53,966 nt of DNA. Source: a virus. Positions 1 through 53,966 of this stretch are shown here, in pieces; the first letter of the stretch is position 1, and each line of letters starts with the position of its first letter. The DNA is taken from positions 1-53,966 of IMG/VR virus record IMGVR_UViG_3300042885_002233. One strand, given 5' to 3'. The notes beneath the pieces were generated by a model that was not told where the DNA came from, ran no database searches, and saw nothing but the letters and a program-made list of their open reading frames with translations. The position numbers and the translations under genes were made by a program.

Positions 1-1
1 G

Positions 2-238
2 GTCGGCGCTGGCACCAACTTGATGACCGTAACCACGGGCTTCGTGCCATCGGCTGGGTGGAAGGTCGATGCTGTTGACGCACTGGCACCCGGCACGTAT
101 CCGATCCTGAAATACTCTGGAACGGCCACAACCATTCTGCCAACAATCGGCATCAACAACACGGGCCGCACTGTGACGTTTGCATATAACAACGCAGTCA
201 ACCCCAAAGTGCTCAACATGATTGTGACTGGTCCATGA
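2..238 (+). CDS. C-terminal end of a tail/receptor-binding protein (partial)
   Basis: The frame is open from the window edge and stops at 236-238, so only the last 78 residues are present. They are rich in Gly, Thr, Asn and hydrophobic beta-formers and end in a pattern like a beta-sandwich or beta-solenoid end domain. It lies directly upstream of lysis-type genes and a tail-fibre gene, so a tail spike or fibre is the likeliest identity, inferred from context and composition. The stop overlaps the next start as ATGA (235-238), which implies translational coupling. Confidence 0.5.
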   Translation, partial: VGAGTNLMTVTTGFVPSAGWKVDAVDALAPGTYPILKYSGTATTILPTIGINNTGRTVTFAYNNAVNPKVLNMIVTGP

Positions 239-450
239 ACAACGACATCCAAACCCTCCTGCACAGCAAGATCAACCTTGCAATTTCTTGGGTGGCAGCA
301 CTGACTGGCCTTGGGGCTTTCGCCGGGCTGGTGTCCACCGGCGTGGCCGTACTCTCGGGCGTGTGGCTGGTCATTCAGATTTACGGGTGGTTCCGTTTCA
401 CCTTGCCGCGAAACAAGCAGGAAGAAGCTGCGCGAAAATCACTGAAGTGA
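235..450 (+). CDS. Small membrane protein, holin-like
   Basis: This 71-residue protein has a hydrophobic stretch over roughly residues 16-55 that could form one or two membrane helices, and a basic, charged C-terminus (RNKQEEAARKSLK). That architecture fits class II/III holins and other phage inner-membrane proteins. The start overlaps the preceding stop by 4 bases. Its neighbours are a second membrane protein and a lipoprotein, so a role in the lysis cassette is likely. No family is recognised with certainty; it could also be a membrane anchor of unrelated function. Confidence 0.5.
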   Translation: MNNDIQTLLHSKINLAISWVAALTGLGAFAGLVSTGVAVLSGVWLVIQIYGWFRFTLPRNKQEEAARKSLK

Positions 451-482
451 TAAAATTGACAAATCTTTTCTGAAAGGTTTGT

Positions 483-815
483 ATGTCAAAAGAAGCAAGA
501 GCCTATCTCGCCGCTGCGATCTTTCTTGTTGCCACCTTGGGGGTTACCTATTTCCTGGTCGGCAACGAAATCAACCCGACCAACCGCGACGTGGTGATCG
601 GCCTGATCGCCGTGATCACCTCGGGGGCCAGCATTGCCGTGGGCAAGCTGTTCGGCACAGCCACGGATGAGCAGGTTCAAAAGCTGCAGAAGGCGCTGGA
701 CGAATTGGAATTGCAGCATGCACTGCTGAAAGTCAACTATGACTCGCTGACCCGAATGCTGGTTGACCGGCATGTCATTGCTGGCGAAGGCTTCACCATA
801 AAGGACACCCCATGA
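483..815 (+). CDS. Membrane protein with coiled coil; candidate i-spanin or holin
   Basis: The protein has 110 residues, with hydrophobic segments at about 8-26 and 37-55 followed by a heptad-like region (about 60-92, rich in Gln, Lys, Leu, Glu) that should form a coiled coil. It starts after an AAAGGT ribosome-binding site. Its end overlaps the next gene, a Pro-rich lipoprotein, by 4 bases (ATGA). A membrane-anchored coiled-coil protein overlapped by a small lipoprotein gene is the arrangement of Rz/Rz1-type spanins. Two rather than one apparent membrane segments are unusual for an i-spanin, so a holin remains possible. Confidence 0.45.
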   Translation: MSKEARAYLAAAIFLVATLGVTYFLVGNEINPTNRDVVIGLIAVITSGASIAVGKLFGTATDEQVQKLQKALDELELQHALLKVNYDSLTRMLVDRHVIAGEGFTIKDTP

Positions 816-1207
816 AATCCATCCTCGCATCCCTCATCGCCGTCACCCTTGCCGCTTGTGGCGGTGGCTCAAACGAAGTGGTCAACGTGGCCACGAACAC
901 CGCGCTGCCCCCCGGCTTGACTTTGGGGCCAGTAGACCCCTTGGCTCCCGCCACACAGCCCTTGCCGGTGGTCATAGCCCCGGTGGTCGGCCCCCAGGTG
1001 CAACCCTCTCCGTCGATCGATGCAAACATCTGCAAGCCTGACTCGTCCGGCTTTGTCATCGGACCGTGTATTCCCGCCAAGAGCCCGATCAACTGGTGCT
1101 CGGACGGCATGGTCATCGGCCCATGCACGCCCCTGCCTGAGCCTGTGTGTGCCAAGCCCGGTGAAGTGGTTGTTGGACCTACGCCATCATGCGCAAAGTC
1201 AGACTGA
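812..1207 (+). CDS. Pro-rich lipoprotein, candidate o-spanin
   Basis: This 131-residue protein begins with a lipoprotein signal peptide ending in the lipobox LAAC, so Cys16 would be lipidated after cleavage. The mature part is rich in Pro, Val and Gly and carries a loosely repeated element (FVIGPCIP, MVIGPCTP, VVVGPTPSC), giving several Cys residues. Pro-rich outer-membrane lipoproteins next to a membrane-anchored coiled-coil protein are typical of Rz1-like o-spanins, though this one is longer than most. The reading frame overlaps the next gene by 19 bases. The lipoprotein call is firm; the spanin role is inferred from context. Confidence 0.6.
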   Translation: MKSILASLIAVTLAACGGGSNEVVNVATNTALPPGLTLGPVDPLAPATQPLPVVIAPVVGPQVQPSPSIDANICKPDSSGFVIGPCIPAKSPINWCSDGMVIGPCTPLPEPVCAKPGEVVVGPTPSCAKSD

Positions 1208-1617
1208 CTCGCATTGAGCAATCGGACCAGGGGGTCTTTGGGATCCTGTCCTTCGAGGGTCGGCAGTTGTTCACGCTGGAGTGCCCGTGGCGCGACAACC
1301 AGCCTATGATCTCCTGCATCCCCACGGGACGTTACGAGGTGGTCTGGGCCATGAGCCCGCGTTTTAAACGCAACACGTGCCGCCTGGTCGGCGTACCCGG
1401 GCGCAGCGGTGTGCTGATCCACTCGGCCAATTACGCGGGCGACCCGGCGATGGGATGGATCAGCCAGCTCAACGGTTGCATCGCCCCGGCCAAAGAACTC
1501 GGGCGGCTGAAAAACCGCAACGGGATGTGGCAGCAAGCGGGCCTGTTGTCCGCCCCTGCCACCCGCGAGTTCGACGCCTGGGCCGACAAGAAACCTTTCA
1601 CATTGGAAATCGTATGA
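1189..1617 (+). CDS. DUF5675-like protein, candidate lysis enzyme
   Basis: The 142-residue product resembles DUF5675 phage proteins: an N-terminal beta-rich half (LTRIEQSDQGVFGILSFEG), a central CIPTGRYEV turn, and HSANYAGD followed by LNGCIAP. The spaced His and Cys in the HSAN/NGCI elements resemble the layout of the L,D-transpeptidase (YkuD) fold, so peptidoglycan activity is possible but unproven. It sits between the lipoprotein and a holin-like gene and overlaps both (19 and 4 bases), so it belongs to the lysis cassette. No classical endolysin is visible elsewhere in the window, which makes this the best endolysin candidate. Confidence 0.55.
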   Translation: MRKVRLTRIEQSDQGVFGILSFEGRQLFTLECPWRDNQPMISCIPTGRYEVVWAMSPRFKRNTCRLVGVPGRSGVLIHSANYAGDPAMGWISQLNGCIAPAKELGRLKNRNGMWQQAGLLSAPATREFDAWADKKPFTLEIV

Positions 1618-2141
1618 TCATTTCTGGAATTCTTTCTATCCTGGGGTCCAGCTTCATGGGCACCCTGCTGGGCGGCGCGTTTGCCTTCATGAACAAAAAG
1701 CAAGACACCGCGCTTGAGCTGGCCAAGCTACAGCACGAGCTGCACTTGCGCGACAAAGACATTGCGCTGGCCACCGCCGAAGCCCAGGGCCACGCGGCCG
1801 TGGCGTTTGAGCAGGCCGAAGGGGCACGCTTTGCCGCCATTGGCCAAGCCCATGCAGCCGATGTCACCACGGGCGAACAACTCAAAGAGGCAGGCTTCTG
1901 GCGCTTCCTGTTTGTGTGGGCCGAGGCATACCGAAAAGTGATGCGCCCTGCCATCACCACGGCGCTGCTGGGCGCTGCGCTCTGGGCCAACTACATCGTG
2001 TTTACTTACCTGCAATCGGCTTGGCCAAACATCGGCGTCACGGGTCAACTCGACCTGGTGCTCCAAGCGTTTGGCTGGGTCAGCGGCCAGGCCAGTGCGT
2101 GTGTTGCCTATTGGATGGTTTCCCGTGGCGCTCCGAAGTAA
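1614..2141 (+). CDS. Holin-like protein (3TM-type)
   Basis: The start is chosen at 1614 because its ATGA overlaps the upstream stop. The 175-residue protein has an N-terminal Gly-rich membrane segment (about 4-25), a long Ala/Glu/Gln-rich helix (about 28-85), then two hydrophobic segments (about 112-136 and 147-168). The AYRKVMRPAITTALLGAAL element resembles the conserved Arg-Pro junction of three-transmembrane holins used by many phages and gene transfer agents. Position at the end of the lysis block supports this. A terminator-like hairpin follows at 2201. Confidence 0.55.
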   Translation: MIISGILSILGSSFMGTLLGGAFAFMNKKQDTALELAKLQHELHLRDKDIALATAEAQGHAAVAFEQAEGARFAAIGQAHAADVTTGEQLKEAGFWRFLFVWAEAYRKVMRPAITTALLGAALWANYIVFTYLQSAWPNIGVTGQLDLVLQAFGWVSGQASACVAYWMVSRGAPK

Positions 2142-2167
2142 AGCGTTGTAAAATGACAACACCGGCT

Positions 2168-2187
2168 CCGCATCGGACCCCATGCGG
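2168..2187 (+). other. Intergenic hairpin
   Basis: CCGCAT and ATGCGG form a 6-bp stem with an 8-base loop in the 106-base gap between the holin-like and tail-fibre genes. It is followed by TAAAAAAG. Function unknown; it may act together with the hairpin at 2201. Confidence 0.35.
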
Positions 2188-2200
2188 TAAAAAAGTTGTG

Positions 2201-2223
2201 CAGCCACCCGGCTGTGCTTTTCA
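2201..2223 (+). terminator. Possible rho-independent terminator
   Basis: CAGCC-accc-GGCTG forms a short GC-rich hairpin followed closely by TGCTTTTC. It separates the lysis genes from the tail-fibre gene. The stem is only 5 bp and the T tract is short, so termination is probably partial. Confidence 0.4.
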
Positions 2224-2247
2224 AAGTGCAACTTAAAAGGTAATACT

Positions 2248-3513
2248 ATGTTCGTATCCTGCGCAAAACTCACCGCCGAACTGGCGCTCAAACAAGATGT
2301 TCTCAACGGTTGTGACGGCACCCCCCTGCCCGCTGGCACCGAAGTCGCCACATGCGCCGACTTGGCCAATGTCACCGTCCCTGACGCAACCGATACCGTC
2401 AAAGGCAAAGTGGCGCTCAACGCTGGCACATCCCTACCCGGCGATGCGACCAACTGCACCGATGCCCTGACCGCTTGCGGCTTGAACGCTTTGCTGACTG
2501 ACCCCGCCGCCGGTGGCAATGCCGTCATCAACAACGTCAAGGCCTTGGTCCCCCTCGCAACCACAACAGTGGCAGGCCTGATCGAAGAAGCAACAGGCGA
2601 AGAAACCAGACTCGGTGCAACTGACCCAAACAAGGACGACCGGGCAGTTACTCCGGGGAGTATGAGTTATGCGTTGCAGACGGGGAAGCAGTACAACATT
2701 CATTTAAACAATACCGCAGCTACAACATCTAGTTTCCCGCATCGGTTTGATGTAACAAACGGCACCAGCTTGGGTGGCAGTGCCGACAACTCTGGGTCTG
2801 CGCTATTAGCAATTGTCGCGGGAACAAGTACTGTTGCGGCGGGCGGTGTATATAGCGCAAGTCAAGGGCACGTTACTCCCGGCGTGACAACCAACGGGAC
2901 ACTTGCTGCTGTCTACGGCTTTAACAGCAGTGGTGCAGGTACAGGGACAAAGCAGGGAGTTAACGGTACGTCCATAGGCGTAGGGGGCGGCACCAACATC
3001 GGTGTGTACGGCACTGCTGCAAACGGCGCCACCAACTGGGCCGGTTACTTCGAGGGCAACGTAGCCGGTGGTGCATACACCACTCTTTCTGACGCAACTC
3101 TGAAAGAGAACGTTGAAGCCATCGACCCAGCCAAGGCTCTGCAATTCCGAAACGGCTTGTCTTGGAAAAAGTATGAGATGTTCACCGAGCAGCAAGTCGA
3201 GATCATGCAAGACGTGACCGACTCTGAAGGCAACACCATCCAAGTCCCAACTGGCCGCTACCAAGCCATCCGCAACAGCCAAGGCATCAAGCGCGGCCTG
3301 ATTGCTCAGGAAGTCTTGGCTCTGGCACAAAGCATCGGCGACTTCACTGATGTGGTGGTTGAGGTTGGCGAGTACTTCACGCTCGACGCCCAAGGCTACC
3401 CCGTCAAGGACGCCCAAGGCAACAACATCGTGAACAAGCGATTGGGTATTGATTACGGGTCCGTGAACGTGATCGTCATGGCAGGGGAGCAAGCCCTGAC
3501 ATTGGGCGCTTAA
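2248..3513 (+). CDS. Tail fibre with C-terminal S74 intramolecular chaperone
   Basis: This is a 421-residue protein with an AAAAGGT ribosome-binding site. The N-terminal 150 residues are Thr/Ala/Asp-rich and would attach the fibre to the tail. The middle (about 160-270) is Gly/Ser/Thr/Asn-rich, as in fibre shafts. The end is a peptidase S74 (endosialidase-type) chaperone: the TTLSDATLKENVEAI signature with the self-cleavage Ser at about 281, then RGLIAQEV and LGIDYGSVNVIVMAGEQAL. In that family the chaperone trimerises the fibre and then cuts itself off at the Ser. It probably recognises the host surface. Confidence 0.85.
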   Translation: MFVSCAKLTAELALKQDVLNGCDGTPLPAGTEVATCADLANVTVPDATDTVKGKVALNAGTSLPGDATNCTDALTACGLNALLTDPAAGGNAVINNVKALVPLATTTVAGLIEEATGEETRLGATDPNKDDRAVTPGSMSYALQTGKQYNIHLNNTAATTSSFPHRFDVTNGTSLGGSADNSGSALLAIVAGTSTVAAGGVYSASQGHVTPGVTTNGTLAAVYGFNSSGAGTGTKQGVNGTSIGVGGGTNIGVYGTAANGATNWAGYFEGNVAGGAYTTLSDATLKENVEAIDPAKALQFRNGLSWKKYEMFTEQQVEIMQDVTDSEGNTIQVPTGRYQAIRNSQGIKRGLIAQEVLALAQSIGDFTDVVVEVGEYFTLDAQGYPVKDAQGNNIVNKRLGIDYGSVNVIVMAGEQALTLGA

Positions 3514-3527
3514 TAGCCTAAAGCCTG

Positions 3528-3556
3528 AAGCGCCTTGCCCACAAAGCAGGGCGCTT
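3528..3556 (+). terminator. Hairpin after tail-fibre gene, possible weak terminator
   Basis: AAGCGCC pairs with GGCGCTT; the stem extends through a wobble pair and TGC/GCA, leaving a 7-base loop. Only TTTGGATT follows, so the U tract is weak. It lies 15 bases after the fibre stop and just upstream of a promoter at 3568, which fits a transcription-unit boundary. Confidence 0.45.
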
Positions 3557-3567
3557 TGGATTGAAGG

Positions 3568-3596
3568 TTGACCTTCTGTGGTAAAAAAGATACAAT
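3568..3596 (+). promoter_or_regulatory. sigma70-type promoter, + strand
   Basis: TTGACC and TACAAT are separated by exactly 17 bases in the gap upstream of the gene at 3622. Both boxes are close to consensus, so host RNA polymerase could use it without a phage factor. It would drive the paired cysteine-rich virion genes and possibly the capsid genes. Confidence 0.6.
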
Positions 3597-3621
3597 CGCG
3601 TGCAAGCATAGGAGCACTCAA

Positions 3622-3999
3622 ATGATTCTCGTCTCAACCGAGCAGCGTCGATCAGACCCTTTCACGATTAAACAGCAGGTAACCATCGTTGCCTCGGGCC
3701 TGCAGGGTACCGATGTGGTTGAGTTCGATGTGGTGAGCATCACCAAATCCGCTCCCGCATCGGGGGACCCCTGCTGCCCTGGCCAAGTGAGCCTGCCTGA
3801 CTTCAACTCGGCCGTGCCGCTGACCAGTTGTTTTGGTTGCTCGCACGAAGAGCGAGTCAAGCTCACTGCCACAAAGCCCTGGATCGTGATCGACATGCCC
3901 CAGCAAGTTCCGTTGGTGGCCCGCGTTGTCGCTGACGACGACGCTGTGATCGAGGTTGAGTACTTCGAGACCACCAGCCAAGGCATCACTTGCGTCTAA
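3622..3999 (+). CDS. Cysteine-containing virion protein, paralogue of the next gene
   Basis: The ATG at 3622 follows a TAGGAG ribosome-binding site; the frame extends upstream but that part holds the promoter. The 125-residue product is predicted to be all-beta. It aligns along its whole length with the N-terminal domain of the gene at 4009: ASGLxGxDVV, GDxCC, PLT-C, LTA-P, D-PQ-V-L and ET-S-G are shared in order. The two are therefore tandem duplicates. Position between tail fibre and scaffold suggests a structural role (neck, decoration or fibre base). No named family is recognised. Confidence 0.65.
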   Translation: MILVSTEQRRSDPFTIKQQVTIVASGLQGTDVVEFDVVSITKSAPASGDPCCPGQVSLPDFNSAVPLTSCFGCSHEERVKLTATKPWIVIDMPQQVPLVARVVADDDAVIEVEYFETTSQGITCV

Positions 4000-4008
4000 G
4001 GAACTGAC

Positions 4009-5196
4009 ATGCAGCAGATCATCAAAGCGGGCGCCGGTGCGTCCACGGCATTTGTCATCCAGCCAGGAAAACAGTTGACGCTATCTGCGTCCGGCCTCGC
4101 CGGTGACGACGTTGTGGTGATCGAGGTAGTGACGCTCTCCCGCGCACCCGAGTTCACCGGCGATTCGTGCTGCGCAGTTACCGCGCCGGACATCCAGGTT
4201 ATCGCGTTCACTCCGTTGCTGTGCGCCCCAGGCGTTGCCCGTGAGTTGACCGCCGAATCCCCTTACGTGGTTCTGGACGGCCCGCAGTTGGTCACTTTGC
4301 GTGTCCGGGTCATAGCCGATCCAGGCGCTTTGGTCGAAGTGTTCTTGCACGAAACCGACAGCGACGGTTGCGCTGAAGCCTGGCGCTGCCCGGCAGTTGC
4401 AGCACCGGTTGAGGTGTCTTCACTGCCTTGCCTTGAGATTTGTGAACTGCCTGTTGTCGAACTCAAAAAGCAAGTCGTTGACACCCAGGTGGTGTGTGGT
4501 GAACTTTGGTACATTTGGAGCGATGGCACCAAGACCACCGAAACTTTGCCCGTGTGCCCCGTGCCCGTGACGTACTGCCCAAGTATGCGCTTGTCCTGCG
4601 ACGGCCAACCCGGCTACGGTTTCCACTTGATGGACCCCAAAGACCCAGCGGCTACGGTTGAAATGGCCACATGCCCTGGTGATGAAACGACGGATTCGAT
4701 ATGGATCTACCCGGCGGCCGGCCCAGGCCACACAGTAAAGGTAATGGATTGCGACGGCAATCCTATTGGCTACGCCGCCAACCGTTCCGACTGCGCCCCT
4801 GACTGCGGATGCCCCGAAACTGTGATCAATGTGAACAACACCAACAACGTCGCTGCGCCGACCGTGAACGTGGCCGCGCCTGAAGTGACCGTGACGCCCG
4901 TCAACAACTTCACGCCAACCACCAACGTGGCCGCACCTGCTGTGACCAACAACTTCACGCCGACCACCAACGTGGCCGCGCCTGCTGTGACCAACAACTT
5001 CACGCCGACCACCAACGTGGCCGCGCCTGCTGTGACCAACAACTTCACGCCGACCACCAACGTGGCCGCACCCGAAGTCAACATCACGCAAGCTGCCCCC
5101 AACCTGGTGGCACAGGTTATCGCGGACGACGGTACGATCACAAGCACGTTGTCAGACGGTAGCACCGTGGTGTCCAACCCCCTGCCAAGTTGCTGA
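4009..5196 (+). CDS. Repeat-containing virion fibre protein, paralogue of gene 3622
   Basis: The 395-residue product has three parts. Residues 1-125 are a paralogue of the preceding gene, including GDSCC. Residues 125-275 are a Cys-rich beta domain (CPSMRLSCDG, CDGNPIGY, CAPDCGCPE). Residues 275-360 are a low-complexity fibre of four near-identical 14-15 residue units (NNFTPTTNVAAPA), flanked by related VNVAAPEV units; the DNA repeat is almost exact. The end reads like a small cap domain (DGTITSTLSDGSTVVSNPL). The design suggests a shaft carrying a domain that attaches to the virion; function is inferred. Confidence 0.6.
   Translation: MQQIIKAGAGASTAFVIQPGKQLTLSASGLAGDDVVVIEVVTLSRAPEFTGDSCCAVTAPDIQVIAFTPLLCAPGVARELTAESPYVVLDGPQLVTLRVRVIADPGALVEVFLHETDSDGCAEAWRCPAVAAPVEVSSLPCLEICELPVVELKKQVVDTQVVCGELWYIWSDGTKTTETLPVCPVPVTYCPSMRLSCDGQPGYGFHLMDPKDPAATVEMATCPGDETTDSIWIYPAAGPGHTVKVMDCDGNPIGYAANRSDCAPDCGCPETVINVNNTNNVAAPTVNVAAPEVTVTPVNNFTPTTNVAAPAVTNNFTPTTNVAAPAVTNNFTPTTNVAAPAVTNNFTPTTNVAAPEVNITQAAPNLVAQVIADDGTITSTLSDGSTVVSNPLPSC
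4900..5076 (+). repeat. 45-base in-frame tandem repeat
   Basis: One 42-base unit (4900-4941) and three 45-base units (4942-4986, 4987-5031, 5032-5076) encode the NNFTPTTNVAAPA motif. The units differ at only a few positions, so the array is young or kept uniform by recombination, and copy number may vary between isolates. Confidence 0.9.
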
Positions 5197-5218
5197 AAAA
5201 CAACACGTGTGGTATATT
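5190..5218 (+). promoter_or_regulatory. sigma70-type promoter, + strand, before capsid genes
   Basis: TTGCTG and TATATT are separated by 17 bases, with TGG before the -10 (extended -10 context). The -35 overlaps the last codons of the upstream gene. It lies 30 bases ahead of the small gene at 5248 and would feed the scaffold and major capsid genes. Confidence 0.6.
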
Positions 5219-5247
5219 TGCAACAACTAACCGAAAGGTGAATCATC

Positions 5248-5424
5248 ATGAAATCAATGTCCCCTAAACCCAGCTACGGTAGCAAGACTGTGACTCACAG
5301 CCGACCTACCACGTTTGGTTCCACCGCTTCGGCTCGCATGCCCAATGTGCCCAACGTGCCCAAGATGTCGATGGGCAAACAAGGCTGCATGACCGGCAAC
5401 TGCCCCGGCAGCAAGCGCAAGTAA
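5248..5424 (+). CDS. 58-residue basic protein
   Basis: The ATG at 5248 follows CCGAAAGGTG. The product is 58 residues, basic, rich in Ser, Pro, Met and Lys, with two cysteines near the end (GCMTGNCPGSKRK). It lies between a promoter and the scaffold block, two bases ahead of the next gene. Small basic proteins in this position are often minor head proteins, but no family is recognised. Codon use matches its neighbours, which supports it as real. Confidence 0.6.
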   Translation: MKSMSPKPSYGSKTVTHSRPTTFGSTASARMPNVPNVPKMSMGKQGCMTGNCPGSKRK

Positions 5425-5426
5425 TC

Positions 5427-5681
5427 ATGACCCCTCAAGCAGCTGAAGCCCTGCTTCGGGCAGAACTCGCCTCCGACTCCGCAGTTGGCAAGGCGCTTGT
5501 TCTGTTCCTGCAAGATGCCGAAGTCGCAAACTATCGGCAGACATCTCGTGTGTCCGACCCCTACGCAATGGCCCGCACCGTGGGCCGCGGCGAAGGTATC
5601 CACTCCATCCTCACCCGTATCACGCCAGTCAAAGATCTTGCCGATCCCCGCCAAGTTCCAATGACTGCCGAAGGAAACTAA
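5427..5681 (+). CDS. Small helical protein upstream of scaffold
   Basis: An 84-residue, mostly helical protein (PQAAEALLRAELASDSAVGKALVLFLQD) without cysteine or membrane segments. It starts two bases after the preceding stop and ends three bases before the scaffold start, so it is tightly embedded in the head operon. A head-assembly or scaffold partner role is inferred from position only. Confidence 0.6.
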   Translation: MTPQAAEALLRAELASDSAVGKALVLFLQDAEVANYRQTSRVSDPYAMARTVGRGEGIHSILTRITPVKDLADPRQVPMTAEGN

Positions 5682-5684
5682 ACC

Positions 5685-6665
5685 ATGGCAAACGTACCTA
5701 CCACTGAAGAAGGTTTGGCCGCGTGGCGCGCACAGCGCCTGGGCAAACCCGTCAATTTGAAACACGACTTGGCCGCTGAAGGCGTGCCGAGCAACGGCGG
5801 AGGCGGCCCCGATTCGGAGCGCCCAGAACCCCGCCACCCCCTGGAAAAGTTCAACCCCATGGAGTTGGACACAGGCGGCAACCAAAACGAAAACGAAGGC
5901 TCCGGCTACGGCGCCGAAGACGATAACCTGCAGCAGCAATTGGCTGCCGCCAACGGTCGCCTCGGCCCCGCCCAGCGCCAGCTCGAAGAGATGCGTGCCG
6001 CGATGCAGGCGATGCAGCAACAAAACGCCGACATGGCCGCCCGTCTGGCCGAGCGCGAAGCGCAAGAAAAAGCCAGCCGCTTCCAGCGTGCCGCCCAAGA
6101 GTTCAATCCGCTGGAAGGCTTGAGCAAGGACGAGCTGGATATGCTCGACCCCGCCGCCCTCAAAATGATCGAGCACGTCGGCCGCCAAGCCTACAGCAAA
6201 GCCCACGGCTCAATCCGCGAGCATGAAGAGTTGATCGAGAAAACGCTGTCTCAGCGTGACGCCCGTGAGCGCGACAACTTCATCTACGGCACCGCCGAAT
6301 CCCTGGGCCTGAACAAGCTGGGCAACGACAACAAGTTCACCAAGTTTCTGAATGAAGACGATTCGGCCGCACTGCTGCTGAACAGCTTCACTCAGAGCAA
6401 AGACATTGCAACCGCCCGTATGCTGGAACCCCGCGTGCGTTCCATGCTCAAGCGCTTCGAGAAAACGACCAACTCCACCCGTACCCCCGACCCGCAGGAC
6501 CGAGCATCTGCGCACCTGGCCCGAAAGCCCGATGCGCAGTCCGCTGGGTCTCAGCGCGGTGGCCATGTTTCTGCCGATGAGGTTCGCCGAGTCACAGAGC
6601 AAGCTCGTCGTCTGGCGCGGGCCGGCAAGCACAAGGAATCGCGAGAACTCCTTGCGTCAATCTAA
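5685..6665 (+). CDS. Capsid scaffold protein
   Basis: The 326-residue product sits directly before the major capsid gene. It has an acidic, disordered N-terminus (Gly/Asn/Glu-rich to about residue 80), a long Gln/Ala/Glu/Arg coiled coil (about 82-135), a helical middle with FNPLEGLSKDELDMLDP, and a basic helical C-terminus (about 285-326, EQARRLARAGKHKESRELL). Acidic, coiled-coil proteins with a basic capsid-binding tail just upstream of the capsid gene are typical scaffolds of T7- and P22-like phages. It has no cysteine, unlike the shell proteins next to it. Confidence 0.75.
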   Translation: MANVPTTEEGLAAWRAQRLGKPVNLKHDLAAEGVPSNGGGGPDSERPEPRHPLEKFNPMELDTGGNQNENEGSGYGAEDDNLQQQLAAANGRLGPAQRQLEEMRAAMQAMQQQNADMAARLAEREAQEKASRFQRAAQEFNPLEGLSKDELDMLDPAALKMIEHVGRQAYSKAHGSIREHEELIEKTLSQRDARERDNFIYGTAESLGLNKLGNDNKFTKFLNEDDSAALLLNSFTQSKDIATARMLEPRVRSMLKRFEKTTNSTRTPDPQDRASAHLARKPDAQSAGSQRGGHVSADEVRRVTEQARRLARAGKHKESRELLASI

Positions 6666-6690
6666 ACTACTCAACTCCACGAGGTAACAA

Positions 6691-7686
6691 ATGAGTAACA
6701 ACGTCAATAGCGCCGGGTACGGTGGTGGCATCAAAGGCTCCATCTACGCACCGGATCGTATCTCTACGAAAATCCTGCAAGCGTACCAACAGTGCTCCTT
6801 GCTGCCCAACATCGCCAAGTCGAACTTCATGTCGAACGAAGAGCTGATGTGCGGCGGTAAGGTGATCTACGGTATCGAGCAGACCCTGAACCTGTTCGGC
6901 ACCGACCGTCAGAACAACGAGCACCCCGATGTGTTCGATGGCCCTGGCATGGACACCAACAGCATGACGATCTGCCAAGGCCGCAAGTTTGAGTGGAAAC
7001 TCTCGAACTACGACCGCCGCATCATGTGCGACAACTTCGACCTGTGGGAAGAGTCTGTCAAGCGTCGTCTGGACAACGGCATCCGTCAACTGATCGACGC
7101 ATACTCGATCCCCAAGATCATGGCCTCGGCTTCTCCTGACAACGTGGGCAACCGCGCTGGCAAGATCAGCCACTCGGTCGACCTGGGTTGGCAAGACGCC
7201 ACCGCCTTGAATGCCAACAGCATCGCCGGCATGGAAGAGCTGTTCTACAGCTTGCGCCAAGTTGCCCAAGAAGCTGGCATGATGGGTTGCGCAGGCAACA
7301 TGGACGCAGCTGGCCCTGGCTATGCTGGCGATGTGCCTGTCATCATCTTGCCTATCCAGCTGGAACGCTGGGCCTTGAAGATGATGAGCGAGTACGGCAA
7401 AGACGGTTGCTGCACCGAAAAGAACGCTTTCGTCACCGGTTATATCGGCAAGATCTTGGGCTTTGAAGTGTTCACTTCTAGCCAACTGTTCTCTGCAAAC
7501 TACGGTGCCGCCGGCAACATTGCTCCAATCCTGATGCTCGATCCTTCGCAAGTGCTTCATGCTTTTGAGACGCTCGACGTGAAGTGGTATGAAGGTAAAT
7601 TCGAGTGGAGCCTGGTCGGCGAGTTTGTTTTTGATACTATGGTAGTAAGACCAGAAGCCGTGGCCGTGGCCTTCAGCAAGGTCTAA
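6691..7686 (+). CDS. Major capsid protein (HK97 fold)
   Basis: The 331-residue protein follows GAGGTAACAA. Length, position after the scaffold and the sequence pattern fit a podoviral major capsid protein: an N-arm (GGGIKGSIYAPDRISTKI), a spine-helix region (EESVKRRLDNGIRQLIDAYSIPKIM), an A-domain region with VPVIILPIQLERWALK, and a C-terminal EGKFEWSLVGEFVFDTMVVRPEA that returns to the shell. It forms the icosahedral head. It contains seven cysteines, including a vicinal pair (DGCCTEK), which is high for a phage capsid protein. A UUCG-capped hairpin follows the stop. Confidence 0.85.
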   Translation: MSNNVNSAGYGGGIKGSIYAPDRISTKILQAYQQCSLLPNIAKSNFMSNEELMCGGKVIYGIEQTLNLFGTDRQNNEHPDVFDGPGMDTNSMTICQGRKFEWKLSNYDRRIMCDNFDLWEESVKRRLDNGIRQLIDAYSIPKIMASASPDNVGNRAGKISHSVDLGWQDATALNANSIAGMEELFYSLRQVAQEAGMMGCAGNMDAAGPGYAGDVPVIILPIQLERWALKMMSEYGKDGCCTEKNAFVTGYIGKILGFEVFTSSQLFSANYGAAGNIAPILMLDPSQVLHAFETLDVKWYEGKFEWSLVGEFVFDTMVVRPEAVAVAFSKV

Positions 7687-7710
7687 GTGAAGGGGCTTCG
7701 GCCCTTTCAC
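7687..7710 (+). terminator. UUCG hairpin after capsid gene, likely partial terminator or mRNA stabiliser
   Basis: GTGAAGGGGC and GCCCTTTCAC form a 10-bp stem (one G-U pair) closed by a TTCG tetraloop, directly after the capsid stop. A T run (ACTTTTTAC) begins only nine bases later, so termination should be weak. It could lower downstream expression or protect the capsid mRNA 3' end. Confidence 0.6.
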
Positions 7711-7743
7711 CTCCGAAACTTTTTACAGAAATCGAGGTACAAA

Positions 7744-8421
7744 ATGGCTTTCGTAGCTAAAGACAACAAGACCCTGCAGGTCTTCCGCGGCGGCTTCAAC
7801 GATTTGAGCAAGAATCCTTGGCTGCAAAACATCGGCAACGGTTGCTGCGAACCTGGTCAAACCATTGACCAGGAGCGTCTGCCCCGCTCGCTGCACCCTG
7901 AGAACGCGCTGGTTCACAGCCGTCCTTTCGGTAACCGCCTGCACTGGCGCTTCAGCGAATTGGATGACACGACTCGTCGCCAGATCGTTGCCCACATCAA
8001 CACCCACGGCGTTGGTGCGAAAATCGAAGTGATCACCATCCCCACGTTTGCCTTTGTGCACAGCGTGCACACCGTTACCTTGGCTGAAGAGTCGGGCTTG
8101 GTGTTCAAGCTGTACGCCCGCAATGGTACTGCCGTGCCTTCCGGTCAGTTGATTAAGGTCAGCGAAACCGACAGCGGCGACGGTTGCGGTGAAGTTGCTC
8201 GCGTGCGCGGTGCTGCCGACAAGAACGCCATCGGCGCTCTGGGCGGTGCCAGCCGTGTGCACAACATCTTTGCTACCGCCAACGGCGGTGAGTTCGCCTT
8301 GGAGGCAGATGTGTGGGTGCTTGAGGTTGTGTCGGTTCCAGCCGACGGCGTGATCGGCTCGTTCGATCTGCTGATCCACAGCTTGACCGTGGCCGCAGGC
8401 CGCACAGAAGCCAGCCGTTAA
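7744..8421 (+). CDS. Probable head decoration protein
   Basis: The ATG at 7744 follows GAGGTAC; the open frame reaches back to 7687 but runs through the hairpin. The 225-residue product is beta-rich, with a vicinal Cys pair near the N-terminus (GNGCCEPG) and no membrane segment or enzymatic motif. It is transcribed with the capsid gene and ends just before a strong terminator, so it should be needed in high amount. A capsid-decorating or head-completion protein is the best inference. Confidence 0.55.
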   Translation: MAFVAKDNKTLQVFRGGFNDLSKNPWLQNIGNGCCEPGQTIDQERLPRSLHPENALVHSRPFGNRLHWRFSELDDTTRRQIVAHINTHGVGAKIEVITIPTFAFVHSVHTVTLAEESGLVFKLYARNGTAVPSGQLIKVSETDSGDGCGEVARVRGAADKNAIGALGGASRVHNIFATANGGEFALEADVWVLEVVSVPADGVIGSFDLLIHSLTVAAGRTEASR

Positions 8422-9210
8422 TCAAACGGCAAGGTCTGAGAGGGGCGCCCAAGAGGCGCCCTTTTCTTTTAGTGCTGCTGTTTCTTCTGGTGTAGCGTAC
8501 CGCCAGGTGTGACCGTATGCGTATTTAATTTTTCCGCGGCAACACTTGACGATGTTTGATTTGTCCGCCAGCGGATTTGTGTTTTCCCTGCACCATTGCT
8601 CCGCCACAGAGGTGCCTTCAAAAATAACGCTTTCGCTTTGAACAACGGCAACCTTCGGTCTAAACCCAAAAGTACTTCGATCTCGTTTGCGTCCGGCTTC
8701 TGCCATTTTCAACAGTGTTGATTCAGAGTGAACACGTCCTTTTCGCGAGACGCTCATTTTTAACCGAGTCTCTTTTGACACCACGGTGCCCCTCTTTGCC
8801 TCGCTAATATTTTTCTTTGTTGCTTCTGAACGTTTTCTTCCGGTGTGAAACGCAACGTTTCTCGCTTTAAATTCATCGGATCTGATTGCACCGGACGCTC
8901 CATCACCTCCGTCGGTATAGTTTACAAGAGGGCCAAGTCCCTTGTCTTTGCGCCCAATTCTTGCAATCAGATTGCGCTCAAGCTCAAACGCAAATGCTTC
9001 CAGCATGTCGTCTTGGGCGATCATTACCAGAACCCCGTGCTTGCGCACCACAGAGTTCCAGTGTTTAGATCTCCCGTGCGTGTGCCAGCCGCGTCGTTTT
9101 TGGCCCTCCCCCACGTAAAAGGGTTCAAGGGTGTCGGCCTTCAAGTGCACGTAAACATAGTGCCGCTTGGGTCGCTCAATGGATTTGAGTTTCAACACGG
9201 CGACGGTCAC
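8422..9210 (-). CDS. GIY-YIG homing endonuclease with NUMOD motifs
   Basis: The 262-residue protein starts with a GIY-YIG nuclease domain (YVYVHL then FYVGEGQKRRGWHTHGR, with the metal-binding Glu in the ELERNLIARIG helix). NUMOD3 DNA-binding repeats follow (GRKRSEATKKNISEAKRG, SKETRLKMSVSRKGR, HSESTLLKMAEAGRK), and a NUMOD1-like helix-turn-helix ends it (FEGTSVAEQWC, SNIVKCCRGKIKYAYGHTWRY). It is antisense to the surrounding late genes, has lower GC, and abuts the stop of the decoration gene. Its last codons contain the late terminator at 8443. It is a free-standing homing endonuclease. Confidence 0.85.
   Translation of the reverse strand: MTVAVLKLKSIERPKRHYVYVHLKADTLEPFYVGEGQKRRGWHTHGRSKHWNSVVRKHGVLVMIAQDDMLEAFAFELERNLIARIGRKDKGLGPLVNYTDGGDGASGAIRSDEFKARNVAFHTGRKRSEATKKNISEAKRGTVVSKETRLKMSVSRKGRVHSESTLLKMAEAGRKRDRSTFGFRPKVAVVQSESVIFEGTSVAEQWCRENTNPLADKSNIVKCCRGKIKYAYGHTWRYATPEETAALKEKGASWAPLSDLAV
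8443..8470 (+). terminator. Rho-independent terminator of the capsid transcript
   Basis: GGGCGCC-caaga-GGCGCCC is a perfect 7-bp GC stem followed by TTTTCTTTT. It terminates rightward transcription after the decoration gene and lies inside the 3' end of the opposing endonuclease gene. Confidence 0.85.
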
Positions 9211-9524
9211 GCTGCTTGATCCTCATCGGACTCTTCTTCGGCTTCGGCCAAAATTTCGTCAACGGCCAGTTGAAAGGCTTCTTCCCCGATGATCTCGATA
9301 ACTGTCTCCATGCACAGCGAGTCAAGCGGGTCTTGGTCTAACGAACACTGGATGTCAATCAACATTGAGATAACGTGCTTTGCCCCGGCACACGCCAGCA
9401 GTACTGGGATGTGGTTTGACAAGGCTGCGCCCATGTGTATTGTCGCAGTGAGAATGCCGTCATCGAAGCTGGGTGCTTTTGAATGAGGCACGCCGTTGGG
9501 ATAAGCGTGTTGAAAAGTGTGCAT
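9207..9524 (-). CDS. Acidic protein of the inserted cassette
   Basis: A 105-residue protein with an acidic tail (DEILAEAEEESDEDQAA) and a hydrophobic, helical centre (LTATIHMGAALSNHIPVLLAC). Its 3' end overlaps the endonuclease start by 4 bases and it lies two bases after the ribbon-helix-helix gene, so the three form one leftward operon. No family is recognised. Confidence 0.55.
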   Translation of the reverse strand: MHTFQHAYPNGVPHSKAPSFDDGILTATIHMGAALSNHIPVLLACAGAKHVISMLIDIQCSLDQDPLDSLCMETVIEIIGEEAFQLAVDEILAEAEEESDEDQAA

Positions 9525-9526
9525 GA

Positions 9527-9661
9527 TTAACCTTTAGTTGAGTTGAGAAATTTTTCAATTGCTTGTCGTACAAGTTCGGAGACTGAATACCCGGAGGCTT
9601 CTGCCCGCGCCCTTAAACTTTCAAGCATTTGATGGGGGAGAAAAAAGTTTGTTCGCTTCAT
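9527..9661 (-). CDS. Ribbon-helix-helix DNA-binding protein
   Basis: The start at 9661 is preferred because the upstream in-frame part overlaps the promoter. The 44-residue product has the classic Arc/MetJ/CopG layout: a short N-terminal strand (MKRTNFFLP), helix A (HQMLESLRARAEASG), a turn, and helix B (SVSELVRQAIEKFLN). Such proteins dimerise and bind short palindromes, often repressing their own promoter; a TGTATGTATACTA element lies just upstream. It heads the leftward cassette that ends in the homing endonuclease. Confidence 0.8.
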   Translation of the reverse strand: MKRTNFFLPHQMLESLRARAEASGYSVSELVRQAIEKFLNSTKG

Positions 9662-9670
9662 GGTGTGCCT

Positions 9671-9698
9671 AGTATACATACAAATCGAGCCGACGCAA
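9671..9698 (-). promoter_or_regulatory. Leftward promoter of the inserted cassette
   Basis: Read leftward, TTGCGT and TATACT are 16 bases apart, ten bases before the ribbon-helix-helix start codon. The -10 is part of a near-palindrome (GTATGTATAC) that could be the operator of the encoded repressor. Confidence 0.55.
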
Positions 9699-9726
9699 AA
9701 CAAATTTTTAGCCGGGTGGCGGTCTG

Positions 9727-9755
9727 TTGCGCCGGTGCAACACTGGTGGTAAAAT
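9727..9755 (+). promoter_or_regulatory. Rightward promoter of the connector/tail operon
   Basis: TTGCGC and TAAAAT are separated by 17 bases, with TGG before the -10. It lies 35 bases upstream of the gene at 9791 and is divergent from the cassette promoter, so the two could influence each other. Confidence 0.6.
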
Positions 9756-9790
9756 GCCCAGGCCAATTCCACTTAACCTCAAGGAAACCT

Positions 9791-10243
9791 ATGGAACTCC
9801 CTCACATCACCTCCCGCATAAACGGCATGAAGATCCCGTTGTTGCCAGGTCAAGCGAGCATTCTGCACCGCTTCGAGCAACCAGAAAACAAATTGGTTGT
9901 ATCAAGCACAAGCTACAACGCTTTGCTGGATCAACGCGACGACTCCAACGACATCGTAATCCCGGCCAGCCAAGATCCCGCTGAAGCGCCTCGCGCACAC
10001 GTGTCGCAAACCAAGCCACGCCCGCAAACACAACCGGTTACCGACAACGGTGCACAAATCCAAGCACAGAGGCAAGCCGAAGCCCGCGCTGCTGCAGCCG
10101 AGCAAGAACTGGCCGCACTGAAAGCATCCCTGGCCGTGACGACCAAGGGGCCCAAGGTCAAGGCTGAGAAAGAGCCAGCCGTGCCTGCGTTTACACCTCC
10201 TGCAATTCCAGCAATCCCAGTAGCGGAAGGCGCAGTGTCGTGA
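9791..10243 (+). CDS. Hypothetical protein at the head of the tail operon
   Basis: The ATG at 9791 follows AAGGAAACCT. The 150-residue product has a small globular N-terminus (HITSRINGMKIPLLPGQASILHRFE), an Ala/Gln/Arg/Glu coiled coil (about 88-116) and a Pro/Ala/Val-rich tail. It has no cysteine. Its stop overlaps the next start (GTGA, 10240-10243). A role in head-tail joining or as a minor head protein is inferred from position only. Confidence 0.55.
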   Translation: MELPHITSRINGMKIPLLPGQASILHRFEQPENKLVVSSTSYNALLDQRDDSNDIVIPASQDPAEAPRAHVSQTKPRPQTQPVTDNGAQIQAQRQAEARAAAAEQELAALKASLAVTTKGPKVKAEKEPAVPAFTPPAIPAIPVAEGAVS

Positions 10244-11124
10244 CACAACCACGGGGTTGGACCCCCACCCTCAGATACTCACCGGTCAACCAGATCATTG
10301 TGAATTGGGGGATCAACGGGCAGGCGTTCAGCATGTGCTGCATGCCTGCGCCTGTGTGCCCGGGTCCAACTCCCGTTCCCGTCGAGCCTGAGTGCTGCGG
10401 CGGCGAAACGCCGATCATCGAAGCGGTCGACACCTACGACTGGTATCGTTTTGTGCCCGAGATCATTGTCGGTTTTCCCGAAGCATCGGAAGACATGGCC
10501 GCCACGTATGCCCGGCGCGCGGCACGTGAGTGGGCAATCAAGACTCGCGTGCTCAAGCGCCAGATATACGTGCGCCTGCAAAAAGGCGTGTACCGCTACC
10601 CCCTCGAAGCGTTCGAGGACGAGGACGTGCAGGGCGTGCACCGAATCGAAAGCGCTCAGGGCCTGTGTGCCTGCGAGTGCAACACCCACGGCTTGAACAT
10701 TGGGCGCGTGAGCGTCAATGTCGCCAAACAAGAATTACAGATTGAGCCAATGGGCGGATCGTGTGGCTGCCATGTAGATGGTTGTGGTCCCGAGCACCTG
10801 TTGGTCACAGTTTGGTCCGCGCCCACAGAGGACTCCTGCAAACACGATGTCTTTCTTTATGAGCAGTACCGCCGGGAGATCACCCTTGGTGCGCGGGCCG
10901 ACTTCATCTCCGAGGTGCAAGCCTACGGATCGTACAAGACCACGCGGGGCTACGCCAGTTTCCGTGGCGACAACCTGATGTTCCAACGGTCGGATCGGTT
11001 GCGCACCGAATTCATGGCCATGATGCGCAAGGCGCGCGTCGAGAGCCAGGACAACCCGATTGATGTGCACGTTGCTGCGCCGCTGTTCGGATCGAGCTGC
11101 TGCGCTTGGGGGGCACGTCGATGA
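10240..11124 (+). CDS. Cysteine-rich head-tail connector or tail protein
   Basis: Translation starts at GTG, overlapping the previous stop as GTGA. The 294-residue protein contains about 14 cysteines, with vicinal pairs at three places (SMCCMP, PECCGG, SSCCAW) and CxC groups (GLCACECN, GSCGCHVDGCG). The middle contains YARRAAREWAIKTRVLKRQIYVRLQKGVYRYPL, and the C-terminal half is beta-rich. Its place between head and tail genes suits a gp11/connector-type protein. No named family is recognised, and the Cys clustering also allows metal binding. Confidence 0.55.
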   Translation: MTQPRGWTPTLRYSPVNQIIVNWGINGQAFSMCCMPAPVCPGPTPVPVEPECCGGETPIIEAVDTYDWYRFVPEIIVGFPEASEDMAATYARRAAREWAIKTRVLKRQIYVRLQKGVYRYPLEAFEDEDVQGVHRIESAQGLCACECNTHGLNIGRVSVNVAKQELQIEPMGGSCGCHVDGCGPEHLLVTVWSAPTEDSCKHDVFLYEQYRREITLGARADFISEVQAYGSYKTTRGYASFRGDNLMFQRSDRLRTEFMAMMRKARVESQDNPIDVHVAAPLFGSSCCAWGARR

Positions 11125-11795
11125 GCGTTTATGAATTCCTGCGCACGGTGGCTGCGCAACTGGGTGACGATCGCCCAGGCAGCCCGTTTCGCCGATACGC
11201 CCTGAAGGATCTGGTGGCCTACTACCAGGAGGCCATGTGCTTCGTGTCAGCCCACCGGCCGGACCTGTTCACCGACTTCGTGGTAATGAAGCTGGCCACC
11301 GGCTCGTACCAGGACGCCAAGTGTTGTGGATGCACCAACGTCATTCAAGTGGTTGCCCAGATCGACGCCGACGGCAACACCGTTAAAGATCTGACAACCA
11401 CGGGCGGATCGAAGGTCGACACCACGCGCTGGTACCGCGCCGCGTGCAAGAGCACGGCAAGCGGCGCAGTGACCCTGATCACGTCCCTTACCATTACACC
11501 CGGCATGAACGGAGTGTTTGAAGTTTCGCCTGCAATCAAGCCGGGCGAAGATGTGTGGGTCAAGCTCAAGTGCGTGCACGCACCGCCAGCCCCCAGCGAA
11601 GCTGATGTGCTTGGCGGTAGCAGCACGGGTGACTGCAAGTTCCTCGTCGCGATTCGCAGTTACGTGTTGTACCGCGCGCTGCAGGGCGACCGGCATGCGG
11701 TGGGCGCAAGCACCGAAGCGCAAAACGAACTGAAGAACGTGTACACGTACCTCGGAATGCAGTACAAAATGGAACAGGCCCAGGAGAATCAATAA
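11121..11795 (+). CDS. Probable head-tail adaptor
   Basis: The ATG at 11121 overlaps the upstream stop (ATGA). The 225-residue protein begins with a helical domain (SVYEFLRTVAAQLGDDRP, YALKDLVAYYQEAMCFVSAHRPDLF), continues with a beta-rich centre, and ends in helices (YVLYRALQGDRHAVGASTEAQNELKNVYTYLG). The helical start and end with a beta insert resemble podoviral adaptor proteins that bind below the portal. It carries a CCGC cluster. The stop overlaps the next start by one base (TAATG). The adaptor role is inferred. Confidence 0.55.
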   Translation: MSVYEFLRTVAAQLGDDRPGSPFRRYALKDLVAYYQEAMCFVSAHRPDLFTDFVVMKLATGSYQDAKCCGCTNVIQVVAQIDADGNTVKDLTTTGGSKVDTTRWYRAACKSTASGAVTLITSLTITPGMNGVFEVSPAIKPGEDVWVKLKCVHAPPAPSEADVLGGSSTGDCKFLVAIRSYVLYRALQGDRHAVGASTEAQNELKNVYTYLGMQYKMEQAQENQ

Positions 11796-13042
11796 TGGCA
11801 TGCGACAAACCAACCGGTGATTGCACCAACGTGTCGCCATGCGGCAGCGGCTGCTCGGGCTGCGGTGGGTCGACGACCCCTGAGCCAGTGCTGCCCAAGT
11901 GCCAGGACGTGAGCCTGGCAGCAGGCACCTTCACAAACGCCACCATCACGGTGAACTCGCAAGGGTGCATTGCGGCCATCGCCAGCGGCGAGCCCGAACT
12001 GTACACGCCCGATGAATGCTGCGGCGACAGCGGTGGCGGCGGCGGTGCGGCCGGTGCCCGCGGCCCAAAGGGCGACCCGGGTGCCGCGGCCACAGTAAGC
12101 GTTCAAGAAGTTATTGGCACGGGCACAACCTGGTCGGTGGAGAACATCGGCACGCCAAGCGCAGCCGTCTTCAAATTCACGGCCCCCGCCCCAAGCACCG
12201 GTGGTGGCGGCACAACGTCGGGATACACCGGCACCGTGGGCGGCTTTAGATTCCAAGCGGGCTTGGTTAAAGAGGCCCCCGGCGGTATCGTTGAAAGCGT
12301 CGAGGCAAAGAAGGAGGGCAACCGCGCATCGCTGTTCTCATTCCAGGCTATACCCGATTTGCAGAACCTAAGCGAATACGACATCACGCTGAACCTCGAT
12401 GCGTTTTACGACAGTCTCGACAACAAGTTCACCGGGTTGCACAACGACCAGGCTGCCGCGATCGCGGCGCTGACCCAGCAAGTGGCGGCGCTGGCAAACC
12501 AAGTGGCGCAGCTTGAGGACCAGCAAGTTTGCATCGGCACGGTGACCAGCAGACAGTCGGGCCCGATCACCAGCAACTACATTATCGAAGTGTCGGGCGT
12601 TGCCCCGAACAGCACGCTGACACTGACCGGATGGAACATTACAAGTTTCACAACGGACGCAACGGGCTACGGCATAACGCAGGCCCAGCTAACGGCTACC
12701 GAAGGGACATGCGGAACAATTTCGCACCCAACATGCGCCCTTGTTATGGCTGGAGGCGATGTTGCCATTGCATGCACCAACGGATCAGGAGGCGGCGGTT
12801 CGACAACTGCCGACTATTGGGCCTTCGTCTCAGGATCTTGTCAGTTAAACCCTACCGTCGTCGGCGGAACCACAACCTACACTACGCAAGCGGCGTGCGT
12901 TGCGGCCAACCCTGCTCCGCCTCCAGCCGATTACTGGGCATATAACGTTGCCTTGGGGGTTTGCGAATTAAACCCATTTGTCGTCGGCGGCACCACAACC
13001 TACGCCACGCAGGCGTTGTGCAACGCAGCCAACGGGATCTAA
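11795..13042 (+). CDS. Cysteine-rich virion protein with a collagen-like segment
   Basis: The 415-residue protein has a Cys/Gly-rich N-terminus (CGSGCSGCGG, DECCGDSGGGGG), a short collagen-like stretch (GARGPKGDPGAAA), a beta-rich domain with a trimeric-coiled-coil-like segment (AAAIAALTQQVAALANQVAQLEDQQ, about 212-238), and a C-terminal tandem repeat. The repeat is two 35-residue copies starting ADYWAF and ADYWAY, each with one or two Cys and VVGGTTTY-TQA. Collagen triplets plus a trimeric coiled coil are typical of phage fibres. It probably is a trimeric tail or neck appendage. Confidence 0.6.
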   Translation: MACDKPTGDCTNVSPCGSGCSGCGGSTTPEPVLPKCQDVSLAAGTFTNATITVNSQGCIAAIASGEPELYTPDECCGDSGGGGGAAGARGPKGDPGAAATVSVQEVIGTGTTWSVENIGTPSAAVFKFTAPAPSTGGGGTTSGYTGTVGGFRFQAGLVKEAPGGIVESVEAKKEGNRASLFSFQAIPDLQNLSEYDITLNLDAFYDSLDNKFTGLHNDQAAAIAALTQQVAALANQVAQLEDQQVCIGTVTSRQSGPITSNYIIEVSGVAPNSTLTLTGWNITSFTTDATGYGITQAQLTATEGTCGTISHPTCALVMAGGDVAIACTNGSGGGGSTTADYWAFVSGSCQLNPTVVGGTTTYTTQAACVAANPAPPPADYWAYNVALGVCELNPFVVGGTTTYATQALCNAANGI

Positions 13043-14668
13043 ATGGCACGCAACCTAATCACGGCCAGCTTTGCAGGAAGCACGCCTCGGCGTGCCGAGC
13101 ATCTGACGCCTGTTGGCCAGGCGGTGGTGGCGCTTGACTGCAGGCTTTCCGACGGGTCGCTGGACTCGTGGCGCGAACCGCGGCAAATTGACACCGTGCC
13201 AGCGAACACCAAGAGCGTGTACCAGGCGTTCAACTGCTGCTGGTTGCAGTCAACCAAGTGCGCCAACTGGGCCGAAGGCTCGGTCGATCAGCGGCACGTG
13301 TTCGCCACCCAGTACAACGACTTCGACTATCCAGTGCGAATCGTGCTTGGCGAGATGTGCGAGCCAACGGTGCTGCGCTTGGGGCTACCTTGCCCGGCAG
13401 AGCGCATTGTCGCCACGGCGGCAGCGACGTTCAACAAAGGCTCTGCGCCGCGCCAGTACCTGTTTCAGTTCGAGGATTCGTTGGGCAACCTGTCCGCCGC
13501 ATCGGAGCCAAGCGACGCAGTGGTTGTGCAAGAGGGCGCGTCCGTGCAGCTGTCTGGCTGGGCCGTGCCCACCGGTGGCTGGGACATTCAAAAGATCCGC
13601 ATCTACCGCAGCGTGGCGGGCACCGAGTCAACGCCGTTCCAAGAGTCGGGCAACAAGATTGACTCTGCCTGGATGTTGGTTGACACCATCCCCGCCTCCC
13701 AGGCCAGCTACACCGACAGCAAGTTTGATGCTGACCTGATCGACGCCTTGGCCGAGGACGAAGTGGAACCCCCACCGGCTGGCCTGCGCGGCATGACCTG
13801 GATTCGCACGATGAACTGCCTTGCCGGTTTCGTGGGCCGGGAGTTGTTCTTCACGGAAAACAACAACTACCACAACTGGGCATACAAGATCAAGCTCGAC
13901 GATACGGTCAAGGCGCTGTGCGAAGTCAACGACAGAATCTACGTGGCCACCGACGGCGCGCCCTACGTGGTGGCCGGTGCAACCAACTGCGAAAACGCGG
14001 GCTGCCGCCAGGCGGTTCGCATGCCCGAGTCGCTGCCCCTGGTTGGCGGCGGGTTCCGAAGCATGATTGCCCTGCCATCCGGGGCGATTTACCCAACTCA
14101 CAGTGGCCTGGTCTACATGAGCGGCAATCGTGCGCCGGCGATCCTGACGGCCAAGCATTACGCGCCCGAGGACTGGCAAGCCCTGCACCCCGATACAGCC
14201 AAACTGGGCTATCACGAGGGCCTGGTGTTTGCGTTCTTTCGCAAGGGGGCGTTTTGCCTGGCCGTGCAAGACGGCGCGGGCACGGCGGCCGAGACAGAGC
14301 AGCACACCGAGTTGTCGCTTCGGCCCGACGAAGTTTTTACCAGCCGGTTGGGGCGCCTGTATCTGCGATTTGGCACCGATGTCAAGGAGTGGAACCGAGG
14401 TGTTGCAAAAATGCCACACCGCTACGAGTCCGGCGAAAGCCTGGCCGGGGTGCCCTTTAACTTTGGCGCGGCCCAGGTCTTGATGGAACTTGGCACCGAG
14501 ACGGTGCAAGTGTTTGTCGACGGGGACGAGGCGCTGAACGAAACGATATTTAAAAACGAGCACTTCCCGTTGCCGATGTGGGCTACGGGCCAAGAGTGGC
14601 GCTGGGTGTTGACGGGCACGGCCAATGTTAAAATGGTCGGACTCGCACCATCCACCAAGGAACTCTGA
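13043..14668 (+). CDS. Probable tail nozzle/tubular protein
   Basis: The 541-residue, beta-rich protein follows the fibre-like gene without a gap. Repeating elements such as GLRGMTWIRTMNCLAGFVGRELFFTE, DDTVKALCEVNDRIYVATDGAPYVV and SMIALPSGAIYPTHSGLVYMSG resemble blades of the beta-propeller found in podoviral nozzle and stabilisation proteins. It contains 11 cysteines including FNCCWL. In T7-like phages the tail-tube B protein is in this position, just before the internal virion proteins. The product is shorter than T7 gp12, so the match is functional inference. Confidence 0.6.
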   Translation: MARNLITASFAGSTPRRAEHLTPVGQAVVALDCRLSDGSLDSWREPRQIDTVPANTKSVYQAFNCCWLQSTKCANWAEGSVDQRHVFATQYNDFDYPVRIVLGEMCEPTVLRLGLPCPAERIVATAAATFNKGSAPRQYLFQFEDSLGNLSAASEPSDAVVVQEGASVQLSGWAVPTGGWDIQKIRIYRSVAGTESTPFQESGNKIDSAWMLVDTIPASQASYTDSKFDADLIDALAEDEVEPPPAGLRGMTWIRTMNCLAGFVGRELFFTENNNYHNWAYKIKLDDTVKALCEVNDRIYVATDGAPYVVAGATNCENAGCRQAVRMPESLPLVGGGFRSMIALPSGAIYPTHSGLVYMSGNRAPAILTAKHYAPEDWQALHPDTAKLGYHEGLVFAFFRKGAFCLAVQDGAGTAAETEQHTELSLRPDEVFTSRLGRLYLRFGTDVKEWNRGVAKMPHRYESGESLAGVPFNFGAAQVLMELGTETVQVFVDGDEALNETIFKNEHFPLPMWATGQEWRWVLTGTANVKMVGLAPSTKEL

Positions 14669-14670
14669 CC

Positions 14671-15063
14671 ATGCTCAAAATCTCCCCCATCTTGCCGTCA
14701 AAAAACGAAGAGCAGTTGAAGCAGCAACTCAAGACGCTGCTGGAAGCAGCCTCGGCGTTGAGCGTGACGCTTGACCCGGATGGCTTTGCCCGCTCTTGGT
14801 TGTCTGACAACACCCGGGTGGTGCTGGCCCACGAGGACGACAAGCCCGTTGGGTTTGCCATCATGGCGTTTGGCCGCCGGTATTACGACAGTGCTTTTAC
14901 CGCATCGGTGATCACCGCTGTTGGCCCGGCCCGCCCCCGCGTGCTGGAGTTCATCCTTGAGATGGCCAAAGTGCTGGGCGCAGAAGCTTTGTTCTACGAA
15001 GCCGAAGAGGGTGACACGATCGGCGGCACGCTGGCCAACATGAAGATGGTTGAGGTGACCTGA
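14671..15063 (+). CDS. T7 gp13-like internal virion protein (GNAT-fold)
   Basis: The 130-residue protein has the strand-helix order of a GNAT acetyltransferase: a helix after the N-terminus, RVVLAHEDDKPVGFAIMAFG (strands 2-4), then RVLEFILEMAKVLGAEALFYEA. The acetyl-CoA P-loop (Q/RxxGxG/A) is not seen, so catalysis is doubtful. T7 gp13, which occupies the same place before gp14-gp16, belongs to a GNAT-like family and is needed for virion assembly. Fold and position together support the gp13-like role. The stop overlaps the next start (TGATG). Confidence 0.6.
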   Translation: MLKISPILPSKNEEQLKQQLKTLLEAASALSVTLDPDGFARSWLSDNTRVVLAHEDDKPVGFAIMAFGRRYYDSAFTASVITAVGPARPRVLEFILEMAKVLGAEALFYEAEEGDTIGGTLANMKMVEVT

Positions 15064-15917
15064 TGGCCTCGCGCAAGATCGCCTGTATCGAAGACGCTCA
15101 GTACGTTGCTGCGGCAACGGCGCAAGCCGCGTCCATCACAAACGAAGCCTATGTCTGGGCCGCGATTCAGCTTGCCCTGATGGTGGCCCAGCGCGCCGTC
15201 AATACGGCGATCTCGGACATGCAAGAAGAGCTGGCCGATCGGCGCATGAAGCTGGCCGAGGAAATCCTTGAGCACGCCAAGAAGACCTGGGTCAAAGAAA
15301 AGGCGTTTGTCGATGAGATGATGGCCGAGGCTAAGGCGGTCACGGGATACGGCATTACGCAGAGCATGCTCAACGAAATGGACCGGGTTGAGGGAATCGC
15401 CATCGAAGGGGTTGACCAACGGCTGGCCCGCTTTGGGCTTGAGGTGGGCGCGTGTGACGACGCCCGCACTCGCAGGGGCCTGGCCACGGCACGTGCCGAT
15501 CTGGTATCGCACACCATGCGCTCCGAAGAAGCCCGCACCGAAATGCTCAACGCCCGCCGCTACAGCCGCCAGGTGGCAGCCGTGGCTCTGGGTCGGGGCA
15601 CGTTGCAAAACGCCATGTCAATGGGCGGCCTGGGCAACGCAGGAGACGCGGTGCGTGGATCGCTGATCCGTACCATCAACTCGGGCATGTCGCTTTGGGG
15701 CTACAGCGCAAATCGCTGGCGCCATGGCGGCAACTACGCCACCGGCGAGAACGGCGCACCGCGTGTCGTGCCACAGGGTTACAGCTTGCTGGAAACCCGT
15801 AGCCCGACAACCAACGTGGTGACCCTTTCAGTGCAAAAAGACAGCATGGCCGACATCTTGGCGGCGGGCCAACCTACGCCCGTCGAAGGGTCCAGCTTCT
15901 TTGAAGGAGCAAATTAA
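15063..15917 (+). CDS. Internal virion protein (gp14-like)
   Basis: The 284-residue protein is mostly helical: an N-terminal amphipathic, Ala-rich region (AATAQAASITNEAYVWAAIQLALMVAQRAV), long charged helices (EELADRRMKLAEEILEHAKKTWVKEKAF), a Gly/Ala-rich amphipathic stretch (AVALGRGTLQNAMSMGGLGNAGDA) and a polar C-terminal tail. Such proteins line the ejection channel in the host outer membrane. Architecture and some positions are shared with the next gene, suggesting an old duplication. Start and stop overlap both neighbours by single bases. Confidence 0.6.
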   Translation: MASRKIACIEDAQYVAAATAQAASITNEAYVWAAIQLALMVAQRAVNTAISDMQEELADRRMKLAEEILEHAKKTWVKEKAFVDEMMAEAKAVTGYGITQSMLNEMDRVEGIAIEGVDQRLARFGLEVGACDDARTRRGLATARADLVSHTMRSEEARTEMLNARRYSRQVAAVALGRGTLQNAMSMGGLGNAGDAVRGSLIRTINSGMSLWGYSANRWRHGGNYATGENGAPRVVPQGYSLLETRSPTTNVVTLSVQKDSMADILAAGQPTPVEGSSFFEGAN

Positions 15918-16882
15918 TGGCTAACATGTGCGTCACCCAAGCGGGTTACAGTGCCGCCGAATCTGCACGGTTCGGGGCACTGAGTACAGCCGCGACGATT
16001 AAACAGGTTGTTGCCGTTGCGCAGTTTGCCTTGAACGCAAACGACGCGATCAAGAACTTCAAAAAACTGCGCGACGTTTCGAGCCGCGGCGTTTCGATTG
16101 AAGAGGAACAGCACGGTCATTTGAAGAACACCTTCTGGCCCGCCGAGCTGCAGATGCTTGACGAGTTCACCCAGGCCACGCCATGGGAGGCTCAAGCTGT
16201 GCTGGCCAAGCGATACGCGGGCCGCATGTGGGCGCCGATCGCCGTGGGGTTTGCCCGCGAAATGCGCAAAATGGAATGCGAAAAACCACGGTATTGCAGC
16301 AACGCTTTTGTCAAGCGCATGCAAGAGATGATGGTCCAGCGATCCGCGACTCGCGCCAACGTGACCCTGCTGGCCGATCGAATCGCGTTCTATGAGATCG
16401 AGGCTGTTCGCGAAACGGATATCGAGCGACGCAAACAGGTGATCGCGACACGCCAAGGTTTGATCCAGCAAGCTGCCACCCTCATGGGCGCAGCGGCGAA
16501 AGGATACGCCGGTGCCAACGCCAACGCCATGGCCGCCGTGAACAACGCGATCTCCACGTTTGGGCACGCCATGGGCGAGCGCCAGGCGGCCGAGGATCGC
16601 CGAGGTACCGACCCCTATTTCCATAGCCGGACTCAGCGGGAAGTTTCTCGCATCAACGGCGTGCCGGTGGAAACCATGGGGCCGACCAGCTACAACCAGC
16701 CCGACGTGTCGGGCCTGGACGAAACCTTTGGCATGGGCCAGACTTTCCCAACCAGCACGACCCGTTCATTGACGGCGCAAGCTGAGATGAACCCTTTGAA
16801 CATTGACAGTGTTGTGTCTTTCCCCCTTGGCGGGAGTGAACCGAACATGTCTTCGATCACCGACTTGTCGGAGGCGCAGTAA
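15917..16882 (+). CDS. Internal virion protein (gp14-like, second copy)
   Basis: The 321-residue helical protein starts on the last base of the preceding stop. It has an Ala-rich amphipathic start, long helices (KNFKKLRDVSSRGVSIEEEQ), FWPAELQMLDEF, and an Ala/Gly-rich stretch (LMGAAAKGYAGANANAMAAV) in the same place as in the upstream gene. Near the C-terminus it carries GLDETFGM (about 266-273), which recurs as GLDQTFGM in the gene at 17242. The protein is probably ejected with the DNA. The function is inferred from context. Confidence 0.6.
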   Translation: MANMCVTQAGYSAAESARFGALSTAATIKQVVAVAQFALNANDAIKNFKKLRDVSSRGVSIEEEQHGHLKNTFWPAELQMLDEFTQATPWEAQAVLAKRYAGRMWAPIAVGFAREMRKMECEKPRYCSNAFVKRMQEMMVQRSATRANVTLLADRIAFYEIEAVRETDIERRKQVIATRQGLIQQAATLMGAAAKGYAGANANAMAAVNNAISTFGHAMGERQAAEDRRGTDPYFHSRTQREVSRINGVPVETMGPTSYNQPDVSGLDETFGMGQTFPTSTTRSLTAQAEMNPLNIDSVVSFPLGGSEPNMSSITDLSEAQ

Positions 16883-17232
16883 TGAGTAGCAAAGTCACCC
16901 CCATTCAAGCGGTAGTCAACTACCAGAACTCGCAGAACGCCCGCAACTCCGATTCCGATGCGGCCATTGATCGTGCCCGAGGCGGTACAATCCACATCAA
17001 AATCACGATACCTGAAGAAAGAATTCGAGTCACCGGTGGTATCGGCGCTGTTGTGATCCCCAAAAAAGAAGTCAATGTTCTGATCGACTTGGAACAAATG
17101 CCTCTGGTCAACGTGGCCAGCTACAAAATTGAACAAGAACAAATTGGTCCGGATAAAATGTCTTACCCCTACGGTGGTGACAAAGACGACGGTGAAGAAA
17201 ACATCTGGGCCGGCACGTTCCAAAGAGCATAA
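16882..17232 (+). CDS. Small beta-rich protein of the ejection operon
   Basis: The 116-residue protein overlaps the previous stop by one base. The middle is a compact beta domain (TIHIKITIPEERIRVTGG, VNVLIDLEQMPLVNVASYKIEQ) with an acidic C-terminus. It has no cysteine or membrane segment. No family is recognised; its place among the internal virion proteins suggests a virion component. Confidence 0.55.
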   Translation: MSSKVTPIQAVVNYQNSQNARNSDSDAAIDRARGGTIHIKITIPEERIRVTGGIGAVVIPKKEVNVLIDLEQMPLVNVASYKIEQEQIGPDKMSYPYGGDKDDGEENIWAGTFQRA

Positions 17233-17241
17233 GGATAAATC

Positions 17242-18540
17242 ATGGCAGACTTTATAGACTTGATGGGCTTTGCCAAGGGGCAGCAACAGGCCAACAAAGA
17301 GAATTGGCAAGACACGATTTACGACATCAACACTCGTAACGCCGAAGAGAACTTGCGCCAGTCGCAAACCAGGTTTGACCTGGCCCTGCCGTCGATGCAG
17401 TTTGGCCAAGAGGAATCCTACAAGGCTGGCTTGGGTAACCGTGCGGGCCAAGAGTTTCAGACCAACGTGCTGACCGAAGCAGGGAAACTGCCGGCCGGAG
17501 AACGCGAACAGTTCATCGCTGATTCGGCGATTCGCCGTTTGCAAAGCCTCGATCCGGCCTCGCCCGGTGCTGCGCAAGAGCGCAACTCGATCGAGAGCTT
17601 CCTCAAAGTGCAGGCCAGCAATCTCGTCAGAACAAACCCTCAAGCTGCTGCAGCTTTGTACGGTGCAACCACGATGGGCCAAAGCACGGCCGATACGTTG
17701 CGCCAGGTGGCCATGCTGTCTGACCCCAAGACCGCGTATGACCCGATCAACCTTGCCACCCTGGCCAACCAGATGAACGGCCAATACGATCAGGCCACCA
17801 ACTCGGTGCGGTTTGCAGGCTCCAACGCTGTCATGCCGGTGGATCAGTTCATCGGTTTCGCCCGGCAGCGGGCCATGGACCAAACGGCCGATCTGACGCC
17901 GGGGATGCAGCGTGCCGGCAACGAGGCGAAACTGAGCGCGTTCGCCGATCAAACAATCGAAGAGTTCCGCAAGAACGGAATCTTGGCCGTGAAAAATCCG
18001 GTGACAAACCAAGTGATCCCCCTGCTCAACCTTCAGACGGGGCAGCAAGTTTCGCAGGCCCAAGGTCCGCAACTAAACGTCACGGGCCTGGATCAAACCT
18101 TCGGTATGAATGTCAACCCTTTGACCTCGCCGCCACCGCAGTATGCGCAGCAGCCGGGTGTGGTCCCCAACGGCCAAGCGTACACAAACGTGTTCCCTGA
18201 AACGGCGAGCGTAAGGATGGCTGGCGGGGCGCCTGCAACGCCGGTGGGTGGGACGGCGTTTAATCCACAAGTTTTGTCGCAAATAACCGCGCAACTTGAA
18301 AGTTTGCAAAAAACCGAGCCCCAATATGCGTTGCCAAATGGCCTATACAATCCGGCGTACATGCAACAGTACGAGCAATGGCGAACGCAAACAGGGCCTC
18401 AAATCCAAGCGTTGCAACAATTGCAAAGGGTGCAGAGACTTGCCGCTCAGAATCAAGAAAACGCTCCTTTTATGGCCAGCGAACAGGCTCTTCGTGCCAA
18501 CACATTGAGCCAGTACCCTTGGCTCACAAAACAGCGATAA
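17242..18540 (+). CDS. Internal virion protein (gp15-like)
   Basis: The 432-residue, Gln/Ala/Asn-rich protein is helical in its first 270 residues and Pro/Gly/Gln-rich afterwards. GLDQTFGM at about 282-289 matches the motif in the gene at 15917. It has no cysteine. In T7-like order the large soluble ejection protein gp15 lies here, before gp16, so a periplasmic ejection-tunnel role is the best guess. The stop is three bases before the transglycosylase start. Confidence 0.55.
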   Translation: MADFIDLMGFAKGQQQANKENWQDTIYDINTRNAEENLRQSQTRFDLALPSMQFGQEESYKAGLGNRAGQEFQTNVLTEAGKLPAGEREQFIADSAIRRLQSLDPASPGAAQERNSIESFLKVQASNLVRTNPQAAAALYGATTMGQSTADTLRQVAMLSDPKTAYDPINLATLANQMNGQYDQATNSVRFAGSNAVMPVDQFIGFARQRAMDQTADLTPGMQRAGNEAKLSAFADQTIEEFRKNGILAVKNPVTNQVIPLLNLQTGQQVSQAQGPQLNVTGLDQTFGMNVNPLTSPPPQYAQQPGVVPNGQAYTNVFPETASVRMAGGAPATPVGGTAFNPQVLSQITAQLESLQKTEPQYALPNGLYNPAYMQQYEQWRTQTGPQIQALQQLQRVQRLAAQNQENAPFMASEQALRANTLSQYPWLTKQR

Positions 18541-18543
18541 ACC

Positions 18544-19407
18544 ATGGCAAAAGAAACCTACACCAAAGACCAGCTCAAGCAGCTGGCAGCCGAGGCGGCC
18601 CGCAAAAACGGTATCGACCCTGTGTTCTACGTGGCTCAGATCGAGCAAGAATCAGGATGGAATCCGAACGCCAAGTCGAGCGCGGGTGCCCGGGGGCTGG
18701 CCCAGTTCATGCCCAAAACGGCCAAGTCATTCAACCTGAACCCGCTTGATCCCGTGGCGTCACTCGATGCCGGCGCCAAGTACATGGCCCAGTTGAAAAA
18801 ACAATTCGGCGATGAAGACACCGCCCGGTTGGCATACAACTGGGGCGAGGGTAACGTGGCCGAGTACCTGAAAACAGGCAAGGGTGCCAAAGGCCAAGCG
18901 CTTCCCAAAGAGGCTGAAGAGTACAACAAAAAGATTTACTCTCGCGCCGGTGCCAGCAAAGACTGGGGCGGCGAATCGCGACTCGCCGTGGCCGCGCCGC
19001 CCGACACCCGAGCCGTCGGAGTCATGGGCAAACCGATGGCCGCCACGCCACAAGTCTTTGAACAAGCGCTCACGGAGATCAATCAAGGTCTGCCGCCGGG
19101 CGCGTTACTAGGGCAGCAAGAGCCCGCTTCTCAGCCTTTCAATTTCGGCGCTGACACTGCTGTGGCTGCTGCGCCGCAAGACGACTGGCGCCAACGGCTG
19201 GCCCAGATGTCCCAAGGCCCGGAGCTAAAACCCCTGGCCTCGATGGAGGACCAGGAGAAGATGTTCGGCATGATCCAAGACGAGGCATCGCAGGCCCAGG
19301 ACCGCACGCTGAACAAGATGTTTGCTGACATGGGCGGCGTACAGCGCGACGAGGGCCCCCGCCTTCCGGCCAGCGTCGACCGGTACCTGGATAAACTGCT
19401 GTCATAG
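18544..19407 (+). CDS. Virion lytic transglycosylase (SLT domain)
   Basis: The 287-residue protein has an N-terminal SLT/goose-lysozyme-like domain (1-130): the catalytic Glu is Glu36 in IEQESGWNP, followed by SSAGARGLAQFMPKTAKSF and LAYNWGEGNVAEYL, the usual substrate-cleft motifs. The enzyme cuts the glycan strand between MurNAc and GlcNAc to open the cell wall for DNA entry. The rest is Ala/Pro/Gln-rich and helical. In T7 this domain is the N-terminus of gp16; here it is a separate gene just ahead of the giant protein. It has no cysteine. Confidence 0.85.
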   Translation: MAKETYTKDQLKQLAAEAARKNGIDPVFYVAQIEQESGWNPNAKSSAGARGLAQFMPKTAKSFNLNPLDPVASLDAGAKYMAQLKKQFGDEDTARLAYNWGEGNVAEYLKTGKGAKGQALPKEAEEYNKKIYSRAGASKDWGGESRLAVAAPPDTRAVGVMGKPMAATPQVFEQALTEINQGLPPGALLGQQEPASQPFNFGADTAVAAAPQDDWRQRLAQMSQGPELKPLASMEDQEKMFGMIQDEASQAQDRTLNKMFADMGGVQRDEGPRLPASVDRYLDKLLS

Positions 19408-19449
19408 AGGTAGAATCGAGGCAGTTTCCACTCAGCCCTGGTCTGCCCA

Positions 19450-22400
19450 ATGTCCGATTTCCTCGACCCAAACAAGATCCTTCGTGAACTCCAGCAAAAG
19501 GGTTCGCAGTTTGACCCCGTGGGCGTGACCCTCGGGGACATCCCCTTGTTCAATCCCGCACCGGCGGGCCGCGGTCAAGCCGCGTTCAATCCCTACACCT
19601 CCCCCATCACCGACAAAGAACTCGGTGCCCAAGGTGGCGTGGACATGAGCACGTTCAAAACTGTTAGCGCCATGCAGAGCCAGGCGGAGCGGGAAGCGGA
19701 TCGCCGCGAGCGGGAAGCGGAGCGCAAAGCCCGTGCCGCGGAACGCGATGCGGCGAAAGATCTCAAGACATCCAAGGGCGGCCTGGACGACATCATCCGC
19801 AAAGACCTGGGCTTGGACCCTGCCAGCTCGGTTACCGCCACTACGACACTTGCTGGCGTTGGCGCGGCACCCACGATGCGAATCCGTGCAGAGTTGGATT
19901 GGCCAAGCGTTACCAACTCGCCCGAGTGGAAAGCCCTGCCGGTGGAAGAGCAGGCCAAGCAACGCCCGTTGTGGGTGCAAGCCCGCGTCGGCGAAGCGGT
20001 GGCTCGCGTGGAAGCGGCCGGCTACAAAGTCAAAGACAAAGAGATCGCAGAGCTGCGCAAAAAGTACGACGACCTGACCAAGACCTCGTTGTCGAAAAGA
20101 CCCGAAAGCTCGTGGACCGACACCGACTATTTCGACCGGGCGGTCAAGAGTGTCAAGGACGTGTATCAGGGTGCCCGTTTGGCGTACGGCGATACGGCGA
20201 CACGCGAAGACGCTTTGAAGCAACTCAAAGCCAACGATGTCGAGTGGCAAGCCAACATGAACGCCGTCACCGCCGACAATTTAAAGAAGGCGGCGATGTG
20301 GCGCAACGACATGCTCAACGCCACTGAAAAGACCTCGGGCAAACGCGAGTTGACCGTGGGGCAGGAAGCAGAGATCGCGGCCAAGGTGTTCAACCTTGAT
20401 AAAGTTGGGGCCATCTTGGGTAACCTGCCCACCACCTTGCTGTCTTTGGGGGTGTCAGCCGCAGGTGGATTGGCTGCTGGTGCTGTAACCGGTGGCGCTG
20501 GTGCAGCAGCGGGCGCATCGGCCGCTGGCGCTGCCGTCAACGTACCCCTCACGGTTGCTGACGTTTCGGGCGGCCTGGCCGATACGATCGGCAATATGTC
20601 GGAGCAAGATCTGGCCAAGTCGCCACGTTGGCAAGCGCTCTTGGCTGCCAACAGCGGTAACGTGAACGCAGCCAAGACAGCTTTCATTGGCGAATTGGTG
20701 GACGAAGCCAAGCCATTGGCCTCCGCAATCGGCGGTGCATCTGGTGCGTTGGAAGGCGTCATTGGTGCTGGTAAATTGCTGGGCGTGGGCAAGGCCGCAG
20801 CCGGAAACACCGCTGCAAAAATTACGGAACAGGTGCTGTCCAAAGTGGGGCTGTCTGGCGCAAGCAAAACAGCTGCGCTCAAAACCTTTGCCGCCAACAT
20901 TGGTAAACCTACAGCAGGGTTGATCTCCACCGCCACCGCAAAGGGTATCGGCGGGGAATTGGTACAAGAGTTTGGTGAAGAGGGTGCGGGTCAGGTTGCG
21001 CAAAACCTGGCCATGCGCGCAAAAGATTTGGAGACCGGTATCTTTACCGGTGCAACCGAAGCCGGTGTGAGTGGCGCTCTGACTGGCGCCGGTACTGCAG
21101 CCGGTGCTGCCGTCGGCAAATCGGCATACGGTTCGCTGCTTGGCCCGAAGCGCGATTCCAATGGCGATTTTCTGCTGGTTGAAAAGAACGGCCAGTTGAC
21201 ACGCACAAGCAACGGTAAACTCTCGGCCGCCTCCAATTTGGCAATTGATCAAAACTCCGGCTTGATGCGACTGGTGGATGCCGAGACAGGTAAAGACCCA
21301 GAAGCGAATGCGTTAACAGCGTATCGCAACAACGCCAACGTGTTTAGCAGGGTGGCTAGCGCACAAGGTCTTGACGTAGAAAAAGCGGGTCTGGTTGGCT
21401 CGGCCCTGGCCGCGTCAATGTTTGGCGACCAGGTATCGGCGGTTGCCACCCCAACGATCAACCTGCCGAGCGGCGTGCCAATTCAGTTTAGCGTTAACGG
21501 CAACGGCACAGTAACGCCCGTCATGCCCACAAACGCAACACCGCAGCTGTTGGCCGAGGCACAGAGTGTCGCCGATGCGGCAAACGCCGCAGCTGCCCCT
21601 GTGTTAGAACAAGTCAATGCTTTCTGGGGCCGCACAACCGGCGTTGCTCCTGCGCCTGGTGCATTAACAGCCCGAGGTGTTGTTTCTACGCAACAAACCC
21701 AAACAACCGGAGGCGCAAATGCCATTCAAGTCGGAAGCACAACGCAAGTTCCTGTGGGCAACGGACCCCAAGCTGGCCAAACGGTGGGCCAAGGAAACAC
21801 CCAAGGGCAAGCTCCCGCCCAAGGTCAAGCCCAAACGCAAGTAACGCCTGCGCCTGCGTTTGATACGCAACTGGAAGAGGCGATTCGGCTGACCGCGTAT
21901 GGCGATGAGCGGTCCTTGTTGACCAGCATCTTGGGTCAGCTTCGCAATCCGGGCACGCCTGCCAATGTTCGTCAGTCCCTGGAACAACAGGCACGGGATG
22001 TCATTCAAACAGCACCTCCGTTGGAGCAGGGTCAGCCGCTGCCCAGCGGCGTCTTGGGTGCTCGCGCATCCCTTGGTGAGAACTTCGGCGCAAACCGTCG
22101 TCCCGCCGTGCCGCTTGATGCGGCAACCGCCGCGGCCCGCGCTGCAATGGGAGACCGATCGGTGCCCGCGTTCACGCCACCACCTTTGCCAACGGTTACC
22201 CCGCCTACCGCCGTGCCTGCTGCGCCTGTTGTTTCTACGCAACAAACAGCCGCAACAACACCGCCTGCACCAACATTTACAGCCGGCCAGCAAGTCCAAT
22301 ATCAGGGGCAACCCGCAACAATTGAATCTGTCAACGAGCCTTTAGGGACAGTGACGTTGCGCTTGCCCAACAACTCATCGGTCGGTGTTAACCCAAGCGA

Positions 22401-25400
22401 GGTGACACCTGTTGTTTCTGCGCAACAGTCTGCTGCCGCTGCGCCAACTACGACCCTGAGCCAGCAAGAGCGAGAAGCCCTTGCCGCGGCAGATGGTTCG
22501 GTGCGTCGCTATCGAGACAACGATCGGTTGTCCTACTACGAAAAGTTGCGCGACATCACGAACACCATCAAGCGCACGATTACAACCAACCCGGTGCTCA
22601 ACGATCTGTATGTCAACAACCCGGGCGCGCTGCCAGAAAATCTACAGTGGGCTCGACTCAAGCTGGGCCTTGAGGTCGGCACCAACGTGCATACCGACAC
22701 AATTGGGGAAGCGGTTCGTGCAGCCACCGATCCGCTGACAGCCGTTGCTGATTCCAGCCGCGCCGGCACGGCCAACGCCAATGCTGCAGCAGCAGTGCTC
22801 GACATGTACGCCCAATCGGGTGTCCCAATGCCGACACTGGTATACAGCGATACGACTCCGCCTCGCGGAACTCGGGGCTCGTACTCTTACGGCGGCAATG
22901 CCCACACGGTGACGTTCTTCCGCACCACGACGTTTACGACCATTCCGCACGAATACCTGCACGGCCTGACCGCCAAGGGTTATGCGGCCATGCTCACAGG
23001 GTCACCAGAACAGCGGGATACCGCCGCCTTGTTGCGCCATCTGGCAACCCTGATGCCACAAGAAGCGTACATGACAGCGTTTGGTAATGCACAAAACGCG
23101 CCCTACGAAGCACTGGCTGAGTTGTTCCGGCCGGAGGCTGTTGCCTTCATGTCGCAGAACACCTACGACTTGTCGACCTTCCCACCGGAAGCGCGCCGCG
23201 CAGCCGAGCGCCTGCTGGCCGCGCCCCAGGGCAGGATCTTTGATTTGTTTATGTCGACAATCATCAGCATCCTGCGCACCATCGTGCCCACGCAGCGCCT
23301 GGCCGCCGTTGAGAACAGCCTCGCTGATCTGATGTCCCGCGTGGCCGCCGAAGCTGTGCAAGCAACGGTGCAACGCACCGGCGGTGTATCGCAAGACGGG
23401 GCGTTTGCTGCACCTGCTGCGCCTGCCGCATCGACACAAGCTGCACCGGTGGCGCCACCCGTGTTGCCCGTTTTGCCAGACGCGGTTCGACTTGAAATCT
23501 ACAACAACGCAGTTGCTGCGGGCATACCCGCCAACTGGTTACGAGATACGGCGCGTGGGGTTTATGTCACAGCGCCTATGAACAACCGGGGTGTCGCCGT
23601 TGTGCCGTCGCAGGGCCAACGGTTGGCCCAAGCGTTGCGATACGCAACCGGTTCAGGTTTGCCGTTTAGAGAAGTTACCCCTCCCAGCGGCGGCGGAATG
23701 TTTGTTCTGTTGACTGCACCAGCTGCACCTGCTGCACCAGCTGCACCAGCTGCACCTGCTGCACCGGTGGCGCCAACGGTAGCTCAGTTGGCCATCGGCA
23801 ACCTGAACCAAGCTCAGTCCATGGGGCAAGCAACCGGTTTGCGTGTCGGCGATACGATTACCTTCACGGACCCCATCGGGTATGCAAGCCCCCAAGTGCC
23901 GTATGTTATTGAGGATGTCGGTAATCGCCGCATAGACATACGCAACCCGATCACCGGTGGTGGGACTAGCATTGATGCGTCCGATCTTATCGGCACCGTC
24001 GCGCGCAACCCGGCGTTTAGTTGGACCATCGGGGCGCCAGCACCTGCTGCATCTGCTGCACCAACACAATCAAACCTATCCCCGGAAGCAGAGGCAATCT
24101 TAACCCGATTGGCGCAGACTGCGGTTACAAACGGTGTAACGAGTGACGTTTTGACAGTAATGGTGTCTAACGCTAGTGGCTTGCTCCCCGGGGTTGACAA
24201 CCCGGTGGCCGAGATCAACGCCGTGGCTTTTGCCGAGCAAGAGTTTCAGCGCCTTCGCGCCGCCCAGCAACCAACAGCCACTACCCCCGGCACACCAGTA
24301 GGCCCAGATGAAATGCAGCGCCGCCACGCAGCGGGCGAATCGCTGGCAAGCATATTGGGTGTACGAGCTGTGGGAGATATCTTGACTCAAAGCAGCGGCG
24401 CCACATACAGAGTGGCTGCGATAGTTGGCGATTCGCTTGAGCTGGTAAACATTAGATCCGACGGCACCGAAGGGCAAGCCCGAGTGTTCAGCACCCCCGA
24501 TGTTTTTAACGCACTGGGCTCAACACAAACCTTAACCGCGGGTACGGCTCCCGTTACGCCTGCTGCACCTGCTGCGCCAGCGTCAACGCCAGCACCAGCA
24601 CCAACGAACCAACCGTTGCGCAGCCTCGACACCCGGTTGCCCGGCGACTTGATGCGCACCAGTGAAACGTACGAACAACACCGGGTGAACTTTAGCCGCG
24701 ACTTGGATCGCGCAGCGTGGGTTGCGCGTGGCAATCGAGGTGTCACTGCAAGTGGCAATCCGCGTCGCGCAAGCGCCCGTGACGCACGCATGGTTGCCTT
24801 TGTGCGTTCAATCACCGGTTGGTCAGAATTCCAAGTGCGTCGCCACGGTGACCAAGTTAACAGCGCTGTCGCTGCAGCGGCCCGTCAAGCAGGTAATCCT
24901 GACAGTGACATCCGTCTGGCTATTCAGCCCATCAACGCTCCGTTTGGCACCGCCCCCGCAACGCCGCAACCCGGCACCTTGCTTGGGCGCACGCCTGCGC
25001 CAACGTCGCAACCCGGTTTGCCCGCAACGTACCAAGGTAGGGATAGCAACTCTGACAACGTGCGCGGCGTGGCTACGGGGATCAGCAACCCTGAGTTTTT
25101 GTCCCGCGCAACGCCGCTCGCGCAACTTGTGGTAAGCAACGGCGGTGCACGAAGCGACCGCTATCTGCAAGGCGCGGGTCTGCCAACCACCGTGCTGCCA
25201 GGGCTCGGCACTGATCGGCAAGTCGCCGATACCGCTGTGTCGGACTACCTGACCAACGGCTTGGCTCTGAACATGTCGCCTCAAGTACTGCTTGGCTCCC
25301 CTGCCGTTGGGGATACCATACAGATCAATGCCGCAATAGCTCCAAATGGACCCCGTGCAGATATCACCTACACCGTGCGCGAAGTTTTACCAAACGGCAG

Positions 25401-28400
25401 CTTGCGCGTCGAATCAACACAACTCGCTGGCACTTTCCGCGATCTACGCACAGAAGAGCTGCGCGATATGGCAGCTCGCGGCGCCCGCTGGACAATTAAC
25501 GGTACTGCGTTTGCTGTGCCTCGCAGCGCAGGCGCGGCGCCAACTGCCGTTAGCTCGGACGAACGAAAAACTGCGTTCGACACTTTCGTAAAAGATTACA
25601 TCTCTGCTGCGAACACCAAGCTGCAACAAGCGCTCGCGGGCACAACTACGCTTGAGGAAAAGCGTGCCGTGGGCAAGAACTTGTTTGGCATAAACCCGCC
25701 TCGCAGCAACGGGTATCTCGCGGAAATGAAAGTAACCACTGATCCCCGAGGTGGACTTACCGTTAGCTTTGCTTACAAAGACATGAACGGCGCTGTAGTG
25801 CACACCGGCGCTGCATCTCGCGATTTTCCTACCGGGCAAGTTCACTTCGGGGCCACTGGCTTGACTGAAGGGAGTGGCGAAGGCACACCTTTCTACGACG
25901 CTGTGTATGGTGCAGCAGTTCAAAGCGGTTTGCCTATTCAGGTTACCGGGTTGTACAACGCCAACGTGCGCCGCATGCCCATCAACAGGCTTCGCGCCAT
26001 CTTGCGGTGGGGCACCTACTTCGGTGACCTTAACCGCGCTCAAAAAGTATTGTCCCTTGAAACCGGGCAGATCAAAGATTGGAATACAAGCCAGCGCCTT
26101 TACGCCGGTACGTCTTCCGTAGACGGCCGTGCCCAACTTGACGGTTTGTTTGAGCACGTCGAGGCTTCGCTGACCTCAAGCCTGAACCCCAACGGCGGTC
26201 GCCCTATCGGCTACGACTTTGCTACCAACCAAGTGGTAATCGGGCCCAACCGCACACCCGTTCCGAACTTGTCAGACTGGTTGCGCACACAGTCGGCCAA
26301 CGTAACAGGTCAGTCGCAAGCCTTTGTGAACCGTCCCACTGAGGACAGCGTGCGCTTGGTCGGAATTTTGCGCGAGCTGTCTCGTGCCCCGAATCAAGCA
26401 GCTGCGCAACAGATGATTGATCAACTTACCAATCGTGCAACCGATCGGTTGTTTGACATGCCCTCCGGGGGTACAACCGCTGCACCGATCGACGGACTGT
26501 TTGGCGAACAAGCAGACGAAGCGCCGGTCGGGCCAGAGCCTACCAACGGCACGCCCCCTGGCGGCGGCGGCGGCGGCAAGAAGCTGCTGGCCAAGGGTAC
26601 GGTTGGGCCGCAAGCACAAGGCGACGACATCCTTTTCGATCGCGCACCCGGCGACTTCGCCATCGGCCAAGCCGCGATTCCCGCAACGGATGTTCGCGGT
26701 ATCACCCAAGCCTTGACATCACCCGGCCTGTCCCCCAGGGCCCGCGTGACAAAGGCCAAGCCGTTCTTGCGCAACATCTCGGACTTCGTGGTCGAGCAGT
26801 TCGCCGATTCCCTGATCCCCACGGTGCGCTGGATACAGTCACTGCCTATCGGCGAGCAAGTTAAAGTGAGCCTGCTTGGCTCGATGTACGCGGCTCCCGA
26901 TATCCGTGACACGATCCTTGAGCGTGCCGAGAAAGAGTTCGGCGGCGAGCAGTTGAACCTGTCTTTGAACACCATGTTCAACAAGCTGCGCCAGACCCGC
27001 AAAGATGTGACCCTCGAAGACGTGATCCAAGACGCCGGATACTGGGCCACTGCCCGGTATTCCAAGCTGAAAAACGAGCGCATGCTGGCCGCCGATGAGC
27101 AAGCCGTCATCGAAGCACAGACCCAGGTGGCCGCAGCCCAAGCGCTCAACGCTCCGCAAGCCGAGATCGCCGCGCTGCAAGCCGAAGTCAACCGGTTGGA
27201 AGGTATCTACGAGGACCGCAAGTTTGCCTTGGCCCAGCCCGCCAACACCAACGTGCACGTGGGTCGCCCCGTGCCCTCCGGTGAGCGCCCCCAGATCGGC
27301 CTGGCCGGCGGCTTTAACAACGCCAAAGCCGATGAGGTGATCGCTGCGGCCGAGCGCCAGTTCGGTGCCCAAGCCCTGCAAGAGATGGCCAAGCACCTGT
27401 ACAAGCTGAACGCTTTCCGCATGGCCACCGACATCGTAAGCGGGCGCACCGACCCGGCCCAGGCCGCGTTGTTCTCGCCCGAGTTGGAAGCCTTGCTGCC
27501 CGAGATGCAGCGTTTGGCGCAGATCAGCGCCGACCCCAACGGCAACCAACGTGCCCTGGATCAAGCACGCCGCGACTTTGTGAATAAGCTGGCCAACACC
27601 TCCACCTACGTGCCCACCACCGGCGACCCCGAGCAGGGCTTTGAGATGGACGTGCTGGGCAGCGGGTTCAAGACCCCCAACACCGCGCGCGACAAGCGCC
27701 TGCTGGGCCGCTCTACCTCGCTGGCCAACGACGGCATCACCGCATCGCTTGGCGGCATGCAGCGATCCGCCTCGGCTGCGGGCTGGAACAAGTTCACCGC
27801 CCAGATCGAGAGCGTCTACGACTCGATGACCGATGCGCAGCGCGACGACGCTGGCATTGCCCGCGTGCCGATTACCGCGCTCGACCGTTTGAGCGACAAC
27901 ATGATCATCCGCAACCAACCGGACGGATCGGCCGTTGGCTACACCATCAAGGACGGCAAGGTGCTGCAGGCGCTGCGCAAAGAGAACGTCGAGGATCGCT
28001 CTTCGGTGATGCGGGTCATGGAAATTCCCAACCAGATCTTCGCCCGTTTGGCCACCCGCTACAACCTGCCGTTCGGCCCGATCAACGCGCTGCGCGACGT
28101 GTGGGAGCGCTCCGAGAACATGCGTGCCCGCGAATACTTCACGCCCGGGGGCAAGAAGCTGGACTCCGACAAGCTGGCCCGCCGCATGATCGAGATCGCC
28201 CGCCAGCCCGGCGTGCTGAAAGACCTGACCTCGTACTACTGGGCCCAGGCCCAGGGCAAACCGCAACCCAATTCGGTTTACTCCAACTACATGCGCGAGT
28301 TCGAGGAACTGGGCGGAGGCGGCAGCAAGTACGGCGCTTCGATTTCCCGGGACCGCAAGAGCCTGGTGGCCGACGTGGCTGCGGCCAAGGGCGGCGTGAT

Positions 28401-29655
28401 CAAGCCAACCTACGAGTTCATCAACAAGTACGTCAACTTCTGGAACGATTCGTTCGATGGCGTGGCACCGCTGGCCGCCTACGTGGCGATGCGCCAAGGC
28501 GGCATGTCCAAAGAAGCGGCGGCCCAGGGTGCCAAGGATCTGATGAACTTCCGCAAGTCGGGCGCGTTTATGCCGCTGGTGCGAGCAATCTACGCCTTTG
28601 CCCAGCCTACGGTGACAGGTGCTGTCAACCTGGCCAACACACTCAAGACCAGGACCGGTCAAAAGCGTTTCATGGGTTACGCCGTGGCGATGTTTGCGAT
28701 CCAGTCTATCTTGGCTGCAGCCGGTGGCGAAGATGAAGAGACGGGCAAGAACCTGTTCGATTCGCTGGACGACTACGCCCGTGAGCGCAGCTTACCTTTG
28801 CCCATCCCAGGTACCAACGAGTTCTTGAAGATGCCTATTGGCTTCGGCTTGCCGCTGATGGCCCACCTTGCGGCCCTGCGCTCACGCGACCTGGCCGGTG
28901 GCGAGGCCACCCCGGGCGAGACTATCAGCTCGGTGTTGACGGACATCGCCCAAACGATAACGCCGTTGCAGGCATCCAAGATCGCGTTAAGCGATTCGCC
29001 GATTCGCGCCGCTGTGCAAACCTTGACGCCAACCTTTGCGAAACCAATCGCCAACATAGCGATCAACCGAGGTGGCCTTGGCCAGCAGATCGTGCGCGAA
29101 GAGTTCTTTGCCAAGGGCGACGAGGCACGCTTCCGAGCCGAGCAAGGTGCACCGCTGACCGCCGAGTTCTACAAGGACACGGCCAAGTTTGTGCAGTCCA
29201 CATTCGGCCTGGACTTTGCGCCAGAAGAGATCAAAGAACTTAGCTCCCTGTTCAGCTTGGGTCTGTTCCGTAACCTGCAGCAAGCGGTCATCGACAACCC
29301 GAACAAAGAACTGCAGGGTCGCCCAACCGCCACACCCATCATCGGTAGCTTCGTGGTCTCGGCAGACAATGCGCTGGTGCGGGATTCGCGCAAGTTCGAG
29401 GCGACCGCGCAGGAGCTGGTCAAGCGCCGCAACAGTAACCCCGAGACGGAGTTCTCGCCGCAGGAAGAGCAGACACTGGAGCAATACGCACAGTGGCTGG
29501 CCCTGGAAACAGAGTTCCGCAAACGCGGCGCTGCGCTGACACGGGCCGGGGTGGACAAGGGTGTCGATCCGGCCCGCCTGGAACTGCGTCAAGAACGAAC
29601 CGCTGCGCAAGCGGATCTGCTAAGACAGTTCAACGCGACTCGGCAAACACCTTGA
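19450..29655 (+). CDS. Giant 3401-residue ejection/polyvalent protein
   Basis: One uninterrupted frame of 10.2 kb. The parts, in order, are: an Arg/Glu coiled coil (77-105); Gly/Ala-rich hydrophobic segments (about 320-375, 415-450, 500-565) like those of ejection proteins; SH3-like barrels near 944-989, 1463-1516, 1637-1690 and 1948-2018, joined by Ala/Pro linkers; a metallopeptidase-like HEYLH motif at 1167-1171 with a downstream Glu near 1220-1224; a possible GNAT-like segment near 2142-2188; a coiled coil (2544-2585); and an LPD38-like C-terminal region around 2997-3092 (LMNFRKSGAFMPLVRAIYAF). It has no cysteine. It resembles T7 gp16 in position and the large polyvalent proteins of phages in build. 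There is no clear Shine-Dalgarno sequence. The last 26 bases overlap the opposing deacetylase gene. Confidence 0.8.
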   Translation: MSDFLDPNKILRELQQKGSQFDPVGVTLGDIPLFNPAPAGRGQAAFNPYTSPITDKELGAQGGVDMSTFKTVSAMQSQAEREADRREREAERKARAAERDAAKDLKTSKGGLDDIIRKDLGLDPASSVTATTTLAGVGAAPTMRIRAELDWPSVTNSPEWKALPVEEQAKQRPLWVQARVGEAVARVEAAGYKVKDKEIAELRKKYDDLTKTSLSKRPESSWTDTDYFDRAVKSVKDVYQGARLAYGDTATREDALKQLKANDVEWQANMNAVTADNLKKAAMWRNDMLNATEKTSGKRELTVGQEAEIAAKVFNLDKVGAILGNLPTTLLSLGVSAAGGLAAGAVTGGAGAAAGASAAGAAVNVPLTVADVSGGLADTIGNMSEQDLAKSPRWQALLAANSGNVNAAKTAFIGELVDEAKPLASAIGGASGALEGVIGAGKLLGVGKAAAGNTAAKITEQVLSKVGLSGASKTAALKTFAANIGKPTAGLISTATAKGIGGELVQEFGEEGAGQVAQNLAMRAKDLETGIFTGATEAGVSGALTGAGTAAGAAVGKSAYGSLLGPKRDSNGDFLLVEKNGQLTRTSNGKLSAASNLAIDQNSGLMRLVDAETGKDPEANALTAYRNNANVFSRVASAQGLDVEKAGLVGSALAASMFGDQVSAVATPTINLPSGVPIQFSVNGNGTVTPVMPTNATPQLLAEAQSVADAANAAAAPVLEQVNAFWGRTTGVAPAPGALTARGVVSTQQTQTTGGANAIQVGSTTQVPVGNGPQAGQTVGQGNTQGQAPAQGQAQTQVTPAPAFDTQLEEAIRLTAYGDERSLLTSILGQLRNPGTPANVRQSLEQQARDVIQTAPPLEQGQPLPSGVLGARASLGENFGANRRPAVPLDAATAAARAAMGDRSVPAFTPPPLPTVTPPTAVPAAPVVSTQQTAATTPPAPTFTAGQQVQYQGQPATIESVNEPLGTVTLRLPNNSSVGVNPSEVTPVVSAQQSAAAAPTTTLSQQEREALAAADGSVRRYRDNDRLSYYEKLRDITNTIKRTITTNPVLNDLYVNNPGALPENLQWARLKLGLEVGTNVHTDTIGEAVRAATDPLTAVADSSRAGTANANAAAAVLDMYAQSGVPMPTLVYSDTTPPRGTRGSYSYGGNAHTVTFFRTTTFTTIPHEYLHGLTAKGYAAMLTGSPEQRDTAALLRHLATLMPQEAYMTAFGNAQNAPYEALAELFRPEAVAFMSQNTYDLSTFPPEARRAAERLLAAPQGRIFDLFMSTIISILRTIVPTQRLAAVENSLADLMSRVAAEAVQATVQRTGGVSQDGAFAAPAAPAASTQAAPVAPPVLPVLPDAVRLEIYNNAVAAGIPANWLRDTARGVYVTAPMNNRGVAVVPSQGQRLAQALRYATGSGLPFREVTPPSGGGMFVLLTAPAAPAAPAAPAAPAAPVAPTVAQLAIGNLNQAQSMGQATGLRVGDTITFTDPIGYASPQVPYVIEDVGNRRIDIRNPITGGGTSIDASDLIGTVARNPAFSWTIGAPAPAASAAPTQSNLSPEAEAILTRLAQTAVTNGVTSDVLTVMVSNASGLLPGVDNPVAEINAVAFAEQEFQRLRAAQQPTATTPGTPVGPDEMQRRHAAGESLASILGVRAVGDILTQSSGATYRVAAIVGDSLELVNIRSDGTEGQARVFSTPDVFNALGSTQTLTAGTAPVTPAAPAAPASTPAPAPTNQPLRSLDTRLPGDLMRTSETYEQHRVNFSRDLDRAAWVARGNRGVTASGNPRRASARDARMVAFVRSITGWSEFQVRRHGDQVNSAVAAAARQAGNPDSDIRLAIQPINAPFGTAPATPQPGTLLGRTPAPTSQPGLPATYQGRDSNSDNVRGVATGISNPEFLSRATPLAQLVVSNGGARSDRYLQGAGLPTTVLPGLGTDRQVADTAVSDYLTNGLALNMSPQVLLGSPAVGDTIQINAAIAPNGPRADITYTVREVLPNGSLRVESTQLAGTFRDLRTEELRDMAARGARWTINGTAFAVPRSAGAAPTAVSSDERKTAFDTFVKDYISAANTKLQQALAGTTTLEEKRAVGKNLFGINPPRSNGYLAEMKVTTDPRGGLTVSFAYKDMNGAVVHTGAASRDFPTGQVHFGATGLTEGSGEGTPFYDAVYGAAVQSGLPIQVTGLYNANVRRMPINRLRAILRWGTYFGDLNRAQKVLSLETGQIKDWNTSQRLYAGTSSVDGRAQLDGLFEHVEASLTSSLNPNGGRPIGYDFATNQVVIGPNRTPVPNLSDWLRTQSANVTGQSQAFVNRPTEDSVRLVGILRELSRAPNQAAAQQMIDQLTNRATDRLFDMPSGGTTAAPIDGLFGEQADEAPVGPEPTNGTPPGGGGGGKKLLAKGTVGPQAQGDDILFDRAPGDFAIGQAAIPATDVRGITQALTSPGLSPRARVTKAKPFLRNISDFVVEQFADSLIPTVRWIQSLPIGEQVKVSLLGSMYAAPDIRDTILERAEKEFGGEQLNLSLNTMFNKLRQTRKDVTLEDVIQDAGYWATARYSKLKNERMLAADEQAVIEAQTQVAAAQALNAPQAEIAALQAEVNRLEGIYEDRKFALAQPANTNVHVGRPVPSGERPQIGLAGGFNNAKADEVIAAAERQFGAQALQEMAKHLYKLNAFRMATDIVSGRTDPAQAALFSPELEALLPEMQRLAQISADPNGNQRALDQARRDFVNKLANTSTYVPTTGDPEQGFEMDVLGSGFKTPNTARDKRLLGRSTSLANDGITASLGGMQRSASAAGWNKFTAQIESVYDSMTDAQRDDAGIARVPITALDRLSDNMIIRNQPDGSAVGYTIKDGKVLQALRKENVEDRSSVMRVMEIPNQIFARLATRYNLPFGPINALRDVWERSENMRAREYFTPGGKKLDSDKLARRMIEIARQPGVLKDLTSYYWAQAQGKPQPNSVYSNYMREFEELGGGGSKYGASISRDRKSLVADVAAAKGGVIKPTYEFINKYVNFWNDSFDGVAPLAAYVAMRQGGMSKEAAAQGAKDLMNFRKSGAFMPLVRAIYAFAQPTVTGAVNLANTLKTRTGQKRFMGYAVAMFAIQSILAAAGGEDEETGKNLFDSLDDYARERSLPLPIPGTNEFLKMPIGFGLPLMAHLAALRSRDLAGGEATPGETISSVLTDIAQTITPLQASKIALSDSPIRAAVQTLTPTFAKPIANIAINRGGLGQQIVREEFFAKGDEARFRAEQGAPLTAEFYKDTAKFVQSTFGLDFAPEEIKELSSLFSLGLFRNLQQAVIDNPNKELQGRPTATPIIGSFVVSADNALVRDSRKFEATAQELVKRRNSNPETEFSPQEEQTLEQYAQWLALETEFRKRGAALTRAGVDKGVDPARLELRQERTAAQADLLRQFNATRQTP
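21679..22430 (+). repeat. Three dispersed linker repeats inside the giant gene
   Basis: A 20-base sequence beginning GTTGTTTCTACGCAACA occurs at 21679 and 22228, with a close variant at 22411. Each encodes VVSTQQT or VVSAQQS in a Pro/Ala-rich linker at a domain border. They look like recombination-prone hinges. Confidence 0.75.
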
Positions 29656-30484
29656 CGCATTCCTCCATCGTAGCGCGGTGCAACGCAAGCACCGGCTCGA
29701 TGGAGCCTTCGCTGTCCCTGGAATAACCTCCGGCCAGGTTCCAGGCAACGGGCACGCCCTGGCTGTGGCATTTGCCGAACACGATCGCATCGCGCATCCG
29801 CATCTGCTGCGTGGTGTAAACGCCACCCAGCGGATCGTCGATGTGGGCGTCAGCACCGGCTTGATACAACACGATGTCAACGTCGGGCAGGTGCTTGTCC
29901 AGCGTCGATGCCAAGTTATCAAGCGCGTCTTCGCCGCTGAGACTGCGCGCGCCTAAAGAATGCAACGTGATCCAATCCGTGCTGCCAAGCGTTGTGATGA
30001 TGTCTTCGCACCCGTTTGAGAAATGATAGTCCTCATCAACGATAAGGGCACGCTTGATCAGGCCGCGCTCTCGCAACTTGTACAGCGTAACCATCAGCCC
30101 GTTGAAGGTGCAAAAACCCCCGCCGAAATCGTAACCGGCGTGGTGAAAGCCGGACACCGGGGCACACGCGACTTGCTTGTTCATCAATGCAAGATGCGCC
30201 GCTTCGTACATTGCCCCCACGGTGTAGCGCAAGGACTCGGCAACGGCCAGATCCTTATTGCCAAAGCCGTTGAACTCTTCTCCGGTGAAGATGGCTTGCA
30301 CATACTTCGGATCGTGCGCCCGCTCAAGGCTTTGCAAATCAATCGCCTCCGGCTGAATCAGCGTGACGGCGAAATCCCGCACCAGCCAATCGTCGACAAC
30401 CTGCCGGGGTTTGTTGGAGCTAGGGGAATACGATGCGGTTTGCACCGACATCTCGGGGCGATACAAAACTGGAATGTTTTTCAT
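29630..30484 (-). CDS. Histone-deacetylase-superfamily deacetylase
   Basis: The 284-residue protein shows all key parts of the arginase/deacetylase fold used by HDAC, AcuC and acetylpolyamine amidohydrolases. They are the tandem His pair (GFHHAG, His114-115), GFCTFN, the zinc site Asp152 and His154 in IVDEDYHFSNG, ITLHS, the third zinc ligand Asp212 in AGADAHIDDPLGG, and the catalytic Tyr254 in AGGYS. It should therefore remove acetyl groups from lysine side chains, polyamines or a similar substrate; which one cannot be read from sequence. It has its own TTGACA promoter and AAAGGA ribosome-binding site. The 3' end overlaps the giant gene tail-to-tail by 26 bases. Confidence 0.88.
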   Translation of the reverse strand: MKNIPVLYRPEMSVQTASYSPSSNKPRQVVDDWLVRDFAVTLIQPEAIDLQSLERAHDPKYVQAIFTGEEFNGFGNKDLAVAESLRYTVGAMYEAAHLALMNKQVACAPVSGFHHAGYDFGGGFCTFNGLMVTLYKLRERGLIKRALIVDEDYHFSNGCEDIITTLGSTDWITLHSLGARSLSGEDALDNLASTLDKHLPDVDIVLYQAGADAHIDDPLGGVYTTQQMRMRDAIVFGKCHSQGVPVAWNLAGGYSRDSEGSIEPVLALHRATMEECVKVFAESR

Positions 30485-30507
30485 GGTGGTGGTCCTTTAA
30501 AGAACGC

Positions 30508-30537
30508 AGTCTACCATAAAACTTTATGCGGTGTCAA
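30508..30537 (-). promoter_or_regulatory. Early promoter of the deacetylase gene
   Basis: Leftward TTGACA and TAGACT are 18 bases apart. The spacer has GCATAAA and TATGG, the arms of the dyad shared by the early promoter family. It lies 24 bases before the start codon. Confidence 0.7.
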
Positions 30538-31967
30538 GCGTTCCCTAACAAACTGACAACAAGGTCCTGCAGTTCCATTTTGTTTTCTACCTTGTGGTAG
30601 ATGTCGGCGTCCAGGGTGCCCCGTGCCATCACCCGATACACGTTTACCGCCCGGTTGTAGCCAGACTGCAACTGCCGCAGCGGGCCTGCCCGTTCAATTG
30701 CTTGCTCCCAGTCATCAGCACGGTAGGTTGGTTCAATGAATATCATCGACCGCCCGCCGTGCTGCAGGCTCAGGCCCATCGAGCCGCGCTGATACTGAAT
30801 GGCAAGCAGCTTAATCTTTCCTGCGTTCCAATCGGCCTGCACAACACCGTTCCTATCAAGCTCCACCAATTTATTCTTGAAGCGCTTTTTCAAAAGATCG
30901 AGCGTCGCTTTGTGGTGGTAAAAAACAATTTGGTTTTCACCAGTCTCTTCGAGGATAGATTCAACGGCGTCAACTTTGGCGTCATGTAAATGAGTGCACT
31001 TCTGAAGATCGGGATCTTCGTCCTCGTCTTTCCAGTAAGAAAAACCGGAAGAAATTTGAGAAAGGCGTGCCACCTTTGCAGCGGCCGACTGTACTGAAAC
31101 TGTCCGTGTCAGCATGCCGTCGCGGATCTCCGTGACCATGCGTTCGCGCATCTCTTTGTACTGTTTCATCGCAGCGGCAGGGATCTCAACAACACGGTCG
31201 ATGACATTGGGTTTGGCCACGTCAATGTAGTCTTCAATCCGGACCACTGTTGTTATGTCGCGAGTGCGTGCCGCGATTTCCTCTATCGCCCCCGGTAAAG
31301 GAATGGGTTTAGCAAAATCAGTGTGCCGGTTTGGCAAAGAAAACCAGCGTTGCTCAAACGCACTGAAGCTGTTGCCCAACCGATGGCCGCCGTCTACGTA
31401 CCACACCAAAGGCCACCAATCCAAAGGGCCGTTCGGGACGGGCGTCGCCGTCATGCTCAACCAAAAAGTAAAGTCGCCAGCGTGCTTTGCAAGCGCGTTT
31501 GTTTGAACACCACCATCGGTACGCAGAAACCGTTTGCCAAGAGTTGAGGTTTGCCAAGACGCCCGAGTACCGCGTAGCCTGGTGGCCTCATCACAGACCA
31601 TCATGTCCCCAAAAGCCGACCAGTCCTTTGGCCCGTACTTGTCAAGCCAGGGAAGGTTGTCGTAGTTCATGAGGTATACATCGGCGGATGCTTTTAACGC
31701 CTGCTCTCGCTCACCCTTCGCGCCCGTGATCATAGACACCTTTGCATTCGGGAGCCAGTTTGGGATTTCACTTTTCCAGTTCAGGCACACCTGAAGCGGC
31801 GCAAGGATGAACATGCCTGGCCACCGACCGGTTGCGAACTCACGGCTTGATGCGAGCATCAGAGCGGCCCCTGATTTGCCGGTGCCTGGGTTAGCCAGCA
31901 GGATGTGTCGATCAGACCTGGCCATGCCCCGCAGCATCGCGAGCTGGGGTGCGCGGGGTAGCCTCAC
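30534..31967 (-). CDS. SNF2/DEAD-type DNA helicase
   Basis: The start is taken as GTG at 31967 because it forms a GTGA overlap with the upstream stop and keeps the Q-like motif (LPRAPQLAML). The 477-residue protein has Walker A NPGTGKS (Lys31), a DEAT box (Asp126), TATP (motif III), GSMGLSL (motif V) and an Arg-containing motif VI (QAIERAGPLRQ). It is an ATP-driven superfamily 2 translocase of the SNF2 type common in phage replication modules with VRR-NUC, DUF2815 and DUF2800 genes. It probably remodels or unwinds DNA at forks or during recombination. Confidence 0.85.
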   Translation of the reverse strand: MRLPRAPQLAMLRGMARSDRHILLANPGTGKSGAALMLASSREFATGRWPGMFILAPLQVCLNWKSEIPNWLPNAKVSMITGAKGEREQALKASADVYLMNYDNLPWLDKYGPKDWSAFGDMMVCDEATRLRGTRASWQTSTLGKRFLRTDGGVQTNALAKHAGDFTFWLSMTATPVPNGPLDWWPLVWYVDGGHRLGNSFSAFEQRWFSLPNRHTDFAKPIPLPGAIEEIAARTRDITTVVRIEDYIDVAKPNVIDRVVEIPAAAMKQYKEMRERMVTEIRDGMLTRTVSVQSAAAKVARLSQISSGFSYWKDEDEDPDLQKCTHLHDAKVDAVESILEETGENQIVFYHHKATLDLLKKRFKNKLVELDRNGVVQADWNAGKIKLLAIQYQRGSMGLSLQHGGRSMIFIEPTYRADDWEQAIERAGPLRQLQSGYNRAVNVYRVMARGTLDADIYHKVENKMELQDLVVSLLGNA

Positions 31968-32185
31968 TCCAAAATCTCCACAAAATTCCGTGTCTCGATC
32001 CACACCCGGGCGCCACACGACAGCGGCTTGTCGGGCGAATACACCACCTCGCTTGGCCCATGAATGGCCACGCGATGCGCGTATCGGTTGTCCTTGTACG
32101 TCTTGACCGTGAGCACGGGGTCGCGCGCACCGGTACGAGCATTGGCCTTGATGACGTGCTGATTGACGTGAATGATTGTTTTCAT
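31964..32185 (-). CDS. Small beta-rich protein between helicase and DUF3310
   Basis: A 73-residue protein with alternating strand-like segments (TIIHVNQHVIKAN, PVLTVKTYKDNRYAHRVAIHG). It overlaps the DUF3310 gene and the helicase gene by 4 bases each, so it is coupled to both. Small beta-rich phage proteins of this kind are frequent next to DNA metabolism genes, but no function is known. Confidence 0.6.
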   Translation of the reverse strand: MKTIIHVNQHVIKANARTGARDPVLTVKTYKDNRYAHRVAIHGPSEVVYSPDKPLSCGARVWIETRNFVEILE

Positions 32186-32391
32186 TCTTTGCTTTCCAAC
32201 TCGATCAACAGGTCAACAAAGTGCTTGATCTTTTCCAAGTCCTTGACGCCGCCTTTGTCGCGCCAGCGAGAAGCGTATTTGATTATGCAGCCCTCGATGA
32301 AAGGGATGTTGTTAGCGTGAATGAATTGAACCGGCTGGATCTTCATCTTGCGATAGTGATCACCTTGCACCTGGCTATCTAGTGCGCTCAT
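32182..32391 (-). CDS. DUF3310 protein
   Basis: The start at 32391 has a strong AGGAGA seven bases upstream; the frame extends further but without a site. The 69-residue product matches DUF3310: GDHYRKMKIQPVQFIHANNIPFIEGCIIKYASRW-DKGGVKDLEKI, which is the HY-IQP-Y-I and KY-RW-KGG-DL-K pattern. These proteins are common in phage nucleotide and replication modules and have been suggested to be nucleotide kinase-related; activity is unproven. Confidence 0.8.
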   Translation of the reverse strand: MSALDSQVQGDHYRKMKIQPVQFIHANNIPFIEGCIIKYASRWRDKGGVKDLEKIKHFVDLLIELESKE

Positions 32392-32392
32392 T

Positions 32393-32791
32393 TCAGTTCT
32401 CCTGTGGTTCAAACTCTTTTTTCAGTTCTTCGTATTGCTTCAGTCGCTCATTGCGAGTCGCAAGCATCACGCGCTCTTTTTCGTGCGCCGCAATCACATC
32501 CAGAGCTTCTTGGTATTCAATGCCTTGGGCTTGCGACAAAATCCCGGCCTTGACCATTTGCTCTTTGGAAAGACGGCGGTAACTTTGGTGACAGATAGAC
32601 GGGCCGTTACCTTGGACTTCCTCAATCTGAAACACCATGTATGTGCCATCCGTGAAAGTCAGGACCAAGGGGTCGATGGAAAATTCGGTGATCTTCTCAA
32701 TGCGCTTGCCGACAGCTTGGTCTGCATTACCCCACCCGCGCATTGAAACAGCATCACGCAGCGCAACGGCGGCTTTTACTTTGTCATTCAT
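32393..32791 (-). CDS. Hypothetical protein of the replication operon
   Basis: The start at 32791 is supported by an AGGAGAACTGAA leader identical to that of the DUF3310 gene; the upstream extension overlaps the lipoprotein gene. The 132-residue product combines a beta-rich half (PLVLTFTDGTYMVFQIEEV) with a long helical C-terminus (ALDVIAAHEKERVMLATRNERLKQYEELKKEFE). No family is recognised. Confidence 0.6.
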   Translation of the reverse strand: MNDKVKAAVALRDAVSMRGWGNADQAVGKRIEKITEFSIDPLVLTFTDGTYMVFQIEEVQGNGPSICHQSYRRLSKEQMVKAGILSQAQGIEYQEALDVIAAHEKERVMLATRNERLKQYEELKKEFEPQEN

Positions 32792-32804
32792 TTCAGTTCT
32801 CCTG

Positions 32805-33059
32805 TTAATTTGTTGGAATTTCCACTGGCCTTGTGCAACTCTTTCCGCAGCCTTCTCTCCACTCCATTTTTGACTGCCCGTTTTCGCAGCGCACAAAGTA
32901 CCTACGATACCCATCCTCAAAGCGATAAACAGTGCATCCATCCTTTGTGAACAACGTGTCAACTTTAAAATCGGCGTTGTTTGTTGTTGATGTCTCGGCT
33001 GCTGGTTTTGAGCACCCCGCCAAAAGAATCAATGCGGCGCAAGCAATTAGTGTTTTCAT
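32805..33059 (-). CDS. Small lipoprotein (DUF4884-like)
   Basis: The start at 33059 overlaps the upstream stop (ATGA) and gives an 84-residue lipoprotein with signal peptide MKTLIACAALILLAGC. The mature part has four more cysteines in a small domain (GCTVYRFEDGYRRYFVRCENGQ, EGCGKSC), similar to DUF4884-type phage lipoproteins. Early-expressed phage lipoproteins often block superinfection by acting on outer-membrane receptors; that role is inference here. Confidence 0.65.
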   Translation of the reverse strand: MKTLIACAALILLAGCSKPAAETSTTNNADFKVDTLFTKDGCTVYRFEDGYRRYFVRCENGQSKMEWREGCGKSCTRPVEIPTN

Positions 33060-33271
33060 TCTTCTCTCCATTTACAGCCAACACATCCGGGGTCGGCCTT
33101 CCCGAGTTCAGTCTTGCGAAATTGGCAGTCTCTTGTAAAGACATTGGGCCACTCTCGGGTAACCACCTCAGTGGTCATGCCGCCGGGTTTTCCGCCAGTT
33201 GAAATTGCTTCCAAAGACACAGTTTTAAACGTGTCTTTGTGTGGTGCATGGTTGTGACAACCGTATGTCAT
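33056..33271 (-). CDS. Cys/His-rich small protein
   Basis: A 71-residue protein starting at 33271 with an ATGA overlap to the XRE gene. It has an N-terminal CHNHAPH group and a C-terminal CQFRKTELGKADPGCVGCKW group, so it may bind zinc or an iron-sulfur cluster. No family is recognised with certainty. Confidence 0.6.
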   Translation of the reverse strand: MTYGCHNHAPHKDTFKTVSLEAISTGGKPGGMTTEVVTREWPNVFTRDCQFRKTELGKADPGCVGCKWREE

Positions 33272-33483
33272 CGGTTGATCTCGTTCAGCGTCTTGCCAGG
33301 ATCGAGATTCAGGTCCTCGCAAATCTTGACGTAATTCGAGAGGCGCAAATCGCGAGCATCTTTTTCGATGGTGGCCAGTGTCGTGGCGTGCACACCGGAT
33401 GATGCGGCCATGCTGTACCAGGTCTTGCCCTGGGCCAAGCGCTCTTGCTTCATTCGCTTGGCAAATTGTTTCAGAAGTTTCAT
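33268..33483 (-). CDS. XRE-type helix-turn-helix regulator
   Basis: A 71-residue Cro/C1-like protein. Helices 2-3 of the HTH are TWYSMAASSG-VHATTLATIEK, followed by LRLSNYVKICEDLNLDPGKTL, the usual family continuation. It should bind DNA as a dimer. It is one of two clear DNA-binding regulators in the window and the only one in the early region, so it is a candidate for the dyad found in the early promoters. It overlaps both neighbours by 4 bases. Confidence 0.8.
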   Translation of the reverse strand: MKLLKQFAKRMKQERLAQGKTWYSMAASSGVHATTLATIEKDARDLRLSNYVKICEDLNLDPGKTLNEINR

Positions 33484-33782
33484 GGTGTTGCTTTCAAAAT
33501 GTTATCGACAAATTCTTGCACCTGCTCGACGCCGTACAAAATGTGAACCTTGAACCCCCGTTTCTCGATGCGAGGGAACAGGATCGCTTGGCTGGCTTCG
33601 AGCTTCCCGGAAAGCTGCTTCAACTCCACGAAGTAGAAGCGTCCGCCGGGCATCAGCACCAACCGGTCGGGTGCACCCATCGTGCCGATGAAGTTGAGCT
33701 TCAGACACAACCCGCCAAGTGTTCGGACGGATTGTACCAGAACTTTTTCTGCGTCGGCTTCGATTATTTTTGAGTATCGCAT
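33480..33782 (-). CDS. VRR-NUC domain nuclease
   Basis: This 100-residue protein is a stand-alone VRR-NUC (PD-(D/E)XK) nuclease: GAPDR (Asp39), then FYFVELK (Glu53, Lys55), with a following Gln (EASQ). The family includes the FAN1 nuclease domain and many phage proteins acting on branched DNA. It is usually found next to SNF2 helicase genes in phage modules, as here. It overlaps the next gene by 19 bases. Confidence 0.88.
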   Translation of the reverse strand: MRYSKIIEADAEKVLVQSVRTLGGLCLKLNFIGTMGAPDRLVLMPGGRFYFVELKQLSGKLEASQAILFPRIEKRGFKVHILYGVEQVQEFVDNILKATP

Positions 33783-33946
33783 TCGCGCAACTCCCGAATC
33801 ACTTTGCGCAGTTCAAAAGTTTCATCCCGCAAGTCTTGAATGTATTGCGCCCGGCTGACGCGCAGTTGTTCTGCTTCCCAAAGCTCCGATTGCAGTGCCG
33901 CGATTCTCTTGAGCCCGAAGGGGTCGGTAAAAAATTCTTTGATCAT
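33764..33946 (-). CDS. Small coiled-coil protein
   Basis: The start at 33946 gives a 60-residue protein that is almost wholly helical (RIAALQSELWEAEQLRVSRAQYIQDLRDETFELRKVIRELRE) and likely forms a coiled coil. It lies between the polymerase and the VRR-NUC nuclease. Function unknown; an accessory protein of one of them is possible. Confidence 0.55.
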   Translation of the reverse strand: MIKEFFTDPFGLKRIAALQSELWEAEQLRVSRAQYIQDLRDETFELRKVIRELRECDTQK

Positions 33947-33957
33947 GGTGTGGTCTT

Positions 33958-35754
33958 TCAGTTGTATCCGACTTCTTGCAACAGTGCGTTGGCGCAACCA
34001 ATGTAATAGTCGTAGTCGATGTCGCTTGGTAGCGACGGAAACATTTCCATCATCGGACGGCAGCCTTCGGAGTTGGCCACCTTGTTGCCGCTGTCGGCGT
34101 ACTTGATGAATGCTTGCTTGGCAACCATGGTGCTGTGATAAAACCGAATCGCTTTGCCCAGGTACTGGTCGTACCAGGCAGCGCCACCCTTGACAGTACG
34201 CACCGTCAAGAACTTGCGAATGTCAGTGCACCCCCGAATATGCTTACCGATGTCGGTGCCCGATTTGATGTGCTCTGACACAGCCTCATACACGATTTCC
34301 CTGTCAGGGTTTTTCATCAGGTCGGCCGGTGTGAAGATGCCCTTACCCTTGATCTTGCCCTTGTCAGTGATGGCCAAGTAATTGTTCACGTCGCGACTGG
34401 CAACCAGTCGGTAGTTGGTGCGTTCAAGCTCGTAGCCCGTGGCCTTTTGCCACCACACCAACACCTCATACAGCCAATACAAATCTGACTCTTTGAACTT
34501 CAGCACGATGCCGTCGGTGTTGGCCGACTTGCATTCGATGCCCGCCAGATGCAACCGTTCAATGAGCATGAGCAATGCCAACTGCCCGGTGATCGTGACC
34601 TGAATCAACATCTCAGGGGCGTAGAGGAAACTGTAATGGCTGCCCAGCTTTCCGAAGGTGCCGTTCAATGTGATCTTGAGGGAATCGGCAACCACTTTAT
34701 CGCCCGATCGCTTGGCCGCGATTCGCCTGTCCACGATGCTCTGATATACCTGCAAGAACGATTCGCCCACGCCTGGTGGCACCATGCCCTGCTGCAAGAT
34801 GATGTTTGGGTAGAACGAAGCCACGTCAAAGTCGGCAATCACGTAGCCTTCGCCGGACACCACGAGCTGGCAGGTCTCCTGACTGTGCAGACCGCCGATA
34901 CCTAGCTTGTATTTGGCGCTGCCAATCGTCGCCGCGTAGCGTTTCAGCCATTCGGGCATGACGGGTGAGCCACCTTCACCCAGCACAAACTCGGTGGCAA
35001 GGATCTTTGGGAACAGGGCTTGCAACTCGGGGGTCTGGAATGTCAGAAACCCCGGATCGCGGTAGCGCAACTTGGTGTCAGCAGGAACCGGAACCTTGCG
35101 CACGGCAGTGGCCGTTGTGCGAAGAGCCTCGCGCTTGAGCACAGCCTCGGCGATCTGCGCATCAGACTTGGAGCGCAAATCAACTTCGTATTGCTGCGAC
35201 ATGGCGATGCGCAGATCGAGTTGCGGGCGCAGCTTGTTGAGCAAGTCTTCCGTGGTGATCAAATCGTTGCCGCAGTAATCGCGCACGACTTGTTTTTCTT
35301 CTTCGGTCAAGGGCTTGTCGTGGGGATAGGGCAAGTCTTGCAACCGTTGGCTGTGCATGCGGCCGCCGTACAGCTTGAGCGATGTCATCTTCCCGGGTGC
35401 GACTTCGATTAGGTCAACGTGATCCCATTCCCACGGCACCTCGATGCCGCGCTCACGGCAAATCTCCCAGTGCGGTTTGCCCGAGGTGATGATTTCATTG
35501 GACAGTTCTTTGAGCGCGGGCTGGCTGTAGCCCTGTAGCGCTGCAGCAATCATCGGTAGGTCGTACTTGTTGCCGTTGAAGCTGATCGTGGTGTAGCTGC
35601 TCATGATGCGGGAAATCGTCGCATTGTCGCCGTGCTCGCAAACAATGACCGCCCCCGTCTCTACATCACGAAACGCAACAATAGAAAGCCCGGTCATGCA
35701 CTCGATGTCAACGATCTTTGGTTTGTTAATTGCAAATGTGGGTGTGGTCATCAT
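33958..35754 (-). CDS. Family-B DNA polymerase with 3'-5' exonuclease
   Basis: The start at 35754 gives 598 residues; a longer frame exists but its extension is antisense to repeats of the next gene. The exonuclease domain has ExoI DIE (16-18), ExoII FNGNKYD (59-65) and ExoIII YCGNDLITT. The polymerase domain has motif A DFDVASFYPNII (Asp310), motif B KITLNGTFG (Lys360) and motif C as NTDG (412-415), not the usual DTDS; the second Asp, the essential metal ligand, is kept. It copies the phage genome. A highly structured leader lies directly upstream. Confidence 0.88.
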   Translation of the reverse strand: MMTTPTFAINKPKIVDIECMTGLSIVAFRDVETGAVIVCEHGDNATISRIMSSYTTISFNGNKYDLPMIAAALQGYSQPALKELSNEIITSGKPHWEICRERGIEVPWEWDHVDLIEVAPGKMTSLKLYGGRMHSQRLQDLPYPHDKPLTEEEKQVVRDYCGNDLITTEDLLNKLRPQLDLRIAMSQQYEVDLRSKSDAQIAEAVLKREALRTTATAVRKVPVPADTKLRYRDPGFLTFQTPELQALFPKILATEFVLGEGGSPVMPEWLKRYAATIGSAKYKLGIGGLHSQETCQLVVSGEGYVIADFDVASFYPNIILQQGMVPPGVGESFLQVYQSIVDRRIAAKRSGDKVVADSLKITLNGTFGKLGSHYSFLYAPEMLIQVTITGQLALLMLIERLHLAGIECKSANTDGIVLKFKESDLYWLYEVLVWWQKATGYELERTNYRLVASRDVNNYLAITDKGKIKGKGIFTPADLMKNPDREIVYEAVSEHIKSGTDIGKHIRGCTDIRKFLTVRTVKGGAAWYDQYLGKAIRFYHSTMVAKQAFIKYADSGNKVANSEGCRPMMEMFPSLPSDIDYDYYIGCANALLQEVGYN

Positions 35755-35764
35755 CAGTCTCGGT

Positions 35765-35852
35765 GGGTTTGGTGAGGGCTGCCGCTGTCTCACTCGAAGG
35801 GGGTGTGCTGCGCAACCCTCGCCAAACCCGACTGAGCCGAAGCCCAGTCGGG
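35765..35852 (-). promoter_or_regulatory. Structured leader of the polymerase gene
   Basis: Two stem-loops fill the 106-base gap. One is an 11-bp hairpin at 35827-35852 with a UUCG loop. The other is a 14-bp stem whose arms are 35765-35778 and 35816-35829, closing 11 bases before the polymerase start. They share three bases (35827-35829), so they cannot both form fully. This is a candidate translational operator or mRNA processing site. Confidence 0.65.
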
Positions 35853-35860
35853 AGAACCGT

Positions 35861-36640
35861 TTAGAACGGAGCGCCTGGGAAGGCGGGCGCTGATGGCGAA
35901 GCGAACTGCGGTGCGGCCGGTGCAGCGAACTGCGGTGCGGCCGGTGCAGCGAACTGCGGTGCGGCCGGTGCAGCGAACTGCGGTGCGGCTGGTGCAGCGC
36001 CGATTGCAGCGGTTGGAGCAGCGCCGATCGCAGCGGTCGGAGCAGCGGCTGCGCCAAACGCCGATTCGTCTGCTGTCACACCACCGCCGAAGCGTTCGCC
36101 GTCAGCTGCAAACTGAACCAAAAGTTGGTCGCAAGCCACCCCATCAGCACCTTTATCGTAAGCCCAGAAATTGACCTCGATGTTGACGTAGCAACCGCTG
36201 TAGATACGGTTCTGTGGGCGATTCAAAACCGCAGGGCGGCCGGAGCCAGGAGCGTCTTCAAAGATGTCAAGCAATTTAGGCGGCTGATTCTCGCGGGCGT
36301 TGGCCTGCAGGAACATGTTGCCCAAGTAGCCGTCTTTGTCGGCGTTCAAAGCACCGTTCTTGAACGGGATCTTGTTGTTGGCATGGATTTGCGTCCACTT
36401 GATCTGCGCCTTGTCACCAAACTTGGCGGACACGGCAGCCCACATGGCAGCTTGGATGGCTTGGATTGCAGCGGTCTCAGTCTCAGGCACAAAATACACA
36501 CAAGAAAACTGAGGTTTGGCGCCAGCTTGTGCTTTGGCGTTGACGCGGGCTTCGTTCAAGCCGTTGGCGTAGCCGATACGCACGTTGCGAATGATGACTT
36601 TGGTGGGCACGGAAGCGTTTGGGGTAACAGTAACTGACAT
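35861..36640 (-). CDS. DUF2815 protein, likely ssDNA-binding
   Basis: This 259-residue protein matches DUF2815: VIIRNVRIGYANGLNEARVN, FSCVYFVPETE, KIPFKNG, then SGCYVNIEVNFWAYD. It shares the OB-fold-like character and genome position of phage single-strand binding proteins, beside the polymerase. The C-terminal 75 residues are Ala/Pro repeats (APQFAAPA) ending in PGAPF; the tip is hydrophobic like SSB tails but lacks the acidic residues. It has its own promoter (36705) and ends just before the polymerase leader. Confidence 0.78.
   Translation of the reverse strand: MSVTVTPNASVPTKVIIRNVRIGYANGLNEARVNAKAQAGAKPQFSCVYFVPETETAAIQAIQAAMWAAVSAKFGDKAQIKWTQIHANNKIPFKNGALNADKDGYLGNMFLQANARENQPPKLLDIFEDAPGSGRPAVLNRPQNRIYSGCYVNIEVNFWAYDKGADGVACDQLLVQFAADGERFGGGVTADESAFGAAAAPTAAIGAAPTAAIGAAPAAPQFAAPAAPQFAAPAAPQFAAPAAPQFASPSAPAFPGAPF
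35901..36044 (-). repeat. 24-base in-frame tandem repeats
   Basis: Four almost identical 24-base units (35901-35996) encode APQFAAPA, followed by two diverged 24-base units (35997-36044) encoding AAPTAAIG. They form the flexible tail of the DUF2815 protein. Confidence 0.9.
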
Positions 36641-36673
36641 ATCAAACTTTCATGTGAGCCGGTTGAGAAGTCA

Positions 36674-36696
36674 GATCAGTTGCTCAAGCTGATCTG
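36674..36696 (-). promoter_or_regulatory. Inverted repeat downstream of early promoter
   Basis: AGATCAG and CTGATCT are perfect 7-bp arms around a 9-base spacer, between the promoter at 36705 and the DUF2815 start. It could be an operator or a leader hairpin. Confidence 0.45.
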
Positions 36697-36704
36697 GTGA
36701 GTGA

Positions 36705-36734
36705 ATTGTAGCAGAACTTTTTATGTTCGTGCAA
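36705..36734 (-). promoter_or_regulatory. Early promoter of the DUF2815 gene
   Basis: Leftward TTGCAC and TACAAT are 18 bases apart, with an extended -10 (TGCTACAAT) and the family spacer CATAAAAAGTT. It overlaps the last codons of the DUF2800 gene. Confidence 0.7.
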
Positions 36735-37905
36735 CACCTGCAAAAGAATTTTCATCAGCAGTCTGAATGACCACGGCGTCACGCGGATCGTTGGCCCCAG
36801 CAATCTGCAGCTTACCTTCCGGTGTCTTGATGATGTTGGCCATCTCGGCAGCAGGCAGGCCGACACGTTTGAACGCATCGCGAATCTTTGCCGGCGTGGC
36901 CCAAACTTCTTTCAGTGCAACGACAGATTCTTCGATGCCCATTTCTTTGGCCTTGGCACGAATCGCAGATTCGTCGGCAGCCAGTTGCGCGGCACCGGCT
37001 CTTCCCCGCACGAGCTTTGTGCCGGGCAACGGATTGCCGCGAATCGCTTCGTCTAGGGCCAGCTGTTCCATGTCCTCAAGGTAACCCTTGATCGCGTCAC
37101 GCATCTCGAACAGCATCGGGTTCCACTTGACGGTCTGACCGGGGGTGGCCACGGCAGCCAGTTCTTTTTGGAACGTGGTGCACTTGGTCTTTCTGCGGCA
37201 ATAATGGCAGTGATGGCCAGAAAATTCTGGAAACGACAACGCCAACTCGGGTGTGATGGTGCCCTGCTTGTAGGCCACGGCGGCACGTGCAGCGGGGCGC
37301 ATGCTCATCGCTGTGTCTTCGATCCAGCCCACGGTCGTCTCCCAGCTAAACGGCTTGTGACTCAGGCGCGGCTGAAAGATCGTAAACACCACACGGGCGT
37401 TGCGTGGCAGCAGCAACGGATACAGTGACTCCAACACACCGGCGCCATACAGGGCGGCCTGCTTGTTGCCTTCCGGGTTGACCGCCTTGCGGCCCATCTT
37501 CAGATCCACGATGCGAAGCACGCGGCCGTCCAAGTCTTCGGTAAACCCGTAGCAGTCGGCGGTGCCGAAGCTCAGGTTGTGCGGGGTGCCCAGCATCTGG
37601 CCATAGTGCACCTTGGCTTCGACGTTGTAGCCGTTGACCCAGGGCAAGCTGCGCACGTAGTCCACGTAGGCAGCGGTGTCGCGATGCCGATGCTCGTCAT
37701 ACTCGAAATCGAATCCGTCAGCGCTGATCGTGGAGCCAATCTCGGGATAGGCCCCACCGCGAAGCACGGTCTCGCTCACCGCATGAAGAGCGGTGCCCTC
37801 GGCCGCCGCTTCGCTGGTGCGCGATTCGTCAGTGGCCGTAACGGATACGGGGCACGCCAACCAGCGCTCGGCTGATGAGGCGGAAAGAAGGGAGTGGTCA
37901 GACAT
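36721..37905 (-). CDS. DUF2800 RecB/Cas4-like exonuclease
   Basis: The 394-residue protein matches DUF2800: SASSAERWLACP (first cluster Cys, residue 18), AAEGTALH, then the PD-(D/E)XK core GTADCYGF-VLRIVDLKMGRKAVNPEGNKQAALYGAG. A Cys group follows (HHCHYCRRKTKC), which with Cys18 would hold a 4Fe-4S cluster as in AddB/Cas4 enzymes. It should degrade or resect DNA ends for recombination or host DNA breakdown. The start overlaps the upstream gene by 8 bases. Confidence 0.85.
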   Translation of the reverse strand: MSDHSLLSASSAERWLACPVSVTATDESRTSEAAAEGTALHAVSETVLRGGAYPEIGSTISADGFDFEYDEHRHRDTAAYVDYVRSLPWVNGYNVEAKVHYGQMLGTPHNLSFGTADCYGFTEDLDGRVLRIVDLKMGRKAVNPEGNKQAALYGAGVLESLYPLLLPRNARVVFTIFQPRLSHKPFSWETTVGWIEDTAMSMRPAARAAVAYKQGTITPELALSFPEFSGHHCHYCRRKTKCTTFQKELAAVATPGQTVKWNPMLFEMRDAIKGYLEDMEQLALDEAIRGNPLPGTKLVRGRAGAAQLAADESAIRAKAKEMGIEESVVALKEVWATPAKIRDAFKRVGLPAAEMANIIKTPEGKLQIAGANDPRDAVVIQTADENSFAGVART

Positions 37906-38317
37906 TGTTGTTCCTTGTTTTAGCGTACCTTTTGGCTTGCGGATTTGTTTCGCTGTGATACTTTGCGCCGAGTCTGGGGCGAAGTGCTTTCAGTATTTTT
38001 ACTCGGATGTCAATTTGGTTTACAAAACGACTTGTGCTTTCAATTCCCAATGTTTCCGTTTGCTGTTTGATTGCTACTGCTATGTGCTTTATTTCACGTT
38101 GCGTTCGCTCCACTACCTCTTTCCACTCGGGGCCGTGAGCAGGACTCAATGCTGCTTTGTACAAAAACACAATGTCGTGTTGCAACATGTTCAAATTATT
38201 TTCAGACAGCACAACGCTACGTTTCTTGGTGGAGGCTTCCAACACAGGGCGCACTTGTGTAAAAAACTCCAAGATTTCCAAAGCGGTGGCAACGAACACT
38301 TTGAGCGGGTCGCTCAT
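37898..38317 (-). CDS. Hypothetical helical protein
   Basis: The start at 38317 has a TTGGAGAAATC leader. The 139-residue product is helical and basic (LKVFVATALEILEFFTQVRPVLEAS, WKEVVERTQREIKHIAVAIKQQ). Base composition is lower in GC than the flanking genes. It overlaps the DUF2800 start by 8 bases. No family is recognised. Confidence 0.6.
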   Translation of the reverse strand: MSDPLKVFVATALEILEFFTQVRPVLEASTKKRSVVLSENNLNMLQHDIVFLYKAALSPAHGPEWKEVVERTQREIKHIAVAIKQQTETLGIESTSRFVNQIDIRVKILKALRPRLGAKYHSETNPQAKRYAKTRNNNV

Positions 38318-38360
38318 GATTTCTCCAAGAAAAAGCAAGGCCCGAAGGCCCCGCGTTGGT

Positions 38361-39071
38361 TTAGATGGAAGCGGTTTGTGCGCCAGCGTTCTTCAGTTGC
38401 TCGATCAAAGCAACCGTGCTGGTGTACAACCAGTAACGGTGCTCGGCAGGCAACGCCTTGTACTCGTCACGGGGTTCGTTGCGATCGGCGACAGAGGCCA
38501 GGGGCAACTGCAACTTCAACTGCTCGATCAGCGTGACAAAGTTGTTCTGCACAAACGGGTTGCCCCAGTATGGGCCGATCAGCTTGGTCAACTCGGCAAA
38601 CTGCAACTGAGGCGCGAAGCCTTGGTACTCTGGGCCGCACACTTCGGATGTGACGGGTGCCGCAGGAGCGGGTGCCGCAGGAGCGGGTGCCGCAGGAGCG
38701 GGCGCCGCAGGAGCGGGCGCCGCAGGAGCGGGTGCCGCAGGAGCTACCACGGGCGGAACGATGACGGGCGGAACGATGACAGGAGCAGGGATGCTGGTGG
38801 CCGGGATCAGCTCGCCAGATTCCAACGCCACGCCTGCAGGGAACGTGGGCGCAGCGGGCGCTTCGGTACCGATGGCCGCAACACGTGCCGCTTCTTCAGC
38901 TTCGATCTCAGCCTTGGTGCGACGCTTGCGCTTCGGTGCATCAGTGGCCACCGCATCACCAGTCGCCGAGACGGTGATCGTGTTGCTGCCGCGCTGTTCC
39001 AAGGAGTCGGCGATGCGCTCCAAGCTGGTTGCGATAGAGCCAATGTTCTCAAAGAGGATGTTCAGATCCAT
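38361..39071 (-). CDS. Ala/Pro-repeat protein with basic motif
   Basis: The start at 39071 gives 236 residues. There is a helical N-terminus (ILFENIGSIATSLERIADSLEQ), a basic patch (APKRKRRTKAEIEAEEAAR) that could bind nucleic acid, an Ala/Pro linker built from 15-base DNA repeats (APAAP), and a C-terminal helical domain (FAELTKLIGPYWGNPFVQNNFVTLIEQL). Its own promoter (39142) and place between the VapE and DUF2800 genes suggest a replication accessory role. Confidence 0.6.
   Translation of the reverse strand: MDLNILFENIGSIATSLERIADSLEQRGSNTITVSATGDAVATDAPKRKRRTKAEIEAEEAARVAAIGTEAPAAPTFPAGVALESGELIPATSIPAPVIVPPVIVPPVVAPAAPAPAAPAPAAPAPAAPAPAAPAPAAPVTSEVCGPEYQGFAPQLQFAELTKLIGPYWGNPFVQNNFVTLIEQLKLQLPLASVADRNEPRDEYKALPAEHRYWLYTSTVALIEQLKNAGAQTASI
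38656..38745 (-). repeat. Six 15-base tandem repeats
   Basis: Six in-frame 15-base units encode the APAAP linker of the gene at 38361, with only single-base differences between units. Confidence 0.9.
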
Positions 39072-39141
39072 GATGGACTTTCTTATGACCGGGTGGTTGA
39101 TCAACACAGCGTTGTGGTCAGTAACGCTGCATCGTGGAAGT

Positions 39142-39171
39142 ATTGTAGCATAACTTTTTAAGCTATGCGAA
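39142..39171 (-). promoter_or_regulatory. Early promoter of the Ala/Pro-repeat gene
   Basis: Leftward TTCGCA and TACAAT are 18 bases apart, with extended -10 TGCTACAAT and the spacer AGCTTAAAAAGTTATGC, a dyad variant of the family. Confidence 0.65.
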
Positions 39172-39178
39172 AAGATTT

Positions 39179-41509
39179 TTACAGACTGAATTCCCTTGCT
39201 GGCACGACCCAGACATCGGTACCGACTTCTTCTAACTTCAGTACTGTCATGATGTTGCGAATTCGATTAACTCTGGTGTGATCCATAGCTGACAAGCCTG
39301 AGCTAAACAGGTGACCAAAGATGGCTAAAAGTTTTACCTTTGTCCCAGGGCTTTGCGCCAGCACAAAGGCTTCAACGTCACTGTGCCAGGCGTCAAGCAC
39401 GGTCGCGTCGGCGATGGCAGGGCCTGCCAAGTTGCGAAGCGCGGTGCTGTAGTGCTCAATGGCATCGGCAGCTGTTGGGAATTGCTCGGTCAACGCTTTG
39501 GCTTCCGCCCAGTATTGGTCGCGCTCGTTTTTGAACTTGGGATGGTCAATAAACTCTGATGTCATGGCCACCCGGATCGGTGCCCAACGGCGGTTACCGG
39601 AAGGATCGGTCAAGAAACGACGACGGTTGTCCGTACCGATGAAGATCGCCCGGCGGGGAACGGCTGTCTCGAACTCAAAATACTTCTTTACCCAGCGGTC
39701 TACCTGCTGGGTCATCAGCGCCTTGGTGGACTGAGCATCACGACCGGCGAGGCCGCGTAACTCGGGCAACTCAAGCACGACCTTGCCCTTGATGGCACGG
39801 TACACATCATCGTCTTTGCCGGTCAGGTCAACCTGGCCAAACCATTCGTGAAACGGGGACAGCGCTTCGACCAGCGAGGACTTGCCCGTACCCTGCTTGG
39901 GACTGAGCAACACGGGCGAGATGTCAGCCTTGCATCCTGGCTCCAGCACGCGGCCAACCAGCGCCACAAACAGGTAGCGCCCCAGCGCCACACCGTATTC
40001 GCTTGGCACGGCCTTCAAAATGTCTTGCGCAAAGCGGTCGATTCGGGGCACGCCGTCCCACTGCAAACGATTCACGTGGTCCTTGGCACTGTCATACTTG
40101 TTGCGCACGGCAAGCGCACAAATTTGACTGCTCATTTCTTTGGGGTCGTACATCACCCCGGTTATCCCCTCAACAGCGTTGCGGATATCCGTGATCATGA
40201 TGTCGTTTATCGGTTGCCAGATCGGGCTGCCGCCGATACTGACAAGCGTTTCGTCTTTGAACTCGTCGTACCTGGCCTCAAGCACACCTTGTCCGGCCTT
40301 GAGAACTCTCAGCAGATTCGCGTTGGTCTTTGTGACACCGCCCTTGGGGCCTGTCTCCAAGCTCATGGTGTGCTTGATGCTGATCCCGATCTCAAGCATC
40401 ATGTCGGAGGGCAGCTTGCCGTTGTTTGCCCGGGGCACGGCAGCAAAGTCAGAGCCGTAGTTCTGCTCGATCAGCGCTGTTACCTGGGCCACCGGGTTGG
40501 GCAGCAAGGTGTCGCCGCCGAAGTTGTCGTCGATTTCTTTGTCACGGTAACCGACCAGCTCCAAGAACATCGACGTTGTGATGTGTTCGCAGTGTGAATG
40601 CAGGCAGCGAAACGCACCTCGCTCCTTGCCGCCCAGGCCCGCACGCAACCAGCTGGTGGAGTTGGGGCCAGTGTCTGATGTATGCTGCGCTGCGTTGGGG
40701 CATGTCACGTTGGCCGCACCGCTGTGCACATATCCGGTGACCAGGCCCTCGCTCTCAAGCCACGACAGCACCAAGTCTTCTTTGGCCTGGCCTGCCAGCC
40801 GGGCGGTGTACTCGCCTTGCTTTTCACCAGCGATGACCAATGGCTTGCTGTCCGGGTCGTAGGCCGCGCGCAACGTGTCCCACAGCGTGGCCATGGCCTG
40901 CAAGCTGACCTCGGGAATACCGTTCTCAAAACCCCGGTGCTCGAATCGCGTGCCGTTGGTATGCAAACCAAACAGCAAGGTTTGGTTACCGGTGGCAAGG
41001 AATTCGATGGCACCTTGGGCCGTGTGCACGACGCGCTTGCCAATGTATTCGACGGGCACAACCCTGACCAGCAGCGTGCGCTTGCCACTGTCAGCGCGAA
41101 ACCGCACCGGCAACTTCACCCCAAGGGTGCCGTTGATCATGTCCTCAAGGTTCTGGGCAATCTGCGGATCGGGAATGTCAATGTCAATCGCCCGAGTGTT
41201 GCGTGTTTGCAACAGAATATTGTAGTCGGGCTCCAGCATCCACTGACCAACCTCTTGGGGCGTGGCTTGGTAGCTGGGCCACTGGGCAATGCCCGAGGCT
41301 TTACCCGATCCGCTTAAGCGGGAAGGCGTCTTGGCCCATGGGTAAGGGGCGTCAGGTTTCTTTTCGGCCAGCTCGCGCAAGCGGTCGGTGGCTGGGGTGG
41401 TGCGCGGGCCCACAAAGGCGGGCAAAATGTCAGCGCCAAAGTGAAACGCGGCAAAGCGCCATTCTTGTTCAGTGGCGCCGATGCGGGAATTGGGGTCAAT
41501 GATCGACAT
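39179..41509 (-). CDS. Primase-helicase of the VapE/VirE type
   Basis: The 776-residue protein combines an N-terminal primase-polymerase domain (catalytic Asp109 and Asp111 in RAIDIDIPD) with a C-terminal virulence-associated-E P-loop ATPase: VLLSPKQGTGKSSL (Lys543), VVLELPELRGL and RAIFIGTDNRRRFLTDPSGNRRW, the hallmark of the family. A Cys/His group in the middle (GAFRCLHSHCEH) may bind zinc. It should prime and unwind at the replication origin. Length and domain order are normal for phage members. A 107-base structured gap separates it from the upstream gene. Confidence 0.88.
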   Translation of the reverse strand: MSIIDPNSRIGATEQEWRFAAFHFGADILPAFVGPRTTPATDRLRELAEKKPDAPYPWAKTPSRLSGSGKASGIAQWPSYQATPQEVGQWMLEPDYNILLQTRNTRAIDIDIPDPQIAQNLEDMINGTLGVKLPVRFRADSGKRTLLVRVVPVEYIGKRVVHTAQGAIEFLATGNQTLLFGLHTNGTRFEHRGFENGIPEVSLQAMATLWDTLRAAYDPDSKPLVIAGEKQGEYTARLAGQAKEDLVLSWLESEGLVTGYVHSGAANVTCPNAAQHTSDTGPNSTSWLRAGLGGKERGAFRCLHSHCEHITTSMFLELVGYRDKEIDDNFGGDTLLPNPVAQVTALIEQNYGSDFAAVPRANNGKLPSDMMLEIGISIKHTMSLETGPKGGVTKTNANLLRVLKAGQGVLEARYDEFKDETLVSIGGSPIWQPINDIMITDIRNAVEGITGVMYDPKEMSSQICALAVRNKYDSAKDHVNRLQWDGVPRIDRFAQDILKAVPSEYGVALGRYLFVALVGRVLEPGCKADISPVLLSPKQGTGKSSLVEALSPFHEWFGQVDLTGKDDDVYRAIKGKVVLELPELRGLAGRDAQSTKALMTQQVDRWVKKYFEFETAVPRRAIFIGTDNRRRFLTDPSGNRRWAPIRVAMTSEFIDHPKFKNERDQYWAEAKALTEQFPTAADAIEHYSTALRNLAGPAIADATVLDAWHSDVEAFVLAQSPGTKVKLLAIFGHLFSSGLSAMDHTRVNRIRNIMTVLKLEEVGTDVWVVPAREFSL

Positions 41510-41552
41510 GTGTCGGCCTTTACGAATCCGTGGTCAAGGGAAGTGTGGGGGT

Positions 41553-41629
41553 GTTGGCAGACCGAGGCCGACCAAGACTCCGGGTTGCCCCGGTGTTCCG
41601 CCCACCAACGGAACGCTCAGTCTGCCAAC
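41553..41629 (-). promoter_or_regulatory. Nested inverted repeats upstream of the VapE gene
   Basis: GTTGGCAGAC (41553-41562) pairs with GTCTGCCAAC (41620-41629), and inside it GTTCCG pairs with CGGAAC around an 8-base loop (41595-41614). The outer arm overlaps the end of the upstream gene. A structured mRNA leader for the primase-helicase is likely. Confidence 0.55.
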
Positions 41630-41916
41630 GGGGCAGATTGTAGCGCGGTTTCGTCGGAACAGTCTTGCCAGCGATTGTTCTCGTCGAACACGGCAAGCTG
41701 CTGGTCGGTGGTCAGGGTAACCCGAGCCAAGGATGCGATCTCCATGTAGCTGCGGTTGTACATTTTGCGGTGCGCGATCATCTCGCGCACCCGTGCCTTG
41801 GCGTCGGATACCGACAGGCCAAATGTTGAAAGCATTGGAAACGTGCGACCACGGGTGTTGCGCACAAAGAAAACGTATCCTGAAACGGTGTCCCAGGTTT
41901 CGGTGGTTTTTGACAT
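41617..41916 (-). CDS. Hypothetical protein behind a structured leader
   Basis: The start at 41916 (MSKTTETWDTV) gives 99 residues; the upstream in-frame part is translated inverted repeat and is not credible. The product is a mixed alpha-beta protein (TVSGYVFFVRNTRGRTFPMLSTFGLSVSDAKARVREMIAHRKM). No family is recognised. About 200 bases of leader with a perfect 18-bp inverted repeat lie between its promoter and start. Confidence 0.6.
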   Translation of the reverse strand: MSKTTETWDTVSGYVFFVRNTRGRTFPMLSTFGLSVSDAKARVREMIAHRKMYNRSYMEIASLARVTLTTDQQLAVFDENNRWQDCSDETALQSAPLAD

Positions 41917-41934
41917 TGGTCTGTCCGGTTGGTT

Positions 41935-42000
41935 TATCAAGTGAGCGGTCTGTACTTTAGCCGCAACCAAAAAGATTGTGACCAGACCGCTCACTTGATA
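41935..42000 (-). promoter_or_regulatory. Perfect 18-bp inverted repeat in a 5' leader
   Basis: TATCAAGTGAGCGGTCTG at 41935-41952 is the exact reverse complement of 41983-42000, with a 30-base loop. It ends about 20 bases upstream of the start codon at 41916. In RNA it would be a very stable hairpin just before the ribosome-binding site. Confidence 0.85.
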
Positions 42001-42118
42001 GCTCCGTTTCCTGCGCATACGTCCCCGGTTTTCTGTGAGGGGGCCGAGTTTCGATGACTGCGCAAGCTGTGTACCGCGATGGAGTTCGTGGTGTGGAGTC
42101 CCCCTAACCAATGCCTGC

Positions 42119-42148
42119 ATCATAGCAGAACTTTTTATGCTTGTGCAA
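42119..42148 (-). promoter_or_regulatory. Early promoter with long leader
   Basis: Leftward TTGCAC and TATGAT are 18 bases apart, with spacer GCATAAAAAGTTCTGC nearly identical to that of the DUF2815 promoter. It overlaps the end of the gene at 42135 and makes a leader of about 200 bases for gene 41617. Confidence 0.7.
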
Positions 42149-42809
42149 CTATTTCCAAAATCTTTTTCGTCTTGTCCAGACGGTACTGCTTTTTCTCGAC
42201 GGTCAGCATCCCAGTTCGGCGACTCGGCTTGACGGTCTTAAAGCTCAACGCACCCCCGTCCCCGCGTTCCACGTGACGCGCATCGGTAGTGGGTCTGATC
42301 AGCATGATGCTGTCGTCATCCAGAACGCGGTACGCGGTGCGCTGTGCCATGGGCACCAGGATGTACCCCGGCGGCATGTGCCTGAGCAAAGCGTTGGCCT
42401 GCTCGCGCGCATAGTAACGCCGCATCGTCTCGCTGCGATCCGCTTTGTGCAATTCACGAGGCAGTGTCACGTGCTTCGCCTCGAAGCGCCGTGACGCCGC
42501 CTTGCGAATCTCGATTTGCTCGGGGGTGAAATACGATGGCGCGCGGCCAGCAGGCAGCAGGCTGTACGTCGGGTAGTGATACCAGAATTTGTTGGCACCG
42601 ATTTGAAAAGTAACCGAGTACTCATCCCCGGGCATAAACGGCAAGGTCGTAAACACATGGCACACATACTTGCCCGTGGGGGCCCACACGTGCGCGTAGA
42701 TCGTCGCCTCATCGACAAAGTACGCAATCGGGTGCCCCGGTACAGTGAGCGCGCCCTCCGGTGCGCCCAGTTGCATCGCAAGCATCGCTTTTTCGTGGCG
42801 GCTGATCAT
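42135..42809 (-). CDS. Hypothetical protein, 224 residues
   Basis: The ATG at 42809 overlaps the upstream stop by one base. The N-terminal 100 residues are beta-rich (HPIAYFVDEATIYAHVWAPTGKYVCHVFTTLP), followed by a basic helical part (EQIEIRKAASRRFEAKHVTLPRELHKADRSETMRRYYAR) and a beta C-terminus. It is basic overall, so nucleic-acid binding is possible. No family is recognised. Confidence 0.6.
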   Translation of the reverse strand: MISRHEKAMLAMQLGAPEGALTVPGHPIAYFVDEATIYAHVWAPTGKYVCHVFTTLPFMPGDEYSVTFQIGANKFWYHYPTYSLLPAGRAPSYFTPEQIEIRKAASRRFEAKHVTLPRELHKADRSETMRRYYAREQANALLRHMPPGYILVPMAQRTAYRVLDDDSIMLIRPTTDARHVERGDGGALSFKTVKPSRRTGMLTVEKKQYRLDKTKKILEIVAQA

Positions 42810-43114
42810 CAATGAAAATCCCCCACAAAACAGTGACGCACTTCATGACCAAGTAACTCATGGCTTAAGTGCAAGGGCGTGATGATGCGGCAGTTACCAG
42901 CATCATCCCAATTGGCGCATCCAACAAACATATTTGCCGACGCCGGTGATGCGAAGTGGCCCATCAACCGGGCGCAGTGCTGGCCAGCATCAGCACGCGC
43001 TTCCCATGTGATGCTGACTACCTTCTTTGCAGGCGCTGCAAACTCGCCGCTGCGTTGCGGTGTCGCACAGCCGACCAACAGCAGTGCGGATAGTGCGGTG
43101 AGCAGGGCCTTCAT
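42809..43114 (-). CDS. Lipoprotein with HExxH metalloprotease-like motif
   Basis: The start at 43114 is fixed by an ATGA overlap and an AGGA site inside the upstream gene. The 101-residue protein has a lipoprotein signal peptide (MKALLTALSALLLVGC), then a small Cys-containing domain (GQHCARLMGHF, FVGCANWDDAGNCRI) ending in LLGHEVRHCFVGDFH. HEVRH fits the zinc-binding HExxH helix, with further His and Asp nearby as possible third ligands. It may be a periplasmic or outer-membrane-anchored peptidase. Proteolysis is inference. Confidence 0.65.
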   Translation of the reverse strand: MKALLTALSALLLVGCATPQRSGEFAAPAKKVVSITWEARADAGQHCARLMGHFASPASANMFVGCANWDDAGNCRIITPLHLSHELLGHEVRHCFVGDFH

Positions 43115-43368
43115 TTTTTGCATCCTAATTTCTTGGTTGCAATCAGTTTGCGGTAAGCCATAAATTTTTCAGTCCCTCTTTTGTCAAAAAGTTCAAGATC
43201 TTCTAGCTTTGCATGAAGAATTTCACGTTCTTTGCGAATTGACGACTGAAAAGTGGCGAATGCTTCGCTAGGATGTGGAAGGTTTAGCACTTTCAAATCA
43301 ATTGAGCACTGAGTCACGTGGATTGAAAGATCGAGTGTCGTCATGGCGTGATGGTGATTTTTTTTCAT
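43111..43368 (-). CDS. Hypothetical protein, low-GC
   Basis: An 85-residue protein starting MKKNHHHAMTTLDLS, with a helical centre (FATFQSSIRKEREILHAKLEDLELFDKRG) and a basic end. It has lower GC than its neighbours. An internal Met at residue 9 is an alternative start. Function unknown. Confidence 0.55.
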   Translation of the reverse strand: MKKNHHHAMTTLDLSIHVTQCSIDLKVLNLPHPSEAFATFQSSIRKEREILHAKLEDLELFDKRGTEKFMAYRKLIATKKLGCKK

Positions 43369-43377
43369 GTTCTTAGC

Positions 43378-43611
43378 TCATGGTTGTCTCCAGCCTTCGA
43401 TGCGCTGGCGCAGGTCGCGCACTTCTTGGCGGGCCTCCAGCAAATCCTTGCGGTAGTTGAGGGCTCGTGTTTTCCAATCCACGGTTCGCTCGTTCGCAGC
43501 GTCCAGCTTGCGCTGGTGTAGCCGGTCCTTGCGCTTGGCCTGTGTCATGGCGTCCTTAAGCGCCACAGATGCAACCTGAGCGACTTGCTCGGGGGTGAGT
43601 GTGATGTTCAT
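43378..43611 (-). CDS. Helical, charged small protein
   Basis: The start at 43611 overlaps the upstream stop (ATGA). The 77-residue product starts with a helix-turn-helix-like pattern (TLTPEQVAQVASVALKDAMTQAKRKDRL) and ends in a charged coiled coil (LLEARQEVRDLRQRIEGW). No family is recognised. Confidence 0.6.
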   Translation of the reverse strand: MNITLTPEQVAQVASVALKDAMTQAKRKDRLHQRKLDAANERTVDWKTRALNYRKDLLEARQEVRDLRQRIEGWRQP

Positions 43612-43793
43612 TTCTTCCTCATTTGAATAGTGAGTTCCCGGCAATCGTTCCAACCTGCCTTGTACTCAACGCTTTCGCTGTTGTCGGTGATGGCATCAGG
43701 GATGGGTGCTGACAGCCTGCCAATCTCAAACATCTGCCGTAACCTGATATCAGGATTTAGTCCGAATTCTTTTAGTGCTTGTTCGTAGGTCAT
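43608..43793 (-). CDS. Small hypothetical protein
   Basis: A 61-residue protein (TYEQALKEFGLNPDIRLRQMFEIGRL) with ATGA overlaps on both sides, part of a run of coupled small genes from 44345 to 43378. Function unknown. Confidence 0.6.
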   Translation of the reverse strand: MTYEQALKEFGLNPDIRLRQMFEIGRLSAPIPDAITDNSESVEYKAGWNDCRELTIQMRKK

Positions 43794-44059
43794 GGCTGGC
43801 CTTTCTCTGGTGCGGCGGTGATGCCGTGGGCTTGTTCAGCGGTGCGGCGGCCTCGCTCATTCATGTCATCACACCAGTCATCGGCTTTACCGCACAGCCA
43901 AGCCTCTTCCACAACTAGCCGCTGACCGAAGTTGTTGACTGGTGGGAACACCACCATCCACTGGTGCCTACCAACAATTTCATCAAACCGTTTTGCAACA
44001 ACTGGTTTGCCAACGCCGTCCTTGTAAGTGCGTGAAGGCCGTGTTGTGTGTTGTATCAT
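43790..44059 (-). CDS. Small hypothetical protein
   Basis: An 89-residue protein with ATGA overlaps on both sides. It is basic at the N-terminus and has a central beta segment (HQWMVVFPPV) and a C-terminal acidic, Cys-containing helix (EAWLCGKADDWCDDMNERGRRTAE). Function unknown. Confidence 0.6.
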   Translation of the reverse strand: MIQHTTRPSRTYKDGVGKPVVAKRFDEIVGRHQWMVVFPPVNNFGQRLVVEEAWLCGKADDWCDDMNERGRRTAEQAHGITAAPEKGQP

Positions 44060-44160
44060 GGCTGACCTTTCTTCTGTGCTTTACGGGCGTTGCGATAGAC
44101 GGGGACAATCAGAAAATTCCACAGTTCGTCGATTCGCTCTGGTGTGATGTGTGTGTTCAT
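44056..44160 (-). CDS. 34-residue protein
   Basis: The start at 44160 follows AAGGGGAAGAA and overlaps the upstream stop (ATGA). The 34-residue product (TPERIDELWNFLIVPVYRNARKAQKKGQP) is a single amphipathic helix with a basic tail. Tight coupling on both sides supports it as a real gene. Confidence 0.55.
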   Translation of the reverse strand: MNTHITPERIDELWNFLIVPVYRNARKAQKKGQP

Positions 44161-44345
44161 TTCTTCCCCTTGATAAGTGAGATCGTGCTGGCCTTGCCCG
44201 CTGCCACACTTGCCGACGCGTGCTGCGCCGTCACACGGCTGCGCTGCATCTTGACGGCGAACTGCGTGCCGCCGGTTCGCCAGTCGAAGACATTGTTGCG
44301 CGACTTGGGCGTACCGTCGGGCCACTGATATTGATTTGCTGTCAT
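44157..44345 (-). CDS. 62-residue basic protein
   Basis: The start at 44345 has ATGA coupling to the upstream gene. The N-terminus (QYQWPDGTPKSRNNVFDWR) is a conserved-looking motif seen in small phage proteins; the rest is basic and helical. Function unknown. Confidence 0.6.
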   Translation of the reverse strand: MTANQYQWPDGTPKSRNNVFDWRTGGTQFAVKMQRSRVTAQHASASVAAGKASTISLIKGKK

Positions 44346-44569
44346 GATTGATCCTCTGTAAAGCCGCGCCACCGTTTGTTTTGGACTGAATGCCATCTGT
44401 TTAAGTAAGGAGCCAATGGGGCTACTTCTATCGTGCTGGCCATTGCACCCCATCGCTTACCAGTCCAATAAGCAAAAAACTTATGGCCTCGCCCTAGCCG
44501 TACCTCGTACACGCCCTTGCGCACCGGCTTGATGTGTGCCGGGAACCATCTGGTCATTTTTTTGGTCAT
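44342..44569 (-). CDS. 75-residue Trp-rich protein
   Basis: A basic, beta-rich protein with seven tryptophans (KKMTRWFPAHIKPVRKGVYEVRLG, WTGKRWGAM, KRWRGFTE), resembling small phage proteins that end in a W-GF-E motif. It is coupled downstream by ATGA. Function unknown. Confidence 0.6.
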   Translation of the reverse strand: MTKKMTRWFPAHIKPVRKGVYEVRLGRGHKFFAYWTGKRWGAMASTIEVAPLAPYLNRWHSVQNKRWRGFTEDQS

Positions 44570-44579
44570 GGTTTGTCTT

Positions 44580-44768
44580 TCAAAGAATGAATTCGGGTTT
44601 CAGTTTTGCGCGGGCCAGGCCGCATGAATCGGTGGTGTTCACGATACAGATGTGATGAACTTCCTTGGGGATGTACGGCGGTAAGGTGATCTGTTCGCTC
44701 ACGGTGCACAGGCAAGTTTCGTGCTTGGTAATATGTTTGGAGAATATGCAGTCTTTGCACTCGATCAT
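44580..44768 (-). CDS. Cys-rich small protein
   Basis: A 62-residue protein with six cysteines arranged as CKDC, CLC, C and C (IECKDCIFSKHITKHETCLC, HHICIVNTTDSCG), likely a small zinc-binding fold. It is ATGA-coupled to the upstream HNH-like gene. A longer frame on the same strand (44566-44790) is a shadow. Confidence 0.6.
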   Translation of the reverse strand: MIECKDCIFSKHITKHETCLCTVSEQITLPPYIPKEVHHICIVNTTDSCGLARAKLKPEFIL

Positions 44769-45409
44769 GGCAGCACTCCATAGTTGGCAAGGATCATCGC
44801 TTTGATTCGGGCTTGCGCGGCTTCAAGGTTCGCCGGAAACTTTGCCACGCACCAACGGGCGAACTCAGCCATGTCCTCAATCACCAACGTTGAAGCATGA
44901 CGGCGCTCCCCTTGGTAACCGGCAGCGCGATAGCGGGCTTCTTCTTTTTCGTCAAGATACTCAAACGCTCGGGCGTACTTGCCGTCGCCGTGGATCACGA
45001 TGTGTGCGCGCCACGTACCGTCTGGGTGCGCGATACCCTCTGGCAAGATGGCGCGTGCCAGCGGGCTGTCTGTCAGCACACTCATCGGGCCACGGGTATC
45101 GCCGGGTCCGGGTGGGATTTGCAGATACAGGTTGGCGGCTGCGTTATCGGTCGCGTCGCCGTTCAGGTGCATCACGTCCACCTTGCTGCCAAGATCGGCT
45201 TTGGTCAGCAGCACCCAAGCGACTTGCGCCGCTTTGTGATTGTGGTTGGTCCCGTCGTGGTTGACTTGGCATCGGTACCCTTTGCCATCTTTCTCCGGGT
45301 ACCAAAGTTTGCGAATCGGGTCACTCAGATTCGGCTTGCGAAAGAGATCGCCGGTAACAGGGTCGTAATGCCATAACGAGCTGGCAAGAGGGTATGTGAG
45401 TTTGCTCAT
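44765..45409 (-). CDS. HNH-type endonuclease-like protein
   Basis: The 214-residue protein starts with the layout of HNH homing endonucleases: LWHYDPVTGDLFRK, GYRCQVNHDGTNHNHKAAQVAWVLL, then VMHLNGDATDNAAANLYL (His, Asn and the NL ending of the HNH fold). The C-terminal half (WRAHIVIHGDGKYARAFEYLDEKEEARYRAAGYQGERRH) looks like an AP2-type DNA-binding segment followed by a helical domain. It may be a homing endonuclease or a domesticated relative. Confidence 0.7.
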   Translation of the reverse strand: MSKLTYPLASSLWHYDPVTGDLFRKPNLSDPIRKLWYPEKDGKGYRCQVNHDGTNHNHKAAQVAWVLLTKADLGSKVDVMHLNGDATDNAAANLYLQIPPGPGDTRGPMSVLTDSPLARAILPEGIAHPDGTWRAHIVIHGDGKYARAFEYLDEKEEARYRAAGYQGERRHASTLVIEDMAEFARWCVAKFPANLEAAQARIKAMILANYGVLP

Positions 45410-45475
45410 GGTGGTGGTTGGTCGAATGCAAAGTCTGCATTCCGAAAGGCAGCAAGCCGCCCTTCAAAATACGCT

Positions 45476-45676
45476 TTACGCAAGCGCGAGGCCGTCTTCC
45501 AACACTTCACCCGTGTTGATCTTGACTGCGATTCGCGGTCCGGTGAGGTGGCGGTTCCCCACGGTGGATACGATGCCGGTGGCTTGCTTCTTGGCAAAGC
45601 CTTGGGCCAGTGCCTGCTCCAAAGTGAAGTTGACTGTTGCGCCAATGTTGCGGGCGGTTCTGCTATCTGTGTTCAT
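45476..45676 (-). CDS. 66-residue hypothetical protein
   Basis: A small mixed alpha-beta protein (VNFTLEQALAQGFAKKQATGIVSTVGNRHLTGPRIAVKINTG). The spacing suggests a small DNA-binding domain, but no family is recognised. An overlapping frame at 45406-45645 is a shadow. The gap before the next gene holds a short GAATGCA/TGCATTC hairpin. Confidence 0.55.
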   Translation of the reverse strand: MNTDSRTARNIGATVNFTLEQALAQGFAKKQATGIVSTVGNRHLTGPRIAVKINTGEVLEDGLALA

Positions 45677-45685
45677 GATTTTCTT

Positions 45686-45928
45686 TCAAAGGGTTTGATG
45701 GAGACGATTTGCGCGGGATGCGCCGTTACAAAATCCCGGCTTGAAGGCCGGGCGATGCTCTTGCACCCTGATTGGTTCAAAACGAACCAAACCTTGTTGC
45801 AGCTTGGCCAAATGCGATTCGGCTTTGCTGATGCTGGTGGCACCAAACGATGTCCATTGGCCGTTCCACTTGACGTGGTGCAGGCCATCGGCCAATCGCT
45901 TGATGTTGGGGTTGGTCACGACTAACAT
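45686..45928 (-). CDS. 80-residue hypothetical protein
   Basis: The start at 45928 is one base after the upstream stop, and the longer frame is a shadow of that gene. The product is basic, with KRLADGLHHVKWNGQWTSFGATSISKAESHLAKLQQ. No family is recognised. Confidence 0.55.
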   Translation of the reverse strand: MLVVTNPNIKRLADGLHHVKWNGQWTSFGATSISKAESHLAKLQQGLVRFEPIRVQEHRPAFKPGFCNGASRANRLHQTL

Positions 45929-45929
45929 T

Positions 45930-46364
45930 TTAGATCGCCTCCACATTCGCGGCAACGCCAAGGAGTTTGCCAAAGTTCTCAAGCTCGCGCTGCTTGGTTG
46001 CTTCTTCATCGAAACCCCACGACTCGGCAACCATGCGCAACAGCAACGCACAGGCCACCGATGAATGAAGCTCGTGGCTGTACCAAGCCCCCTCTGGGCA
46101 CTCGTTACCGGCAAGCAGCCACACCAAGTTCAGCACGTCTTGCTGCGTGCGCTCATGGGCACCGGGCACACCGGCACGGGCCAGCTCGGCTTTGATCAGG
46201 GCAAACTCGTCTGGTGTCAACACGGCCAAGGCCAGCGCACCGTCCTTGCGGCATAGGTGGTGCCACAAGACGGTGGGCTTGTTGTCGCAGAGGTGCTTGG
46301 CTTCCTGTTCCTGCAAACCAAGGGCAAGCAATGCGCCGATGGGGACTTCGCGATCTGGAGTCAT
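45930..46364 (-). CDS. 144-residue hypothetical protein
   Basis: A mostly helical protein (FALIKAELARAGVPGAHERTQQDVLNLVWLLAG, ACALLLRMVAESWGFDEEATKQRELENFGKLLG) with its own promoter at 46394. No family is recognised. Confidence 0.6.
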   Translation of the reverse strand: MTPDREVPIGALLALGLQEQEAKHLCDNKPTVLWHHLCRKDGALALAVLTPDEFALIKAELARAGVPGAHERTQQDVLNLVWLLAGNECPEGAWYSHELHSSVACALLLRMVAESWGFDEEATKQRELENFGKLLGVAANVEAI

Positions 46365-46393
46365 GGGTATCTTTCAAAAGTTGATGGTGAGAT

Positions 46394-46423
46394 ATTGTAG
46401 CACAAAATTTTATGCTGTGTGAA
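46394..46423 (-). promoter_or_regulatory. Early promoter of gene 45930
   Basis: Leftward TTCACA and TACAAT are 18 bases apart; extended -10 TGCTACAAT, spacer with AGCATAAAATTTTGTGCT, a clear family dyad. It begins directly after the 20-residue membrane-peptide gene. Confidence 0.7.
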
Positions 46424-46486
46424 TTATTTTTTGCTGTATGCAGCGGCAATCACAAAGACCGCAACAAGGATGATCAGCACCCCCAT
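46424..46486 (-). CDS. 20-residue single-pass membrane peptide
   Basis: ATG at 46486 overlaps the stop of the upstream gene by one base (TAATG), so it can be reached by re-initiation. The peptide is MGVLIILVAVFVIAAAYSKK: one hydrophobic helix with two C-terminal lysines. It ends immediately before the next promoter. Tiny membrane peptides often act as phage inhibitors of host membrane proteins; that role is inference. Size makes the call uncertain. Confidence 0.45.
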   Translation of the reverse strand: MGVLIILVAVFVIAAAYSKK

Positions 46487-46902
46487 TACGCGGCCTCGGT
46501 GTCGAGCCAGTTGGACACGAGCCCAACGGTTTGCTCTACCGCATCTTGTGCGATTCGTTGCGCGCGTGCCCGGCTCAGTACGGGGTCCAGGTGTTGGGCA
46601 AGGTCGGTCAGCAAGTCGTGTGTCGCGTTACGCCACACCCCTTTTGATTTCGTTTTAATCGAAGCAACGCGACGAAAAGCGTGAAGCTGGGGGCCTAACC
46701 CCAACCCTCCTGTCAAAAGCTCAGGAAGGGCCTGTGTAAGCCTTGCCGGGGTGATGTCGGTTCGGTGGGATGGTGGTTGAACTCTACCGAAAGCGTTCAA
46801 GTCATGGGCGAACCCTGTCGTGAGGTTGTGTGCGAGTGTAGGTGTGTGTTCTTGCAGATAGTTAAAGCGCTCTCGGGGGGTCGCGTGAAGGATTTCGGTC
46901 AT
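46486..46902 (-). CDS. 138-residue hypothetical protein
   Basis: A mostly helical protein (ERFNYLQEHTPTLAHNLTTGFAHDLNAFG, HDLLTDLAQHLDPVLSRARAQRIAQDAVEQTVG) without cysteine or membrane segments. It is followed by the 20-residue membrane peptide gene. No family is recognised. Confidence 0.6.
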   Translation of the reverse strand: MTEILHATPRERFNYLQEHTPTLAHNLTTGFAHDLNAFGRVQPPSHRTDITPARLTQALPELLTGGLGLGPQLHAFRRVASIKTKSKGVWRNATHDLLTDLAQHLDPVLSRARAQRIAQDAVEQTVGLVSNWLDTEAA

Positions 46903-46911
46903 GGTGGTCTT

Positions 46912-47241
46912 TCAAAGAATGAAGGGCGTGATGGGGGTTGACGTGCGGTAAAACACGACTTCGGCACGGGGTTTGCGCCCCGCCTTGCCGCTGTATTCCG
47001 TCGCTTGGTAGGGCACCTCCCGACGCTCCACAAGGCCCGCTTTGATCAGCCGATCAACGGCAGGTAGGAAGGCCGGTAATGAGCCGTAGAACACACCCAT
47101 CGAGCGGACGTAGGCCAAGGGTAGCCCGGTGGCCCCAGCGGTCGTTACAGAGCCCAGGATTCGCCAGTCCAAGGGTTTTAGTTCGGGCCGCTTGGTGTGC
47201 AACTTGGCCGCAGCAGCCAGTATCTGATCATCGGTGGTCAT
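46912..47241 (-). CDS. Winged-helix-like DNA-binding protein
   Basis: The 109-residue protein has a MarR-like wHTH pattern: PLDWRILGSVTTAG-GLPLAYVRS (helices 1-2), LPAFLPAVDRLIKAGLVER (recognition helix) and a beta wing with GRKPRAEVVFYRT. It probably binds DNA; target unknown. It is ATGA-coupled to the upstream gene. Confidence 0.6.
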   Translation of the reverse strand: MTTDDQILAAAAKLHTKRPELKPLDWRILGSVTTAGATGLPLAYVRSMGVFYGSLPAFLPAVDRLIKAGLVERREVPYQATEYSGKAGRKPRAEVVFYRTSTPITPFIL

Positions 47242-47453
47242 AGTGAAAACTCTTTCGGCGGGTACGCCTCCACCAACGGGTGAATAGGCTTGGAAAACGG
47301 GGCCAGCGGCACGCCAGCAGCGGACAGACCGGCGTGTTCAGGGTTGGCTTCAATGGCCTTGGCCTTGCGTGCCAGCGCTTCCCAGGCCACGGCCAATCGG
47401 GTCATGGCTTCGGTGTTGGCTTTGATGGCTTCGATATATGCAGGGTCGTTCAT
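47238..47453 (-). CDS. 71-residue hypothetical protein
   Basis: A helical N-terminal half (YIEAIKANTEAMTRLAVAWEALARKAKAIE) and a Pro-rich C-terminus. ATGA-coupled on both sides. Function unknown. Confidence 0.55.
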   Translation of the reverse strand: MNDPAYIEAIKANTEAMTRLAVAWEALARKAKAIEANPEHAGLSAAGVPLAPFSKPIHPLVEAYPPKEFSL

Positions 47454-47557
47454 ACGGGTGCGTCCTCATGGTTGGCGGGGTTAAAGGGTGGGCGCTTGGT
47501 GCCTCGGTCAAGAGGGTTGGGCCAAGCAGGGAACGGCCAATAAGGATCGGCGCTCAT
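47450..47557 (-). CDS. 35-residue Pro/Trp-rich protein
   Basis: This short gene fills the gap exactly: ATGA overlaps with both the upstream gene (47554-47557) and the downstream gene (47450-47453). The product has an aromatic, Pro-rich sequence (YWPFPAWPNPLDRG, KRPPFNPANHEDAPV). The double coupling is good evidence that it is translated. Confidence 0.6.
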   Translation of the reverse strand: MSADPYWPFPAWPNPLDRGTKRPPFNPANHEDAPV

Positions 47558-47859
47558 TGGTCTGGTTCCTCGTCTTGTTGGTCAGGTGCCGTTCTAACCC
47601 ACGCCATGACCCACACAGCGCCGTCGTCGGCGATGCTGACAATCGGTTGCGGCGGCACAGTGATGTCGTCGCAGTGGTACACGATTCGACTTTCTTCGAT
47701 GAAGTCCTCCGATTTGATGCGATCAGACTCAATCTCGTGCAAGCAGGACTGCAACGCGGCAAGTTTTTCGTCGCCGTCGGTGCCAAGGTAAAGCTCGCCG
47801 TCGTCGTAGCGGTGGATGCAAGCGACGAGCTCGCGGGATAGGCGTTCAAGGTCAAGCAT
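47554..47859 (-). CDS. 101-residue acidic protein
   Basis: An acidic protein with a helical N-terminus (LDLERLSRELVACIHRYDDG) and a beta-rich C-terminal half (IVYHCDDITVPPQPIVSIADDGAVWVMAWV). The start follows ACCACCGGAGAAACTACC, a good copy of the early leader. No family is recognised. Confidence 0.55.
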   Translation of the reverse strand: MLDLERLSRELVACIHRYDDGELYLGTDGDEKLAALQSCLHEIESDRIKSEDFIEESRIVYHCDDITVPPQPIVSIADDGAVWVMAWVRTAPDQQDEEPDQ

Positions 47860-47892
47860 GGTAGTTTCTCCGGTGGTTAAAAACGTATTGCA

Positions 47893-47911
47893 AAGCGCCC
47901 GGTGGGCGCTT
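47893..47911 (-). other. Intercistronic hairpin, family copy A
   Basis: AAGCGCCC and GGGCGCTT around a 3-base loop, followed in the mRNA by TTTGCAATA and the early leader. Member of the covarying hairpin family described in the findings. Confidence 0.75.
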
Positions 47912-47922
47912 CACGATTCGCT

Positions 47923-48528
47923 TTAGTCGTCCAAGCAGGTTAAATTCATAGCTGTCAAAGGGTCCACGCCCCTTCTAATTCTGCTTTTCACCGTCTCGTA
48001 CACCAGTCCCAGTTTTCTGCACCATGCACTCAGGCAAAGCGTTTCGCCGCCGTGAGAAATAATTATGTTGCGCCTTGTGTTGCCTGCTTGCTGTTCGCAT
48101 GTCGCCCATCGGCAGTTACTCGGAAAATAGCCCTTGTTGTTGTCAATACGGTCGATAGAATGCTTTGGCGATGGCCTGGGCCCCATGTCCCGGATGAAAT
48201 TTGAAAACTCTTTCCACTCGTCGCACACAGTTAACCCCCTGCCCCCATAGCTTTTATACTTTCTGCTATTTGGGTTTGTGCAGCGTTGAATCAGCGTGCC
48301 CCAAACCATATGTTCGGGGGTTCTTGAGGCCCCGTGCGTGCGAACAGCTTTCGCTGCGGCTTCGCCACGGGTGCATCCGCAGCTTTTGGACTTGCCGCTT
48401 GTCAGGTTGTACTGATACACGTTTCGCTTGGCACTGCCGCAAGCACACTGCACAACCCACAGTTTCTTGTTGCCTTGTGGTGCGGCAGCGGCAACCACAG
48501 TGAGTTGCCCAAAAGTTTCACCTAGCAT
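47923..48528 (-). CDS. HNH homing endonuclease with AP2-like DNA-binding domain
   Basis: The start at 48528 follows AACTGGAGAGACCACC. The 201-residue protein has an N-terminal AP2-like part (FGQLTVVAAA, WVVQCACG, KSKSCGC), then the HNH core (KSYGGRGLTVCDEW, HSIDRIDNNKGYFPSNCRWAT, QQAGNTRRN), and a C-terminal helix-turn-helix (LSAWCRKLGLVYETVKSRIRRG). This is a free-standing homing endonuclease of the type common in phages. GC is lower than that of its neighbours, suggesting transfer. Confidence 0.85.
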   Translation of the reverse strand: MLGETFGQLTVVAAAAPQGNKKLWVVQCACGSAKRNVYQYNLTSGKSKSCGCTRGEAAAKAVRTHGASRTPEHMVWGTLIQRCTNPNSRKYKSYGGRGLTVCDEWKEFSNFIRDMGPRPSPKHSIDRIDNNKGYFPSNCRWATCEQQAGNTRRNIIISHGGETLCLSAWCRKLGLVYETVKSRIRRGVDPLTAMNLTCLDD

Positions 48529-48557
48529 GGTGGTCTCTCCAGTTGGTTGAATGACAG

Positions 48558-48767
48558 TTAAATTGTAGCAGGATTTTTTATTGGTGCCCACTGGCTTTGC
48601 GCCGTGGTGGCACCGGGGCATACGTAGCAGCGCGGCTTCGGGTTGGTCGGGGCACTCGATGCACAGGTTTCGCAGGTGCGGGTTTCGGTGATGCGGGTCA
48701 GGTCCGCACGGGTCGCGGCTTGCTTGATCAGCCGTACAGCGGCACGTTGGTTGCGGTCGTCGCTCAT
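48558..48767 (-). CDS. Zinc-ribbon-like small protein
   Basis: The start at 48767 overlaps the upstream stop (ATGA). A 69-residue product with CETC and CYVC pairs (TCETCASSAPTNPKPRCYVC), likely one zinc site, after a helical start (NQRAAVRLIKQAATRADLTR). Its end overlaps the promoter of the HNH gene. Confidence 0.6.
   Translation of the reverse strand: MSDDRNQRAAVRLIKQAATRADLTRITETRTCETCASSAPTNPKPRCYVCPGATTAQSQWAPIKNPATI
48562..48590 (-). promoter_or_regulatory. Early promoter of the HNH gene
   Basis: Extended -10 TGCTACAAT with the family spacer AATAAAAAATCC. The -35 (TGGGCA at 17 bases) is poor, so activity may depend on the extended -10. Confidence 0.55.
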
Positions 48768-48988
48768 GCTTTCACCCAAATGATAGAACGCTCGTCGGTG
48801 CGGCTGAAGTCGCTGCAAAACGGGGTGTCAACACAATACATCCCGGCAAACTTTTGACGGCTTTGAAACGCGCAACCCGTGCAGCCGGTCGGGGATGTGT
48901 CATCCACGGCAACCAGTTCGGTGCCGTCGGGCGTGACGATTCGGTCGTAAGTGTCGCTTTGGTCGTCATGAGGGTGGAAAGTTTTCAT
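48764..48988 (-). CDS. Cys-containing small protein
   Basis: The start at 48988 follows AACCAACCGGAGAACCTGACC, a full copy of the early leader. The 74-residue product carries DGTELVAVDD, GCTGCAF, and two more Cys (YCVDTPFCSDF), ending in RSIIWVKA. The CxxC plus spaced Cys pattern is common in small phage zinc-binding proteins. Confidence 0.65.
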   Translation of the reverse strand: MKTFHPHDDQSDTYDRIVTPDGTELVAVDDTSPTGCTGCAFQSRQKFAGMYCVDTPFCSDFSRTDERSIIWVKA

Positions 48989-49017
48989 GGTCAGGTTCTC
49001 CGGTTGGTTGACAGGTT

Positions 49018-49893
49018 TTAGAATGTAAGCCATGGGTTTTGAGAGCGCATCAAACGGGATTTATACTGGCCAAGGTTTTCAGCATCACCCGGTAGCAGGT
49101 ATGAGGGGAACGCTGTTTTGTTCTCTTTGGCGAAGTCTCGCAACAGTTTTCTGTCGCTTTTCATGTTCCAAATGGATTTTGACTTTGAAATTTCAATGTC
49201 GAGTTTTTTTCCAAGGTCTTTTCTAAGGGATTCGCGTTCAGCCGCTTCACGTTGGGCCGCTTCAACAGCCTCACGTTGGGCACGTTCAGCCGCTTCGCGT
49301 TGGGCACGTTCAGCCGCCTCACGTAGACCCCGGTTGGTTCTTTCGACAGCTTCTTGTGCGACACGCTCAGCCGCTTCGCGTTGGGCACGTTCAGCCGCTT
49401 CGCGTTGGGCACGTTCAGCCGCTTCGCGTTGGGCGATAACCAACGGTGCGCTGTTGTAACCGTCTTGTCGGGCCTCAGCGATAAGGCGCGATGTATCGGC
49501 AGCTTGCGCGTATTGGCCGTGCAAGATGTCAAGAGTCGCCGTTGCTTGTTGCGGGGGCACGGCAAAAAATTCTTGCTCTCCACCAGCAGCGTTTGGGTTC
49601 AGGTTGACAAAGTTGTAAATGGCGTGCGCTTGCGATTCGTACTCCAGCGCTTCAGCTTCGGTGTCGAATTCGTATGCGGCAAAAACGCTCAGGTTGTTGT
49701 TGAGCATCCCGCCGTGGGGGCTGTTGCTGTTCCAATGGTCGCAGCGCGTCGTCGGGTTACCCTTGCCAATTTTGCACAGGTTCGGGTCGATGCGAGACGC
49801 AAGCACGTAAACAAATGCGTTGCCGATGTACTGATTCGCGGCGGGTTGCGACAACCCGGCGCTTCGATAATTTGTTGCTCTTGGCAGTGGCAT
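49018..49893 (-). CDS. T5orf172/GIY-YIG-like protein with coiled coil
   Basis: The 291-residue protein begins with a T5orf172-type (GIY-YIG superfamily) domain: AFVYVLASRIDPNLCKIGKG, RCDHWNS, then VFAAYEFDTEAEALEYESQAHAIYN with the Glu-rich helix. A repeated coiled coil (AQREAAER units, about 152-222) follows, then a basic C-terminal helical domain. It may be a nuclease or a DNA-binding protein with a long spacer. The repeats are nearly exact in DNA. Confidence 0.7.
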   Translation of the reverse strand: MPLPRATNYRSAGLSQPAANQYIGNAFVYVLASRIDPNLCKIGKGNPTTRCDHWNSNSPHGGMLNNNLSVFAAYEFDTEAEALEYESQAHAIYNFVNLNPNAAGGEQEFFAVPPQQATATLDILHGQYAQAADTSRLIAEARQDGYNSAPLVIAQREAAERAQREAAERAQREAAERVAQEAVERTNRGLREAAERAQREAAERAQREAVEAAQREAAERESLRKDLGKKLDIEISKSKSIWNMKSDRKLLRDFAKENKTAFPSYLLPGDAENLGQYKSRLMRSQNPWLTF

Positions 49894-49907
49894 GGTGGTT
49901 TCTCCGA

Positions 49908-50360
49908 TTAAGCAAACAAAACGTCAATGAAGGCAAGCGCAGCGCGGTACGCTTTGCCGTGCTGGTTGTCGCCGTGGGTGTTATCCACGGCAGCGGCAAA
50001 GGCCGTGCGGGCACCTTTGAAGCATCCTGTTTCGATGAACACTCCGCCGTCGGTTTTCAGGGCCAGCAACGTATCGTTGCGGCTTCCGACGTTGCCGATG
50101 GTGGTAAAGGTTTCGATGGTGTGAGTGTGGCGTTTCGCGCCGCGCAGGCCCGCGCCGCGCAGGTCCGCGCCGCGCAGGTCCGCGCCGCTCAGGCCCGCGC
50201 CGTACAGGTTCGCGCCGTACAGGCCCGCGCCGCGCAGGTCCGCGTAGCTCAGGTTCGCGTCGCGCAGGTCCGCGCCGCGCAGGTCCGCGCCGCGCAGGGT
50301 GTCGGCTTCAACGGTGTGCAGCACTTCGCCCGTGCGGCTGTGTTTGATTTCGATGGTCAT
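49908..50360 (-). CDS. Pentapeptide-repeat protein
   Basis: The 150-residue protein has about eleven pentapeptide units (A(D/N)[18 protein letters not shown]) over residues 21-75, forming a right-handed quadrilateral beta-helix. The C-terminal half is a separate alpha-beta domain ([22 protein letters not shown]). Some pentapeptide proteins mimic DNA and protect or inhibit gyrase; whether this one does is unknown. The start has a copy of the early leader. Confidence 0.85.
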
Positions 50361-50397
50361 GGTCAGGTTCTCCAGTTGGTTAAAAGTTCACACTGCA

Positions 50398-50417
50398 AAG
50401 GGTTGCACGCAACCCTT
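50398..50417 (-). other. Intercistronic hairpin, family copy B
   Basis: AAGGGTTG and CAACCCTT around a 4-base loop, followed in the mRNA by TGCAGTG and the early leader. Confidence 0.75.
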
Positions 50418-50422
50418 CACAC

Positions 50423-50818
50423 TTAAACCCCTTTCAGTGCATTGATCAGGCCCGAACGGGACACAGTGCCGGTTTCACCGATGCGGGGCACGTGCAGGCG
50501 CACGACGGTAACGTCGCTGGGCCAGCGGAACAGCCACGACAACAAGATTTCCCGGTCGGCGGGGTGGATGTCGCCTTCAGCGTTCGTCGGCACGGTGTAG
50601 TGGGGGATGGTGCCAGCGGTTCGGGCAGGCTGGGTCGCGGCAGGGGGCACGGGCGGGGCCGAATCGGTCACGATGATATTGAACAAAGGCAAGCGGTGGT
50701 CCTTGGCACCGCTATGGGCTTGGATGCCCGAGTGTTGGGCGAAGGTCTCAGCCAGCACAAGGGCGCGGGCCAGTTGGTCGGGGGTCGCCGTGGCGATGGT
50801 CAGGGTGATGTGGTCCAT
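50423..50818 (-). CDS. 131-residue hypothetical protein
   Basis: An alpha-beta N-terminal half (HITLTIATATPDQLARALVLAETFAQ), a Pro/Ala linker, and a C-terminal helical/beta part (LLSWLFRWPSDVTVVRLHVPRIG). No family is recognised. Confidence 0.6.
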   Translation of the reverse strand: MDHITLTIATATPDQLARALVLAETFAQHSGIQAHSGAKDHRLPLFNIIVTDSAPPVPPAATQPARTAGTIPHYTVPTNAEGDIHPADREILLSWLFRWPSDVTVVRLHVPRIGETGTVSRSGLINALKGV

Positions 50819-50831
50819 GATGGTCTTTCAG

Positions 50832-51023
50832 TTATTTGTTGGTATCGGCAAAGCCGGTCAGGGTGTAGGTGTCTTGCCACTCTTTACCGCAGTCGTCGCA
50901 AATGATGTCTTGCCAAGCGGTGCCAGCGTCAACTTGCACGTGGTCGCCCGTGAGGTTGAGACTGCCACAGTGAGGGCATTTGGTGCCCCCGTGGTCGAGG
51001 TATTCCTGATTCGTCATGGTCAT
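50832..51023 (-). CDS. Zinc-ribbon protein
   Basis: The start at 51023 follows CACCGGAGAATCTGAA; a Met two codons later is an alternative. The 63-residue product is a typical zinc ribbon: KCPHCGS then IICDDCGKEW. These domains bind DNA or proteins. Function unknown. Confidence 0.7.
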   Translation of the reverse strand: MTMTNQEYLDHGGTKCPHCGSLNLTGDHVQVDAGTAWQDIICDDCGKEWQDTYTLTGFADTNK

Positions 51024-51061
51024 TTCAGATTCTCCGGTGGTGTCATGCAAAATTGCACTGA

Positions 51062-51083
51062 TGATCGATGCACGCATCGATCA
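51062..51083 (-). other. Intercistronic hairpin, family copy F
   Basis: TGATCGATGC and GCATCGATCA are perfect 10-base arms with a 2-base gap (effective loop about 4-6). In the mRNA, TTTTGCATG and the early leader follow. Confidence 0.75.
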
Positions 51084-51092
51084 GCGGTGAAA

Positions 51093-51395
51093 TCAAACGG
51101 TGTATGCCCGGTCAGCTTTCAAGCCAGTCACGATGCCGTCTACAAAGGCACGAATGACGTAATAGGCTTGCCCCAGCGGCAGCACCGGGGTGATGCAGTA
51201 GGTGGCACCCGATTCGTTGGCCACACGGGCCAGTGAATAACCGCCGTTGCGGCCTTCGATGGTGAAGTGGTCGCGGTTCGTTTTGCGGTCGGTCGCGGTG
51301 GGGTCGCCTTGCCAATACGTTGCAGGGCTCCCGGTCAGGCGGTTGGCCCGGTCGGCCAGTGCTTCCAGTTGCTTGCGTGTCTTGCGTTCAGCCAT
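51093..51395 (-). CDS. 100-residue hypothetical protein
   Basis: The start at 51395 follows CACCGGAGAATCATC. A basic helical start (RKTRKQLEALADRANRLTG) precedes a beta-rich part (YSLARVANESGATYCITPVLPLGQAYYVI). No family is recognised; the look is of a small phage protein that folds alone. Confidence 0.6.
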   Translation of the reverse strand: MAERKTRKQLEALADRANRLTGSPATYWQGDPTATDRKTNRDHFTIEGRNGGYSLARVANESGATYCITPVLPLGQAYYVIRAFVDGIVTGLKADRAYTV

Positions 51396-51435
51396 GATGA
51401 TTCTCCGGTGGTGGTGGTGGTTGAGTGAGGATTGA

Positions 51436-51463
51436 ATTGTAGCATAGTATTTTATGCTGTCAC
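51436..51463 (-). promoter_or_regulatory. Early promoter of gene 51093
   Basis: Leftward GTGACA and TACAAT are 16 bases apart. The spacer AGCATAAAATACTATGCT is the best dyad of the family, with perfect 6-base arms. Confidence 0.65.
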
Positions 51464-51796
51464 GGCTTCGATGGCCTTGGATTTGCGATACGTGGTCCAC
51501 GTGTCAGCCAAGGTGTCGTTGAACAGGCCAAGGAATTCGGGCACCTTATCAGCCGGGATGCTTTTGCGGGTTTCTTCACGGGCCAATTCATGGGCCGGAT
51601 AGGCTTCGGTGCCGTTGGAGTACAGGCGAAACGGGATGCGGACAAATTGGCCGATCTGGTAAGCGGCAGCGTCAAGGTCGTTGGCCGCGAAACTGAAAAC
51701 CCGGCGGCTGTTTTCGGTGATAACCCATACGCCACGAAGGCCGAATGAGTTGGTGTTTTCGCTGCGACGGATGACAAGGCAGTTGAAGTTGGTCAT
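51452..51796 (-). CDS. 114-residue hypothetical protein
   Basis: The start at 51796 follows ACCACCGGAGAATCATC. A beta-rich N-terminus (NCLVIRRSENTNSFGLRGVWVITENSRRVFSFA) and a helical C-terminus (KVPEFLGLFNDTLADTWTTYRKSKAIE). The end lies within the promoter of the next gene. No family is recognised. Confidence 0.6.
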   Translation of the reverse strand: MTNFNCLVIRRSENTNSFGLRGVWVITENSRRVFSFAANDLDAAAYQIGQFVRIPFRLYSNGTEAYPAHELAREETRKSIPADKVPEFLGLFNDTLADTWTTYRKSKAIEAVTA

Positions 51797-51832
51797 GATG
51801 ATTCTCCGGTGGTTGATTAAGGGAACACTGCA

Positions 51833-51854
51833 AAGCACCCGGTGGGGGATGCTT
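51833..51854 (-). other. Intercistronic hairpin, family copy C
   Basis: AAGCA and TGCTT form the outer stem, with a mismatch and a CC/GG inner pair. In the mRNA, TTTGCAGTG and the early leader follow. Confidence 0.65.
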
Positions 51855-51866
51855 CACGGTGGGCTC

Positions 51867-52052
51867 TCAGGGGCCGGTAAGGCCCGTTTCGCGTTCCCAA
51901 ATGATTTGGGCAGCGTCGAGGTCGTCGCGGTCCAGCGCGTCGAGGTAATCGCGCCGTGTGCCGATCATGAAAGTATTCACGATGTAGAAACGGCGGCGCA
52001 GGGCACGGGTTTGGCGGTCGGTCTCGCGCAGGGCCAGTAGTAGGTGGTTCAT
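51867..52052 (-). CDS. 61-residue helical protein
   Basis: The start at 52052 follows AACCAACCGGAGACCCTGACC. A basic, helical protein (LLLALRETDRQTRALRRRFYIVNTFMIGTRRDYLDALDRDDL). Function unknown. Confidence 0.55.
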   Translation of the reverse strand: MNHLLLALRETDRQTRALRRRFYIVNTFMIGTRRDYLDALDRDDLDAAQIIWERETGLTGP

Positions 52053-52071
52053 GGTCAGGGTCTCCGGTTGG

Positions 52072-52215
52072 TTATTCACAAAGGATGAAACAGCGCAGGG
52101 CGGCTTCGGTCTCGCACTCGGTATCGGTGTCACACTGATACGGCGATTCTTGCGCTGCAAGGATTGACGCGAGGGCGAGGGCAGCGAGGAAAACGGAAAT
52201 GGATAGGCGGGTCAT
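52072..52215 (-). CDS. 47-residue secreted Cys-rich peptide
   Basis: The ATG at 52215 is ATGA-coupled to the gene upstream and has a GGAG site. The product has a clear Sec signal peptide (MTRLSISVFLAALALASILAA, cleavage likely near residue 21) and a short mature part with four cysteines (YQCDTDTECETEAALRCFILCE), probably with disulfides in the periplasm. Function unknown. Confidence 0.6.
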   Translation of the reverse strand: MTRLSISVFLAALALASILAAQESPYQCDTDTECETEAALRCFILCE

Positions 52216-52388
52216 GCTTGGGCTCCGGTGGTTGTCAGGGCCGTGATACGGCAGTCAGGGTGCAGGGCTTTGACCCCGTGCGCGGCCAATTGCTCGGCAG
52301 CGTATTCGCTGCGGGCTTGCGCAGTGAACGTGAGGGTTCGGGATTCGCCGTTGACGATGAACGATACGGTGGTGGTGAATGTGGGCAT
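52212..52388 (-). CDS. 58-residue hypothetical protein
   Basis: The start at 52388 gives a small beta-then-helix protein (TTTVSFIVNGESRTLTFTAQARSEYAAEQLAAHG). There is no Shine-Dalgarno, only AACCAACCACC before the start. Its 3' end is coupled to the secreted-peptide gene. Confidence 0.55.
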   Translation of the reverse strand: MPTFTTTVSFIVNGESRTLTFTAQARSEYAAEQLAAHGVKALHPDCRITALTTTGAQA

Positions 52389-52398
52389 GGTGGTTGGT

Positions 52399-52572
52399 TT
52401 ATGCAAAAACGCCAGCAAGCAAAAGCAAACCGCCAAACGCAAACCCGCCCCATGCAATGGCGGTCCACGTTGCGACAAAAAGAGCGGCAATCTTGCCTTC
52501 GTCGGTGTCGGGGGCTTTGCTCACGCAAAACAAAACCCAAGCGATAAAAGCGATGATGACGATAAAGATCAT
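52399..52572 (-). CDS. 57-residue two-helix membrane protein
   Basis: The ATG at 52572 follows CACCGGAGAAACCACC. The protein has two hydrophobic segments (about 1-17 and 28-57) with a short charged loop (SKAPDTDEGK) between them. It is likely an inner-membrane hairpin protein. Function unknown. Confidence 0.65.
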   Translation of the reverse strand: MIFIVIIAFIAWVLFCVSKAPDTDEGKIAALFVATWTAIAWGGFAFGGLLLLAGVFA

Positions 52573-52606
52573 GGTGGTTTCTCCGGTGGTTGAGGGACTA
52601 ACTGCA

Positions 52607-52630
52607 AACCGCTCTTTTGGAAAAGCGGTT
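52607..52630 (-). other. Intercistronic hairpin, family copy D
   Basis: AACCGCT and AGCGGTT arms with an extended A-T inner stem and one bulge. In the mRNA, TTTGCAGTT and the early leader follow. Confidence 0.75.
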
Positions 52631-52648
52631 CACGGTTCGACCGTTGGG

Positions 52649-52963
52649 TTATTCGGGGATGAAATACTCGGGGTTGAAGCTCCAGCCCCAAGCGTCAGAT
52701 TTGGGGCCGATCAGGGCTCCGGTCTTGCCGTTGTCAGGGGATACGGCGATACAGTCTTGGTGGAGGGCGATTGACAATTCATATACCGATTGGGCGGTTA
52801 ACCCGGTGGCAATGATGATGGCGGTTTGTTCAGTGGCCGATTGTTCAAAACGCACAATGTCAAAGTTGTCGGTGTGCTGCAAAATTGCAGTTTCAACTTC
52901 CGATGAATGCAGGGTTTCGCCCGTATTGGTGTTCAGGCCGATGTTCAGGGTCAAGGTTGTCAT
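52649..52963 (-). CDS. 104-residue hypothetical protein
   Basis: A mixed alpha-beta protein (TLTLNIGLNTNTGETL, ILQHTDNFDIVRFEQSATEQTAIIIATGL) whose N-terminus resembles the start of several small early proteins here. The start follows CCGGAGAATCCACC. No family is recognised. Confidence 0.6.
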   Translation of the reverse strand: MTTLTLNIGLNTNTGETLHSSEVETAILQHTDNFDIVRFEQSATEQTAIIIATGLTAQSVYELSIALHQDCIAVSPDNGKTGALIGPKSDAWGWSFNPEYFIPE

Positions 52964-53013
52964 GGTGGATTCTCCGGGGTTCGATGCGGCGGGATTGCTG
53001 CATCATGGTGTGA

Positions 53014-53043
53014 ATTGTAGCATACTATTTTTAATTTCCGTAT
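53014..53043 (-). promoter_or_regulatory. Early promoter of gene 52649
   Basis: Extended -10 TGCTACAAT after an A-rich spacer (AAATTAAAAATAGTATGC); -35 (ATACGG at 18 bases) is poor. Confidence 0.5.
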
Positions 53044-53075
53044 GCCGGGGAAAAATATTTTGTAGGGACAAACCC

Positions 53076-53288
53076 TTAGATTTCAAGCGCGTCAATTCGG
53101 GCTTGGGCACGGGCCAGCGACAAAAACCAGTCAGCCCATAACAGCTCATAAGTCTCGCTGGGTTCGTCGATGCGTTCGGCTTTCGCATAGTACTGAACGC
53201 CACCGCTGTTAAAGATGACTTGCATGAGCGTGACGGTGATGCCCGATACGCTGTCGAACTGTTCAATGATGCGTGATGCTTGGGACAT
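53076..53288 (-). CDS. 70-residue protein, first gene of the leftward block
   Basis: The start at 53288 follows AACCAACCGGAGAGCCACT. A small beta-helix protein (GITVTLMQVIFNSGGVQYYAKAERID, YELLWADWFLSLARAQARIDALE). As the first gene downstream of the early promoter at 53317 it may be among the earliest expressed. Function unknown. Confidence 0.6.
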   Translation of the reverse strand: MSQASRIIEQFDSVSGITVTLMQVIFNSGGVQYYAKAERIDEPSETYELLWADWFLSLARAQARIDALEI

Positions 53289-53316
53289 AGTGGCTCTCCG
53301 GTTGGTTGATGGATGT

Positions 53317-53344
53317 ACTGTACCATGAATTGTGGTTCGGTCAA
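53317..53344 (-). promoter_or_regulatory. First leftward promoter
   Basis: Leftward TTGACC and TACAGT are 16 bases apart, with TGG before the -10. It lacks the spacer element of the other early promoters and lies at the edge of the repeat region, so it may be regulated differently. Confidence 0.6.
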
Positions 53345-53427
53345 TAGCTTTTTTAAGACTGTTACACTTTTTTACGTTAAATTTTACGGGGATTCGGGGA
53401 TTCGGCGATTCGTTCTCTACAGGAAAG

Positions 53428-53558
53428 CATTCTCTATTCTCTACAATTCTCTCATTTTTCTATACTATTGCGCGCGGGAGGTTTTTCTCTATAGATTTTT
53501 CTATACTAGGAAAAATTAGGGTATAGGAAAACGGGGTGTTCGTAGAGAATAGAGAATG
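53428..53558. repeat. 17-bp perfect inverted repeat with long spacer
   Basis: CATTCTCTATTCTCTAC (53428-53444) is the exact reverse complement of 53542-53558. The 97-base spacer contains two copies of TTTTTCTATACTA. Confidence 0.85.
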
Positions 53559-53645
53559 GTTTTGGAAAAGTCTGAGAATGCCCCACGGGCGAATCGGCGT
53601 AAATTTAACTAAAACCACGGTTAAAACGCTAATAGCACAACTTAA

Positions 53646-53702
53646 AGCGTATCGGCGTATCCCTAAACGCTAAACAGCGTATCGGCGTATCCCTAAACGC
53701 TA
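53646..53702. repeat. 27-base direct repeat, two copies
   Basis: Copies at 53646-53672 and 53676-53702 begin AGCGTATCGGCGTATCCC and have a period of 30 bases. A diverged third copy (AGCGTATCAGCGCA) starts near 53717. Confidence 0.85.
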
Positions 53703-53777
53703 TTTCGCCAACTTAAAGCGTATCAGCGCACCGCTTAAATTTAACTTAGCGCATCGGCGAATCTTGTAACACACTAC

Positions 53778-53819
53778 AAATAAAGCGTATCACGATACAA
53801 ATAAAACGTATCACGATAC
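53778..53819. repeat. 21-base direct repeat, two copies
   Basis: Copies at 53778-53798 and 53799-53819 differ at one base and share CGTATCACGATAC, which is itself partly palindromic (GTATC/GATAC). The GTATC core also occurs in the 27-base repeats. Confidence 0.85.
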
Positions 53820-53837
53820 AAATAGTTTGTCCTAGGG

Positions 53838-53915
53838 TTCGCCGTCTCTCTGATTCGCCGTCTCTCTGATTCGCCGTCTCTCTGATTCGCCGTCTCTTGA
53901 TTCGCCGTCTCTCTG
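53838..53915. repeat. 16-base direct repeat, five copies
   Basis: TTCGCCGTCTCTCTGA is repeated at 53838, 53854, 53870, 53886 (15 bases) and 53901. The array ends just upstream of the TATAAT at 53926. Confidence 0.9.
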
Positions 53916-53966
53916 TTCTTGATTCTATAATTGAAACCGATTCTCCGATTCGGCCCTGAAAGGGAA

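Follow-up and report, generated by a model that had tools for sequence, protein, structure and literature searches.

A phage gene predicted to encode a histone deacetylase-superfamily enzyme with an intact zinc site

The window analysed here spans an entire virus record (53,966 bases), and its minus strand carries a gene whose 284-residue product resembles histone deacetylases (HDACs). The gene raises the questions of whether its product has kept the features of a working enzyme of the superfamily and which acylated substrate it acts on. Bacterial protein acylation is widespread, and phage enzymes that might alter it have been little studied. The kind of enzyme is already known, and the protein from the window is a new member of it; related genes are scattered through many phages and bacteria.

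Gene, fold and catalytic residues

The positions of the gene and of its motifs, the latter located by alignment, are as follows:
29630–30484, minus strand, gene for the 284-residue protein of the HDAC superfamily (start codon ATG 30484–30482, stop codon 29632–29630)
30140–30154, minus strand, SGFHH, residues 111–115, the foot-pocket loop with H114 and H115
30014–30037, minus strand, DEDYHFSNG, residues 150–157 and the adjoining G158, with D150, D152 and H154
29822–29860, minus strand, AGADAHIDDPLGG, residues 209–221, with D212 and with PLG (218–220) in place of the PEG of HDAC10
29723–29734, minus strand, AGGY, residues 251–254, with Y254

The plus strand is interrupted by in-frame stops across the same stretch. 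The protein is matched by the Pfam family PF00850 (Hist_deacetyl) with 94.5 bits (E = 1e-26; curated cut-off 27.9). A phmmer search of the PDB with the single sequence has HdaH of V. cholerae as the top match (E = 6e-21), and a profile of 104 sequences finds HdaH (E = 3e-42) before HDAC6, HDAC2 and HDAC8. The AlphaFold2 model calculated with the relatives has a pLDDT of 96 and a pTM of 0.93. The five best solved structures in Foldseek are four chains of HdaH (TM 0.83–0.85 by query length), followed by HDAC11 of Leptospira. The model and the TM of 0.84 to HdaH predict an arginase/deacetylase fold. Arginase and the other families of the arginase fold are ruled out by the profile, the fold and the catalytic residues. 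A search of predicted viral structures gave good matches to HDAC and acetylpolyamine amidohydrolase (APAH) proteins of giant viruses and to one phage fragment, and neither NCBIfam nor PADLOC contains an informative match for the enzyme.

The initial annotation had assigned the protein to the HDAC superfamily from its letters. The open reading frame was recovered at exactly the same positions, on the minus strand, which the annotation had not specified, and Pfam, the PDB and AlphaFold agree on the assignment far beyond what chance would give, with PF00850 and the HdaH/HDAC11 branch closest in profile searches and a confident deacetylase fold in structure prediction. The zinc-site motifs it had listed were all found (FHH 113–115, DEDYH 150–154, AGADAHIDDPLGG 209–221 and AGGY 251–254).

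Alignment of the window protein with 164 relatives (84 viral and 80 bacterial) identifies H114 and H115 as the catalytic pair, D152, H154 and D212 as zinc ligands, Y254 as the catalytic tyrosine and D150 as a buried acid. These roles are those of the HDAC8-type mechanism, which we take to apply to the window protein. H114, H115, D150, D152, H154 and D212 are invariant in all 164 relatives, and Y254 is kept in each of the 162 relatives that cover the position, 159 of which have AGGY. The gene and these residues are read directly from the DNA and the alignment; from the residues and the predicted fold we infer that the protein binds zinc and is active. The phage gene is thus predicted to specify an enzyme of the HDAC superfamily whose zinc site is intact.

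The window protein departs from its relatives at only two of the 42 columns conserved to at least 95%, S156 (G156S) and C159 (T159C), both near zinc ligands. The corresponding segment reads H-[YHW]-G-[DN]-G-T in most relatives. Position 156 is glycine in 164 of 164 and serine in the window alone, and C159 occurs in none of the 164. A scan of the viral collection at the DNA level for D-x-D-x-H-F-S-N-G returned fourteen stretches, none of which belongs to an HDAC relative. HFSNG is therefore a peculiarity of the window protein, and the earlier proposal that it marks a separate subfamily has to be abandoned.

A subfamily shared by phages and bacteria

In a quick tree with few references, the relatives form one group, apart from HdaH and 9rje, with an SH-aLRT of 97. 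They make up a single subfamily beside HdaH. Gp204 of phage Magritte, a distant phage protein, falls outside the group on a very long branch. The window sequence has a long branch of its own, of 1.15 changes per column, and its best identity, 49%, is to a protein from a Burkholderiales metagenome-assembled genome. The best explanation of the sequence comparisons is that the subfamily adjoins HDAC11 and the bacterial HdaH enzymes of Graf cluster 5b; members of cluster 5 (HdaH in 5b, HDAC11 in 5f) are the best solved matches in sequence, profile and fold searches.

Viral and bacterial sequences are intermixed in the group. Well-supported branches alone force at least four to five changes of label, and the gene has therefore moved between phages and bacteria more than once. 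Three of the bacterial loci have a DnaB cluster in common with phage loci; if some bacterial loci lie in prophages or on phage contigs that were binned wrongly, the count of changes would be lower. A Limnohabitans contig (L166) contains two copies of the enzyme, at 2–517 and 4950–5699, about 4.4 kb apart. In L002, which comes from LR756511, the record of an uncultured huge phage, the copy at 5947–6857 is broken into two overlapping frames by a frameshift or an assembly error.

HdaH of V. cholerae (PDB 9gkv and 9gky; cluster 5b of Graf et al. 2024, PMC11532494) resembles the window protein in the lack of RPP, the aromatic residue before the HH pair and the small residue before GGY. However, the two proteins are only about 24% identical, the window protein is about 30 residues shorter and belongs to a separate clade, and the loops of its subfamily have signatures of their own, SPSAxKP and NGFGN. 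The class IV HDACs include the second best fold match, HDAC11 of Leptospira (PDB 9gz5; PMC13325672). The window protein has the phenylalanine gatekeeper of clade B and, by hand alignment, no clade A Arg-Glu pair, but it lacks HPFD and a matched Glu94 and may fall outside both published clades. A phage HDAC-like gene has been annotated before, as gp202 of the isolated Rhodococcus phage E3, a "putative histone deacetylase" (HM114277). It belongs to the same subfamily and is 33% identical to the window protein, but it comes from a different phage with different neighbouring genes and forms a deep branch of the subfamily. The open-access literature searched contains no description of the phage and bacterial subfamily, which is not proof of absence. 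The survey of bacterial deacylases does not mention phages (PMC11532494), and the survey of viral polyamine enzymes reports amidohydrolases of the superfamily in giant viruses only (PMC9992855).

Pocket motifs and candidate substrates

The pocket motifs of the window protein, VSGFHH, AGGY and PLG, are seen directly in its sequence. Strict deacetylases and polyamine deacetylases are marked by RPPXHH and EGGY, whereas enzymes taking longer chains have GGGXHH-like loops and a small residue before GGY (PMC11532494). The gatekeeper motif for polyamines is PIS in bacterial polyamine deacetylases and PEG in HDAC10, where it provides polyamine specificity (PMC11532494). RPP, EGGY and a glutamate at position 219 are missing from the window protein and from all 164 relatives. 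The small residue before GGY is present (AGGY), and VSGFHH, without RPP, matches GGGXHH in part only; HdaH has SGGYHH. VSGFHH also takes the place of the GGGLHH-type loop (XGGLHH) of AcuC (cluster 2c), and PLG that of the PEG (HDAC10) or PIS (cluster 4) gatekeeper. The motifs are similar to those of longer-chain deacylases, whose foot pocket is open. With SGFHH and AGGY suggesting an open foot pocket here too, the enzyme should take chains longer than acetyl.

A phenylalanine or tyrosine at the position equivalent to F113 marks the active clade B of HDAC11, an Arg-Glu pair marks clade A, which is inactive on peptides, and in clade B the HPFD loop and a Glu94-type acid go with peptide substrates (PMC13325672). 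The foot-pocket gatekeeper of the window protein is F113, and it is a phenylalanine in 157 of the 164 relatives. None of the 164 has the Arg-Glu pair that closes the foot pocket in clade A at columns 83 and 87, equivalents that were set by hand alignment. The HPFD motif of loop L1 is absent; the window protein has SPSS there and the subfamily mostly SPSA. The acids E69 and E70 of loop L2 are candidates for the Glu94-type residue, but they are not conserved in the family, and the loop lengths differ. The missing HPFD and the missing or unmatched Glu94-type acid therefore leave room for a small-molecule substrate.

The pocket motifs, the gatekeeper phenylalanine and the absence of the Arg-Glu pair therefore make a lysine deacylase tolerant of longer chains the best reading, with a small-molecule substrate as its main rival. 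We propose, with about even confidence, that the protein is a phage accessory single-domain Zn2+-dependent amide hydrolase that cleaves an N-acyl amide, most likely at an acylated lysine of a protein. The zinc ion would be held by D152, H154 and D212, water would be activated by H114 and H115, and the carbonyl would be polarised by Y254. Cleavage of the acylated lysine may alter the acylation of host or phage proteins during infection. The missing HPFD, the lack of a matched Glu94-type acid, the partial likeness to GGGXHH, S156 and C159 speak against this explanation. HdaH, the nearest tested enzyme, has only weak de-decanoylase activity (PMC11532494).

With the same fold and chemistry, the enzyme could instead act on a small acylated host molecule, such as an N-acyl metabolite, an amide or a signal, which is possible, if somewhat unlikely. 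Non-peptide substrates are presumed for HdaH and for the clade A enzymes of HDAC11 (PMC11532494, PMC13325672), relatives in cluster 1b have turned into hydrolases of dimethoate and propanil (PMC11532494), and loop L2 of the window protein has no conserved acid to match the peptide-binding Glu94. However, clade B, which is active on peptides, likewise has the gatekeeper phenylalanine and lacks the Arg-Glu pair (PMC13325672), and the leucine at the gatekeeper position in PLG fits lysine deacylases (PMC11532494); from these we infer a preference for lysine. An acetylpolyamine amidohydrolase freeing spermidine for replication or packaging would agree with the superfamily and its zinc chemistry, and some APAHs (Graf cluster 4) are virus-borne, those of giant viruses having been proven biochemically (PMC9992855). 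Bacterial APAHs dimerise through a long L2 loop (PMC11532494), and the polyamine deacetylases of cluster 4 carry RPPGHH and EGGY (PMC11532494), two marks that the window family lacks. Glu219 is likewise missing throughout, APAH chains score 39 bits against 78 bits for HdaH in the phmmer search of the PDB, and S-adenosylmethionine decarboxylase (PF02675) was found in none of 50 viral records, i.e. the window and 49 related ones. Since the pocket motifs lack RPP, EGGY and PEG and resemble those of longer-chain deacylases, the release of polyamines that had been suggested from the sequence is disfavoured, and we regard it as very unlikely. Least probable of all is a catalytically dead relic or a binding protein. 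Although G156S and T159C alter near-invariant positions close to the zinc ligands, and the branch is long, the protein retains the seven catalytic residues and agrees with its relatives at 40 of the 42 highly conserved columns, its reading frame is uninterrupted, and its model is confident.

Genomic setting and a possible role in infection

The HDAC-like gene closes the leftward arm of the window, which also holds genes for a DNA polymerase, an Enc34-type single-strand DNA-binding protein, a DUF2800 protein, a VapE/Prim-Pol protein and an SNF2-type helicase. It lies tail to tail with a rightward 3401-codon open reading frame, and their ends overlap by 26 bases. The GC and GC3 contents of the gene are those of the phage itself, and recent insertion of foreign DNA was rejected on these grounds. 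ARAGORN found no tRNA in the window. A nucleotide search returned no close relative of the phage, and exact peptide patterns gave no match for the enzyme or the DNA polymerase and one remote match for the helicase. The 3401-codon frame (19450–29655, plus strand) matches phrog_14770 and phrog_9854, both of unknown function, with its C-terminal part only, and its size suggests a giant virion protein. The right end of the window (53340–53966) is AT-rich, contains three kinds of tandem repeat with periods of 30, 21 and 16, and is possibly an origin or control region.

A gap of 49 bases precedes the HDAC-like gene, and two candidate expression sites are located in it or next to it:
30508–30537, minus strand, promoter-like site TTGACA-18-TAGACT, its second hexamer preceded by TG, ending 23 bases before the ATG (consensus match)
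30493–30498, minus strand, ribosome-binding-like site AAAGGA, 8 bases before the ATG (read from the sequence)

The upstream site is the sole match to TTGAC N17–20 TAKAVT in the window, where 0.13 are expected, a low expectation that overstates the case, since the pattern was devised after the site had been seen. A plain regional count of promoter-like sites is not above chance (one found, 2.1 expected). The phage early promoter from which the gene had been said to be expressed is matched in part only, by the promoter-like site just upstream. An HDAC-like gene occurs in seven of 50,697 phage records and relatives of the window's DNA polymerase in 959; the deacylase gene is therefore accessory. 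Together with the putative promoter, this suggests an accessory gene that may be expressed independently.

Anti-defence genes are often patchy, mobile and accessory, and have their own promoters. The HDAC-like gene has such a distribution and its own promoter-like site, and its product could act in counter-defence by undoing a block that works through acylation, such as one imposed by the GNAT toxins of toxin-antitoxin systems. There is, however, no PADLOC match, and the neighbours are not anti-defence genes in the scans made, so that we consider this role improbable. A GNAT acetyltransferase (PF00583) is present in four of the 50 viral records and absent from the window. Returning to the longer-chain deacylase, we speculate, at low confidence, that a mobile, widespread phage subfamily serves takeover or counter-defence during infection by removing longer acyl groups from proteins of the host or the phage, or else from an acyl signal of the host. 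If true, such an enzyme would be a form of takeover or counter-defence not described in the literature found. The predicted zinc hydrolase is compact, has a single domain and a readable pocket, and occurs in many different phages, which makes the question of phage acylation testable.

None of the recurring neighbour clusters of viral and bacterial loci contains a gene of the window other than the enzyme, and the bacterial copies have no neighbours in common, their surrounding genes being unrelated to each other; the neighbourhoods thus offer no shared gene as a clue to the substrate. Adenylosuccinate-synthetase-type genes are present in 14 of the 50 viral records. The window has none, and modified-base synthesis was therefore rejected as a requirement for the enzyme. 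A variant with TQGFHH and DPYGG is encoded in phage loci L049–L079 (e.g. L057, L060 and L067–L076), near matches to PurZ (phrog_1211), dATP triphosphohydrolase (phrog_7076), dATP/dGTP pyrophosphohydrolase and family A DNA polymerase, a gene set known from phages whose DNA contains 2-aminoadenine. In a second group, of sheath-bearing phages (L019, L021, L029, L030 and L038), the record that encodes the deacylase also contains a strong match to PurA-type adenylosuccinate synthetase (E down to 4e-81), in some a few kilobases away. Nine bacterial loci (L091, L092, L094, L097–L099, L119, L120 and L143) share a gene that by eye resembles a WYL-type transcription regulator; its median distance to the deacylase gene is about 1.3 kb. 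The deacylase gene of 26 viral loci is immediately followed, and often overlapped, by a gene that matches nothing in Pfam or PHROG (e.g. L079, 731–1987).
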